From a virus: 40,910 nucleotides of DNA. The stretch lies in the IMG/VR virus record IMGVR_UViG_3300025921_000272, positions 1-40,910 of that record; one strand, given 5' to 3'. Shown here one piece after another: positions 1 to 40,910 of the stretch (the stretch's first letter is position 1; each line of letters begins with the position of its first letter). Below the pieces are notes generated by a model. The model was not told the origin of the DNA. It was given only the letters and a program-made list of their open reading frames with translations, and did no database searches. Position numbers and translations under genes: made by a program.

Positions 1-2
1 CA

Positions 3-62
3 ATAATGGAGGCTATAGGGGATGGTTATATGAATGAAGGTTCAATGATAGTTCAGATATAA
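3..62 (+). CDS. 3' end of an unidentified gene cut by the left edge
   Basis: An open frame runs from the window edge to a TAA at 60-62 and would encode 19 visible residues ending in SMIVQI. It lies directly before an AT-rich hairpin and the first rightward promoter, as expected for the tail of an upstream rightward gene. The piece is too short for any family call, and the frame may be open by chance. Confidence 0.3.
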   Translation: MMEAIGDGYMNEGSMIVQI

Positions 63-72
63 AATAAAAATG

Positions 73-106
73 TTCATATATAAAATAATATTAATTTATA
101 TATGAA
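73..106. other. AT-rich perfect hairpin after the partial left-edge gene
   Basis: The arms at 73-84 and 95-106 are perfect 12-base inverted repeats around a 10-base AT spacer. No T-tract follows, so it is a poor intrinsic terminator. It could protect a 3' end or form an AT-rich cruciform. Confidence 0.35.
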
Positions 107-144
107 TTAATATATTGAGAATTTATTAAGGATTTTGATAATGC

Positions 145-172
145 TTGACAAATAAATTTAATCTGATATGCT
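145..172 (+). promoter_or_regulatory. Sigma70-type promoter P1, extended -10
   Basis: A perfect TTGACA -35 (145-150), a 16-base spacer and a TATGCT -10 (167-172) preceded by TG (164-165) make a strong extended -10 sigma70 promoter. It points right, into the three small genes at 218-767. The -10 overlaps an inverted repeat at 170-184, which suggests regulation. Confidence 0.75.
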
Positions 173-184
173 CAGCGCCTGAGC
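170..184. promoter_or_regulatory. Operator-like palindrome on P1
   Basis: GCTCAG-CGC-CTGAGC is a perfect 6-base inverted repeat with a 3-base centre. It covers the end of the -10 and the expected transcription start of P1, the usual place for a repressor site. The RHH-like protein at 1624-1833 is one conceivable ligand, but this is only a guess. Confidence 0.5.
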
Positions 185-217
185 GGTGGGTTTGTTAAAT
201 GGAAAGGATGTGATGTG

Positions 218-418
218 ATGTTACAAACGCTTTACATGGTTCACGCCTGGTATACAGACATGTGCGAAGGTCCAAACGAACAGAACGCACATGCGTTTTT
301 CTTCACTGAATTAGAGGCGCGCAACTACGTATCAGAATTGATTACCTCTGATAAACGGTTCGATGATGGCGCTCCATTCACCACAAAAATTGTTCAGTAT
401 GAAATGGTGACAAAATGA
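218..418 (+). CDS. Small hypothetical protein (66 aa), first gene after P1
   Basis: I do not recognise this protein. It is small and mixed in composition, with aromatic residues and a TELEARNYVSEL stretch that reads as one helix. A GTG at 215 precedes the ATG at 218; the ATG is preferred because GGAAAGGA at 201-208 lies at normal ribosome-binding distance. The stop overlaps the next start as ATGA, so the two are probably translationally coupled. GC is higher than in the main early operon. Confidence 0.7.
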   Translation: MLQTLYMVHAWYTDMCEGPNEQNAHAFFFTELEARNYVSELITSDKRFDDGAPFTTKIVQYEMVTK

Positions 419-639
419 AAATCAAATTGATTAAATGCCTCATCTGTGACCATTGGCGCATGAAACGTGATAATGACCATTGCCCATGCTGCGGCGCCAT
501 CAAATTGCATTTGGGTATGAATCACGTAACCCATGTCAACCGCGATGGCAAGGAAATGGTTCGCGGCACAAGCCACTATCATTTCAAAGCTAATGCCCTG
601 GCGATCGCGCAAACCATTTACAATGGGAAGGGGAATTGA
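415..639 (+). CDS. Small zinc-ribbon protein (74 aa)
   Basis: Two cysteine pairs near the N-terminus, CLIC (8-11) and CPCC (24-27), make a compact zinc ribbon with a short knuckle spacing. The C-terminal half (HVTHVNRDGKEMVRGTSHYHF) is His-rich and may add ligands. Small zinc ribbons in phage early regions often bind nucleic acid or host proteins; the target here is unknown. It overlaps the upstream gene by four bases (ATGA) and is followed two bases later by another small gene, so all three appear to be one P1 transcript. Confidence 0.7.
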   Translation: MKIKLIKCLICDHWRMKRDNDHCPCCGAIKLHLGMNHVTHVNRDGKEMVRGTSHYHFKANALAIAQTIYNGKGN

Positions 640-641
640 TT

Positions 642-767
642 ATGAAAATCGAATTGACGGCCGCGCAAGTATTTCTAGTCTATCGAATGGTGAAAGAATT
701 AAAGGATATGGGATTGGGCACTAAAAGAGCCTGTGAGATAGTATCCAAGTTACTCGCGGCCAAATAA
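642..767 (+). CDS. Small helical protein (41 aa)
   Basis: The ATG at 642 follows a clear purine-rich ribosome-binding site (GGAAGGGGAA, 626-635). The 41-residue product is alternating polar and hydrophobic and reads as two helices, from about LTAAQVFLVYRMVKEL to TKRACEIVSKLLAAK. It has no family I can name. It is the last gene before the bidirectional terminator at 785-825. Confidence 0.6.
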   Translation: MKIELTAAQVFLVYRMVKELKDMGLGTKRACEIVSKLLAAK

Positions 768-784
768 TCATCAAGCACAAAAAC

Positions 785-830
785 AAATGGCCTAGAAGGG
801 AAATTAAAACCCTTCTAGGCCATTTTTATT
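785..830. terminator. Bidirectional intrinsic terminator
   Basis: A perfect 16-base inverted repeat (785-800 with 810-825) encloses a 9-base AT loop and has T-rich sequence on both sides: TTTATTT after it on the plus strand and TTTGTTTTT on the minus strand. It sits between the converging P1 transcript (stop at 767) and the leftward gene ending at 863, so it can stop both. Confidence 0.9.
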
Positions 831-862
831 TCACCTGGGACATACGCCCAGCTTGAAATCTA

Positions 863-1222
863 TTACACCGTGGCGGGCTTGACAGAGGCCAAAAGCGCGT
901 CAATTTGCTTGGTAGCCACATCCTGCGGAATACCCTGCGAAACCATATCCTTAATCATACGGTCACGAACAGCCGCAGGCGAGGACGGGTCAATAGCATA
1001 CTTGGAAGTAGCCTTTTGACGTGCCGAAGAATTCGCCGTCTGTTTAATACGCTGATTAGCAAGCTTCAAAACATCAGCAGGCGAAAACTTCTGAGCAAGT
1101 TCCTCGGAATTTTCCAGAATATCATAGGAAAATTCATAATCCACCGTGACTTCCGTTGAACCGTCCTTACCTTCGGAAAAATCCTTAACGGTCGCCTTCG
1201 CCTTTTCGGTGTTCTGTTTCAT
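863..1222 (-). CDS. Hypothetical protein (119 aa), the only leftward gene in the control segment
   Basis: I do not recognise this protein. It is soluble: a Lys/Glu-rich N-terminus, a short beta-like stretch (STEVTVDYEFSYD) and a helical C-terminal half with the segment AAVRDRMIKDMVSQGIPQDVATKQIDALL, which resembles a small helical domain. The open frame could start 22 codons earlier, but the ATG at 1222 is preferred because GAAGGGA lies just upstream and the longer version begins within a few bases of the promoter -10. It has its own strong leftward promoter (1279-1307) and ends at the shared terminator. Divergence from the early operon suggests an immediate-early or regulatory role; this is inference. 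Confidence 0.65.
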   Translation of the reverse strand: MKQNTEKAKATVKDFSEGKDGSTEVTVDYEFSYDILENSEELAQKFSPADVLKLANQRIKQTANSSARQKATSKYAIDPSSPAAVRDRMIKDMVSQGIPQDVATKQIDALLASVKPATV

Positions 1223-1278
1223 TTCCGTATGTCCCTTCGATTGGCAGCAAGTCAATTCCCGCTCGCCATCTATTAGTA

Positions 1279-1307
1279 ATCCTAACATGACCTGAAGAAT
1301 TTGTCAA
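1279..1307 (-). promoter_or_regulatory. Sigma70-type leftward promoter P2, extended -10
   Basis: Read on the minus strand: TTGACA (1307-1302), a 17-base spacer, then TAGGAT (1284-1279) with TG at the extended -10 position. It drives the gene ending at 863. P1, P2 and P3 share the same plan, a perfect -35 plus TG upstream of a weaker -10, which suggests recognition by the host housekeeping RNA polymerase early in infection. Confidence 0.75.
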
Positions 1308-1510
1308 GAGGCCATTTCAGAAAGCGGGAAGTTCAGATGGGTATATCTGGGGGGGACTCTCTCCCTGTTGAAAGTCGAATGGCACCCTCAACCGACCTCG
1401 CCGGTCCCACCTCGCATTTTCTGGTTCTCTTGTTTTTTTTTTTTTTTTTTTTTTTTATATATATAAAACCAGAACAGCATGGAAAATGAAAGTGTCCTCT
1501 TTTGAGGGCA
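1308..1510. promoter_or_regulatory. Gene-free control stretch between divergent promoters P2 and P3
   Basis: No credible gene lies between 1223 and 1623. This middle part holds a run of 24 T (1433-1456) inside an 8-base inverted repeat (TTCTGGTT 1419-1426, AACCAGAA 1467-1474). A small hairpin (1493-1510) lies directly before the P3 -35. The element CACCCTC at 1383-1389 recurs inverted as GAGGGTG at 1524-1530, and a related TTGAGGG lies at 1502-1508. Repeated sites of this kind next to two promoters fit an operator cluster; the T-run could also serve DNA bending or melting. Confidence 0.5.
1433..1456. repeat. Homopolymer of 24 T
   Basis: Twenty-four consecutive T residues, followed by ATATATATA, the longest homopolymer in the window. 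It is flanked by short inverted repeats. Its exact length may be uncertain, as runs of this size are error-prone in sequencing. Confidence 0.9.
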
Positions 1511-1539
1511 TTGACATCCGGCTGAGGGTGTGGTAAGCT
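1511..1539 (+). promoter_or_regulatory. Main early rightward promoter P3
   Basis: TTGACA at 1511-1516, a 17-base spacer and TAAGCT at 1534-1539, with TG at the extended -10 position (1531-1532). It is the only clear promoter upstream of the 19-kb rightward gene set beginning at 1624. The spacer contains the GAGGGTG element also found inverted at 1383-1389, a possible regulatory site. Confidence 0.65.
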
Positions 1540-1547
1540 ATTCAGTA

Positions 1548-1588
1548 GAGGGAGACTCCCTCCCAGAGAGGCCCATGTAAGACTTACA
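1548..1588 (+). promoter_or_regulatory. Two tight palindromes in the early-operon leader
   Basis: GAGGGAG-A-CTCCCTC (1548-1562) and TGTAAG-A-CTTACA (1576-1588) are perfect inverted repeats with a single central base. The one-base centre cannot close an RNA hairpin without melting pairs, so dimeric protein-binding sites are likelier than RNA structure. They start at about the expected P3 transcription start, where a bound dimer would block early transcription. Confidence 0.5.
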
Positions 1589-1623
1589 CGGTCCCGAGCT
1601 GGATTATCAAAAAATACGATAAA

Positions 1624-1833
1624 ATGCCTCGAAAATTAAGCAATTCATTACCAGCAAATCAAACAATAGATTTTCATAATAAAACATTATGGGAATTTCT
1701 AAGGATTATGGCTGGTAACAATAACATTTCGATATCTCAATTAGTAGAATGCGCGGTCGAAGATTTTTTAATTAGTCCCGAACGCGACAAGAAAATTACG
1801 CGCATGAAATTAATGAAAGAATTGGATAAATAA
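1624..1833 (+). CDS. Ribbon-helix-helix-like small protein (69 aa), probable regulator
   Basis: A short N-terminal strand region (NQTIDFH) is followed by two helices, TLWEFLRIMAGN and SISQLVECAVEDFL, with a turn between them, the order seen in Arc/MetJ/CopG-type ribbon-helix-helix proteins. These act as dimers on short palindromes. It is the first gene after P3 and lies next to two palindromes, so autoregulation is plausible. No strong ribosome-binding site is visible before its ATG. Assignment is by pattern only. Confidence 0.6.
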   Translation: MPRKLSNSLPANQTIDFHNKTLWEFLRIMAGNNNISISQLVECAVEDFLISPERDKKITRMKLMKELDK

Positions 1834-1834
1834 C

Positions 1835-2053
1835 ATGCACAATTACAACGAAGTTCAAAACTTTAAGAATGAACACAGGAATTGTTCTCTTAAAGTTGTA
1901 TTAACGGCTGATAAAAAGAATACCGTTGTAATTCTTTGCGCGACCCATAATTCACATATCATTACGTCAATTCCGTATCGTCAATTTTGTTTGCATATTG
2001 ATAAATGCGCTGGATTAAATTCGTGTCCGCGCAATTATTCATGTTGTGAGTAG
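1835..2053 (+). CDS. Hypothetical Cys/His-containing protein (72 aa)
   Basis: I do not recognise this protein. The middle alternates like beta strands (LKVVLTADKKNTVVILCA). The C-terminus is rich in cysteine (FCLHIDKCAGLNSCPRNYSCC), which could bind zinc. The ATG lies one base after the upstream stop, so it is probably coupled to the RHH-like gene. Confidence 0.55.
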   Translation: MHNYNEVQNFKNEHRNCSLKVVLTADKKNTVVILCATHNSHIITSIPYRQFCLHIDKCAGLNSCPRNYSCCE

Positions 2054-2071
2054 GAAATAGGTAATTAAACC

Positions 2072-2407
2072 ATGTCTTCAAAGGCACGACGGCATACACA
2101 TAAATATCATCAGGTTCGAGTTGGAAGTGATAATGTATGGGCTTGTGCATTGCCATATTGCTCTCATTATATGCCAGCTCATATGTCCAATATGGTTCCT
2201 GGTAAAGCATCTATTTGCTGGTCATGTAACGAGGAATTCATTTTAGATCCTGTTAACATGAAAATGGAAAAACCCATTTGCAGTGAATGTTCATTAATCA
2301 AGTCTATCGCGGACGGAAATCCAGAATTAAAACATGAAGATGATACGAATAAATCTCATGTTGAACCGATAACTAAAAATAAATTATTGGATTTGTTTAA
2401 GGAATAG
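2072..2407 (+). CDS. Phage zinc-finger protein (111 aa)
   Basis: Three cysteine pairs, C25/C30, C49/C52 and C70/C73, plus a His-rich N-terminus (RRHTHKYH), indicate a folded zinc-binding domain, with VWACALPYCSHYMP followed by CWSCNE and CSEC. This layout recurs in conserved phage hypothetical proteins as far as I recall; no activity is known to me. The C-terminal tail after residue 75 looks flexible. Confidence 0.65.
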   Translation: MSSKARRHTHKYHQVRVGSDNVWACALPYCSHYMPAHMSNMVPGKASICWSCNEEFILDPVNMKMEKPICSECSLIKSIADGNPELKHEDDTNKSHVEPITKNKLLDLFKE

Positions 2408-2416
2408 GTGATTATC

Positions 2417-2638
2417 ATGGCAACAGTTACAGTTAAAATCGAGATGAAAATCGCGGTTGATGAATTGCAATATGAGAATGATGGATTTATCGGTAAAAAG
2501 AATATCGAAGAAGCATTTAAAAAGGAATTCGAGCTGGGACAGATTAAATCAACGGAATATGATTTAGAATATTCTGTTATTAATTCCAAAGTAGAAGTTG
2601 ATAATTTCATTTCTCAATTGGAAATTAATCATGAATAA
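2417..2638 (+). CDS. Small hypothetical protein (73 aa)
   Basis: I do not recognise this protein. It begins with a beta-like strand (ATVTVKIEMKIAV) and continues with charged helix (NIEEAFKKEFELG) and strand (EYDLEYSVINSKVEV), a small alpha-beta fold. The ATG at 2417 is chosen over a GTG at 2408 because an AGGTGA element lies at proper distance. It overlaps the next small gene by eight bases. Confidence 0.6.
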   Translation: MATVTVKIEMKIAVDELQYENDGFIGKKNIEEAFKKEFELGQIKSTEYDLEYSVINSKVEVDNFISQLEINHE

Positions 2639-2741
2639 TAATTCATCAGCATATTTAGCTGGAATTCTAATTCTATTAACAGTTATCACGGTTGAGATAA
2701 TTGAAATTGCCAATTCATTATCTGTTTTGGCGGGTAAATAA
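2631..2741 (+). CDS. Small single-pass membrane protein (36 aa)
   Basis: The product has one hydrophobic segment of about 20 residues (roughly 8-27, AYLAGILILLTVITVEII) between short polar ends, so it should insert into the inner membrane. It overlaps the upstream gene and ends two bases before the next start, which argues for real translation. It is too short and simple for a function; a holin cannot be claimed from one segment in an early operon. Confidence 0.5.
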   Translation: MNNNSSAYLAGILILLTVITVEIIEIANSLSVLAGK

Positions 2742-2743
2742 TT

Positions 2744-2929
2744 ATGATGGCATCAATTGCAGAGCAAAAAAGATTTTTAAATCAAATAAATGTAGTTTCA
2801 ACGAATAAATTGTTTGAATTAAAAATTTTATTGAAAGATTTGATTTCTAACGGTAACGCGACCGAAAATGATAAATTATTCCTTGATAGGGTAGAACAAG
2901 AATTATCATCGCGAATTGAAAATCATTAA
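2744..2929 (+). CDS. Small helical hypothetical protein (60-61 aa)
   Basis: Mostly helical and charged, with heptad-like spacing in LFELKILLKDLISNGN and NDKLFLDRVEQELSSRIE. It starts at either of two adjacent ATG codons (2744 or 2747), two bases after the membrane-protein stop. No family is recognised. Confidence 0.55.
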   Translation: MMASIAEQKRFLNQINVVSTNKLFELKILLKDLISNGNATENDKLFLDRVEQELSSRIENH

Positions 2930-2985
2930 TCATCGCGGCCGGAACGGACGTAACCAATAATACCAATAGTGCTAAAAATATCATT

Positions 2986-3075
2986 ATGAATAACATGTTC
3001 AAATATCAATACATAAGAATCGATTGGGATATCTTTATCGAGATGAAATATATTCCATTAATAATGATTAATTAA
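2986..3075 (+). CDS. Possible 29-aa ORF before structured RNA A
   Basis: An ATG at 2986 opens a 29-codon frame rich in Ile and aromatic residues (MNNMFKYQYIRIDWDIF...). No ribosome-binding site is clear. It ends 11 bases before the structured RNA at 3086. It may be a real micro-protein or chance. Confidence 0.25.
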   Translation: MNNMFKYQYIRIDWDIFIEMKYIPLIMIN

Positions 3076-3085
3076 TTATTTTTAT

Positions 3086-3173
3086 GGGCTGATGATTAAT
3101 TGGGAATTTAAGGGACGATATTAGCAGTGTCGTCAAATTAAATTCACCGCCTGCTAAAATTAATCATCAGTCC
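3086..3173 (+). ncRNA. Candidate pseudoknotted structured RNA A
   Basis: Four mutually compatible helices can be read. A 16-base outer stem (3086-3101 with 3158-3173) has one G-U pair. An 8-base stem (3104-3111 with 3138-3145) and a nested 5-base stem (3114-3118 with 3130-3134) are perfect. A perfect 7-base pairing joins the terminal loop (TTAGCAG, 3121-3127) to CTGCTAA (3151-3157). The last pairing crosses the inner stem and so forms a pseudoknot stacked against the outer stem. Terminal-loop-to-internal-loop pairing recalls twister-type ribozymes in topology, but I do not see twister conserved bases. No open frame fits the region. It could be a ribozyme, riboswitch-like element or processing signal. 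Confidence 0.6.
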
Positions 3174-3219
3174 TTATAAGCAATTAATTAAAAATCTATC
3201 AGCAATTCAAAGGAAAATT

Positions 3220-3264
3220 ATGTTCAAAATGACATTCCAATTGACGAGGTTAATTAATCAATGA
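3220..3264 (+). CDS. 14-codon leader ORF coupled to the 253-aa gene
   Basis: AAAGGA (3209-3214) precedes an ATG at 3220 that opens 14 codons (MFKMTFQLTRLINQ) and ends in a TGA overlapping the ATG of the next gene (ATGA, 3261-3264). The downstream gene has no good ribosome-binding site of its own, so this leader likely brings ribosomes to it. It lies 46 bases after structured RNA A, which could control it. Confidence 0.45.
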   Translation: MFKMTFQLTRLINQ

Positions 3265-4022
3265 ATCATCCATTTGTCGCGTCCCAATTAGATGTAAATA
3301 TCTGTGCTAATCCTAAATGTAAACGGTCTTTAAAAGATCATTCATTAGAAGCACAATGCGAAGCCTGTCCTAACATCGGACCTTGCGATTTATTCGGTGA
3401 TATCCTCCTCTGTAAGTCTTGCCTAGCAAAAGAATATCAAGCCGCAATTAAAAAAGCTGAGGAAAATTCCGCGGCTTATAATCTTGCTTTATCCGCTAAG
3501 ATGGATGCATTGGTTCAAATTAAAACAGATTTCTTTAATGCCGAAACAGTAGCAATTGCTGAACTTAAATCAATTATTGAGAATGATTCAACAATTGAGA
3601 ATAAGAATTACAAATTAGCAGAGGCAGTTTTAGAACGATATAAGGGATTTAAACAAGCGATATTTGAAAAGCGCGAGGAATTGTTAGGTTTGGAAAATCA
3701 GCAGAAAGCTGACCAAATTTTCCTAAATAATCTCGCGATTAAATTGCAAAAAGAAGAACGTGAAAGGTTAAATCTTAACGCGCCTGATTATGTCCCTGAT
3801 AAACCAAAGGAAACCAAATTACCTGCGATTAAAGTTGCAAAAGAAGATAAGAATATTTTAGCATTCTCAAAGATGATGAAAATCCCATTTGAGCAAGCTA
3901 AAAGGTTATATGAAGCTAGATTAGCAGCCGCGAAAGAATCTAATAAACCCGCGATTGTTGAGGAATCAAAATCACCATCTACTGAAGAAATAATGAATAA
4001 TGAAGAAGAATTTGAAGATTAA
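3261..4022 (+). CDS. N-terminal zinc-finger plus coiled-coil protein (253 aa)
   Basis: Residues 15-55 carry cysteine pairs (CANPKC, CEAC, GPC, CKSC) that make a zinc-binding head. From about residue 60 to 170 the protein is long, charged helix with heptad-like spacing, a coiled coil. The C-terminal third is Lys/Glu/Pro-rich and acidic at the end (NNEEEFED). I do not recognise the family. A zinc head on a helical stalk fits a DNA- or RNA-linked scaffold or adaptor, which is inference. Translation is probably coupled to the 14-codon leader. Confidence 0.6.
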   Translation: MNHPFVASQLDVNICANPKCKRSLKDHSLEAQCEACPNIGPCDLFGDILLCKSCLAKEYQAAIKKAEENSAAYNLALSAKMDALVQIKTDFFNAETVAIAELKSIIENDSTIENKNYKLAEAVLERYKGFKQAIFEKREELLGLENQQKADQIFLNNLAIKLQKEERERLNLNAPDYVPDKPKETKLPAIKVAKEDKNILAFSKMMKIPFEQAKRLYEARLAAAKESNKPAIVEESKSPSTEEIMNNEEEFED

Positions 4023-4024
4023 TT

Positions 4025-4216
4025 ATGAATGATGAAATTGATATTACAATAACAATTGGAACCAAAAAACTAAGAAAAATTAGAGAATTTATTAAAAATG
4101 ATTTTAAAGAATTAACAATAAATATTGAACCTGATGATTCTGAGGTGGAAGAGTATTTATTTGAAGTATTAACATATCTTTTAGCAATGATTAAAACTTC
4201 TGATAAACTTTTTTAA
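4025..4216 (+). CDS. Small acidic hypothetical protein (63 aa)
   Basis: I do not recognise this protein. It starts three bases after the upstream stop in an AATTATG context. A strand-like start (DIDITITIG) is followed by a basic helix (KKLRKIREFIKNDF) and an acidic, then hydrophobic end (VEEYLFEVLTYLLAMI). The hydrophobic end is short for a membrane segment. Confidence 0.55.
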   Translation: MNDEIDITITIGTKKLRKIREFIKNDFKELTINIEPDDSEVEEYLFEVLTYLLAMIKTSDKLF

Positions 4217-4225
4217 TTAATCATC

Positions 4226-4369
4226 ATGTGGCATCTCACTATTGATATAAATCGCGCGAATGATTCTATTGATAAAAGAATTTATCGATTTATCACCTTA
4301 CGTGAGATGATTAGATTTATCGAGCAATATCAATTTCAACGTATGATGATTGAATATGTAAAGGATTGA
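4226..4369 (+). CDS. Small hypothetical protein (47 aa)
   Basis: The ATG at 4226 opens 47 codons; the product reads MWHLTIDINRAND and then two basic helices ending in EYVKD. It ends at a TGA overlapping the ATG cluster of the next gene. Gene-to-gene packing and lack of other coding support it; the function is unknown. Confidence 0.5.
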   Translation: MWHLTIDINRANDSIDKRIYRFITLREMIRFIEQYQFQRMMIEYVKD

Positions 4370-4371
4370 TG

Positions 4372-4473
4372 ATGATTAAATTTTCAATTCGTCATAAGGA
4401 GTTAAGAAAATTTAAACCATTCTTTATTCAGGATAATATGATCGCTCTTTATTGGTTTCGGATTGAATGGTAA
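4372..4473 (+). CDS. Small basic/aromatic protein (33 aa)
   Basis: Two overlapping ATG codons (4369 and 4372) are possible; 4372 is better spaced from AAGGA at 4361-4365. The 33-residue product is basic and aromatic (IRHKELRKFKPFF, LYWFRIEW). No family is recognised. Confidence 0.45.
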   Translation: MIKFSIRHKELRKFKPFFIQDNMIALYWFRIEW

Positions 4474-4479
4474 ATAATT

Positions 4480-4665
4480 ATGATTAGAATTACTTGTATT
4501 AATTGCAAGAAAATTTTTAGAATTAGAAAAGTAAATTTTAGGAACAGATGTAGAAAATGCGCTAATATTTCATCACCAAATAGAAGTCATAAAATAAAAG
4601 TTACTAAGAAATTTGAAGCAATTCCAGAATCAGTTAATAAAATTAATAAGCGTAAGAAGAAATAA
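4480..4665 (+). CDS. Basic zinc-ribbon protein (61 aa)
   Basis: Cysteine pairs CINC (6-9) and CRKC (29-32) form a zinc ribbon, followed by a strongly basic tail ending in NKRKKK. The charge suggests nucleic-acid binding. It starts six bases after the upstream stop in an AATTATG context. It resembles the zinc ribbon at 19484-19705 in general style only. Confidence 0.6.
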   Translation: MIRITCINCKKIFRIRKVNFRNRCRKCANISSPNRSHKIKVTKKFEAIPESVNKINKRKKK

Positions 4666-4681
4666 TTTAATAATGGTTTTG

Positions 4682-4731
4682 GAATTCTTTTTTGATTATT
4701 CATCGCTTATAACAAAATTAAAAAAGAATTC
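4682..4731 (+). other. Perfect 12-base hairpin in the 4666-4770 gap
   Basis: GAATTCTTTTTT (4682-4693) pairs perfectly with AAAAAAGAATTC (4720-4731) around a 26-base loop. The 3' arm is A-rich, so it is not a normal plus-strand terminator. It lies upstream of a gene with a clear ribosome-binding site and may protect or pace the transcript. Confidence 0.4.
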
Positions 4732-4770
4732 TTAAGTTATTATTAATTAACAATTAAAAGGAAAATCAAA

Positions 4771-5001
4771 ATGAAAAAGAAAAAGAAAACAAAAATTATC
4801 GCGCCAAGATTGTATAACAATCACATTAGAATCAAATTCGGTCACGGTTTACCTGAAGAAATTAAAGAAGGTTTGAAGGAAATCGCGAGAAAAGATAATA
4901 TCTCTATGTCATATTTGTTAGAAGAGATTATTATCGATTACTTCAATCTACCGCGGCCGAAATATAAGAATAAGAATAAGATGCCACTGCTCAAATTCTG
5001 A
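4771..5001 (+). CDS. Ribbon-helix-helix-like basic protein (76 aa)
   Basis: After a Lys-rich start, a strand-like segment (HIRIKFG) precedes two helices, PEEIKEGLKEIARKDN and SMSYLLEEIIIDYF, with the ISMSYLLEE turn typical of CopG/Arc ribbon-helix-helix domains. It should bind DNA as a dimer. AAAAGGAAAA precedes the ATG at a normal distance. It is a second copy of the fold type seen at 1624-1833, without obvious close sequence identity. Confidence 0.6.
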   Translation: MKKKKKTKIIAPRLYNNHIRIKFGHGLPEEIKEGLKEIARKDNISMSYLLEEIIIDYFNLPRPKYKNKNKMPLLKF

Positions 5002-5020
5002 TTCTTAAAGAAATTATATC

Positions 5021-7168
5021 ATGACAAGAAAAGAAGCGTTTGATCTTGCTAAGAAATTACTAGAGCAATATCAATTACCTCAATGGCATGTCAGGTTATC
5101 AACGGTCGATAATTCTAAATATCTAGGTCTATGTGATTTCAAAACTCAAACTATATTTCTGAACGCGATCGCAATTGACCAACATCCTGATAGCGAAGTT
5201 CAGGATACAATTAAGCATGAAATCGCGCACGCATTAACGGGATTGGGAGCCGAACTAAATCCTCATGGTCCTATTTGGCAGGCGAATGCATTAGCACTTG
5301 GATGCAGAGCAAGCAAATGTGGATTAGCAATTCATCCTGTTCTAACTGATGCAATTAGAAGTGGAAATATTATCGAAGTTGAAACTGAAAAGGTAATTGT
5401 TAAAAAGGTAATTGAAGAAGAACAGGATAAAGTTACATATAAAGTTAAAAGGATTACTGAGAAATGTAAGGAATGTGGCAAGGATGCTATCGAATTATTT
5501 TCATTTGAATCTGGAGATAAGAAATATATAACTCTTAAATGTCTCCATATTCAAATAAAGGAAATTCCAAAAGGCACGCCATATGAATCTATTGTATTTG
5601 ATGGTGATAATTCTTGTAATCATACTTGGGAATTACCTGAAGAAGTAAGTTATAAAACAATCTGTTCAAAATGTGATGCTAAACGGCCGTATAGATTTCA
5701 ATTAGAAGGAATGCGCGCGGCTGAAAAAGGTTTAGCATTAAATAAAGGATTCGCTATTTTCGATGAGATGGGATTAGGTAAAACGATTCAAGGTTTAGGA
5801 TATGTAAAATTCCTAAAAGAAGAATCATTACCAGTTCTATTCGTTGTTAAATCGGGTTTGAAGTATCAATTCATGCGCGAGATTATGAGAGTTCTTGGAC
5901 TTTCATATGTCCCGCAGATTGTTAAGACTTCGCGGGATTCATTGCTTAAAGGATTTAAGACTTATATCATCGGCTATGATATGATTCGTAACTTTGATAT
6001 AAGTAAATTCGAGCAAGTTGGAATTAAATTGGTAATCTTAGATGAATGCCAATTAATTAAGAATCCCGATTCATCTAGAACAAAAGGTGTAAGAGAATTA
6101 GCAAGGGAACTTCAAGTTCTTCCATTATCAGGCACGCCGTGGAAAAATAGGGGCGCGGAATTATTCCCTGTTTTCAATTTACTTGACCCCAAAAGATTTA
6201 ATAGTTATCAGAATTTTCTTGATACCTGGGTTGAATATGTAGAAGTTGAACCTGGTAAATGGAAAATGGCAGGTATTAGAAATATTCCAGCATTTAAGGA
6301 ATATATTAAAGATTTATGCATCCGCCGCGAAGCAATCGAAGTAATGCCAGAAATGCCATCTGTTAGTAGGAATAAACTTTATTGTGAAATTCCGAATGAA
6401 GAACAGAATGCATATGATGAGGCATTAGAGGAATTTGTAAATTGGTTTAATGCAGCCACAATTGGTGGCGAAGATATTAATGAAGGTTCTATCATCGGTC
6501 AATTACAGCGAATGCGCCATATTATTGGGATGGCGAAAATTCCATTCACTGTGGAACATGTCAAAGATAGATTAGATGAGACTGATGATAAAATTCTAAT
6601 TGGTGTTCATCATATCGATGTTGGTAATATCTTAGCAGAACATATTCAGGCATATTTGGATGAGAATTATCCTGAAATTCCATTGCTAAGAATTACCAGT
6701 GATATGGATTCATTAGCAAGGGATACCGCGCAGAGAATTTATAATGAATCACCACGCGCTATTATGGTCGCGTCTACATTAGCGGCAGGTGAAGGATTAA
6801 ATCTTCAAACAGGCCATTATGGGATTTTACATGAAAGGCAATGGAATCCCGCGAATGAGGAACAGTTTGAAGGTAGAATGAAACGAATTGGACAAAAATC
6901 CGATAAGATTATTATGGATTATGTTCATGCTCAGGGAACAGTAGATGAACATCTCGATTCTATTGTAGAACCAAAAAGAAGATCATTTCATGCAGTTATG
7001 AATCATTCTTATGATAATGATGGAAATGGAAATTGCAAAATTTGCCATAAGAATGAACAAGATCATAATGTGCATTGGGATGGTGGTTCTATTATGAAAG
7101 AACTTGCAGAATCTCTCGTTAGGGATAGGAATAAGAATCGTAAACATGGGAAGAAGAAAGCAAGTTAA
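5021..7168 (+). CDS. SprT-like metalloprotease domain fused to an SNF2 helicase (715 aa)
   Basis: Residues 1-105 look like a SprT-like domain: HEIAH at 66-70 with a further His at 82 (PHGPIW). Cysteine pairs (C149/C152, C174, C199, C215/C218) follow. Residues 225-640 are an SNF2/Swi2 ATPase: Walker A DEMGLGKT at 248-255, Walker B DECQ at 341-344, SGTP at 370-373, motif V GEGLNLQT at 590-597 and motif VI with EGRMKRIGQ at 617-625. The C-terminus adds CKICHKNEQDHNVH, another zinc site. SprT domains cut proteins bound to DNA, and SNF2 motors move along DNA and strip proteins, so together they could clear host DNA-bound proteins. The protease part is inferred from one motif. Confidence 0.85.
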   Translation: MTRKEAFDLAKKLLEQYQLPQWHVRLSTVDNSKYLGLCDFKTQTIFLNAIAIDQHPDSEVQDTIKHEIAHALTGLGAELNPHGPIWQANALALGCRASKCGLAIHPVLTDAIRSGNIIEVETEKVIVKKVIEEEQDKVTYKVKRITEKCKECGKDAIELFSFESGDKKYITLKCLHIQIKEIPKGTPYESIVFDGDNSCNHTWELPEEVSYKTICSKCDAKRPYRFQLEGMRAAEKGLALNKGFAIFDEMGLGKTIQGLGYVKFLKEESLPVLFVVKSGLKYQFMREIMRVLGLSYVPQIVKTSRDSLLKGFKTYIIGYDMIRNFDISKFEQVGIKLVILDECQLIKNPDSSRTKGVRELARELQVLPLSGTPWKNRGAELFPVFNLLDPKRFNSYQNFLDTWVEYVEVEPGKWKMAGIRNIPAFKEYIKDLCIRREAIEVMPEMPSVSRNKLYCEIPNEEQNAYDEALEEFVNWFNAATIGGEDINEGSIIGQLQRMRHIIGMAKIPFTVEHVKDRLDETDDKILIGVHHIDVGNILAEHIQAYLDENYPEIPLLRITSDMDSLARDTAQRIYNESPRAIMVASTLAAGEGLNLQTGHYGILHERQWNPANEEQFEGRMKRIGQKSDKIIMDYVHAQGTVDEHLDSIVEPKRRSFHAVMNHSYDNDGNGNCKICHKNEQDHNVHWDGGSIMKELAESLVRDRNKNRKHGKKKAS

Positions 7169-7172
7169 TGAT

Positions 7173-7361
7173 ATGACTTTCAATTATCCGCGCGTCTGGA
7201 TTGTATTGCAAAATGATATGATTCTCAGGGTATTGAATAACAAGGACGCGGCGGATAAGTTTATTAAAAGGAAGTCAGCAGAATATCTTGAACAAGCTTT
7301 GAGAGGGAATTATCCTCACGCTAGATTTTGGATTTCAGAAGAACCCGTTTTTGATGCATAA
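7173..7361 (+). CDS. Small hypothetical protein (62 aa)
   Basis: The start at 7173 (MTFNYPRVWIV) is taken because the longer frame would read 65 bases into the helicase gene. The product begins with strands (VWIVLQNDMILRVL) and continues with a helix (NKDAADKFIKRKSAEYLEQAL). No family is recognised. Confidence 0.55.
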   Translation: MTFNYPRVWIVLQNDMILRVLNNKDAADKFIKRKSAEYLEQALRGNYPHARFWISEEPVFDA

Positions 7362-7373
7362 GGAATAATCATA

Positions 7374-7559
7374 ATGGTATTAGAATCTAAATCAAATGAA
7401 TTCATCGGGTATCATACAGATTGCGATGGAAAAATTTGGGGTTCTGATTTCATTAGATTTGAAGAAATTCCTGGTAATCGTCAAGGTGAGCGGGTTAGAA
7501 TTTTCAAATGTATTCGGTGCAAGGTAGAAGTTAGAGAAGATGAATTGATTCCTTTTTGA
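7374..7559 (+). CDS. Small zinc-knuckle-type protein (61 aa)
   Basis: A CIRC pair near residues 46-49 (FKCIRCKVEVREDEL) and an upstream HTDCDG suggest a small metal site. The remainder is polar. It starts in an ATAATCATAATG context with AAGGA 10 bases upstream. Function unknown. Confidence 0.5.
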   Translation: MVLESKSNEFIGYHTDCDGKIWGSDFIRFEEIPGNRQGERVRIFKCIRCKVEVREDELIPF

Positions 7560-7567
7560 GAAATAAA

Positions 7568-7750
7568 ATGCCCATATTTGATGTAACAGAAATCAAAACA
7601 ATTACATTAACTCATCGCATCAAAGCTGATAATAAGAAAGATGCGATTGCTAGAATGACGCATAAAGATTCTAGTAAGGGTCAATTATTTCTTAATATCA
7701 TGGAAGATGATTGTGAAGTAGAATACGAAGTTGAAGAAGTGGAAAAATGA
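7568..7750 (+). CDS. Small acidic hypothetical protein (60 aa)
   Basis: Start at 7568 (MPIFDVTEIKTITLTHRI) rather than the in-frame TTG at 7556. The N-terminal half is strand-like, followed by a helix with KKDAIARMTHKD and an acidic C-terminus (EVEYEVEEVEK). The pattern of one strand, a helix with KDAIAR and later strands is common in small phage proteins; no function can be given. Confidence 0.55.
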   Translation: MPIFDVTEIKTITLTHRIKADNKKDAIARMTHKDSSKGQLFLNIMEDDCEVEYEVEEVEK

Positions 7751-7751
7751 A

Positions 7752-7982
7752 ATGATAATCAGATTCGATTATGATTCGGGAAAAATTATGATTGGAACTG
7801 AACCTCAATTTAAGAAATGGGATAAAGGTGAATTAAATTCCGGCGTAGCAGAGTTTACTGACCTTAATCTCTATAAATCAGTCCCATTGGTAATTGAAGT
7901 TGTTAATGCGGTAGTGCATGAAAAAGAAGTAATTTTGCAGGAACAAAGTGAGAATGTAATTAGAATTATGGAAAGGTATTAA
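7752..7982 (+). CDS. Small beta-rich hypothetical protein (76 aa)
   Basis: The ATG at 7752 with GGA at 7741-7743 is preferred to the in-frame TTG at 7731, which lies inside the upstream gene. The product is mostly strand-like (MIIRFDYDSGKIMIG, LVIEVVNAVVHEKEVIL) with a final helix. It is unrecognised and follows the upstream gene by one base. Confidence 0.55.
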   Translation: MIIRFDYDSGKIMIGTEPQFKKWDKGELNSGVAEFTDLNLYKSVPLVIEVVNAVVHEKEVILQEQSENVIRIMERY

Positions 7983-7984
7983 TC

Positions 7985-8296
7985 ATGAAAAAAGTATTAG
8001 CATTAGGATTAAGTTCTGTATTTGTATTAGCATTGGCTCCCGTTGATAAATCGACAATTAGGTTGCATGTTATTGATAGCGCGACCAAGAAAAATATTGG
8101 TCAGGCAGCAATTACATATGACAAGAATTTCAAGGGATTAACTGCCAATGATGGGGGTTTTCTCATTTATTCGCAACCTGTTGGTTCTTCGCATTATCTG
8201 GTCGTTTATAAAAAAGGATACAAAGCATATAGTAATCCCGCTTTTGTTATTGACCAGAAACATACTTCAGTTGATATCGCGTTAATTGCTCAATAA
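7985..8296 (+). CDS. Probable exported protein with a carboxypeptidase-regulatory-like beta domain (103 aa)
   Basis: The N-terminus is a textbook signal sequence: KK, then a hydrophobic core (VLALGLSSVFVLALA, residues 4-18) and a polar region. ALA is followed by proline, which is poor for cleavage, so it could remain as an anchor. The rest (TIRLHVIDSATKKNIGQAAITYD, then TANDGGFLIYSQPVG, YLVVYKKGYKAY) fits a CarboxypepD_reg-like beta sandwich, a fold that binds surfaces or polysaccharide in other proteins. AAAGG precedes the start. An exported protein inside an early replication operon is unusual; superinfection exclusion is one idea, not shown. Confidence 0.6.
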   Translation: MKKVLALGLSSVFVLALAPVDKSTIRLHVIDSATKKNIGQAAITYDKNFKGLTANDGGFLIYSQPVGSSHYLVVYKKGYKAYSNPAFVIDQKHTSVDIALIAQ

Positions 8297-8313
8297 GGAT
8301 AAGGAAAATTAAA

Positions 8314-8586
8314 ATGGTAAAAGTTGCTAAGGATGTTACTGCTACTGATGGTTCTTTCATCGCGACTGGTAATTTTATTGGGAATGATGATGGAACCACG
8401 TCACTTCAAATGAGTGATGGAACATATCTTTCTCAAGTTCCAAATGTTTATGGTTCATTCGCGCCAGGTAAAACTGAAATTGGGGTTTATGAGAAATTCT
8501 CCATCGATGGTCAGTTAATTACATTCTGGACGCGGCCACAAGATAAAGCATATTCTTATACTTGGGTTAATCTTCCTAATTATTAA
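8314..8586 (+). CDS. Beta-rich hypothetical protein (90 aa)
   Basis: I do not recognise this protein. It is Gly, Thr and aromatic rich with likely short strands and turns (ATDGSFIATGNFIGNDDGTTSL, FSIDGQLITFWTRP). It lies between the exported protein and another small gene, after an AAGGATAAGG ribosome-binding region. It could form one small beta sandwich. Confidence 0.5.
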   Translation: MVKVAKDVTATDGSFIATGNFIGNDDGTTSLQMSDGTYLSQVPNVYGSFAPGKTEIGVYEKFSIDGQLITFWTRPQDKAYSYTWVNLPNY

Positions 8587-8587
8587 T

Positions 8588-8797
8588 ATGTTTGCGATTA
8601 AGGACAAGGAAACAAACTCATTTATATTATATATTCCAAATTGTGGTTGGACTTCTAGTGAATTAGGTTGGAAAATTGGGATTGGCCCATATTTTAGTCT
8701 TCCTGAAGCATTAAAAAGAATGGAACAAAAATTGGGTCAAACAGCTTGGGTTCCCAAAATTGTAGATTTAACGACAGATGGAATTAAACTTAGATGA
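8588..8797 (+). CDS. Small hypothetical protein (69 aa)
   Basis: The product reads strand (FAIKDKETNSFILYI), a Gly/Trp-rich middle (CGWTSSELGWKIG) and a helix (LPEALKRMEQKLGQ), then strand. It starts two bases after the upstream stop. No family is recognised. Confidence 0.5.
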   Translation: MFAIKDKETNSFILYIPNCGWTSSELGWKIGIGPYFSLPEALKRMEQKLGQTAWVPKIVDLTTDGIKLR

Positions 8798-8809
8798 GAA
8801 TCAAAAATA

Positions 8810-9820
8810 ATGAAACCTTATTTATATAATTCCGAACATGGCATTCGACCGCCATTACCAACTAGAGATCAAATTCTCAAAGTTAAGTATGCATTTCAAG
8901 GTCTAACTGTTAATACATCATATGGGCCTTTACCGTGGTGGGAAACTTTAGCATGGTTATCTAAAAAAGGCGACCGAAATAATGCTTATATTGCTAAGCA
9001 TAATAATCGCGATACTCATGCTATACTCGACATTTCCGGTAATTATCTCGAACCAGGACAAATCTACTCTAATCTTAATATTGGTCGCGACTATACTAAT
9101 GATCTTGGCAGTTTTAAAAAATTAGCATTAGAAGTTTTGAATAATGGTTTCTATCTCGATATTCGTTTAGCAGGCGATGGGCAATCTGTTAGGAATTCGC
9201 AGGGTCAATATATTTATAATGATCCCGCAGGAATGACATATGGCTTCAATTGGCTCATGGATAATTTCGAGCAAATCTCTTCATACTTCAAGGATATTTA
9301 CAAGTATTGTATTTTTACTCCTGGGTATGATGGGATTTTTTATGGCTGGTCGCCTGAACAAGTCGTCCAATTTGGCAATTTATTTCGTAATATTTTTCCT
9401 GATGGAAATCTTGGTATTGAGTTTAATACAGGTCACATTCCACTAGGCGAGGGTAATGATTATCTTCCTGGTGGTAGGATGTCGAATTACGATATTCTAT
9501 TTGGTGAATTTGATGGTTGGATTAATAATTTTAATCTAACTGATCCTGATGGTCATGGTGGTTATCGCGGTGATATGATTTGGCAAATTGTAGGTAGATT
9601 GGCATTACCTTATATTTGGCCTGCTGATGAACCGGCGAATGCTGATAAGAATCCACCGCCATTTTTATTAGCTAATCCTAATCCAAGAGGTAAATTCTAT
9701 TTCAATATTATGGAATTTGATACCTATCGATGGGTTAGAAATCAAGTTACAAGAGAACAGATTTTGCAGGAAGCTGCTTATTTTAATTCATTGAATGGGC
9801 AATTAGGAATTTGTATTTAA
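8810..9820 (+). CDS. Large hypothetical protein, probably a TIM-barrel glycosidase-like fold (336 aa)
   Basis: The sequence alternates strand and helix over its full length and is rich in Trp, Tyr, Asp and Asn, as in glycoside-hydrolase TIM barrels. Short acidic motifs at likely strand ends (LAGDGQS, TPGYDGIF, GIEFNTGH, LFGEFDGW) are candidate catalytic or substrate sites. I recall similar conserved proteins in phage genomes, usually unannotated. There is no signal peptide, so it would act in the cytoplasm or the virion. Glycosidase activity is a fold-based guess; a carbohydrate-binding structural part is the alternative. Confidence 0.5.
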   Translation: MKPYLYNSEHGIRPPLPTRDQILKVKYAFQGLTVNTSYGPLPWWETLAWLSKKGDRNNAYIAKHNNRDTHAILDISGNYLEPGQIYSNLNIGRDYTNDLGSFKKLALEVLNNGFYLDIRLAGDGQSVRNSQGQYIYNDPAGMTYGFNWLMDNFEQISSYFKDIYKYCIFTPGYDGIFYGWSPEQVVQFGNLFRNIFPDGNLGIEFNTGHIPLGEGNDYLPGGRMSNYDILFGEFDGWINNFNLTDPDGHGGYRGDMIWQIVGRLALPYIWPADEPANADKNPPPFLLANPNPRGKFYFNIMEFDTYRWVRNQVTREQILQEAAYFNSLNGQLGICI

Positions 9821-9826
9821 TGAATC

Positions 9827-10009
9827 ATGGCTCCATTATATAGACAGCAATACGAATGGATGGAGAAAATTAATAAAGAGGGAGTTAATCTTTCTGAATG
9901 GGAATTAGAATTCATGAAGAAAATTTCCTCTTTATTGATTCATGGATTTAAATTATCCGATAAGCAAGCTGAAGTTCTTGAAAATATTTATGCGAAAAGG
10001 ACTCCATGA
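9827..10009 (+). CDS. Small conserved-looking phage protein (60 aa)
   Basis: A basic helix start (YRQQYEWMEKINKEG) is followed by LSEWELEFMKKISSLL and LSDKQAEVLENIYAKRTP. The last element (SDKQAEVLENIY) recurs in many small phage and helicase-linked proteins as far as I recall. Function unknown. Its stop overlaps the next start as ATGA. Confidence 0.55.
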   Translation: MAPLYRQQYEWMEKINKEGVNLSEWELEFMKKISSLLIHGFKLSDKQAEVLENIYAKRTP

Positions 10010-10188
10010 ATAAACAATATATGGGTGATGGGGTTTATGCTGAAAAGGATGAAAATGCTAATCAGCTAATCCTTACGACAGAAAACGGATTAGAAATTAC
10101 CAACACTATAATTCTTGGACCAGAAGAATTTTTTATGATTTATAGATATGTCAAAATGAATCTTGAAAACTTCATTGGAAAAAATTAA
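10006..10188 (+). CDS. Widespread phage protein with YMGDGVYAE motif (60 aa)
   Basis: The start YMGDGVYAEKDE...LILTTENGLEITNTIILGPE matches a conserved small protein I have seen in many phages and plasmids (YLGDGVYA...LTTENG). The fold should be a small beta domain followed by a helix. No activity is known to me. It overlaps both neighbours (ATGA upstream, TAATG downstream). Confidence 0.6.
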   Translation: MNKQYMGDGVYAEKDENANQLILTTENGLEITNTIILGPEEFFMIYRYVKMNLENFIGKN

Positions 10189-10340
10189 TGAATAATATCA
10201 TTTGCCCATTTTGTTCCAATGATGATAAATCGCTTATCGAAGATATCGAACTTGAAGTTGATGCTAGTAATGGAACTGTTAAAGTAACCAAATATTATTG
10301 TATCAATTGCTCTAAGGAATTTGAAAATAAAAATGACTGA
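10188..10340 (+). CDS. Zinc-ribbon protein (50 aa)
   Basis: Four cysteines form two pairs, CPFC (6-9) and CINC (38-41), around a strand-rich middle, a classic small zinc ribbon. It overlaps the nuclease gene (TGA at 10338-10340 inside the nuclease start), so it may be translated together with it. It could be a separate subunit for nucleic-acid binding. Confidence 0.6.
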   Translation: MNNIICPFCSNDDKSLIEDIELEVDASNGTVKVTKYYCINCSKEFENKND

Positions 10341-11241
10341 TATTCTAATTCCAAAAAAGAATCTTATTTTCGACGCGACCATATTTACATCATTACAGAC
10401 GTGTGGTCGTTTATTGGATTTACGATTCAATCATGACTTGCAATTAATTTCTGGTAAAGCTAATGCTCTTGAATGCGGTTCCTTAGTCCATCATATCTTG
10501 GAACATTATAACAAAGGTATTATTGGTGGAATGAGTCGAGCCAATGCAATCGAGCATGGTTTTAAAGCTGGATATCTTTATATCAAAAATGGCGAAGATG
10601 GAACGGGATTAAAGAATACTCCAGCGGAATCAGAAAAGAAACCTAGAAGAACAGGTTATAATTTTGTATTAAAAAGGATGGAACAATACTTTGATTATTA
10701 TAAGAATGATCATTGGATTCCATTAGAATCAGAAGTTGTTAAAGGTAAAGTTATCTATGAGGACGATGAAATTAGAATCCTCTGGAAAGCTAAGTTCGAT
10801 GTAATTTATGATACCAATACAGGAATTTATCCTGCTGACCATAAAACGCGGTCGATGAATAAGGATATTGTAAGTTTAAATAACCAGTTCATTGGTCAAT
10901 GTGTTTTAATGGAAGTAAGGAACGTAATCATTAACAATATTGGATTCCAAGAATCATTACCATTGAATGAGGTATTTCAACGGGTAATGGTTCCATATTC
11001 CATTTCCAGGTTGGCAGAATGGGTTAATGTTATTGTTCCTTATTGGGCTAAGATTTATCTTACCTATTTAGAATCAGGTTATTTCCCGCCAAATTTCCAT
11101 AGTTGTGAACATAAGTTTGGATTTTGTGTTTTCAAGGAAGTTTGTGAAGTTGATGAGGGAATGCGAACTGAGGAATTGGCACTTAAATTCTATAAAGGTA
11201 AGAAGTGGGATATTTCTAATTCAGGTGAGGATACCTTATAA
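10333..11241 (+). CDS. PD-(D/E)XK nuclease with Cas4/RecB-like Fe-S cysteines (302 aa)
   Basis: The RecB/Cas4 nuclease pattern is visible: GSLVHHILE at 49-57, an acidic motif with D156 in KAKFDVIYD, D169-H170-K171 (PADHKT) as the catalytic (D/E)XK, and a following NNQFIGQ helix (183-189). One cysteine near the start (C24) and three near the end (C258, C265, C271) match the split cysteine arrangement of Fe-S cluster AddB/Cas4 nucleases. It should be an exonuclease for recombination. The start is ATG 10333, chosen over TTG 10321, which is too near the AAGGA. It is followed by Sak4-like and SSB-like genes, a recombination set. Confidence 0.85.
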   Translation: MTDILIPKKNLIFDATIFTSLQTCGRLLDLRFNHDLQLISGKANALECGSLVHHILEHYNKGIIGGMSRANAIEHGFKAGYLYIKNGEDGTGLKNTPAESEKKPRRTGYNFVLKRMEQYFDYYKNDHWIPLESEVVKGKVIYEDDEIRILWKAKFDVIYDTNTGIYPADHKTRSMNKDIVSLNNQFIGQCVLMEVRNVIINNIGFQESLPLNEVFQRVMVPYSISRLAEWVNVIVPYWAKIYLTYLESGYFPPNFHSCEHKFGFCVFKEVCEVDEGMRTEELALKFYKGKKWDISNSGEDTL

Positions 11242-11243
11242 TT

Positions 11244-11420
11244 ATGACCGGAAAACAAATTGTAAAAAGAATCCAAGAAATTCCAGGTTGGGAAGAAATG
11301 GAAGTTCGATTTCAGGATTCTGATATTGGCATTGCTGATATCGAGGAAGTTTCTGTTTATAGTTCCAAATTAAGATGGTCAAAGGATGAAGAAAAACCAA
11401 TTATCCTATTAGAAAGGTAA
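11244..11420 (+). CDS. Small acidic hypothetical protein (58 aa)
   Basis: An N-terminal helix (TGKQIVKRIQEIPGWEEME) leads into a strand-rich acidic middle and a final ILLER. It lies between the nuclease and coiled-coil genes, starting two bases after the stop in an ATAATTATG context. No family is recognised. Confidence 0.5.
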   Translation: MTGKQIVKRIQEIPGWEEMEVRFQDSDIGIADIEEVSVYSSKLRWSKDEEKPIILLER

Positions 11421-11428
11421 ATTTTATT

Positions 11429-11770
11429 ATGTGTTTAGTATGTGTTCTTACAGGTAAAATGACTGCTGAGGAATTAAATGAACAGCAGGAAAGAATGCAA
11501 AAGCGCAGCGAAGAAATTGCCAAGATCGCGGCAGATATTAAATTAATGGCAAAGGATTTAAATAAAGTTGAAACTCTCACTTTATTTACTAATCTCCTTT
11601 GCATGTATCTTGTCGAGCATAATGTGAATGCGCTTGAAGCAATGCGAAATATTCAAACATGCTATAGCGATTGGTATGCTGACAAGTATCCAAAACCAGA
11701 TGATGAACATCAGCATCATGGAAGTAACAATGTAATGGATGCGTCTATCAAGGGTTTGAAAGTAGTTTAA
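11429..11770 (+). CDS. Helical coiled-coil protein (113 aa)
   Basis: After a short Cys-containing start (CLVCVLTG), the segment 12-55 is heptad-like and charged (AEELNEQQERMQKRSEEIAKIA), a coiled coil. Then comes an amphipathic helix (LTLFTNLLCMYLVEHN) and a His-rich tail (DDEHQHHGSN). A start at the second Met (residue 11, MTAEELNE) is possible. No family is recognised; position between nuclease and ATPase hints at a recombination-linked role. Confidence 0.55.
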   Translation: MCLVCVLTGKMTAEELNEQQERMQKRSEEIAKIAADIKLMAKDLNKVETLTLFTNLLCMYLVEHNVNALEAMRNIQTCYSDWYADKYPKPDDEHQHHGSNNVMDASIKGLKVV

Positions 11771-11779
11771 GGAATTAAT

Positions 11780-12604
11780 ATGCCAACAATGGATCAAGTT
11801 GACCCTGCAATCACCTATTCATTATTTAAAGGTGAGCCGGGGACAAGAAAATCTACAGTCGCATTAACTTATCCTAAACCTCAATATTGGTTTTCATTTG
11901 ACCAAAAAATGGAATCACTTGGAATTCCAATGAGGAATTTTAGGATTGATCCAAAAGATATTGAATTCGACGATTATAAAGATTGGAACGCTGCTAAGGC
12001 AAAATTGGAATCGCTCCAAGTAAATCCTTTAATGAAAGATAAAAGGAAAATCGCGACATTAATTGTTGATTCCATTACATCAATGGGGGACGCGACCAAT
12101 CAACAAACTTTGCAAACTAAAGGAATGGCGCGTAAATCTGGTGATGGTGAACAAGGTAAAGTAATTGCGGGAATCGCGGTCAATTCAGTAGAAGATTATA
12201 ATGCTGAAATGGCAGTATTTCAAGAATTGATTGCTCTTACCAAAGATATTCATAAGCATTATGCAATCAATGTAATTCTAATTGGTCACATTTTGCAGAC
12301 TGAACAGAAATCATTAGATGGTAAAACTCATTTTTCTCGAACACTTGTCACAGGTGGGAAAAAAGCTGCTGCAAAAATTCCCGCGTATTGCACTGAGATT
12401 TACCATTTTAATATCAAAATGGGTTTGAATGCAAGTTCAGGCGGTCAATATGAATTGTTCACTGTTCATACTGGCGATGATTTTGCGCGAACCGCATTAC
12501 CATTAAATGAGGAAATTATTTTTGGTAATGATAACTTCTATGATCGCTACATTATCCCAGCGGTCAAGAAAATGAAAGGTGAGGTGTCAATGCTTAGTGC
12601 TTAA
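11780..12604 (+). CDS. Sak4-like RecA-fold ATPase (274 aa)
   Basis: A Walker A of Sak4/AAA_24 type, GEPGTRKST, lies at 18-26, and Walker B ATLIVDSIT with Asp97 follows at 92-100. After that comes a helical region with GHILQTEQK, where a sensor Gln or His would be expected. Length and order fit phage Sak4 proteins, which act with an SSB to promote single-strand annealing and recombination. The next gene is an SSB-like protein, the usual partner, and the Fe-S nuclease is nearby. Confidence 0.8.
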   Translation: MPTMDQVDPAITYSLFKGEPGTRKSTVALTYPKPQYWFSFDQKMESLGIPMRNFRIDPKDIEFDDYKDWNAAKAKLESLQVNPLMKDKRKIATLIVDSITSMGDATNQQTLQTKGMARKSGDGEQGKVIAGIAVNSVEDYNAEMAVFQELIALTKDIHKHYAINVILIGHILQTEQKSLDGKTHFSRTLVTGGKKAAAKIPAYCTEIYHFNIKMGLNASSGGQYELFTVHTGDDFARTALPLNEEIIFGNDNFYDRYIIPAVKKMKGEVSMLSA

Positions 12605-12674
12605 ATGACATAATAAAAAAACGTCAAAACACGGAAAATCGAAAAATCAGAATCAGAAAAAGGAAAACAAAACC

Positions 12675-13073
12675 ATGTTAGTTGAATTCTCAGAAAAGGA
12701 TATTCTCCGTTCTAAAATTGTTGAGCCAGCTTGGTATCGCGTTCGGATTGAGCATGTTGAAACCGCGCTTGCCAAGAGTGGAAAAACTACCAATATCAGA
12801 CTTGATGGTGTGATTATTAAGAATGCTGATACTGGTGATGAAAAGTTCGCAGGCGTTCCAACTCCATTTCTGTGGTTCTTCAATAGTGGTGCAATTGGTG
12901 CAATGATTCCATTGCTTACCGCTGTTGATCCTACATTGGAAATTACTCCAGGTTTCCGTGTTAATACGGGAGCATTGGAAGGTAAGGAATTGGAAATGTT
13001 CATTGGTAATGGTATTTACAACAACAATACCGTGAATGTCATTACCAATCAGTATCGCGCTGTTCAGAGTTAA
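12675..13073 (+). CDS. SSB-like/DUF669-type DNA-binding protein (132 aa)
   Basis: The sequence begins VEFSEKDILRSKIVEPAWYRVRIEHV and alternates short strands with glycines (TNIRLDGVIIKNAD, FLWFFNSG, GKELEMFIGNGIY, NTVNVITNQYRAV). This matches small OB-like or DUF669-type proteins that usually follow Sak4 genes. It should bind single-stranded DNA. AAAAAGGAAAA lies well before its ATG. Identification rests on context as much as on sequence. Confidence 0.65.
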   Translation: MLVEFSEKDILRSKIVEPAWYRVRIEHVETALAKSGKTTNIRLDGVIIKNADTGDEKFAGVPTPFLWFFNSGAIGAMIPLLTAVDPTLEITPGFRVNTGALEGKELEMFIGNGIYNNNTVNVITNQYRAVQS

Positions 13074-13091
13074 GTAATTAATTAGTTATTT

Positions 13092-13200
13092 GATGCCTTT
13101 CATTGTGGTTAAACATATAGACTACGATGGATACTAAGTCTATTACGCGCGTTGAAAAGACCAGCAAGAAAGTTAGGATGAGTTTGTCCTAGCGGGCATC
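13092..13200 (+). ncRNA. Candidate structured RNA B (four-helix, tRNA-like closure)
   Basis: The ends close as GATGCCT (13092-13098) with GGGCATC (13194-13200), 7 bp with one G-U. Inside are a perfect 7-bp hairpin (13117-13123 with 13137-13143), a 4-bp hairpin (13151-13154 with 13162-13165) and a 7-bp hairpin with one G-U (13172-13178 with 13187-13193) directly next to the closing stem. The loop of the last hairpin (GTTTG, 13182-13186) can pair with TAAAC at 13110-13114 in the junction. The layout resembles a tRNA in outline but lacks a tRNA T-loop and anticodon loop. A short hairpin (13213-13231) follows, then the Acb2-like gene. Confidence 0.45.
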
Positions 13201-13252
13201 TGCTTTTGGGTAGATATGTATGATTCATATCACCATGAAAGGATTAACATTA

Positions 13253-13471
13253 ATGCCAATTCCGACGCGGGAAGAATTGAGGAATAGATATTCATATCAT
13301 AGACCTGAAGGTAATCAACCTCAGAGATATGAAATTATCAGACAGAATTGTTTGCAACTAGCTGAAACAATTTGCGATAACACTCCATTTAGTAGGGAAC
13401 AGGCAACAGCGTTAACACATTTGGATTCGGTAATGATGTTTGCAAATGCAGCTATTGCGAGGAATGAATAA
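13253..13471 (+). CDS. Acb2/Tad1-hairpin-type protein, likely anti-CBASS or anti-Thoeris sponge (72 aa)
   Basis: The shape is an Asn-Arg-Tyr-Ser-Tyr-His start (residues 11-16, YSYHRPEGNQPQRY), a helix with EIIRQNCLQLAETICDNTP, then FSREQATALTHLDSVMMFANAAIARNE. The last part (SRE...ALTHLD.V..ANAAIARN) is the signature I associate with the Acb2/Tad1-hairpin family. Members sequester cyclic nucleotide signals made by CBASS or ADP-ribose cyclic signals of Thoeris, blocking abortive defence. The start ATG 13253 follows AAAGGA (13238-13243) at 9 bases; an earlier frame start at 13220 lacks such a site. It overlaps the acidic gene (TAATG). Ligand cannot be told from sequence. Confidence 0.75.
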   Translation: MPIPTREELRNRYSYHRPEGNQPQRYEIIRQNCLQLAETICDNTPFSREQATALTHLDSVMMFANAAIARNE

Positions 13472-13740
13472 TGAGAGATGACCTGCGACTTGTTGATAAT
13501 GATGAATCAGTTACCATTCGATTCCATGATGATCTTCTATTGGATGAAAATGGTGATTCAACGGATGATAGCACAACCGATGATGCTGATTCCGATGATG
13601 ATGATGCTGATGATTTAGAAGAAGATTTGGATGATTCTGATTTTGAAGAAGATGATGAAGAAGATGAGGATGAATCAGATTCTGATGAACCTGATGTAGA
13701 TGAAGATTTGGATAAAGACGAACCTGAACCCATTTCGTAA
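13471..13740 (+). CDS. Extremely acidic protein, possible DNA mimic (89 aa)
   Basis: By count 48 of 89 residues are Asp or Glu, with long runs from residue 38 to 75; only five Lys or Arg are present. The first 24 residues are more mixed (RDDLRLVDNDESVTIRFHDDLLL) and could form a small strand-helix head. Such proteins in phages can mimic DNA and block restriction or other DNA-binding host proteins, as Ocr does, though it shares no sequence with Ocr. It sits directly after the Acb2-like gene. It could instead be a disordered chaperone-like tail. Confidence 0.6.
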   Translation: MRDDLRLVDNDESVTIRFHDDLLLDENGDSTDDSTTDDADSDDDDADDLEEDLDDSDFEEDDEEDEDESDSDEPDVDEDLDKDEPEPIS

Positions 13741-13761
13741 ATAGATAAGTAATAAAGAGAT

Positions 13762-13899
13762 TCCATTATAGATTTTTGCACAAGTAGTAGTCTCATGAGG
13801 TGCAATATAAATCACTACCACTGTATTGCCGACGAACTCATGATGGTTATGAATAACTCATAACAAGCTCACTTAGGCGGGAAGAATTTCTATAATGGA
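13762..13899 (+). ncRNA. Candidate pseudoknotted structured RNA C
   Basis: A perfect 11-bp stem (13762-13772 with 13889-13899) encloses a branched region. Inside, TTGCAC/GTGCAA (13776-13781 with 13800-13805) closes a hairpin whose loop AGTAGTAGT (13783-13791) pairs in 8 of 9 positions with ACTACCACT (13814-13822) just outside it, an H-type pseudoknot. A second hairpin, GTTATG/CATAAC (13846-13851 with 13859-13864), has a 7-base loop. No credible gene lies in 13741-13990. A long hairpin with T-tract follows (13905-13965). No known family is recognised. Confidence 0.6.
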
Positions 13900-13904
13900 T
13901 AGAG

Positions 13905-13975
13905 GCTAGGGATTTGATAATCTAATTTCTCTTAGGAGAATCATTAGTATATATCAATCCCTAGCTTCGCCTTTT
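13905..13975 (+). terminator. Long hairpin followed by TTTT, probable attenuator or processing site
   Basis: GCTAGGGATTTGAT (13905-13918) pairs with ATCAATCCCTAGC (13953-13965) with one bulged base. An inner helix pairs 13922-13931 with 13936-13947, with a two-base bulge and a TTAG loop. TTTT follows at 13972-13975. It is long for a terminator and a good RNase III-type substrate; with the replication genes downstream, partial termination or cleavage is likelier than full stop. Confidence 0.5.
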
Positions 13976-13990
13976 AAATAATATAATCAC

Positions 13991-14245
13991 ATGACATACA
14001 AAGAAAAGTTTAATAATGAAACAAACTGGAAAAGAAAAGTTTTTATTGTTGAGCTTTTCCATTGTCATATGTTATTGAAGTTTGGAAAGAAATGGAAATT
14101 GAAGCGCACTGCTATTTATTTCCAAAAATCAATATCATTAATAAGTGAAGATATTAAGATTGCAAAGTTCTTAACAGATAATCATCATCTTAATGGTTCA
14201 TTAACAAGTAGAAATGAAGCACTTAAATTAATGAGGAAAAAATAA
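13991..14245 (+). CDS. Small helical, HTH-like protein (84 aa)
   Basis: The pattern WKRKVFIVELFHCHMLLKFGKKWKLKRTAIYFQKSISLISEDIKIAKFL looks like a helix-turn-helix protein: GKKWKLKRTAIYF, then SISLISEDIKIAK as the recognition part. The end TSRNEALKLMRKK is basic. It sits just before the DNA polymerase gene. It probably binds DNA; a role at an origin or as a regulator is speculation. Confidence 0.55.
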   Translation: MTYKEKFNNETNWKRKVFIVELFHCHMLLKFGKKWKLKRTAIYFQKSISLISEDIKIAKFLTDNHHLNGSLTSRNEALKLMRKK

Positions 14246-14252
14246 TCGTAAA

Positions 14253-16703
14253 ATGGATATCGAAAAATATATCTGTGGCTTCGGCCCAATGGGTGCTAAA
14301 ATAGTTATTGTATCTGAGTGCCCAACCGAAGATGATGTAAGAAATCATAAAGCATATACAGGTTCTGCTGGTCGCGAACTGGATAAAGTATTAAAAGAAG
14401 CTGGAATCGATTCGTTCTCATGTTGGAAAACTTTCGCGTGCAAATATTATGTTCCGCCTAATATCGGTGATGCCAAAATTCCTTTTAAAGTTCGCGCAGA
14501 ACAAGAGGGAATTAATCTTCAAACTGAATATAATGATTTACAAGTTGAGATTGCTGGGATTCAACCTAATGTAATCATTTGTTTAGGTTCAACTGCTCTA
14601 TATGCTATTACTGGTAAATCACCTCTTACTGATTATCGCGGTTCGATTTTAACTGGATATGGTAAGAAGGTAGTCGCGACTTATCATCCTAAAGATTTTA
14701 TCTTCGCCAAAGGTGGAGAATCTACAGCATATTGGCAGCGACAGATAATGTTAGTTGATTTGAAAAGAGCTAAAGAAGAATCTCTAACAAGTCAATTAAT
14801 ATTACCCAGTCGCATGTTAAGGGTTGCGCGGTCATCTGCTGATGTATATGAATTCTTTAGGAAATATAAAGATCATAAGAATCCAGCAGTCGATATCGAA
14901 GCATTAGAATGTATTCCATCCTGTATCGGATTCGCATTTACACCATATGAGGGAATGACAATTCCTCTTTGGAATGTGAAGGGATTATCCACAATTCCCG
15001 ATTCCGATATGGCAATGATGTGGATTTATGTTGCTGAAGCATTGGTGAAATATGATATCATTGGTCAGAATTTCAAATACGATCAAGATAAGATTAATAG
15101 ACTTGGCTTTATCATTAAGCATTTATTTAGTGATACAATGCTTAAGGCTTTTGCTATTAATCCTGAATTACCGAAGTCATTGGCTTTTAATACATCCATC
15201 TATACAAGGGAACCATTCTATAAAAACGAAGGAATGTATGAAGGCTCAGTCGAAGATTTATTTCTTGGATGCGCACGAGATTCTTGCGTTACAAAAGAAG
15301 TAGATTTAGCGATGGATAGCGACTTAGATGAATTAGGAATGAGACCTTATTATGAGAATTTCATTCTTAAACTTCATTGGTCATATCTTAAAACTGAGAA
15401 TATTGGATTCCGCATTGATGCCAAAGCTAGAGAAGTTTTAATTGAGAAATATGTGAAATGGCAAGAAGCGAATGCTTATGAGTTATGGCAACTCTGCGGA
15501 ACACAAATTAATAGTAATTCACCTAAGCAAATTGCAAGTCTGCTATTTGATAATTTTAAGTTGCCCCGCAGAGCAGGAACAGGTGAAGAAGAATTAACAT
15601 CATTACTCGCGCAACATGGAAAGAATAAATTACATAAACGAGTAATGGAATTAATTTTAGAAGATAGACGTGTTAAGAAAACTATTAATACATATCTTCT
15701 AGCAATGCCAGATTTTGATGGAAGAATGAAATCAACATTTTTCCTTTGCCTTGATACTGGTAGAACTTCTACAGGGCAACAAGATCCACCAATTAGACCT
15801 TCGATTGAAGTTAAGAATTTATCTAATAAGAAAATCGATAAGGTTCTTGGAACCGCGTTTCAAACCATGACGAAACATGGTGATATTGGTGAAGATTTAA
15901 GGTCAATGTATGTTGCCGATCCGGGAGAAGTTTTTATTAATATCGATTCTTCTCAGGCAGAAGCAAGAGTTGTATTCTTACTTGCCGATGATGAACAAGC
16001 ACTTATCGATATTGATAAACACGATTATCATGCTCTTACCGCTAGTTGGTTTTTTGGTGGTACTGAGGATGATTATAGTAAGAAAATTCTCGGATATGAA
16101 TCACCTATTAGATTTTGTGGCAAGACTTTACGGCACGCAGGTCATTTGGGGGCGAGTAAAAAACGAGCAGCTTTATCTGTTAATACAGACGCAAGAAAAT
16201 ACAAGATTAATATTTCTATTGACGAGAAATTCGCGGAAACAGCATTAAGGATTTTTCATGCTAGGCAACCTTCAATTCAGCAGGTATTCCATAAAGGAAT
16301 TCAAGATTGCTTAGCTAATGATGGTAGAAGATTACGCGCTCCAGTTCCATATGGCGTGGATGCTGAATTTGGTCCCATCAGACAATTTTTTGAAAGGTGG
16401 GGTGATGAATTATTTCGAAAGGGATATTCCTATATTCCTCAGAGAACGGTTACTGATAATACCAAAGCCGCGAAATTGAGAATTGAAAATGAACTTCAAG
16501 GTATCAAATGCATTCTTGAATCCCATGATGCTTTGTTATTTTCAATTAGAATTAATGAAGTTGGTTCAGTAGTTCCAGTTTTAAAAAGGGAAATGGAACG
16601 TCCCATTTGTTTCAAGAATTGTTCCATGCCACGAAGGGATTTAATTATCCCATCTGATGTTGAAATTGGTGAGAACTATAAGAATTTGGTGAAATACAGA
16701 TGA
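14253..16703 (+). CDS. Uracil-DNA-glycosylase domain fused to family A DNA polymerase (816 aa)
   Basis: Residues 8-165 match family 4-type uracil-DNA glycosylase: GFGPMGAKIVIVSE, YTGSAG at 35-40, ICLGSTAL at 109-116 and ATYHP at 142-146. Residues 205-360 are a 3'-5' exonuclease: D214/E216, N273/D277 and D343. The polymerase follows: TGRTS (502-506), motif A D565 with E570 (DSSQAEAR), O-helix R620-K624 and motif C H758-D759. The catalytic acids are present, so it should be active and proofreading. Differences from E. coli Pol I: O-helix positions F762 and Y766 appear as H628 and L632, and HDE is HDA (758-760). It is the replicative polymerase of this phage. Confidence 0.9.
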   Translation: MDIEKYICGFGPMGAKIVIVSECPTEDDVRNHKAYTGSAGRELDKVLKEAGIDSFSCWKTFACKYYVPPNIGDAKIPFKVRAEQEGINLQTEYNDLQVEIAGIQPNVIICLGSTALYAITGKSPLTDYRGSILTGYGKKVVATYHPKDFIFAKGGESTAYWQRQIMLVDLKRAKEESLTSQLILPSRMLRVARSSADVYEFFRKYKDHKNPAVDIEALECIPSCIGFAFTPYEGMTIPLWNVKGLSTIPDSDMAMMWIYVAEALVKYDIIGQNFKYDQDKINRLGFIIKHLFSDTMLKAFAINPELPKSLAFNTSIYTREPFYKNEGMYEGSVEDLFLGCARDSCVTKEVDLAMDSDLDELGMRPYYENFILKLHWSYLKTENIGFRIDAKAREVLIEKYVKWQEANAYELWQLCGTQINSNSPKQIASLLFDNFKLPRRAGTGEEELTSLLAQHGKNKLHKRVMELILEDRRVKKTINTYLLAMPDFDGRMKSTFFLCLDTGRTSTGQQDPPIRPSIEVKNLSNKKIDKVLGTAFQTMTKHGDIGEDLRSMYVADPGEVFINIDSSQAEARVVFLLADDEQALIDIDKHDYHALTASWFFGGTEDDYSKKILGYESPIRFCGKTLRHAGHLGASKKRAALSVNTDARKYKINISIDEKFAETALRIFHARQPSIQQVFHKGIQDCLANDGRRLRAPVPYGVDAEFGPIRQFFERWGDELFRKGYSYIPQRTVTDNTKAAKLRIENELQGIKCILESHDALLFSIRINEVGSVVPVLKREMERPICFKNCSMPRRDLIIPSDVEIGENYKNLVKYR

Positions 16704-16873
16704 ATGAACAAAATTATTTTACAATAACAATTGATGAAGCAAAACAACTATATCAATATCTTTCAAAACAGTATATCAGTTACGAGCATTATCCGCTTGT
16801 AATTAACCTAACCCGCGCGCTTCGTGATATTGATACCGATGGACCTTCTAAAAGAGATATTGGGAGCGTATAA
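16700..16873 (+). CDS. Small hypothetical protein overlapping two genes (57 aa)
   Basis: The ATG overlaps the polymerase stop (ATGA) and the frame runs 35 bases into the next gene. The product reads NEQNYFTITIDEAKQLYQYLSKQY and continues basic-neutral, a plausible small alpha-beta protein. The ATGA junction supports translation; function unknown. Confidence 0.5.
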   Translation: MNEQNYFTITIDEAKQLYQYLSKQYISYEHYPLVINLTRALRDIDTDGPSKRDIGSV

Positions 16874-18047
16874 AGAACTTGAATCACCACAATCATTTTG
16901 GTATTGGTCAGCATTAGCAGCTATTAGTGCTGTTGTTAAAGATAATCTATATCTCGACCGCGGTGGGGCATTCAAAACTTATCCTAACATTTATGTCATG
17001 CTTTATGCTGACTCAGGATTAAGAAAAGGCCCACCAGTATCATTAGCAAAGAGATTAGTGAAATCTGTTAACAATACTAAAATTATCTCTGGTAGAAGTT
17101 CGATTCAAGGGATATTAAAAGAACTTGGAACGGCAGAAAGTAAGCCAGGAGGTAAGATTCAATTTAAATCGACCGCGTTCATTTGTGCAAGTGAATTTAC
17201 ATCATCATTAGTAACTGATCCTTCTGCAATGACTATCTTAACCGATCTTTATGATAGGTCATATAATGAGGGAGATTACAAGTCACTTTTGAAGATGGAA
17301 TCATTTCAATTAAAAGATCCTACATTGACAATCTTAGTAGGAACAAATGAAGCGCATTTTGAAGATTTTGTAGGTTCTAAAGATGTTCATGGTGGATTTA
17401 TGGGTAGAATGTTTGTAATCGCGGAATCGAAATACAATACATTAAATCCATTAATCAGACCATTAGAAATTAAACCAGATGAAGAGAATTGGATTGAATA
17501 TTTAAAAGAAGTGGGCAAATTACAAGGACCATTCAAACCATTCCACGATACACAGGCTGGGAATAGATTTGAAGAATGGTATCTTGATTTTTACCGAACG
17601 ATTGAAAAGCAGAAAGTAAAAGATCCAACTGGTACGATGCAGCGAGTTGGTGATTCTGTAATTAAGGTCGCGATGTTAATATCATTAAGTAAGTCATTGA
17701 ACCTTGAAATTTCACTAAATGATATTGAAGAAGCGATTGAAAAGTGCGAAGGTTTAGTAGGTAATATTAGGAAAACTACAATGGGTAAGCGAGGCAAATC
17801 TTCGCTCGCGGACCAAAAATTGCTTATCGTTAATGAATTGCTAAGTAGAGATAATCATGCTATTAGCAGAGAATTGCTTGCCAAGAAATATTGGATGCAT
17901 TTCAATGCTGCGGAATTGGATGAGATGATTAGGTCTTTTGAAATGGCGGGATTAGTAGTTCAGGAAGCAATTGGAAGTCAAATTATCTATCGAATGCCGG
18001 AAGAACAGGTTAAGGAATTGGAGAAATTCTTTAAAGGAAAGAATTGA
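16839..18047 (+). CDS. DUF3987-type P-loop ATPase, probable replicative helicase/primase-helicase part (402 aa)
   Basis: The order fits DUF3987: a helical start (PQSFWYWSALAAISAVVKDNLYL), the P-loop variant ADSGLRKGPP at 57-66, a middle with ICASEFTSSLV and TILVGTNEAHFEDFV, and a C-terminal winged-helix-like end (SRELLAKKYWMHFNAAELDEMIRSFEMAGLV). DUF3987 proteins are RepA/primase-helicase related, so this is the best helicase candidate for the polymerase next to it. The Walker A lacks the usual GK(S/T) ending. The start ATG 16839 is chosen over GTG 16824 by fit, without a clear ribosome-binding site. No separate primase is seen. Confidence 0.65.
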   Translation: MDLLKEILGAYKELESPQSFWYWSALAAISAVVKDNLYLDRGGAFKTYPNIYVMLYADSGLRKGPPVSLAKRLVKSVNNTKIISGRSSIQGILKELGTAESKPGGKIQFKSTAFICASEFTSSLVTDPSAMTILTDLYDRSYNEGDYKSLLKMESFQLKDPTLTILVGTNEAHFEDFVGSKDVHGGFMGRMFVIAESKYNTLNPLIRPLEIKPDEENWIEYLKEVGKLQGPFKPFHDTQAGNRFEEWYLDFYRTIEKQKVKDPTGTMQRVGDSVIKVAMLISLSKSLNLEISLNDIEEAIEKCEGLVGNIRKTTMGKRGKSSLADQKLLIVNELLSRDNHAISRELLAKKYWMHFNAAELDEMIRSFEMAGLVVQEAIGSQIIYRMPEEQVKELEKFFKGKN

Positions 18048-18214
18048 TGAAGGAAACCAAAGAAGAAAAAGAAAAACGAATTAAAGAAGGTCGTTGTATT
18101 CTTGAGGTAGATTCACCTAGTTATCCTCCAAGTAATGATGAATATCTTCAATGTGGTTGTAAGTATTGTATGAGTAAATTTGAACCGCGAACTGCAAATG
18201 GTTCATTGGATTAA
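18047..18214 (+). CDS. Small charged protein with a CGCKYC cluster (55 aa)
   Basis: A Lys/Glu-rich helix (KETKEEKEKRIKEG) is followed by CILEVDS and a cluster CGCKYC that may bind metal. The ATG overlaps the upstream TGA (ATGA-type junction). Function unknown. Confidence 0.5.
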   Translation: MKETKEEKEKRIKEGRCILEVDSPSYPPSNDEYLQCGCKYCMSKFEPRTANGSLD

Positions 18215-18216
18215 AA

Positions 18217-18426
18217 ATGGCAAACAAATCATCAAAAGAATCTCAAGTAATAAATGAAACAATAAATAATACAATTAAACAATTACAAAATCAGCAAGAT
18301 AGAATGATTGATTATCTTAAACTTAAAGTTCAAGAAGAAGATTGGCATGGCGTAGCTGATGCTGCGATGGATATTAGGGAAATTGTTGCTCAGAAAAGAA
18401 TTTTAATTGGAGGAAAGAGAAAATGA
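18217..18426 (+). CDS. Helical hypothetical protein with WHGVADAAMDIRE motif (69 aa)
   Basis: An N-terminal coil (NETINNTIKQLQNQQDRM) continues as LKLKVQEEDWHGVADAAMDIREIVAQK. I recall this DWHGVADAAMDLRE element in small phage proteins; the role is unknown. The stop overlaps the next start (ATGA). Confidence 0.55.
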   Translation: MANKSSKESQVINETINNTIKQLQNQQDRMIDYLKLKVQEEDWHGVADAAMDIREIVAQKRILIGGKRK

Positions 18427-18986
18427 CAGAGTTAAAAAGAAATGGTTCATCTGAGTTTTATGCTCTATTAGATGAAATGGGAAAGTTGCATGATAAAAAG
18501 TTACATGATTATGCATCTAATAGTGATCCTTTTGGTAACTATTATTTTGCTGGCAAATTATCTAAACTATTCGATAATCCTGATGATTCAGGTTTTATTG
18601 GGAGATTGGGCGAAAAACTATATCGTTTGGCTAATTTGGAAAACGGGAATAAAGTCCCTGCAAATGAATCAATCTATGATACTGAAACTGATATCTGCGT
18701 AATTGTAACTTTGTGGATTGCATCGAGAAGGAATAGAAGATATAAAGATCAACAAAATCTTAAAATTGATTTTGCTAAAAAACAACAGGCTGAATATAAT
18801 CAAGCAAGATTAGGTCAAGCTGAACAAGGGATAAGTCATCAACCCCAACTTTATAGTTGTGAAAGTTGTCTAACAAAATTTACATCTAATGGTCCAATTT
18901 TTCATTTTATTCCAGGTTATAAATATTTATACTTTTGTAGCCAATCATGTAAAGATGCTCATTTAAATAGAATAAAAGATAAATAA
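18423..18986 (+). CDS. DUF1599 (MazG-like) nucleotide-associated domain plus C-terminal zinc finger (187 aa)
   Basis: Residues 11-105 match DUF1599: KLHDKKLHDYASNSDPFGNYYF, then GRLGEKLYRLANLE and ANESIYDTETDICVIVTLW, with E64/K65 and D86/D90 at positions where this all-alpha NTP-pyrophosphatase-like fold holds metal. DUF1599 is also called a nucleotide-modification-associated domain, so a role with dNTP pools or modified bases is possible. Residues 140-185 hold C146/C149 and C172/C176, a zinc finger of FCS/TRASH style. The two parts are joined by a Gln-rich linker. Confidence 0.7.
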   Translation: MTELKRNGSSEFYALLDEMGKLHDKKLHDYASNSDPFGNYYFAGKLSKLFDNPDDSGFIGRLGEKLYRLANLENGNKVPANESIYDTETDICVIVTLWIASRRNRRYKDQQNLKIDFAKKQQAEYNQARLGQAEQGISHQPQLYSCESCLTKFTSNGPIFHFIPGYKYLYFCSQSCKDAHLNRIKDK

Positions 18987-18994
18987 TTCATCAT

Positions 18995-19078
18995 GGGATA
19001 GTGGCGGAACTGGCATACGCATAGGACTTAAAATCCTAGGTCCGAAAGGAATTAAGGGTTCGACTCCCTTCTATCCCA
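18995..19078 (+). tRNA. tRNA-Leu(UAA)
   Basis: A full cloverleaf can be drawn: acceptor GGGATAG with CTATCCC (18995-19001, 19071-19077), discriminator A 19078, anticodon stem TAGGA/TCCTA with loop CTTAAAA and anticodon TAA (19029-19031), long variable arm, and T-arm AAGGG-TTCGACT-CCCTT. The 84-base length and variable arm fit tRNA-Leu. No CCA is encoded. TTA is very common in this AT-rich genome, so the gene likely supports phage translation. Confidence 0.93.
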
Positions 19079-19088
19079 CTTTAATTTT

Positions 19089-19259
19089 ATGAATAAAAAA
19101 GAAGAATTTGAATTGGCAGCTAAGGCATTTTGTGCAATGACTGCCGCTGAAAAAGGTATTTGTTTAACATTTTTCAAATTTTCAAAAGCTAGTGTGGTTG
19201 ATGGATTTATTGAATGTGTCTATAAAACAATTAAACCTCTAATTAAAACAGATGAATAA
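19089..19259 (+). CDS. Small hypothetical protein (56 aa)
   Basis: A helical, Lys/Glu-rich protein (NKKEEFELAAKAFCAMTAAEKG) with a hydrophobic middle (ICLTFFKFSKASVV). It starts 10 bases after the tRNA and overlaps the next gene by eight bases. No family is recognised. Confidence 0.5.
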   Translation: MNKKEEFELAAKAFCAMTAAEKGICLTFFKFSKASVVDGFIECVYKTIKPLIKTDE

Positions 19260-19497
19260 AGGCAAAAAATTAAGATTATGCAAGCAATGTGGAAGAAAAA
19301 GATTTTGTACAAGAGAACGAGTTCCTGGTAATACTTTTAAATATACTTGTTCTAAAGGTCATATCTGGGTTATTGAGGGATTAACCTTAGAACGAGTAAA
19401 TTTAGTTACTGAAGATGTTATACAGGGAAGTTTGAGAAATTTGTTTGATAGGGATGATACATTCTTTAAGGTATTAAGTAGAAATGAGCAGAAATGA
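19252..19497 (+). CDS. Zinc-ribbon protein (81 aa)
   Basis: N-terminal cysteines CKQC (10-13), then C19 in CGRKRFC and C33 in TCSKGH form a zinc ribbon with a basic surround, followed by a mostly helical tail. It overlaps both neighbours in different frames. Nucleic-acid binding is likely; the target is unknown. Confidence 0.55.
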   Translation: MNKGKKLRLCKQCGRKRFCTRERVPGNTFKYTCSKGHIWVIEGLTLERVNLVTEDVIQGSLRNLFDRDDTFFKVLSRNEQK

Positions 19498-19705
19498 ATA
19501 TATAAAAAAATATAGAAGAAAACAATATCAAAGATATAGATCAAATGGAAATTGTATAGATTGTGGTTTACCATCCAAACCTTATTGGCGATGTTTTGGA
19601 TGTAGGGTTAAAGTAAGTAAGAGAAATAAGAGATATTATCAGAAACATAAAGATAGAATTAAAAAACAAAAACATGAATCTCGATCTACTAAAAAAACTA
19701 ACTAG
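19484..19705 (+). CDS. Very basic zinc-ribbon protein (73 aa)
   Basis: CIDC (24-27) and CFGC (37-40) with NGNCIDCGLPSKPYWRCFGC form a small zinc site. Flanking segments are rich in Arg, Lys and Tyr (EYIKKYRRKQYQRYRSN, KDRIKKQKHESRSTKK). It should bind nucleic acid strongly. It resembles parts of HNH-associated ribbons, but no HNH motif is seen. Confidence 0.55.
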   Translation: MSRNEYIKKYRRKQYQRYRSNGNCIDCGLPSKPYWRCFGCRVKVSKRNKRYYQKHKDRIKKQKHESRSTKKTN

Positions 19706-20405
19706 ATTAGCAAATAATAATCCGAATGATAATGAAGCTAATCTAGCTGCGCGAAAAGTTTGTAAGATGTTAGAAGAAGGGAATTGGTCATTAAATAATC
19801 CAACACCTAAAACTTATAATGATGTAACAAGATCAACAGAACCACAATGGAGATCAACTCCACCTAATCCACCTAATCCACCTAATAATCCATTTACTAA
19901 TTCCTATAAATCTCCATTTTCAGAATGGAATGTAGAGGATTTATTTAATTATTTTAGTGGAAGGGGATTTACAGGTGGGCAAAGAGCAGATAAAACAGCA
20001 TCACAATATCAACAACAACAAAATGCTGCTTATAATCAACAAAGAGCTAATCAGGAAGAACAGGAAAGAATAAGGAAAAAGCAGGCAGAATGGGATAAAG
20101 AATACGCAGAAAGAATAAGAAAAACAAATGAAAATATAAAATGGGAAAAGGAGAAAAGAAAAAATCAACCCAAAAGACCATTAAATTGTTGTAGATGTAA
20201 GAAACCATTCATGACATCTTTTATGGGATTAGTTGACACCTTTAAATGTAATGAATGTTATTGGGCTGAATACAATGAAAATCGCGAAAAGGAATTGAAT
20301 AGTGAAAAATATTGGGTTCATGCCCAATCCGATAATTCCTATCACAATTTAAATACTGGTAAGAAAATCAGCGCGGCCGAATTTCATAGTAGGTATCAAA
20401 AATAA
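19674..20405 (+). CDS. DUF2786-like protein with P/Q-rich linker and zinc ribbon (243 aa)
   Basis: Residues 1-38 (LLKKLTRLANNNPNDNEANLAARKVCKMLEEG) match a DUF2786-type helix start. A linker of Pro-Pro-Asn repeats (59-73) and Gln-rich, charged helix (110-165) follows. A zinc ribbon (CCRCKKPF, CNEC) and a polar end complete it. The three-part build suggests a nucleic-acid or protein adaptor. The DUF2786 match is partial. Confidence 0.55.
   Translation: MNLDLLKKLTRLANNNPNDNEANLAARKVCKMLEEGNWSLNNPTPKTYNDVTRSTEPQWRSTPPNPPNPPNNPFTNSYKSPFSEWNVEDLFNYFSGRGFTGGQRADKTASQYQQQQNAAYNQQRANQEEQERIRKKQAEWDKEYAERIRKTNENIKWEKEKRKNQPKRPLNCCRCKKPFMTSFMGLVDTFKCNECYWAEYNENREKELNSEKYWVHAQSDNSYHNLNTGKKISAAEFHSRYQK
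19860..19886 (+). repeat. Tandem CCACCTAAT x3 inside the DUF2786-like gene
   Basis: Three perfect 9-base units encode Pro-Pro-Asn three times. This is a small coding minisatellite, likely variable in length between relatives. Confidence 0.8.
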
Positions 20406-20641
20406 TGGGAAAACCAATTGCGGTCTTATCTTCTAATTTTTCTGAAACTTTACAATGGATGAAAAAAGAATTTAAAATTAAAAGAATACTGATGGTTTCA
20501 AAAATAGTAATTACCGAAGATGATAAGGAATATATAATTGTAAGTAAAACTGAACAAGTAAGAGGATGGGAATTAGCCGGATATATTATCGCGCCTGATT
20601 ATGAATCATTAGAACAAGAAGTTAAATCAAGGATTAGATAG
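20405..20641 (+). CDS. Small alpha-beta hypothetical protein (78 aa)
   Basis: The product alternates strand and helix: PIAVLSSNFSETLQWMKKEF, IKRILMVSKIVITEDDKEYIIV, then VRGWELAGYIIAP and ESLEQEVKSRIR. The RGWELAGYIIAPDYE segment looks conserved-type, but I cannot name the family. The ATG lies at the upstream stop (TAATG). Confidence 0.55.
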   Translation: MGKPIAVLSSNFSETLQWMKKEFKIKRILMVSKIVITEDDKEYIIVSKTEQVRGWELAGYIIAPDYESLEQEVKSRIR

Positions 20642-20836
20642 ATGCCATCACATCAGGATAGAATTCAGAAGAAAACTTCAAAGGATTGTAAGTATTGTTT
20701 TGAAGAAATAGAAGGGAAGCCTTTTTATCTTCCCTTCCGTTCTAATATGTCAGGCAGGATTGATAGCGTTAGATGTTGCAAAAAATGCTTTTTTCAAATT
20801 AGAGATCATGCTAAAGAGAAGGCTGCACAAACTTAA
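20642..20836 (+). CDS. Zinc-finger protein at the end of the early operon (64 aa)
   Basis: CKYC (16-19) and CCKKC (45-49) form a treble-clef-like site with basic ends. Its 3' end overlaps the last late gene by 26 bases tail-to-tail (20811-20836), marking the meeting point of the two operons. A 9-bp hairpin lies inside it. Confidence 0.6.
   Translation: MPSHQDRIQKKTSKDCKYCFEEIEGKPFYLPFRSNMSGRIDSVRCCKKCFFQIRDHAKEKAAQT
20711..20737. other. Hairpin at the convergence of the early and late operons
   Basis: GAAGGGAAG (20711-20719) and CTTCCCTTC (20729-20737) form a perfect 9-bp hairpin with a 9-base loop. Read leftwards it is followed by the weakly T-rich TATTTCTTC, so it could end late transcripts just after the stop at 20811. 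It lies inside a coding gene, so function is uncertain. Confidence 0.35.
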
Positions 20837-23800
20837 GTTTCATCTTACCTTTATTCGGATTGGGAGTCTTATCAGGTTGGGGTAATAGCTGCTTTAAATT
20901 ATTCCCACCTGGTAAGGCCCACATAGCAGTATCAAATGCTGCCTTTTGCCAATTCCCACCTGCTAAATCAGTAACAATTTTAGTCATCATTGGAGCAGCA
21001 GGACCTAATACTGCTGATGGCAATAATGAGCTTGGATGAACGTGAAATAATTTAACTCCTAATTGTTGTGTTCCAATTCCCGCAGCACCACCACCTGCTA
21101 ACATTCTAGCCATTTTAACCCAAGCTTGCGCTTGACTTGGATTATCTTTTAAAGCGGCCGCGATATCCTTATATTGTTCCACAATTTTAAGTGGAATTCC
21201 TTTAAACTGCCCACCTAATCGCGATCCAACTTCACCACCCATATAATTAGATTCAGGTGATAAGCCTTTCATTTGTCTGGCTTTATCAACTGTCATGGTT
21301 AAATCCTTAGTCATTCTCATGGCCTGTAATTCAGCCTGAGCAGGTTCTAAACCTTCTGCTAAGAATTTTCTTTTAGCACCATTATATGCTACGCCTTTTA
21401 CCATTGCTTCGACAGATGATAAGAAATATCCAGCCGAATCAAATCGCTCCATAGGAGTTTTGAATGCTAAAGGTTTAATTTCCCCTTGTAACATTCCCAT
21501 TCGCGCCATATCAGAATATGTTTGAAATGGTTTTCTAATGGTATCCATTATTCCCAGAGCTGTATATTTCTCACCTAATTCTGGATAGATGTTTGCTGGA
21601 ATTTCACCAATATGCAACATATGCAAACCAGGATTAAATGAAATAATACTTCTAGCAGTAGTTCTAGCGATTTGATCCGCGACCGCATTTGCAGCTTGAT
21701 GTAACCCTCTCTGAGCATCGTAACCGGAATAATTCTGAATATACCACTGACCTAATTCTTTAAGTTTCGTATCAGCGGGAACAGATTTTAATGCTTCACT
21801 TGCTTGTTCAATAGCAGGTTTATCGAAAATAATCTTTCTCATTGAAGAAATATAAGTGGGCATAACCTTATTATAATCCCACTCCATATCTTCTGGTCGC
21901 ATACCTTCTCGTGGTTCTACATATGGTGAAGTGGGATTACCTTTTCCCTTTTCATAAATATCACCAATAGAACCATTACCAGAATCATCAAGGATTTCTT
22001 TATGCTCAAAAACCTGTTTTAATGGGCTATCCTTACCAAAATTATGATCAAAAATAGCTTTAATTTGATTCCTAATTCCTTCAGGTTCTTTCTGCATATG
22101 GGTAAAGTAATTTTCCCAATACCCAATTTCATCGCCACCTCTAGTAGATGCTGATTCTGGTAACATCTGATAAATGGAATCAGTTAATCTCTTTGCCTGA
22201 TTTGCTCTATTAATCAGATCAGTAGAAATCATATTACGCGCATTAAATGCAGCATCATCAGTTCCATGCTCCATTAATGCGGATAATCTCATTCTATCAG
22301 CTTTATTTAATCCCTCTGTAATTGCAGCAGCTTCGCGCATTGTAGATGCTTCCCATTGCGCGCCTTCATCATTGGCTTTTAAAATGGGTTCTACAACAGG
22401 TTTAGTTGATTCATTTCTTAATAAAACTTTATGTGGTGAATCAAAGTTAGCATTGTAAGTACTAATATCCTTAGATGGAACTGCTTGACCAGGTTTAGGA
22501 ATAACAATCTCACTAGGATTTGATGCTCGAATTGGCGCGCTGTTAATTTGATCTAAAGAAGGTTTGAATCCATTATCCATCGATAATTCAGTAGGAACCT
22601 GACCAAAGGCCATATGCGGTTCCATTAAAGATGGTCTATTAGCAACTGATGCAGAATCAGTATCTCTAATAGCAGCTTCTGAATTAGCTTTCCTTCTAGC
22701 TAAAATCTGCGCTCTAATTTGATCCCCATTTAATTGTGGTTCATCAGGTTTAAATTCCGGAGTTTCTGGAACTTCGATTCCTAATTGATTTAATGTTTCA
22801 GCACTAACAGTGGAACCATTTCGCGGTCCACCTTGTACATCATACATTGGAAAACCACCACCTTTTTCATCAGGTTGAAATCCTTTGAAAATAGCAGTTG
22901 GTTTTCCTTCTTCATTTCCTGATGGAATATTAGTAGGTTCATCAGGAGTTAAATCAGGTTTTGCTTGTTCAAATTTTCCATTTTCAATTAGTGATGTTTT
23001 AGGTTCACTAATATTTAATAAATCAGATTGAACTGTTCTGGGTCGTAACGAATTGGGAACAACATCTAATGGATATCCTAATGATTTATCAGGTTGTGTT
23101 TGTGAATTAAATCCACCCCTAACATCACCAGATTCAACAGGATTTGCTGGAACATCACCATTGATAGTTAATCTACTACCAGGATATTGCGCTTCGGGAC
23201 CATATTTAAGATTAGCTAATCTCTGTTGTTCCATCAATTCATTGGTATTAAACTTAGATGCAGGTAGATTTGCATCAGGATTAATACCAACATCAGTTCG
23301 CGCAATTACATCAGGATCAACAACATTTCCATTTGGAATTACTTGTGGTTTATTGGGAACAACAGTTCCATTTTCAGCCACGATAAATGTTGGTTGTTCA
23401 ACATCTGGTTCGAGATGAGGGCCAATCACATATGGTTGATTAGGGCCTTCTGAACTAGCCATTTTATGCAAATCAAAAGTTGCACTAGGTAATTGAGCTA
23501 CAGGTGGTACTGGTGGTGGTGGTTCAGGTTTAATAACTTCAGGAACAGGTTTTAATCCGGCAGTTCTAGGATCAAATCCTGTAGACGCGGCTGATGTAAT
23601 ATCACCTAAAATAGAACCAAGCGCACCACCATAAAAATTACCAGAATTAATTGCCTTATTCTTAATATAATTTCCAGCCGCTTCTAAACCAGGAATCTTA
23701 GATAATCCTGGTCCTACCACCTTACCAGTATTAGGGTCATTTTCAGCAGAAGTTTTTGCGTTCCCAGTAAGATGGGAGGTAATAAACGCTTTATTATTCG

Positions 23801-24023
23801 CTTCATCTTCAGCACTTGGTCCCAGAAATGCACGCCGAATAATTGGATGATTTTTTAAGAATTCACTTGTTGATTTAGAAAATGAATCCAAGAAAGATAG
23901 TGGATGCTCATCATTCTTCTTTTCTTCATTATTAGTTGAACCCATTAAAGATGAAACATCGTCCCCAACTTTAGGGCCACTCATTAAAGAACTAACATCA
24001 TCACCGATGGCTGGATTTTGCAT
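20811..24023 (-). CDS. Large internal virion (ejection-type) protein (1070 aa)
   Basis: This is the longest protein in the window. The N-terminus repeats GDDVSSLM twice (residues 7-14 and 20-27). A long low-complexity part (about 150-560) is rich in Pro, Asn and Gly. The C-terminal third is helical and amphipathic, with DMARMGMLQGE and WVKMARMLAGGGAAGIG. Position at the end of the structural operon, size and a Gly/Ala-rich, membrane-active-looking C-terminus fit DNA-ejection proteins of podoviruses such as T7 gp16-like pilots. No lytic transglycosylase motif is recognised. It ends in a basic tail. Confidence 0.6.
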   Translation of the reverse strand: MQNPAIGDDVSSLMSGPKVGDDVSSLMGSTNNEEKKNDEHPLSFLDSFSKSTSEFLKNHPIIRRAFLGPSAEDEANNKAFITSHLTGNAKTSAENDPNTGKVVGPGLSKIPGLEAAGNYIKNKAINSGNFYGGALGSILGDITSAASTGFDPRTAGLKPVPEVIKPEPPPPVPPVAQLPSATFDLHKMASSEGPNQPYVIGPHLEPDVEQPTFIVAENGTVVPNKPQVIPNGNVVDPDVIARTDVGINPDANLPASKFNTNELMEQQRLANLKYGPEAQYPGSRLTINGDVPANPVESGDVRGGFNSQTQPDKSLGYPLDVVPNSLRPRTVQSDLLNISEPKTSLIENGKFEQAKPDLTPDEPTNIPSGNEEGKPTAIFKGFQPDEKGGGFPMYDVQGGPRNGSTVSAETLNQLGIEVPETPEFKPDEPQLNGDQIRAQILARRKANSEAAIRDTDSASVANRPSLMEPHMAFGQVPTELSMDNGFKPSLDQINSAPIRASNPSEIVIPKPGQAVPSKDISTYNANFDSPHKVLLRNESTKPVVEPILKANDEGAQWEASTMREAAAITEGLNKADRMRLSALMEHGTDDAAFNARNMISTDLINRANQAKRLTDSIYQMLPESASTRGGDEIGYWENYFTHMQKEPEGIRNQIKAIFDHNFGKDSPLKQVFEHKEILDDSGNGSIGDIYEKGKGNPTSPYVEPREGMRPEDMEWDYNKVMPTYISSMRKIIFDKPAIEQASEALKSVPADTKLKELGQWYIQNYSGYDAQRGLHQAANAVADQIARTTARSIISFNPGLHMLHIGEIPANIYPELGEKYTALGIMDTIRKPFQTYSDMARMGMLQGEIKPLAFKTPMERFDSAGYFLSSVEAMVKGVAYNGAKRKFLAEGLEPAQAELQAMRMTKDLTMTVDKARQMKGLSPESNYMGGEVGSRLGGQFKGIPLKIVEQYKDIAAALKDNPSQAQAWVKMARMLAGGGAAGIGTQQLGVKLFHVHPSSLLPSAVLGPAAPMMTKIVTDLAGGNWQKAAFDTAMWALPGGNNLKQLLPQPDKTPNPNKGKMKLKFVQPSL

Positions 24024-25144
24024 TATTTAATCCTTTTCCAAGTCTTACCACCATCTGACGATTCTGCTAATGAACCAGGAATACCAGGAATTTCTTTTTG
24101 AATTTTTGCTGGTGCATTAACAGGTGTAACAGCAGCAATAGGTAATTTTTTAGTTTTAGTAATTTTATGAGCTGGCGTTATAACTTGAGCATGAATACCA
24201 GTTCCTAAAATTCCGCCATCAGTTTCCGCAGGAATAATACTTGTATCAGTTTGAGTTTCAGTCCCACCTTTAGCAGCGGGATTAACACCAGGCGCGGTTT
24301 GTTTAATATCTTTTTTGGCCGCGTTATTGATATTAGCTACATTAGCTTGATTCTTACCTTGTGCAGCAATCTCACTTAATCTACCATTAATACCCATCTT
24401 GATCTTATCAAAATCATTCATCTTACCAGTATCAATTTGGGTTCTTACAACATCAGATGGATTAGTTTTATTAACATAAACTAACATTCCATCTGAATCA
24501 GTTTTACCTTCATATTGAGGATGGGTTTGATGCCAAGTATAAGCATCTGCTCTTTGCTGGCTAATTTCTAATTGACGTTGTTTTTCGTCCTCTTTGGCTT
24601 TATTAGCACGAGTCGTTTCTTCAAGTCTCTTTGCATTTGTATCTTCTCGCCTATTCTGAACTTCACGACCAATGGTTTGTTCAGCAACTTGGCGATTAAG
24701 ATTATTATTCCGAGTTTCCTCAGATGCGCCGAATTGTAATGCTTTATTCTTTTCAAGCCAATCTGCATTAGCATTATCAAATGGTCTATCTAAAATTCCA
24801 GTTGTGGTAGAAAATGCTGCGCCTGGATTACCTCTAAATCCAATTGCTGCACCATGATCAATACCAGAAGGACTAACACCAGCACCCAAACCAGCAATTA
24901 CAGCACCAATTTTTCTTAATGGACTTGGTGCATAATTAGGATCATCTCTACTTGGCATCGCGGCCATGTTAGCATTTAATGCCTCATTTGCCTGATTTGA
25001 AGGATGATATAATTCCGATAATCTCTTATTAACATCTAATCCACCATTTACATTTGGATCATCAGGTGGAGTAGGATTAACAGAATTTAATAATCCATTC
25101 TGGGCGCGTAGTAATGGTAATAATGAAAGAAAATCTTGCATCAT
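24023..25144 (-). CDS. Probable internal virion protein (373 aa)
   Basis: The first part is Asn/Pro-rich (NPTPPDDPNVNGGLDVN), with a Gly-rich patch (IGAVIAGLGAGVSPSG). The middle (about 140-215) is a charged helix with QVAEQTIGREVQNRRED and KAKEDEKQRQLEISQQRADA, a likely coiled coil. The end is disordered. A stop-start TAATG overlap joins it to the 1070-aa gene. It probably belongs to an ejection complex with its neighbours; the role is from context. Confidence 0.5.
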   Translation of the reverse strand: MMQDFLSLLPLLRAQNGLLNSVNPTPPDDPNVNGGLDVNKRLSELYHPSNQANEALNANMAAMPSRDDPNYAPSPLRKIGAVIAGLGAGVSPSGIDHGAAIGFRGNPGAAFSTTTGILDRPFDNANADWLEKNKALQFGASEETRNNNLNRQVAEQTIGREVQNRREDTNAKRLEETTRANKAKEDEKQRQLEISQQRADAYTWHQTHPQYEGKTDSDGMLVYVNKTNPSDVVRTQIDTGKMNDFDKIKMGINGRLSEIAAQGKNQANVANINNAAKKDIKQTAPGVNPAAKGGTETQTDTSIIPAETDGGILGTGIHAQVITPAHKITKTKKLPIAAVTPVNAPAKIQKEIPGIPGSLAESSDGGKTWKRIK

Positions 25145-25146
25145 AA

Positions 25147-26451
25147 TTATCGGTTCCCAGAATAGATGTTAGTGCTCAGTCGAATTCCACGACCAACAGT
25201 ATTATTAGCACCAGTAGAATAAAGCGATGGCGAATTTACAGCAGGACCACCTTGACTATCGGTAATAAAATTACCATTTTCATCAAAGGAACCGCTCTGT
25301 TGTAATTGATTAACATTATTTCCACCAGTTCCTAATTTTGGTAATCCACTTAATGTAGCCGCGATTTGACCACCAAGTCCAATTACACCAGAAACATTTC
25401 CTAATCCCTGTTGGAAATCAGATGGAATGTAAGAACCAGCAATCTGGGAATTAATTAATCCTAATTGAGAATTATTATTAATTTGTTCCTGTTGTAATTC
25501 TAATCTCTGCGCATCTGATGTATCACCAGGAGCAGTTCCATATAATGTGGTCATTCCCTTTAATGCTTCCATAGGAATGCCAGCAGCTTGTAATTGTAAT
25601 CCAGCTTTACTTAATCCGATTTGCGCATTTGCTGCCGATGCTTGTTCATTAATTTGAGCATTAGTTAATTCTGCTGTTAATCGTGATTTCTCAATATCAG
25701 TCATTCCGGCCGCGCCGGATAATCTTAATTGAGCATCTAAATTAGCAACAGCAGTTTTAGCTTGTGCTTCTGCCGCTGATGTAGCAGCTAATCCTGTAGT
25801 ACCAAATTGTTTACCTTGCTGAACCATTTGTGCAAGGTTAGATTCAATACCAGTAGTAGTTTTTCCTAATGCTTGTCCCTGATCTCTACCAAGAGCAGCA
25901 ACAGCAGCATTATAATTACCACCACCTGAACCTGTAACAATTTTATTTCTATCAAGATTCCTTAATCCCGCGTTAAAGGAACCAATAACAGGGTCCATTG
26001 CATTCTGACGCATTGATGCAATATCACCAGGCGAGAATCCACCTGTGGCAATAAAATTCTTAAATGAATCATTTGCAGTATCCATATTAGACATGGCACT
26101 TGCAAATTGATTTTGGAAATCTTGACTTAATCCACCGCCATTAGCAAATGACTTATAAACTGCATAAGGATCATTTCCCATGTTCCTAATTAATGATTCA
26201 TCAATACCACCACTAACCCCACCAATTCCACCTAAAGTAGAATTGAAACCTCCTAAGAGATTATTAAGGTAATCGGGATTTAGAAAATTTTCATATCCAG
26301 CGGTGATATTAGATTTTAATCCCTGGTCTTGAACGTATGCATTATTATAACGGTTCGCGGCCTGAGTTTGTAATGCATTTCCCTCAGTGCCTTGAGCAGT
26401 TTTTTGGGTATTGATTGAATTTTGCGTATTATCGTGATCGCCTTTTGCCAT
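25147..26451 (-). CDS. Probable internal virion protein, Gly/Ala/Gln-rich (434 aa)
   Basis: The sequence is Gly, Ala, Asn and Gln rich throughout, with helix-prone segments (NAQINEQASAANAQIGLSKAGLQ) and glycine-rich turns (GGFNSTLGGIGGVSGG). It has no signal peptide or transmembrane segment. The first of three consecutive late genes of this style, it fits the set of small-to-large internal proteins of podoviruses. Start ATG 26451 with AAGGTATAAC upstream. Confidence 0.5.
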   Translation of the reverse strand: MAKGDHDNTQNSINTQKTAQGTEGNALQTQAANRYNNAYVQDQGLKSNITAGYENFLNPDYLNNLLGGFNSTLGGIGGVSGGIDESLIRNMGNDPYAVYKSFANGGGLSQDFQNQFASAMSNMDTANDSFKNFIATGGFSPGDIASMRQNAMDPVIGSFNAGLRNLDRNKIVTGSGGGNYNAAVAALGRDQGQALGKTTTGIESNLAQMVQQGKQFGTTGLAATSAAEAQAKTAVANLDAQLRLSGAAGMTDIEKSRLTAELTNAQINEQASAANAQIGLSKAGLQLQAAGIPMEALKGMTTLYGTAPGDTSDAQRLELQQEQINNNSQLGLINSQIAGSYIPSDFQQGLGNVSGVIGLGGQIAATLSGLPKLGTGGNNVNQLQQSGSFDENGNFITDSQGGPAVNSPSLYSTGANNTVGRGIRLSTNIYSGNR

Positions 26452-26452
26452 G

Positions 26453-26830
26453 TTATACCTTATGAACTAGCAATTTTCCTTTTGATTCTACAAAACCAAT
26501 TTTTTTAAGATGACGTTCCCAATATGGGTCCGTAACGGAACATTGAATCAAATCAAACTTAAAATGGCTTGCTTCAAAAAGCATTGCCTGGTATAACTTA
26601 TAAAGTGCTTCGCGTCTATCTTTAATATTAATATCTTGGTCGGTTATCGCGATTACTTCAGCATTTAATTCCAGCGCGCCGAATGTAATGATTTGCTTAT
26701 CATCAGATTCAACTACATACTTATTAAGAAGTTTTCGATTAAAAGGTAAAACAAATTCTCCTTCATAAAATTTTCTATGAATTTGTTCAATCTTCTCAAT
26801 ATCACCAGCTTGTAGTAATCTGATATTCAT
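26453..26830 (-). CDS. GNAT-like acetyltransferase-fold protein (125 aa)
   Basis: The start NIRLLQAGDIEKIEQIHRKFY fits the first strand and helix of GNAT proteins, and FDLIQCSVTDPYWERHLKKIGFVESKGKLLVHKV fits their end. The acetyl-CoA loop (Q/RxxGxG/A) is not clearly present; DRREALYKLYQAM lies there. It may be a non-catalytic GNAT fold. Similar genes sit beside lysis and tail genes in many phages. Confidence 0.6.
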   Translation of the reverse strand: MNIRLLQAGDIEKIEQIHRKFYEGEFVLPFNRKLLNKYVVESDDKQIITFGALELNAEVIAITDQDINIKDRREALYKLYQAMLFEASHFKFDLIQCSVTDPYWERHLKKIGFVESKGKLLVHKV

Positions 26831-26835
26831 TGGAA

Positions 26836-27288
26836 TTACACATCAAAGAATACATGCCTGCCAATTTGAATAGGATCTTTCTTAGTAATTTTAGCCCACG
26901 AAGGTCGCTTATCGGAATCAAATAATACTTTGGTCATATAATATTCATTACCAAATGTATTATCTAAAATATTCCAATTAACGATTCCACTTGCTACCCA
27001 TAAACATTGTCTATAATATGGATTATCAATTACCTGCCCCGCGACCATTTTCTGTGAAATTTCCATTAAAACAGGATAATTAGGATCATCCTGATTCCAG
27101 CATGAAAATTGTTTTGGTGCTAAGCAAACATCAGTATAAGATTGGTTGGTCTTGCTATTGTGAAAGCGATTCCTAATAATATTTCCAACCGCGACCTGAC
27201 CTTCTATTGGTTCACCTCTCGATTCTCCAATAAGAGTTAAGGCTACAATTTCAATTGGGGATAATGAACGAAGAACTTCGTTGATCAT
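26836..27288 (-). CDS. SleB/Hydrolase_2-type cell wall hydrolase, endolysin (150 aa)
   Basis: The signature ALTLIGESRGEPIEGQVAVGNIIRNR (from residue 16) contains the probable catalytic Glu22 and the GQ.AV..I..NR motif. QFSCW near residues 60-64 and NPYYRQCLWVASGIVN are also typical. It should cleave peptidoglycan glycan strands and release phages. No signal peptide or transmembrane segment is seen, so a holin is needed; none is evident in the window. Confidence 0.85.
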   Translation of the reverse strand: MINEVLRSLSPIEIVALTLIGESRGEPIEGQVAVGNIIRNRFHNSKTNQSYTDVCLAPKQFSCWNQDDPNYPVLMEISQKMVAGQVIDNPYYRQCLWVASGIVNWNILDNTFGNEYYMTKVLFDSDKRPSWAKITKKDPIQIGRHVFFDV

Positions 27289-27290
27289 GA

Positions 27291-27911
27291 TTAATGTGAT
27301 GAAATATAAATTGCTGTAAAACCAAATCTTTTACCACTAAATTGAGAATTTACAAGAATATTTCCATTTAAATCAACTAATGCCACGAATGAACCAGAAT
27401 CCCCCGCAACAATCCCTGTAAAACTTAATCCTGAGTTTGATGAAATAATAGGGGCTGAAGTTTCAAAACCTGGTTTAACTGCAAATGGTAAACTAACACT
27501 TACAATTGATCCATTCGCAGTAACTGGAAATAAAATAAATCCACAAGCAATTACTAACTTACCAATCTTAATAAAATTCGCAGGCAATACTTGTGTAAAA
27601 GCTAATCCAGCTCCACTAAGATCAACAGGCGTCCAAGTTCCAATATTATAATCATCTAAGGTATTAGGATCAATAGATGAATTTTGAATTTGAGGAAAAT
27701 GCAATTGACCACTATCTAAATCAACTACATTCTCAAATGAATTAGTTCCTTTGAAAATATTAGGTGGAGTTCCACTTAAAGTAGCATAATCAGTATTAAT
27801 TCCACTTAAACCATCAATAATACCTTTTAATACTAAATAAGTAGCATTATCCTTAGCTTGTAATCCGGTATTATTAAGTAGTGTATATAAATTACCAATT
27901 GTGCTAATCAT
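27291..27911 (-). CDS. Tail fibre/spike-type protein with GTWTP motif (206 aa)
   Basis: Residues 86-95 hold DDYNIGTWTP, a motif common in phage tail-fibre and receptor-binding proteins, followed by strand-rich sequence with hydrophobic repeats (KLVIACGFILFPV, IVSVSLPFAV). The start is ATG 27911 by the ATGA overlap with the upstream gene; the longer frame begins with TTG inside it. It should be a host-contact or tail-tip protein. Confidence 0.65.
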   Translation of the reverse strand: MISTIGNLYTLLNNTGLQAKDNATYLVLKGIIDGLSGINTDYATLSGTPPNIFKGTNSFENVVDLDSGQLHFPQIQNSSIDPNTLDDYNIGTWTPVDLSGAGLAFTQVLPANFIKIGKLVIACGFILFPVTANGSIVSVSLPFAVKPGFETSAPIISSNSGLSFTGIVAGDSGSFVALVDLNGNILVNSQFSGKRFGFTAIYISSH

Positions 27912-30247
27912 TGTGGTAACGAACTCCAAACAGGTTTAAGATAAGCGATTAATTTACTAATATTAAAAGTTCCCCCAATATTAGTTTGAACTCGAATCTT
28001 AGCTTTCTGTGCATTGAAGTTAGCTAAAAATACAGGTTCTACACCAGGGTTAGGACCAATTTTAAGTCCTTTACATCTAATCATTCTTGTATTATCGCGA
28101 TTAATAACCGCAGGGCTAATAACCGAAGCACCATCACTTTTAACAATCATTTTAATCTGACCAAAATGATTGATTGAATCCTCATTATCTCCTAATAATG
28201 CAGTATCAAAATAGGGAGTTGAAATTAATTCCTTTTGATTAGCATTACCATTAAATAGATATATGAGTTGGTCAACTAAGTTAAACATATAGAAATTAAC
28301 TTTAGTACCATCATCATATAATACTAATGCCGCTGGGCTATATTGAGTTGTATTGAAAACCCACTTAGACCACCTTACAGTTGTATATAATGGAGTAGTA
28401 TATAATCCTGTTGAAATATTAGCATTCTGATAATCACAAACCAGAATGATATTTGGAATTACACCATTATTAACATTAAATGGAAGTGAATTATTAGTAA
28501 TAACAGGTGGCGGAATAACAGTTGTTCCGGGTGCTGATAAACCTAATGCTTTAAGAAGTCCTGAAACTGAATCAGTTAAAGGATCTGGTATAAATACAGG
28601 TGGCGGTTGTGTAGTAATTGGTTGATTTACAAATCCGCCTGCAACAGTGTTAGTTTGAACATTAACTACCTTACTTGTATTCGGTTCAAAGGTATTTAAT
28701 TGAGTTGAGATAGATGCAAGTGTACTAAAATCTAATCCATCACTATCTTCAGGCGTATTAGCACTTAAAGGAACCATTACACCTGGTTCAAATTGAAGCG
28801 AGATATAAATCTTCTTCCTAACACTATCATTAACAAAATGCATCAAGTTATTGAATGGCGCGGTCGGATTATATGTTTTCTGAATCCTTGCCCATAAGTC
28901 AGCAATTTTCCAACTGACTTCGGGTTTCTGGAAATTTCCATTAAAGAAATATAATCCAGTTTTATCCGCTACGAAGAATGCATCAATGTTAACTCCACCA
29001 GTATCTAAAATAGTAGTGATACCGTGCGGAAAACAACCAATACCTTCATCAATAGTAGTAGGAATCCAGCTAGAAGGATCACTACCATTATCGGAAAGGC
29101 CATAGAACTTATTAATCTTTCCGACATAACATACATCCCTATATTCCTGTAATGCAGTTACACCAATTGGTTGGCTATTTCCAAAAGCATCAATAATCGA
29201 AATACTATGTGAAGGATCAATTTGATTAATCCCACCTACAGTATCAATAGATTCGGGATCGCCTGGTAATGAGAATTTTAATGTAGATGGATCACCAGCC
29301 GCTGCTGCGGTTAATGAAGGTGGAAAAGTTCCTGCTGTTACAATACTAGAATCTAAAACAGCTCCACCTACAACCAATCTATTATGATAAGCACCTAAAA
29401 ATACACCAGCATCAATCTTCTGTGCTAAACCTTGAAGATAAGATGCATCCTCAACTAATTGGGCATCTGAGAATGTAATATTAATTGTAGTGGTTGTATT
29501 ATCGTTAATAGTTCCAAAAGTATTATCAATGAAATAAAATGTAACTTGTCTTACGTCAGTGATAAGAGAAGACGTAACTTTACTTGCGATAAGAATTCTT
29601 TTAATGGTTCCAACAGGTCCAATTGGAATATTATTTAAAGTTACGAATCTATCTTGTGGAACTAATAATGGTGCGCCAATAACTTGAAATGGAGTAATGA
29701 ATCCTGATTTAGTTAAATATGAAACTCCAAACCAATGATTACCGCCATCAATATCGCCAGTTAAAACTACGTTAGTAACATTGAAAGTTCCTAATGCTGG
29801 TGTTTGACCTGCTGCGGGCCATAACAAAGTCCCATCATAAACTTGAACTAATTGACCAGAAATTCCAGTAATACCATTTGAAGGGCTAATATATGCGCGA
29901 CCGAAAAAATTTGCAAATCCAAAATCGGTCATTCCGGGAACTGTTAAGATTAATACAGGTCCACCTACAATTGGGGAAATTTGCATAGAATACAAATTCC
30001 CACCAATGGGGTCAAGTATTAAGAAATAAGTCTTATGAGTAATATTATTACTATAAACAACAGTTCGACCAGGAGTAAATCCTAATCTGTTAAAAGCTTT
30101 TGCAAATGGCGCTCTGGTAAATACTGATGTTTGACTAAAATCAATATTATTGCAATCAGAGAAATGATCTGATGGAACAGAATCATTATCTCCACGCGCC
30201 CATAATCCGTTAAATTGTGTGATTGGAATTGGTGTATGATTTCGCAT
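27908..30247 (-). CDS. Tail hub/nozzle protein, beta-propeller-like (779 aa)
   Basis: The start IPITQFNGLWARGDNDSVPSDHFSDCNNIDF resembles conserved podovirus tail-hub proteins, and the long body is strand-rich with many Gly, Asn and Thr, as in P22 gp10-type tail stabilisers. The open frame could start at GTG 30277, but that GTG is the GGGGGTGG inside a hairpin. ATG 30247 lies after it. The hairpin lies 8 bases upstream of the ATG, with no good ribosome-binding site between. Confidence 0.65.
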   Translation of the reverse strand: MRNHTPIPITQFNGLWARGDNDSVPSDHFSDCNNIDFSQTSVFTRAPFAKAFNRLGFTPGRTVVYSNNITHKTYFLILDPIGGNLYSMQISPIVGGPVLILTVPGMTDFGFANFFGRAYISPSNGITGISGQLVQVYDGTLLWPAAGQTPALGTFNVTNVVLTGDIDGGNHWFGVSYLTKSGFITPFQVIGAPLLVPQDRFVTLNNIPIGPVGTIKRILIASKVTSSLITDVRQVTFYFIDNTFGTINDNTTTTINITFSDAQLVEDASYLQGLAQKIDAGVFLGAYHNRLVVGGAVLDSSIVTAGTFPPSLTAAAAGDPSTLKFSLPGDPESIDTVGGINQIDPSHSISIIDAFGNSQPIGVTALQEYRDVCYVGKINKFYGLSDNGSDPSSWIPTTIDEGIGCFPHGITTILDTGGVNIDAFFVADKTGLYFFNGNFQKPEVSWKIADLWARIQKTYNPTAPFNNLMHFVNDSVRKKIYISLQFEPGVMVPLSANTPEDSDGLDFSTLASISTQLNTFEPNTSKVVNVQTNTVAGGFVNQPITTQPPPVFIPDPLTDSVSGLLKALGLSAPGTTVIPPPVITNNSLPFNVNNGVIPNIILVCDYQNANISTGLYTTPLYTTVRWSKWVFNTTQYSPAALVLYDDGTKVNFYMFNLVDQLIYLFNGNANQKELISTPYFDTALLGDNEDSINHFGQIKMIVKSDGASVISPAVINRDNTRMIRCKGLKIGPNPGVEPVFLANFNAQKAKIRVQTNIGGTFNISKLIAYLKPVWSSLPQ

Positions 30248-30254
30248 TTTAATT

Positions 30255-30281
30255 GGGGATGGGATTTTATTTCCCACCCCC
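30255..30281 (-). promoter_or_regulatory. GC-rich hairpin in front of the tail-hub start
   Basis: On the minus strand a 10-bp stem (30281-30272 with 30264-30255) closes with all pairs if one G-U is allowed; on the plus strand the same position is an A-C mismatch, so the structure is meant for the leftward RNA. The loop is AATAAAA. It lies between the stop at 30290 and the ATG at 30247, with no T-tract, and could control ribosome access. Confidence 0.5.
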
Positions 30282-30289
30282 TTAAAAAA

Positions 30290-30514
30290 TTAAGCGGTCG
30301 TATTCAGATGCCAATTAGGATTAGCTTTGGTGCCCTTATTAGTATATGTATTACCAGTAGCTACATCAATATACGATGAACCAGGCCCACAAAGATTAAC
30401 ACCAGTCACACCATTAGTAGGCGCACCACTATCAGCAAATTCCCAAACATCATTTCGAGCTAACTGAGTTAGCATTGACCAAATGTTTTTAACGTATCGC
30501 GCCGGATATGCCAT
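30290..30514 (-). CDS. Small structural-type protein (74 aa)
   Basis: A helix start (PARYVKNIWSMLTQLARNDVWEF) is followed by a Gly/Asn-rich part with CGPGSSYIDVATGNTYTNKGT and PNWHLN, typical of virion or fibre-linked small proteins. A strong ribosome-binding site (AAGGAG, 7 bases before ATG) suggests high expression. Specific role unknown. Confidence 0.5.
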   Translation of the reverse strand: MAYPARYVKNIWSMLTQLARNDVWEFADSGAPTNGVTGVNLCGPGSSYIDVATGNTYTNKGTKANPNWHLNTTA

Positions 30515-30531
30515 TCTAATTCTCCTTCGTG

Positions 30532-30565
30532 ATGGTAAACGGAATCGTGTCTATTAATTTACCAT
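30532..30565. other. 8-bp hairpin in the 30515-30572 gap
   Basis: ATGGTAAA (30532-30539) pairs with TTTACCAT (30558-30565) around an 18-base loop. It lies directly before the strong ribosome-binding site of the 74-aa gene, and CCATTAAA is repeated alongside. It may stabilise or process the late message. Confidence 0.35.
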
Positions 30566-30572
30566 TAAACCA

Positions 30573-31247
30573 TTAAATTGAGCCGCGTGTTTTATATCCT
30601 GCTCTAAATGGCCTCCTTCTTGATGCAATTGCTTGTTGACCTTTCATTGAAATATTAATTAATCTTTCCGCTGCTGTAGATGCGAATCCATTTAATTCGG
30701 CAGCTCTATCAGGATTTTCACCAATCATTGATGCTGCTAAACCAGCGGTTCGATATGCTAATGAGGTTTTAGCATTAATAATATTTACAATTGAACTGGG
30801 ATCAATTAAAGGATTAAATACATTTGCAAGATAATCAAGCTTTACATCAATATTAGTATTCGCGCCCAAAAATTTAATTACCTGACCTTGCCAAACATAA
30901 ACTCCAAGAACATTAGTAAGAACTGAAGTTTTAGGTAAAAAATCTCTTTTAACTACTTCAGTGAAATCATTTAATGTTCCTGTTGGCCTCTCATATACTC
31001 CCTGGATTTCAATTAAATCCTGTGGTAATGCTGGGCCAGTTGGACCACCAATATCAAATTGAGTAGTGGTAACTGGAATTACCGCTGAAGTATTATTAGT
31101 CGCTGGTAACTCGTTCTCTTCAAATAATTCGGCCATTTCTGCCCAAGCTGTTTGAAGAAAAGGAAGTAATACATCATCAGTAAAACTAGATGCAGCTACA
31201 TCATTAAGAAAAATTCTACTCTGCTGCATTACATCCTTAGCAATCAT
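30573..31247 (-). CDS. Head-tail adaptor/connector protein, gp4-like (224 aa)
   Basis: Early helices (MIAKDVMQQSRIFLND, DDVLLPFLQTAWAEMAELFEENELP) and a Pro-Gly middle with VIPVTTTQFDIGGPTGPALPQDLIEIQGVYERP match phage head-tail adaptor proteins of the P22 gp4 and DUF-type family. It should bind under the portal ring and join the tail hub. The C-terminus is basic (RRRPFRAGYKTRG). Confidence 0.65.
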   Translation of the reverse strand: MIAKDVMQQSRIFLNDVAASSFTDDVLLPFLQTAWAEMAELFEENELPATNNTSAVIPVTTTQFDIGGPTGPALPQDLIEIQGVYERPTGTLNDFTEVVKRDFLPKTSVLTNVLGVYVWQGQVIKFLGANTNIDVKLDYLANVFNPLIDPSSIVNIINAKTSLAYRTAGLAASMIGENPDRAAELNGFASTAAERLINISMKGQQAIASRRRPFRAGYKTRGSI

Positions 31248-31253
31248 TTTATA

Positions 31254-31982
31254 TTATCCTCGGGCCGCGAACTGAATATTTAATTCTTTAGCCCTATCCA
31301 AATTGATAATCGCGTGGCAATGCTGACAAACAGGATAATTGGTATTAACCATTTGCCCACATGCCTTACACGGTTCCAATTGAACCTGACTAAAGTCTTT
31401 CATCCAAGCCTTTTGTAAATGCAATTTCTCACAGGCAATCCTAGCATCATCACTAATTGATAATGGATTTCCCTGTGATTTAGCCCACATGATATCGGCT
31501 AATCTTACTAATTCAACAAAATACTTCTTCTGCTTTTCCCTGGCCTTTTTCAAAAGATCATCGAAATTTTCTTTTGTTTCAGGATTGAGATAGGTAATAG
31601 CGGTCTTCTTATTGTAAGCGCCGGGAATGTAAAACAATCCTGGCATCATATCGGCCATATTACAACCGAATAAACCATTACAATAATCAGTAATCACACT
31701 ATGAGCAATCTGTGGCGAGGAATGGGGAATTTCCAAATATGGTTGTCCTTCTTCCATTTCTTTCCACCATGAAGAAGGGGTAACAACCAATAATTCAAAA
31801 TCATCATCCTTAGCAGCTTCAATAATAAATCTGCCAGGAAAAACTGTCGGTTTAGTTTCGTCAATCCTTTTTGGATAAACGGAAACAATAGTGCATTTAT
31901 CCATCGGATTAGAAGGCATCCTAACCATCCGATGCGATGTACTACTTAAACCTGGAAAATTAGCACCAACAGTAACAGCCAT
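31254..31982 (-). CDS. Conserved virion-associated protein with C-terminal zinc ribbon (242 aa)
   Basis: Early strands (CTIVSVYPKRIDETKPTVFPGRFIIEAAKDDDFELLVV) lead to a helical middle and a zinc ribbon at C205/C208 and C219/C222. The GRFIIEAA, SSPQIAHSVITDYCNGLFGC and GNPLSISDDARIA elements look like a conserved structural protein of podoviruses I recall without a named role. It lies between two further conserved structural-operon genes. Confidence 0.6.
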   Translation of the reverse strand: MAVTVGANFPGLSSTSHRMVRMPSNPMDKCTIVSVYPKRIDETKPTVFPGRFIIEAAKDDDFELLVVTPSSWWKEMEEGQPYLEIPHSSPQIAHSVITDYCNGLFGCNMADMMPGLFYIPGAYNKKTAITYLNPETKENFDDLLKKAREKQKKYFVELVRLADIMWAKSQGNPLSISDDARIACEKLHLQKAWMKDFSQVQLEPCKACGQMVNTNYPVCQHCHAIINLDRAKELNIQFAARG

Positions 31983-32569
31983 TAATTCACCGTCTCCTTA
32001 TCATTGTAGGTAGATGGGACTACAATTCCCTCTTTATAATGTAGCGCATCTGTTGTATCGTTTTCATTACCGAACAATTGCTGTGTTAAATCTCTGATTT
32101 TTTGTTCCTGTACTTCTAATGCAATCTTAGGATCAGATTGTTCAATTAAAGGATCTTTATATTTAACCCCAATTGCTTTCGCGGCCTGAGCCATTACCTG
32201 ATTAATTACAAGTTCCGTGATTTCCCATTTAGGTGGTAATCCTTTTAAGTTATTATCCATGTAAGGGAATACAGGTTCATAACTTAATTTACTAACTAAT
32301 TCTCTATTCTGCATTTCGGGAACTGGAACTAATCTTTCCAGAACCCACATATTAGGAAGCCATTGTCTATACTTAGGAACGTATTGAAATTCTTCCTCTT
32401 GTGATTCACCTAAATAATTTCCACTTTCATCGAACTTCGCGTATTTACCCAATCGATATTCAAATTGATCTTCACTCCAAACAATTCTCCAATTGGGTTG
32501 GCCGTTCTCAAATAGGCCATATTTTTCTTTTAATCTTTGATTGAGAACATCAATTGGTTCGTTAATCAT
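31982..32569 (-). CDS. Conserved phage structural-operon protein (195 aa)
   Basis: The pattern LNQRLKEKYGLFENGQPNWRIVWSEDQFEYRLG, then VPKYRQWLPNMWVLERLVPVPE and ELVSKLSYEPVF is familiar from conserved proteins that sit after the coat gene in podoviruses, with no assigned activity. The stop overlaps the next gene's start by one base, and its own start overlaps the previous stop. The C-terminus is a charged helix. Confidence 0.6.
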   Translation of the reverse strand: MINEPIDVLNQRLKEKYGLFENGQPNWRIVWSEDQFEYRLGKYAKFDESGNYLGESQEEEFQYVPKYRQWLPNMWVLERLVPVPEMQNRELVSKLSYEPVFPYMDNNLKGLPPKWEITELVINQVMAQAAKAIGVKYKDPLIEQSDPKIALEVQEQKIRDLTQQLFGNENDTTDALHYKEGIVVPSTYNDKETVN

Positions 32570-32904
32570 TACTTACTCTCTGGGACAAACAATGGAACTG
32601 CTGCTGGCCCCGTTTTAGTATCAGGTTCAACAGCAACATCTTTTGGTTTTGAATCAGGTGGAACTGGAACTAATGATAATGGAACTTTCTTATCATCTAA
32701 TTCAGTAACTTCTGGTTCACTTGGTTCTGGCAATTCTCCATTCTTATACATGGAATATAAGCCAGTTAACTTATTTTGTGTTTCATGATACTCGCCAAAT
32801 TTATCAGTATCCTTCAATTCCTCCAATTTCTTCGCGTAATGATCATGGAGAGTTTTGAAACTAAACCCATGTTCTTTAAAATCTTCGAGAATTTCTAATC
32901 TCAT
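32569..32904 (-). CDS. Hypothetical late protein (111 aa)
   Basis: N-terminal helix (MRLEILEDFKEHGFSFKTLHDHYAKKLEEL) followed by a Pro/Glu-rich tail (PEPSEPEVTELDD, PVPPDSKPKD). No family recognised. The ATG at 32904 lies directly after the T-tract of a terminator, with no ribosome-binding site between, so it should be translated poorly or from a leaderless or processed end. Confidence 0.5.
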   Translation of the reverse strand: MRLEILEDFKEHGFSFKTLHDHYAKKLEELKDTDKFGEYHETQNKLTGLYSMYKNGELPEPSEPEVTELDDKKVPLSLVPVPPDSKPKDVAVEPDTKTGPAAVPLFVPESK

Positions 32905-32940
32905 TAAAAATGATGGGTGGAGTTATTAGCCCCACCCATC
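32905..32940 (-). terminator. Leftward intrinsic terminator after coat/decoration genes
   Basis: On the minus strand a 9-bp stem (GATGGGTGG/CCACCCATC, from 32940-32932 and 32920-32912) with an 11-base loop is followed by ATTTTTA. The stem is G-C rich. It lies 10 bases beyond the 123-aa gene's stop. Terminators after the coat gene are common in phages; they allow high capsid expression with partial read-through. Confidence 0.85.
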
Positions 32941-32949
32941 TCCAATTAA

Positions 32950-33321
32950 TTAAGGAAGAACACTATACTTCTGAGTGAGAGGATTAAAAACAAAAGCCAA
33001 ACACTGAGAAGCAACCGATGCAACCAAAGTATTAATATTACCAGTTGCATCTACACCTGCTACACCAGCGAACTGGATAACAAGCATATGAACGCGATCA
33101 GTATAAGGCGGCGTAATGGTTTTAACAACCGTATTACCAGTTAGGACAGTAAAAAATCCCAATGGTGCAATCACGTTTGCCGATGCAAGCGTAATAGGTT
33201 TCTGACTTAACTGGCCCTGAATAGTAGAATAATTCTGCCAATTCGATTCGATATCCGACATAAACTTCATTCCAGCGAATCGAAATAGAAGGTTAATCCA
33301 GCTTTTCATTCTGATTGCCAT
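32950..33321 (-). CDS. Small virion decoration- or fibre-type protein (123 aa)
   Basis: A short basic, aromatic start (KSWINLLFRFAG) leads to a beta-rich domain (TVVKTITPPYTDRVHMLVIQFAGVAGVDATGNINTLVAS) ending LAFVFNPLTQKYSVLP. ITPP...L.I.F.G...TGNI...Y is the style of a small beta sandwich in head-region genes. It has a very strong ribosome-binding site (AAAGGAG, 9 bases before the ATG), fitting abundant virion protein. It lies just after the coat gene. Confidence 0.6.
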   Translation of the reverse strand: MAIRMKSWINLLFRFAGMKFMSDIESNWQNYSTIQGQLSQKPITLASANVIAPLGFFTVLTGNTVVKTITPPYTDRVHMLVIQFAGVAGVDATGNINTLVASVASQCLAFVFNPLTQKYSVLP

Positions 33322-33348
33322 TATATTATACTCCTTTCTATTAATTAG

Positions 33349-34659
33349 TTAATAACCAGCAGGAACAAGAAGGGTATCAATATAAGCAGTGGCAGCAGGA
33401 TTATTCACAAAAGTCTGCATACCAACAACCATATAAAAGATATCCGCCGTGGCAACACCACCAGATGCACCACGAATTTCGAAAATCTTCCTACCATCAG
33501 TAGTATAAAAACCAATAGGAAGAATTTCGCCGCGACCCCAAACATCATCTACCACGAAATCGATTCGCGTCTTATCCCAGTTAAAAGACTTTTTAACAGG
33601 AGCACCAGCCATTTGCATCCCGTCAAAATACATATTAAGAGACTGCTCTTTTGGGTCCTTATAAATTACAGAAACCAATTGACCAATTTCTTCATATGCA
33701 GCCGCCTGACAAGGATGGCACCACGCATTAGGATTGAAATTATTATCAATACCAACGCGATTGCCAATCTTATTCAGTGCAAGTCGTGGCAATGGTAAAG
33801 TTAAAGCAGCCGATGCAGCATTAACACGATTGCTACGAATTTCAGGAGTAGTGGCGCGATTAAATCCAAGCCACGTTCCCACTGATGCATTGCTATGATG
33901 ATATGGGACACCGAATAAAGCAGGTAATGCAGAAGGCGCTGAAATACCATTAGTAACAATAACATCCGTTCCAACAACACCAGCAATCTGCGGAGTTAAA
34001 GTTACAATCTTATTCTCAACGTCCCATCCAGTAATCTGTGCAGAACCACGATTAGTAGCTAACGTGGTATCAAAAATCTGCACAACCTGTCCAAATCGCA
34101 TTAAACGCACACCGAATCCATCGGTAGTGCAAGTAATAACATTTGAACCACCAGCAGGCGTATCACTAGTAACAGTTCCAATAACACCATTACCAGCTTG
34201 CATTAACTGGGAATCCAACTGCCGACGCATTTCATCTAATGCAGTAGCAGTTAAACGTCGAACCGAACTAATAATAGCCTTGCGGTTATCATCAGTAGCC
34301 CACTGAGATAACTTGGTATATTCAATATTCTCACTAACGAATACTGAACTTAATACTGCCTTATCAAAAGTCGGCCCACCACCACGTCCTAAATCTCCAC
34401 CATCAGCAGAAAAATACTGGAAATTTCCACCAGGACGTAATTCTAATGGCACTCGCATTTGCCGATTAGAAATCTTTTCAACATCGCGCTTTTTGATATT
34501 TGAATAAAATCGATCATCGCGTTCAAATACCGTTCGCACTTTGGGAAGAACTTTTTCAAGTTCTAATGCAGCAACCTGGGATTCCGTAACAGCTTCATAA
34601 CATCCATGTGGCGTATTAGCCAGGATGTTCATGACAGCCAAAACATGCTTCATGTACAT
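33349..34659 (-). CDS. Major capsid (coat) protein (436 aa)
   Basis: Size, position after the scaffold and the pattern RTVFERDDRFYSNIKKRDVEKISNRQMRVPLELRPGGNFQYFSADGGDLGRGGGP, then helical and strand-rich domain with NNFNPNAWCHPCQAAAY, fit an HK97-type coat protein of podoviruses. Two cysteines (CHPC) could form a link. A ribosome-binding site (GGAGA) is 9 bases upstream. Start could also be the third-codon Met. Confidence 0.8.
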   Translation of the reverse strand: MYMKHVLAVMNILANTPHGCYEAVTESQVAALELEKVLPKVRTVFERDDRFYSNIKKRDVEKISNRQMRVPLELRPGGNFQYFSADGGDLGRGGGPTFDKAVLSSVFVSENIEYTKLSQWATDDNRKAIISSVRRLTATALDEMRRQLDSQLMQAGNGVIGTVTSDTPAGGSNVITCTTDGFGVRLMRFGQVVQIFDTTLATNRGSAQITGWDVENKIVTLTPQIAGVVGTDVIVTNGISAPSALPALFGVPYHHSNASVGTWLGFNRATTPEIRSNRVNAASAALTLPLPRLALNKIGNRVGIDNNFNPNAWCHPCQAAAYEEIGQLVSVIYKDPKEQSLNMYFDGMQMAGAPVKKSFNWDKTRIDFVVDDVWGRGEILPIGFYTTDGRKIFEIRGASGGVATADIFYMVVGMQTFVNNPAATAYIDTLLVPAGY

Positions 34660-34687
34660 AATTCAAATCTCCATTAAACAGATAAAT

Positions 34688-35095
34688 TTAAGACCACGAC
34701 AATCTCACGCCATTTACAGCACCAGCAGCCGCTAATACTAATGAAACAAATGACGTATCCAACGAAATCGTAGTGGGATCTGTTTTATGGAGAGGAATCC
34801 CTGTATCTCCGGCAATACCTTTTAGCGTAATAAGCGTAACATTTCCAGCAGGCGGAACAACAGTTAATGCTGTAGGAACTGTTCCACCACCAGGCGCATT
34901 AATAACATTAGAACCGAGTGCTAAGTTTTGAATCTGAGTTTGCGCAGGACTATTTGTATTAGTAGCTGCATTTTGAGTTAAGGATGCATTTACATCTCCT
35001 GTATAGGTAATAGACTGCGCCCTAACAGAAGATGTTACAAACTTCGCAAACCCAAATACAAACCTATTAAACAAATATCTTGCAATTAGGTTCAT
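34688..35095 (-). CDS. Small head-region protein, probable decoration/fibre-like (135 aa)
   Basis: A basic aromatic start (NLIARYLFNRFVFGFAKFV) is followed by strand- and Gly/Thr-rich sequence (GGGTVPTALTVVPPAGNVTLITLKGIAGDTGIPLHKTDPTTISLD) with the end VNGVRLSWS. The LITLKGIAGDTGIPLHKTDPTTISLD element is recalled from conserved podovirus head-region proteins. It lies between scaffold and coat genes. It resembles the 123-aa protein in plan (aromatic anchor plus beta domain). Confidence 0.55.
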   Translation of the reverse strand: MNLIARYLFNRFVFGFAKFVTSSVRAQSITYTGDVNASLTQNAATNTNSPAQTQIQNLALGSNVINAPGGGTVPTALTVVPPAGNVTLITLKGIAGDTGIPLHKTDPTTISLDTSFVSLVLAAAGAVNGVRLSWS

Positions 35096-35096
35096 A

Positions 35097-36383
35097 TTAA
35101 TCCTGCATGAAGAAATCGGCTGTTTTCATACCACGACCATCTTTATTCTTTCCCCTATCACTATTTTCTCTAGCAGGCGCCATCCTACTAACTTTTGGCT
35201 TTTCTTCCTTTTCTTCTACTTCTTCTTTCTTAAATGATCTAGCAGCATTACCCCTTAGTGCCTCTGCGCGCACTTTACGTAAAATTCCAGGCAGAACAGT
35301 TTGGGCTTTTGCTAATAGAGCATTACGAATCTTATCTTTACTTCCCTTTGAGAAATTGTCATTCATTGACTTTTCCCAAAGTTTCTCGATAAGAGTATTG
35401 AACGATCTATCTTTCTTAATTTCCTCATCAACACTACTGATAATATCCTGAACAGCCTTACCACGAACATAAGGTGTCATGATATTATTAGGATCAATAT
35501 GTCTATCAATAGTGGATTTAATTACATTCTCAGTTCTCTCACTAACATCACTTACCGCGACATCGAATTGCTGTTTAATGAAAGATTGTTCGCGATTCTG
35601 TAATTCTTCTTCCTTTGGATTCTTGGTATCATCAATCTTATGCTTCTGAACATAAGCACTGATTTGACCAGTTCCAAAAGCGAATTCATGAAGAATCTGC
35701 GCGGCTAATTGTAAGTTCTCATTATTCCGCGCCTTACCTTCACTAAACATCGTGATAATAGAACCCTTCATCACCTGCGCGGTAATAATTGCAGATGCGT
35801 TCTTATCAGATTTAATTAATGTCGGTAAAAAAGTTTCAACAACCTTTTCATAAGCATTCGGGTCAGATTGCTTTAATGAATTGAGAACTGGTGAAATATT
35901 TCCCGATAGTAAAGCAGATTCAAAATGCTGATAATTTTCAGCAGCTTCTTTACTATCTTTAGCTTCCTGCATCGTTGGGAACAGCTCACTATATTGCTGT
36001 TCCTTATAAATCGTCTTTTCAATCGAAGGAAATTCTTTAAAGAAATTCGGATACTTCTTTAAAATCTGCTGACGAGGAATATGCTTGAATGTTAATTCAT
36101 CTTCCTCATCTTCATTTAATTTAATTTCCTTTTCTTCTTTCTTATCTTCCTTACCTTCTTTATCATCTTCTTCAATTTCTTCTTTTTTATCTTTGCCTTC
36201 TTTTTCTTCTTTTTCATCCAACTCTGAATCATCAGTTTTACCAGGTTCATCGGATTCATCATCAGAGTTAAGAATGTCTAAGATTCCATCAGGCGTTAAT
36301 GTACTATCCTCTAATATACCTTCATCATCAGGGGAATAATAATTAACAGGAATCTTCATAAAAATATTACTGCCGCGGCCCAT
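35097..36383 (-). CDS. Scaffold protein (428 aa)
   Basis: The first 110 residues are very acidic and Lys/Glu-repetitive (about 27-100). The middle is helical and charged, the usual scaffold make-up, and the end is basic (RMAPARENSDRGKNKDGRG), which in scaffolds binds the coat. It lies between portal and coat genes, the standard scaffold place. ATG 36383 follows AGGAAG and overlaps the portal's end by 17 bases. Confidence 0.75.
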   Translation of the reverse strand: MGRGSNIFMKIPVNYYSPDDEGILEDSTLTPDGILDILNSDDESDEPGKTDDSELDEKEEKEGKDKKEEIEEDDKEGKEDKKEEKEIKLNEDEEDELTFKHIPRQQILKKYPNFFKEFPSIEKTIYKEQQYSELFPTMQEAKDSKEAAENYQHFESALLSGNISPVLNSLKQSDPNAYEKVVETFLPTLIKSDKNASAIITAQVMKGSIITMFSEGKARNNENLQLAAQILHEFAFGTGQISAYVQKHKIDDTKNPKEEELQNREQSFIKQQFDVAVSDVSERTENVIKSTIDRHIDPNNIMTPYVRGKAVQDIISSVDEEIKKDRSFNTLIEKLWEKSMNDNFSKGSKDKIRNALLAKAQTVLPGILRKVRAEALRGNAARSFKKEEVEEKEEKPKVSRMAPARENSDRGKNKDGRGMKTADFFMQD

Positions 36384-38715
36384 GATTCACTTCCTGACTA
36401 GTTGCTGGTCCCATAATTGGTGGTTGTGGAGGCTTGGGAGCATTAGCCATTCCATTACCATTTGTCGGTTGATTACCTGCTGGTGGTTGCATTCCACCTT
36501 GTAATACTTTCATTGCTTCGATGTGAGCCTTCAGATGTAAAAGAACATTCTTATAACCGTTTGGATTATCTACCTTACATTGCCTTCCAACTTCATCAAC
36601 TAACCATTCCCTACAAACTTCACCCTCAACAGCATGTTTATCAACTAATAATTCAGGTTGAATAGATGATTGTTCATTTGGCATTCCTGTCATGGGATCA
36701 GGATCGCCTGTAATTGGACTAGATTGAATTAATAGTTGAATTTCTTCTAACTGCTTTTCTCTATCATTCTCACCGGGAATTTCAAAATCAGTTAATCCAA
36801 TTGCCTGCGCGATTAAAGGTAAGTTTCCGGGAATTGCTAATGCCTCAAGAATAGCAGGATTATTCATATTGAACAATTGCATGATAACATCTTTAGTCTG
36901 TGCAATTGTCATTGGTAAATCATCAGCGGCTTCTAATTCGACATCGCCTAATTTACCATCTAATTCTGCTTTTCTAATTACAACATTAATCCAGCTATCC
37001 CCCTGAGACTTTACAATCTTTTCATCAGCAAGCATATTCTTGATATAAGCAGGAACAGCTTTACCAAAAATATTCTTCCACCAGAACGTAATCATTTTCC
37101 AGGGCGTTTGTAATCTTTGTAATGCTTGCGCCCTAGACATTGCATATTGTGATGCAGTTCTGCTAGAATTATTCTGATCCCCTCCAAACACCGCTGGCAT
37201 CGCACCGGATAAAAATTGTCCTAATTCCTGAACCTTATCACCGAATGGACCAACTTCCTGTGATAATTGCGCTGTCTTTACTTCATAAAATGCTTCACTA
37301 ATAGATTTTCCTGATTTTGGTTTAGCAGGAAAAATAGAACCCGGTTTAATCTCCGTGTTCCTATAAGCATTGAAATTTAAAACTGATGGGTCCGCGAATG
37401 TCTGTGGGATTCCCTGTTCAATAGTTTGTAATGTTAAACTAATTAAATCAGTCATAATCTCCTGAATTGATGTAATCATCAACCCAAGAGGATCGAAATG
37501 AAGAAATTCGCTTAAAGGATTATAAGTTAAAGTCCAATGATCATCTAATGCTTCATTACATGCCTCTGCAAATAGATCATTTACATAGACAATCTTACAA
37601 CCATCAGGGAATGTTTTATAAGCTTCTTTTCTTAAAAGATCATCTTTAATACCTTCAAATGCACTTGGCCTAATCCACCAATTTCTAACAGTTGGTGTGG
37701 CGCGCGGATATTCATCATAATATTGGGGACTTAATCTTCCCCATCTATCATACATCTGATTTCCATCTGAATCAGAAATAGATGATAGATCCTTATCACC
37801 ATCCCTTAAATTTTTATATTTCTTATAAAGAAAGGAATAATGAGTCTCGTAAGAATAATTTAAATATGGAACATCAGCCTGACACCGCGCATAATTTGGA
37901 ACTTTAACGTATAATCCACCTTCGACAATAATCTTCTGCCGCGATTTTGGTTGAGTTGTTAATCCAACCATCCTGCTAACAACGATTTCTTCTTCTCTTA
38001 ATTCAGGATCAATTTCCTGCTGGCAATGCTCACAAAGGATTTTACCTTCTGCGATATCATTATGAAACGCCGCGTCATCATCCCCAGGATCAAATTCATC
38101 AATTTCAAGTAATTCCGATTTAATTGCAGCTTCTAAATCTAAACCTTGAATTTGTTTTCCGCATTCCGGGCAATAAGAATTATTAACCTTTTGAGTTTCA
38201 TTCTTATAATTGCCAACTTCTACGGAACCATATTCCAAACTCTCATCGGTATAATTATAAGCCGCGACCATTCCCTGAGTGCAATAGACAAATAGGGATT
38301 TGATAAATAATAGTGGCGCGTCATTATGTTCAAAGATTAATTCAATAATCTTATTCGCGCCTTTCGCGGTCAAACAATCATTAACTTTATCCGCATCATC
38401 TGGTTTGAATTTTATACCAGGAACCGCTGCTGACATTGCAGCAATAATCGATTCTAAGAATGCTTTAAAGATATTAATGTTCTTATCGTAATAAGCTTGA
38501 TCGCCATCATCTACATTTACTGTAGAATCAAAAACGCGCCAATCATGTGCAGTCTCACTCCACCATACACGGGAAAATCCTGCCCACATATATTGCAGTC
38601 TTTTCCATTGGCGAATTTGACGTTCGCGTGAAGTTTGATCTTCTTTATCAAACTCATCGACTAAACTTTTAAGTGCTGCCTTTAATTCTTCAGACAGCAC
38701 AGGTTCTTTTGGCAT
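36367..38715 (-). CDS. Portal protein with an inserted zinc ribbon (782 aa)
   Basis: The start RERQIRQWKRLQYMWAGFSRVWW and the long helix-rich body match P22-size portal proteins of podoviruses, which form the 12-subunit ring for DNA packaging. An insert at about 180-235 carries two CxxC pairs, C182/C185 and C228/C231, separated by an acidic segment (EIDEFDPGDDDAAFHND), a zinc ribbon not typical of the basic portal fold. The end is Pro/Asn-rich. It sits downstream of the terminase set. Confidence 0.8.
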   Translation of the reverse strand: MPKEPVLSEELKAALKSLVDEFDKEDQTSRERQIRQWKRLQYMWAGFSRVWWSETAHDWRVFDSTVNVDDGDQAYYDKNINIFKAFLESIIAAMSAAVPGIKFKPDDADKVNDCLTAKGANKIIELIFEHNDAPLLFIKSLFVYCTQGMVAAYNYTDESLEYGSVEVGNYKNETQKVNNSYCPECGKQIQGLDLEAAIKSELLEIDEFDPGDDDAAFHNDIAEGKILCEHCQQEIDPELREEEIVVSRMVGLTTQPKSRQKIIVEGGLYVKVPNYARCQADVPYLNYSYETHYSFLYKKYKNLRDGDKDLSSISDSDGNQMYDRWGRLSPQYYDEYPRATPTVRNWWIRPSAFEGIKDDLLRKEAYKTFPDGCKIVYVNDLFAEACNEALDDHWTLTYNPLSEFLHFDPLGLMITSIQEIMTDLISLTLQTIEQGIPQTFADPSVLNFNAYRNTEIKPGSIFPAKPKSGKSISEAFYEVKTAQLSQEVGPFGDKVQELGQFLSGAMPAVFGGDQNNSSRTASQYAMSRAQALQRLQTPWKMITFWWKNIFGKAVPAYIKNMLADEKIVKSQGDSWINVVIRKAELDGKLGDVELEAADDLPMTIAQTKDVIMQLFNMNNPAILEALAIPGNLPLIAQAIGLTDFEIPGENDREKQLEEIQLLIQSSPITGDPDPMTGMPNEQSSIQPELLVDKHAVEGEVCREWLVDEVGRQCKVDNPNGYKNVLLHLKAHIEAMKVLQGGMQPPAGNQPTNGNGMANAPKPPQPPIMGPATSQEVNHGPRQ

Positions 38716-38716
38716 T

Positions 38717-38839
38717 TTAAAGTTTCTTCAATTTAGGAAACTTAGGTTGAGCAATCTTTAACTTTGTTACTTTAGGCTTTGTACTAAATTTCTTAAACAA
38801 AGGAATATGAGATGGTGCAAACCTAAATCCATTTGCCAT
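38717..38839 (-). CDS. Small basic late protein (40 aa)
   Basis: An open frame of 40 codons begins ATG 38839 and ends one base before the portal ATG. The product is basic and Lys/Pro/Phe-rich (FRFAPSHIPLFKKF, then KVTKLKIAQPKFPKLKKL). It lies in the tight portal-proximal gene string. Short basic proteins here may bind DNA or the portal; this is inference. Confidence 0.55.
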   Translation of the reverse strand: MANGFRFAPSHIPLFKKFSTKPKVTKLKIAQPKFPKLKKL

Positions 38840-38840
38840 G

Positions 38841-39122
38841 TTACTGCCCCATTGGATTAGGCTGCATTCCTGATGGCTGTTGCATTTGCATCATATTCCG
38901 CCGCGCAATCAATGCCTGAATAACCTGTGGATTTAATTGTCCAATACCCTGCTGCGCCATTGGTTGCTGTGAAATAGGTGGTTGCACCATTCCCATTTGT
39001 GGATTACTAACAGTAGATGCAGATGGAATATTATTTCCCATCTGTGGCATCTGACCATTCATTTGACCAGCGCGCATCTGTGCTAACTTCTGCATCAACA
39101 TAGGATCAACGCCACCAATCAT
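38841..39122 (-). CDS. Met/Gln/Pro-rich low-complexity late protein (93 aa)
   Basis: The composition is Met, Gln, Pro, Asn and Gly (QMPQMGNN, GMVQPPISQQPMAQQG), without a clear fold except for a helix LNPQVIQALIARRNMMQ. The stop and the next small gene are one base apart. No family is recognised. Confidence 0.5.
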   Translation of the reverse strand: MIGGVDPMLMQKLAQMRAGQMNGQMPQMGNNIPSASTVSNPQMGMVQPPISQQPMAQQGIGQLNPQVIQALIARRNMMQMQQPSGMQPNPMGQ

Positions 39123-39523
39123 TTTGTAACTCCTTCATTATCAGCAACTAATTCATCAAACTCACTAATGATTTCTTTTTCCAATTGCTCTGTGCTTTTA
39201 TTCTTATTAAGAGCTTCTTCTGCTTCTAACTTAATCTTATATCCTTTTTTCCTATCTTCTTCTTCTAATTGCCTCTTCTTAACATTCCAGGGGATATAAG
39301 AATTCTTATTAATTGATTCAACATCATCAAAATTCTCAACCTCTTTATTAATAATTTGAGGTTCAGAGAATTGAATGATCTTATCAGTTAATCGTTTAAT
39401 TTCAATATCTTTCTTTTCAAGTTGAAGTCTAAGAAAATGAATTTCCTCAATTAGAGGATTCTCTTCTTCCTTTTCAAACTTATCGATTAACCAATATTTA
39501 AATGCTTCTAAAATTTCTTTCAT
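39119..39523 (-). CDS. Coiled-coil late protein with PWNV motif (134 aa)
   Basis: A helical, charged first half (LIDKFEKEEENPLIEEIHFLRLQLEKKDIEIKRLTDKI) forms a coiled coil. The middle holds SYIPWNVKKRQLEEEDRKKG, a conserved-looking element I recall from terminase-proximal phage proteins (IPWNVRRKMLEEEDR). It overlaps the next gene by four bases. Role unknown. Confidence 0.55.
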   Translation of the reverse strand: MKEILEAFKYWLIDKFEKEEENPLIEEIHFLRLQLEKKDIEIKRLTDKIIQFSEPQIINKEVENFDDVESINKNSYIPWNVKKRQLEEEDRKKGYKIKLEAEEALNKNKSTEQLEKEIISEFDELVADNEGVTK

Positions 39524-39529
39524 GATAAA

Positions 39530-40910
39530 TCAATGCCTTCTATGAAATCTTGTAACTGCTAATGCGCTATCATCCGATTCTAATTCTAATCTTCTAGCAT
39601 TTCTATAGAAGGCTGTCATATCTTTGTTGGTTTCAAACTGTTTAATAAGAGCTTCTCTCTTTTCTAATTCCTTTGCCATTTCATTAGAGGAATCAAAATA
39701 AGTATCAGCCCTTCTAATTAGCATCCTTACAGTATCATAAGGATCATCACCAACAAATTCTTTTACATCATTCGCGTTCTTGTCATCATAAACACAGGCT
39801 TTAATCGCGCCTGGAAGATATTTGCAAGTATTGAAAATTTGTAATTTTGGTAAGTTATCTTCCTTTTTAACAGGATCGAATAAGGAAAGATATAACTTAT
39901 AATCTTCTAAACCTTTATTCCTTAAAATCCAATCTGCCTTTTCCTGGTCAAAGATTAATGTCTCACTACTTGGAACTGGTAATTGTTTCCATCTTAGGAA
40001 TTCATGTAACAACATCTTACCGCCAACTCGATCTTTCTCACCTAATCGAATTGTAATTCCTAATGCTTCACTTACCTGTTCTAAAATAGTTTGAGGTTCA
40101 CCTCTATGCTGACCGGCGGAATGGCAAATTACAATATCCTCAATATTCTCTTTCTCAATAATTGGTTTGATTTCCGCGGCCCAATCTTTAATTAAAATCT
40201 TACTATAAGCAAGTTCGCGATATAAATATAATTTTCGATTGGGTGATATCGCTCCAAATTGTAAAATCGTTTGACCGGGGTTCCAACCCCAATCAATTGC
40301 TAAAATCTTAATCCACCAATTAGGAATATCAAAAGGTTGAATTATATGTAAAGCATTATCAGGTTCATCAGGATAATTAACTTCCCGGAACTCATCAAAT
40401 ACTTGTCCACTATAAGCATCCCAATCACCATATTTCTTGGCGCGCTTTTCAGCTTCTGGTAATGCTTCTAATGATTGCGCATATCCTGGATCAATGTGTT
40501 CTTTATTATCAACTAAGGTCGCGAAGATAAAGATTCTTTTATTTCCACCTTTACCTCGTAATATCTTGCCACCTTTAGGATATGGATCAATAAATCTTTT
40601 CTTAACCCAAGTATGTCCTATCCCACCGGGCATTCCTGCTGATCTAATAATAGCAGGTAGATTAGGATCACTTGTTCTAACGCGAGTAAATCCAATATAT
40701 AAATATTGATATTCCGTATATGATGTTATTTCATCCGGTGTATAGAGATTGATCTCCATACCATCGTAATTCTTAACATCACTTTCATTCTCGCAATGAC
40801 CAAAGAAAATTAGCGCGCCAGATTCAAATGTCCAAACCTTATCAGTAGAATTGTACTTACCACCAAACTTAGGATAAATATTTCTACTTCGCGGAATGAT
40901 TTCTAATTTT
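39530..40910 (-). CDS. Large terminase subunit, truncated at the right edge
   Basis: The frame is open to the window edge; 459 codons are visible. Near the edge, YTPDEITSYTEYQYLYIGFTRVRTS looks like the Walker B and following helicase-like segment (with DE). The second half holds an RNase-H-like nuclease start (ILAIDWGWNPGQTILQFGA), an HSAGQHRGEPQTI segment and DRVGGKMLLHEFLRW. The N-terminus with the Walker A is missing. The ATG at 40757-40759 is internal, not the start. It is the DNA-packaging motor and defines the late operon's beginning. Confidence 0.85.
   Translation of the reverse strand, partial: KLEIIPRSRNIYPKFGGKYNSTDKVWTFESGALIFFGHCENESDVKNYDGMEINLYTPDEITSYTEYQYLYIGFTRVRTSDPNLPAIIRSAGMPGGIGHTWVKKRFIDPYPKGGKILRGKGGNKRIFIFATLVDNKEHIDPGYAQSLEALPEAEKRAKKYGDWDAYSGQVFDEFREVNYPDEPDNALHIIQPFDIPNWWIKILAIDWGWNPGQTILQFGAISPNRKLYLYRELAYSKILIKDWAAEIKPIIEKENIEDIVICHSAGQHRGEPQTILEQVSEALGITIRLGEKDRVGGKMLLHEFLRWKQLPVPSSETLIFDQEKADWILRNKGLEDYKLYLSLFDPVKKEDNLPKLQIFNTCKYLPGAIKACVYDDKNANDVKEFVGDDPYDTVRMLIRRADTYFDSSNEMAKELEKREALIKQFETNKDMTAFYRNARRLELESDDSALAVTRFHRRH

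Follow-up and report, generated by a model that had tools for sequence, protein, structure and literature searches.

A stable orphan stem-loop with a candidate pseudoknot in the early operon of a phage from IMG/VR

Genomic setting of the element

Early in an IMG/VR virus record of 40,910 bp (analysed over its full length and referred to here as the window), the first-pass annotation had described 88 bases at positions 3086–3173 of the + strand as a compact pseudoknotted RNA. This raises the question of whether such a structure is present, to which class it belongs and what it may do between two early genes. The genes of the window run on the + strand until about 20.8 kb and then on the - strand to its end, forming two convergent blocks, and they include PHROG matches to helicase, DNA polymerase, primase, exonuclease, major head and terminase proteins. 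A search of the phage collection with the window gave no close match, and no match was obtained when the helicase was used as a query against bacterial genomes to find the host.

The element is located in the + operon, between a gene for a Cys-rich protein of 111 residues (2072–2407, +; no Pfam match) and a gene for a second Cys-rich, zinc-finger-like early protein (3261–4022, +), which is conserved in the phage group and matches neither PHROG nor Pfam. The start of the latter gene is overlapped, by ATGA at 3261–3264, by a leader ORF of 14 codons (3220–3264, +) with AGGA upstream. The element had also been called gene-free, which holds for most of it, but a possible ORF of 29 residues (2986–3075, +) ends inside the outer arm of the hairpin, with its stop codon at 3073–3075; this ORF shows weak similarity (E 0.001) to 26 residues encoded in one relative (L038).

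Several other features of the window were observed. The helicase (5021–7168, +) carries an N-terminal HEIAHAL motif resembling that of metal proteases, which is kept in relatives as HExxHAL. At 13220–13471 (+) a protein of 83 residues with a Pfam Acb2/Tad1 hairpin domain (E 3.6e-13) is encoded, which by this domain is likely to be a cyclic-nucleotide sponge directed against CBASS/Thoeris-type defence. A tRNA-Leu (UAA) gene is found within the + operon (18995–19079, +), and a run of more than 20 T residues at 1433–1456 (+), followed by ATATATATA, immediately precedes the early genes and is possibly a terminator or an assembly-sensitive site.

Architecture and stability of the hairpin

Reading of the sequence confirmed each of the four helices proposed within 3086–3173, of 16, 8, 5 and 7 bp. 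The outer stem P1 pairs 3086–3101 with 3158–3173 over 16 bp, including one G-U pair (3088–3171). Stem P2 (3104–3111 with 3138–3145) has 8 bp and can be extended by pairing GG at 3102–3103 with CC at 3147–3148, leaving a bulged A between, and stem P3 consists of 5 bp between GACGA (3114–3118) and UCGUC (3130–3134); the 7-bp helix is the pseudoknot pairing described below. The proposed extent of 88 bases contains real structure, but the hairpin is in fact longer, spanning 3068–3191. Comparison of the arms shows a palindrome with arms of 34 nt that are 85% complementary (3068–3101 and 3158–3191), adding a basal stem P0 with its 5' arm (UUAAUUAAUU plus an imperfect part) at 3068–3085 and its 3' arm at 3174–3191. 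The predicted fold of the extended hairpin has more than 40 base pairs and is irregular, with internal loops.

The nested fold of 3086–3173 has a minimum free energy of -37.8 kcal/mol (z -7.7), a value reached by none of 200 shuffles, and a composite score was unmatched in shuffled sets of relatives; the proposal that the pairing exceeds chance is thereby borne out. For the extended hairpin the + strand RNA is more stable (-45.3 kcal/mol, z -7.9) than the - strand RNA (-33.8 kcal/mol, z -5.8). Folding as DNA is also strong (z -6.5), and the ratio of G-U to A-C oppositions in the outer arms, an indicator of selection at the RNA level, is only 2:1. Ranked by GC-corrected energy among the 110-nt stretches of the window, the element comes second, the first being a terminator-like hairpin at about 785–826. 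The latter is perfect (GGCCTAGAAGGG/CCCTTCTAGGCC), is flanked on both sides by A and T runs, and is probably a bidirectional terminator separating + and - units.

Two further long hairpins occupy gaps in the + operon. One, at 4660–4752, is an AT-rich structure of 30 bp (z -6.0) that precedes a ribbon-helix-helix gene (4771–5001), and the other, at 13900–13976 (z -5.6), lies upstream of the DNA polymerase region and ends near UUUU. Both are consistent with a general role of such structures.

A candidate pseudoknot

Seven consecutive bases of the 11-nt terminal loop UAUUAGCAGUG are perfectly complementary to bases of the 12-nt 3' junction ACCGCCUGCUAA: UUAGCAG (3121–3127) can form 7 bp, all Watson-Crick, with CUGCUAA (3151–3157), which abuts P1 without a linker. 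Given the hairpin, the chance of a perfect loop/junction match of at least 7 bp is 0.0023 in shuffled pairs, and random pairs from the window give a 7-bp match in 0.34% of cases. When a descriptor of this topology was scanned over both strands of about 1.9 Mb of relatives, the element of the window obtained the top score, 38, while three dinucleotide shuffles of the whole relative set (about 11 Mb) gave no matches of 36 or higher. Of 194 strong hairpins located between genes of the group, that of the window is the only one with a clear pairing of loop and junction.

The pairing has a competitor within the same loop. In the minimum free energy structure, UAUU pairs with AGUG over a triloop, so that bases of the pseudoknot loop contribute four extra pairs to P3, and opening these would cost from 5 kcal/mol (if the GG/CC pairs are kept) to 7.3 kcal/mol. 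With nearest-neighbour values the 7-bp helix is estimated to gain about 11.5 kcal/mol, from which a pseudoknot penalty of usually 7–9 kcal/mol must be subtracted. Because the loop bases are already used and must be freed at this cost, the pseudoknot and the nested fold with extended P3 are nearly equal on paper, and the pseudoknot is not clearly better. As for the geometry, a model in which the pseudoknot helix stacks on P1 and P3, with P2 alongside and the five nucleotides ACCGC spanning back, appears feasible. The original description therefore stands in so far as the early operon contains a structured element that is not random, but its pseudoknotted form has a nested alternative of about equal stability. 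The pseudoknot may be real but accessory, adding compactness, or may be fortuitous.

Comparison with known RNA and DNA classes

A search of the region with the Rfam covariance models, as had been suggested, matched no relevant family at the gathering threshold; with permissive filters, neither twister nor any other ribozyme family appeared at E<=10, and matches to microRNA precursors were discarded as hairpin noise. In twister RNAs of type P1 the terminal loop pairs with the 3' strand of an internal loop beside the outer stem. The sequence of the element is predicted to be able to form the same pairing, and this shared topology is the part of the proposed twister likeness that persists. In contrast to twister, the 5' side of the P1/P2 junction has no unpaired bases other than possibly the GG, and both stems are longer. 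The heptamer CUGAUGA at 3089–3095 matches the hammerhead motif CUGAnGA (PMC10085705), but it is fully paired within P1, and the + strand of the window contains 18 copies of CTGANGA. For a hammerhead, permuted forms included, GAAA was found at 3045 and 3213 without flanking complementarity, and no GAAA partner is in place. A hammerhead was therefore rejected, and the sequence comparisons do not support membership of either ribozyme class.

P1 is followed by CCUUAUAAGC; since this contains no U-run, the hairpin is not a standard intrinsic terminator, and a terminator scan made no call at the element. A mobile palindromic element of the MITE type was likewise rejected, as the element is present in a single copy in the window and exact searches of IMG/VR with two patterns derived from it found none elsewhere. 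By its dimensions the hairpin is a candidate RNase III site, offering about two turns of duplex with an internal loop in a gene spacer. Early mRNAs of T7-type phages contain RNase III processing hairpins between early genes. These resemble the element in being long and irregular, with internal loops, and in lying between early genes of one transcript. They differ from it in that the element has a potential pseudoknot and belongs to a phage with a different gene plan (the two convergent blocks).

Relatives and the variable interval

More than 100 related contigs are present in IMG/VR, all of them from metagenomes. A query with the DNA polymerase retrieved 53 related loci, and one with a helicase alignment 243, the best 80 of which were used; single-gene queries with the neighbours of the element retrieved no relatives. 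Those covering the region are distant, the best helicase segments being 41–63% identical, and the only near-identical contig (L003) comprises 5 kb around the polymerase and ends short of the element. BLASTn and nhmmer searches with the element against all fetched loci gave only chance pieces of 13–31 nt, a match in L128 lying in an unrelated fold, and blastn against phage genomes gave only an AT-rich chance piece of 26 nt in Escherichia/Shigella phages. A covariance model built on the one sequence was run over loci totalling 1.7 Mb and over 50 relatives in full, and found no homologue; its best other match (E 0.05 in one genome, 0.89 over the set) overlaps the end of an ORF. Since the element is common to no relative, it is most likely a one-off mRNA stem-loop rather than a proven ribozyme or switch.

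The genes for the 111-residue Cys-rich protein and the zinc-finger-like protein form a conserved pair in dozens of relatives, with spacings from overlap or 0 to about 2 kb. The interval of 853 nt in the window, where the element lies among small ORFs that are mostly orphans, is therefore a variable region. In 11–12 of 41 distinct intervals (the window included) the best 100-nt stretch has a z-score of -5 or below; these stretches form long hairpins that are not related to each other in sequence, and some of them lie inside ORFs or look like terminators. Throughout the group, z-scores below -3 are found for 11.8% of stretches between genes and 6.8% within genes, and below -5 for 2.0% and 0.9%, respectively. 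Strong folds are thus moderately commoner between genes in general, and the interval is not clearly special. The intergenic hairpins of the group also show no strand preference, 48% favouring the + strand. A fixed hairpin site directly upstream of the zinc-finger gene was considered and rejected, as the position varies among relatives. A promoter lies beside the hairpin in 18 of 35 intervals, against 11 expected from shuffles (for instance TTGACA-17-TAGAAT in L089); beside the element of the window no strong promoter was found.

Hairpins of the same long kind occur in the same interval of other relatives, just upstream of the zinc-finger-like gene in L089 and L107 and at 1073–1151 in L194, but none has significant sequence similarity to the element. 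The hairpin of L194 starts at the stop codon of an ORF, and 7 bp could form between TCGTATC in its loop and GATACGA on the 3' side, adjoining a basal stem of the AAUUAAUU type. This pairing overlaps stem bases and would need two stems to open in part; its descriptor score of 29 equals the background. In the same gene interval of L194 (1514–1644), more than 100 bp of TAA/ATT-type repeats form a near-perfect hairpin.

Possible functions of the element

We propose, giving this about an even chance of being correct, that the element acts in the early polycistronic mRNA as an intercistronic stem-loop, setting a processing site or a protected end. The hairpin is placed between a small ORF, whose stop codon it follows, and the coupled leader/zinc-finger/helicase unit, and most likely it would separate the fates of the upstream small-gene segment and the downstream segment of the mRNA. 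It could do so as a processing site for an RNase III-type, double-strand-specific nuclease, as an exonuclease barrier protecting the ends, or both. The structure and its stability, the largely gene-free position, the greater stability of the + strand, the two further hairpins in the + operon and the unrelated hairpins in the interval of relatives are observed; from these we infer transcription, cleavage or protection, and any effect on expression. Counting against the stem-loop are the RNA-level signal of only 2:1, the missing strand preference in the group and an interval whose hairpin content does not clearly exceed that of other gaps, while the 7-bp pseudoknot is unexpected in a plain processing hairpin.

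Some of these observations would also suit a signal acting as DNA, a palindrome serving in double- or single-stranded form for regulator binding or as a replication/primase signal, or left by a hairpin-type insertion. All pairings are inverted repeats in DNA as well, with the strong DNA fold noted above, the - strand also forms a hairpin and could form a mirror-image pseudoknot, and a 9-bp direct repeat, AATTAATTA, flanks both sides (3070–3078 and 3182–3190). This repeat occurs six times in the window, however, and is therefore weak evidence; moreover, there is no second copy of the element, and hairpin positions vary among relatives. We regard a DNA-level role as rather unlikely. The extra complementarity could also be fortuitous, with a functional or neutral hairpin and a meaningless pseudoknot pairing. 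One clear case among the 194 hairpins is allowed by a chance of about 0.002 per hairpin, and the nested fold already is the minimum free energy structure; on the other hand, the stretch had been singled out before the group was used as a control, and about 11 Mb of shuffled sequence contained nothing to equal the composite score. An accident of this kind appears improbable.

If the pairing is functional, the element might be a new, self-contained cis-regulatory RNA, a ligand- or protein-sensing switch between the pseudoknot and the extended P3, two states of nearly the same energy that exclude each other and alter the access to the leader and zinc-finger gene or the stability of the mRNA. The low chance probability of the pairing, its direct junction with P1, states that compete within a few kcal/mol under the usual penalty, and the coupled leader ORF downstream would fit this. 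It is nevertheless unlikely, as no search found a homologue and neither a terminator nor a sequestered Shine-Dalgarno sequence is tied to the element. The zinc-finger gene is retained in relatives in which the element is absent, and the element does not pair with the Shine-Dalgarno sequence of the leader, so that the control of the leader/zinc-finger unit originally suggested is not borne out. A self-cleaving ribozyme of twister-like or permuted-hammerhead architecture is very improbable, since its twister-like topology and hammerhead-like heptamer are outweighed by the lack of any family match and by the pairing of that heptamer within P1. We likewise consider doubtful the broader notion of a new, compact pseudoknotted RNA domain specific to this phage, be it a ribozyme, a switch or a knot resisting nucleases, which would control the leader/zinc-finger/helicase unit through two mutually exclusive folds of almost equal energy.

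Implications

Overall, the element is a real structure, an orphan with a candidate pseudoknot, and probably ordinary in kind. If it is merely an intercistronic mRNA hairpin, it would represent a normal phage way of setting mRNA ends, although it deserves attention that this phage group tends to carry strong hairpins, unrelated in sequence, in the hypervariable stretch that separates two conserved genes. If the pseudoknot is functional, the element would represent an orphan RNA class outside Rfam.
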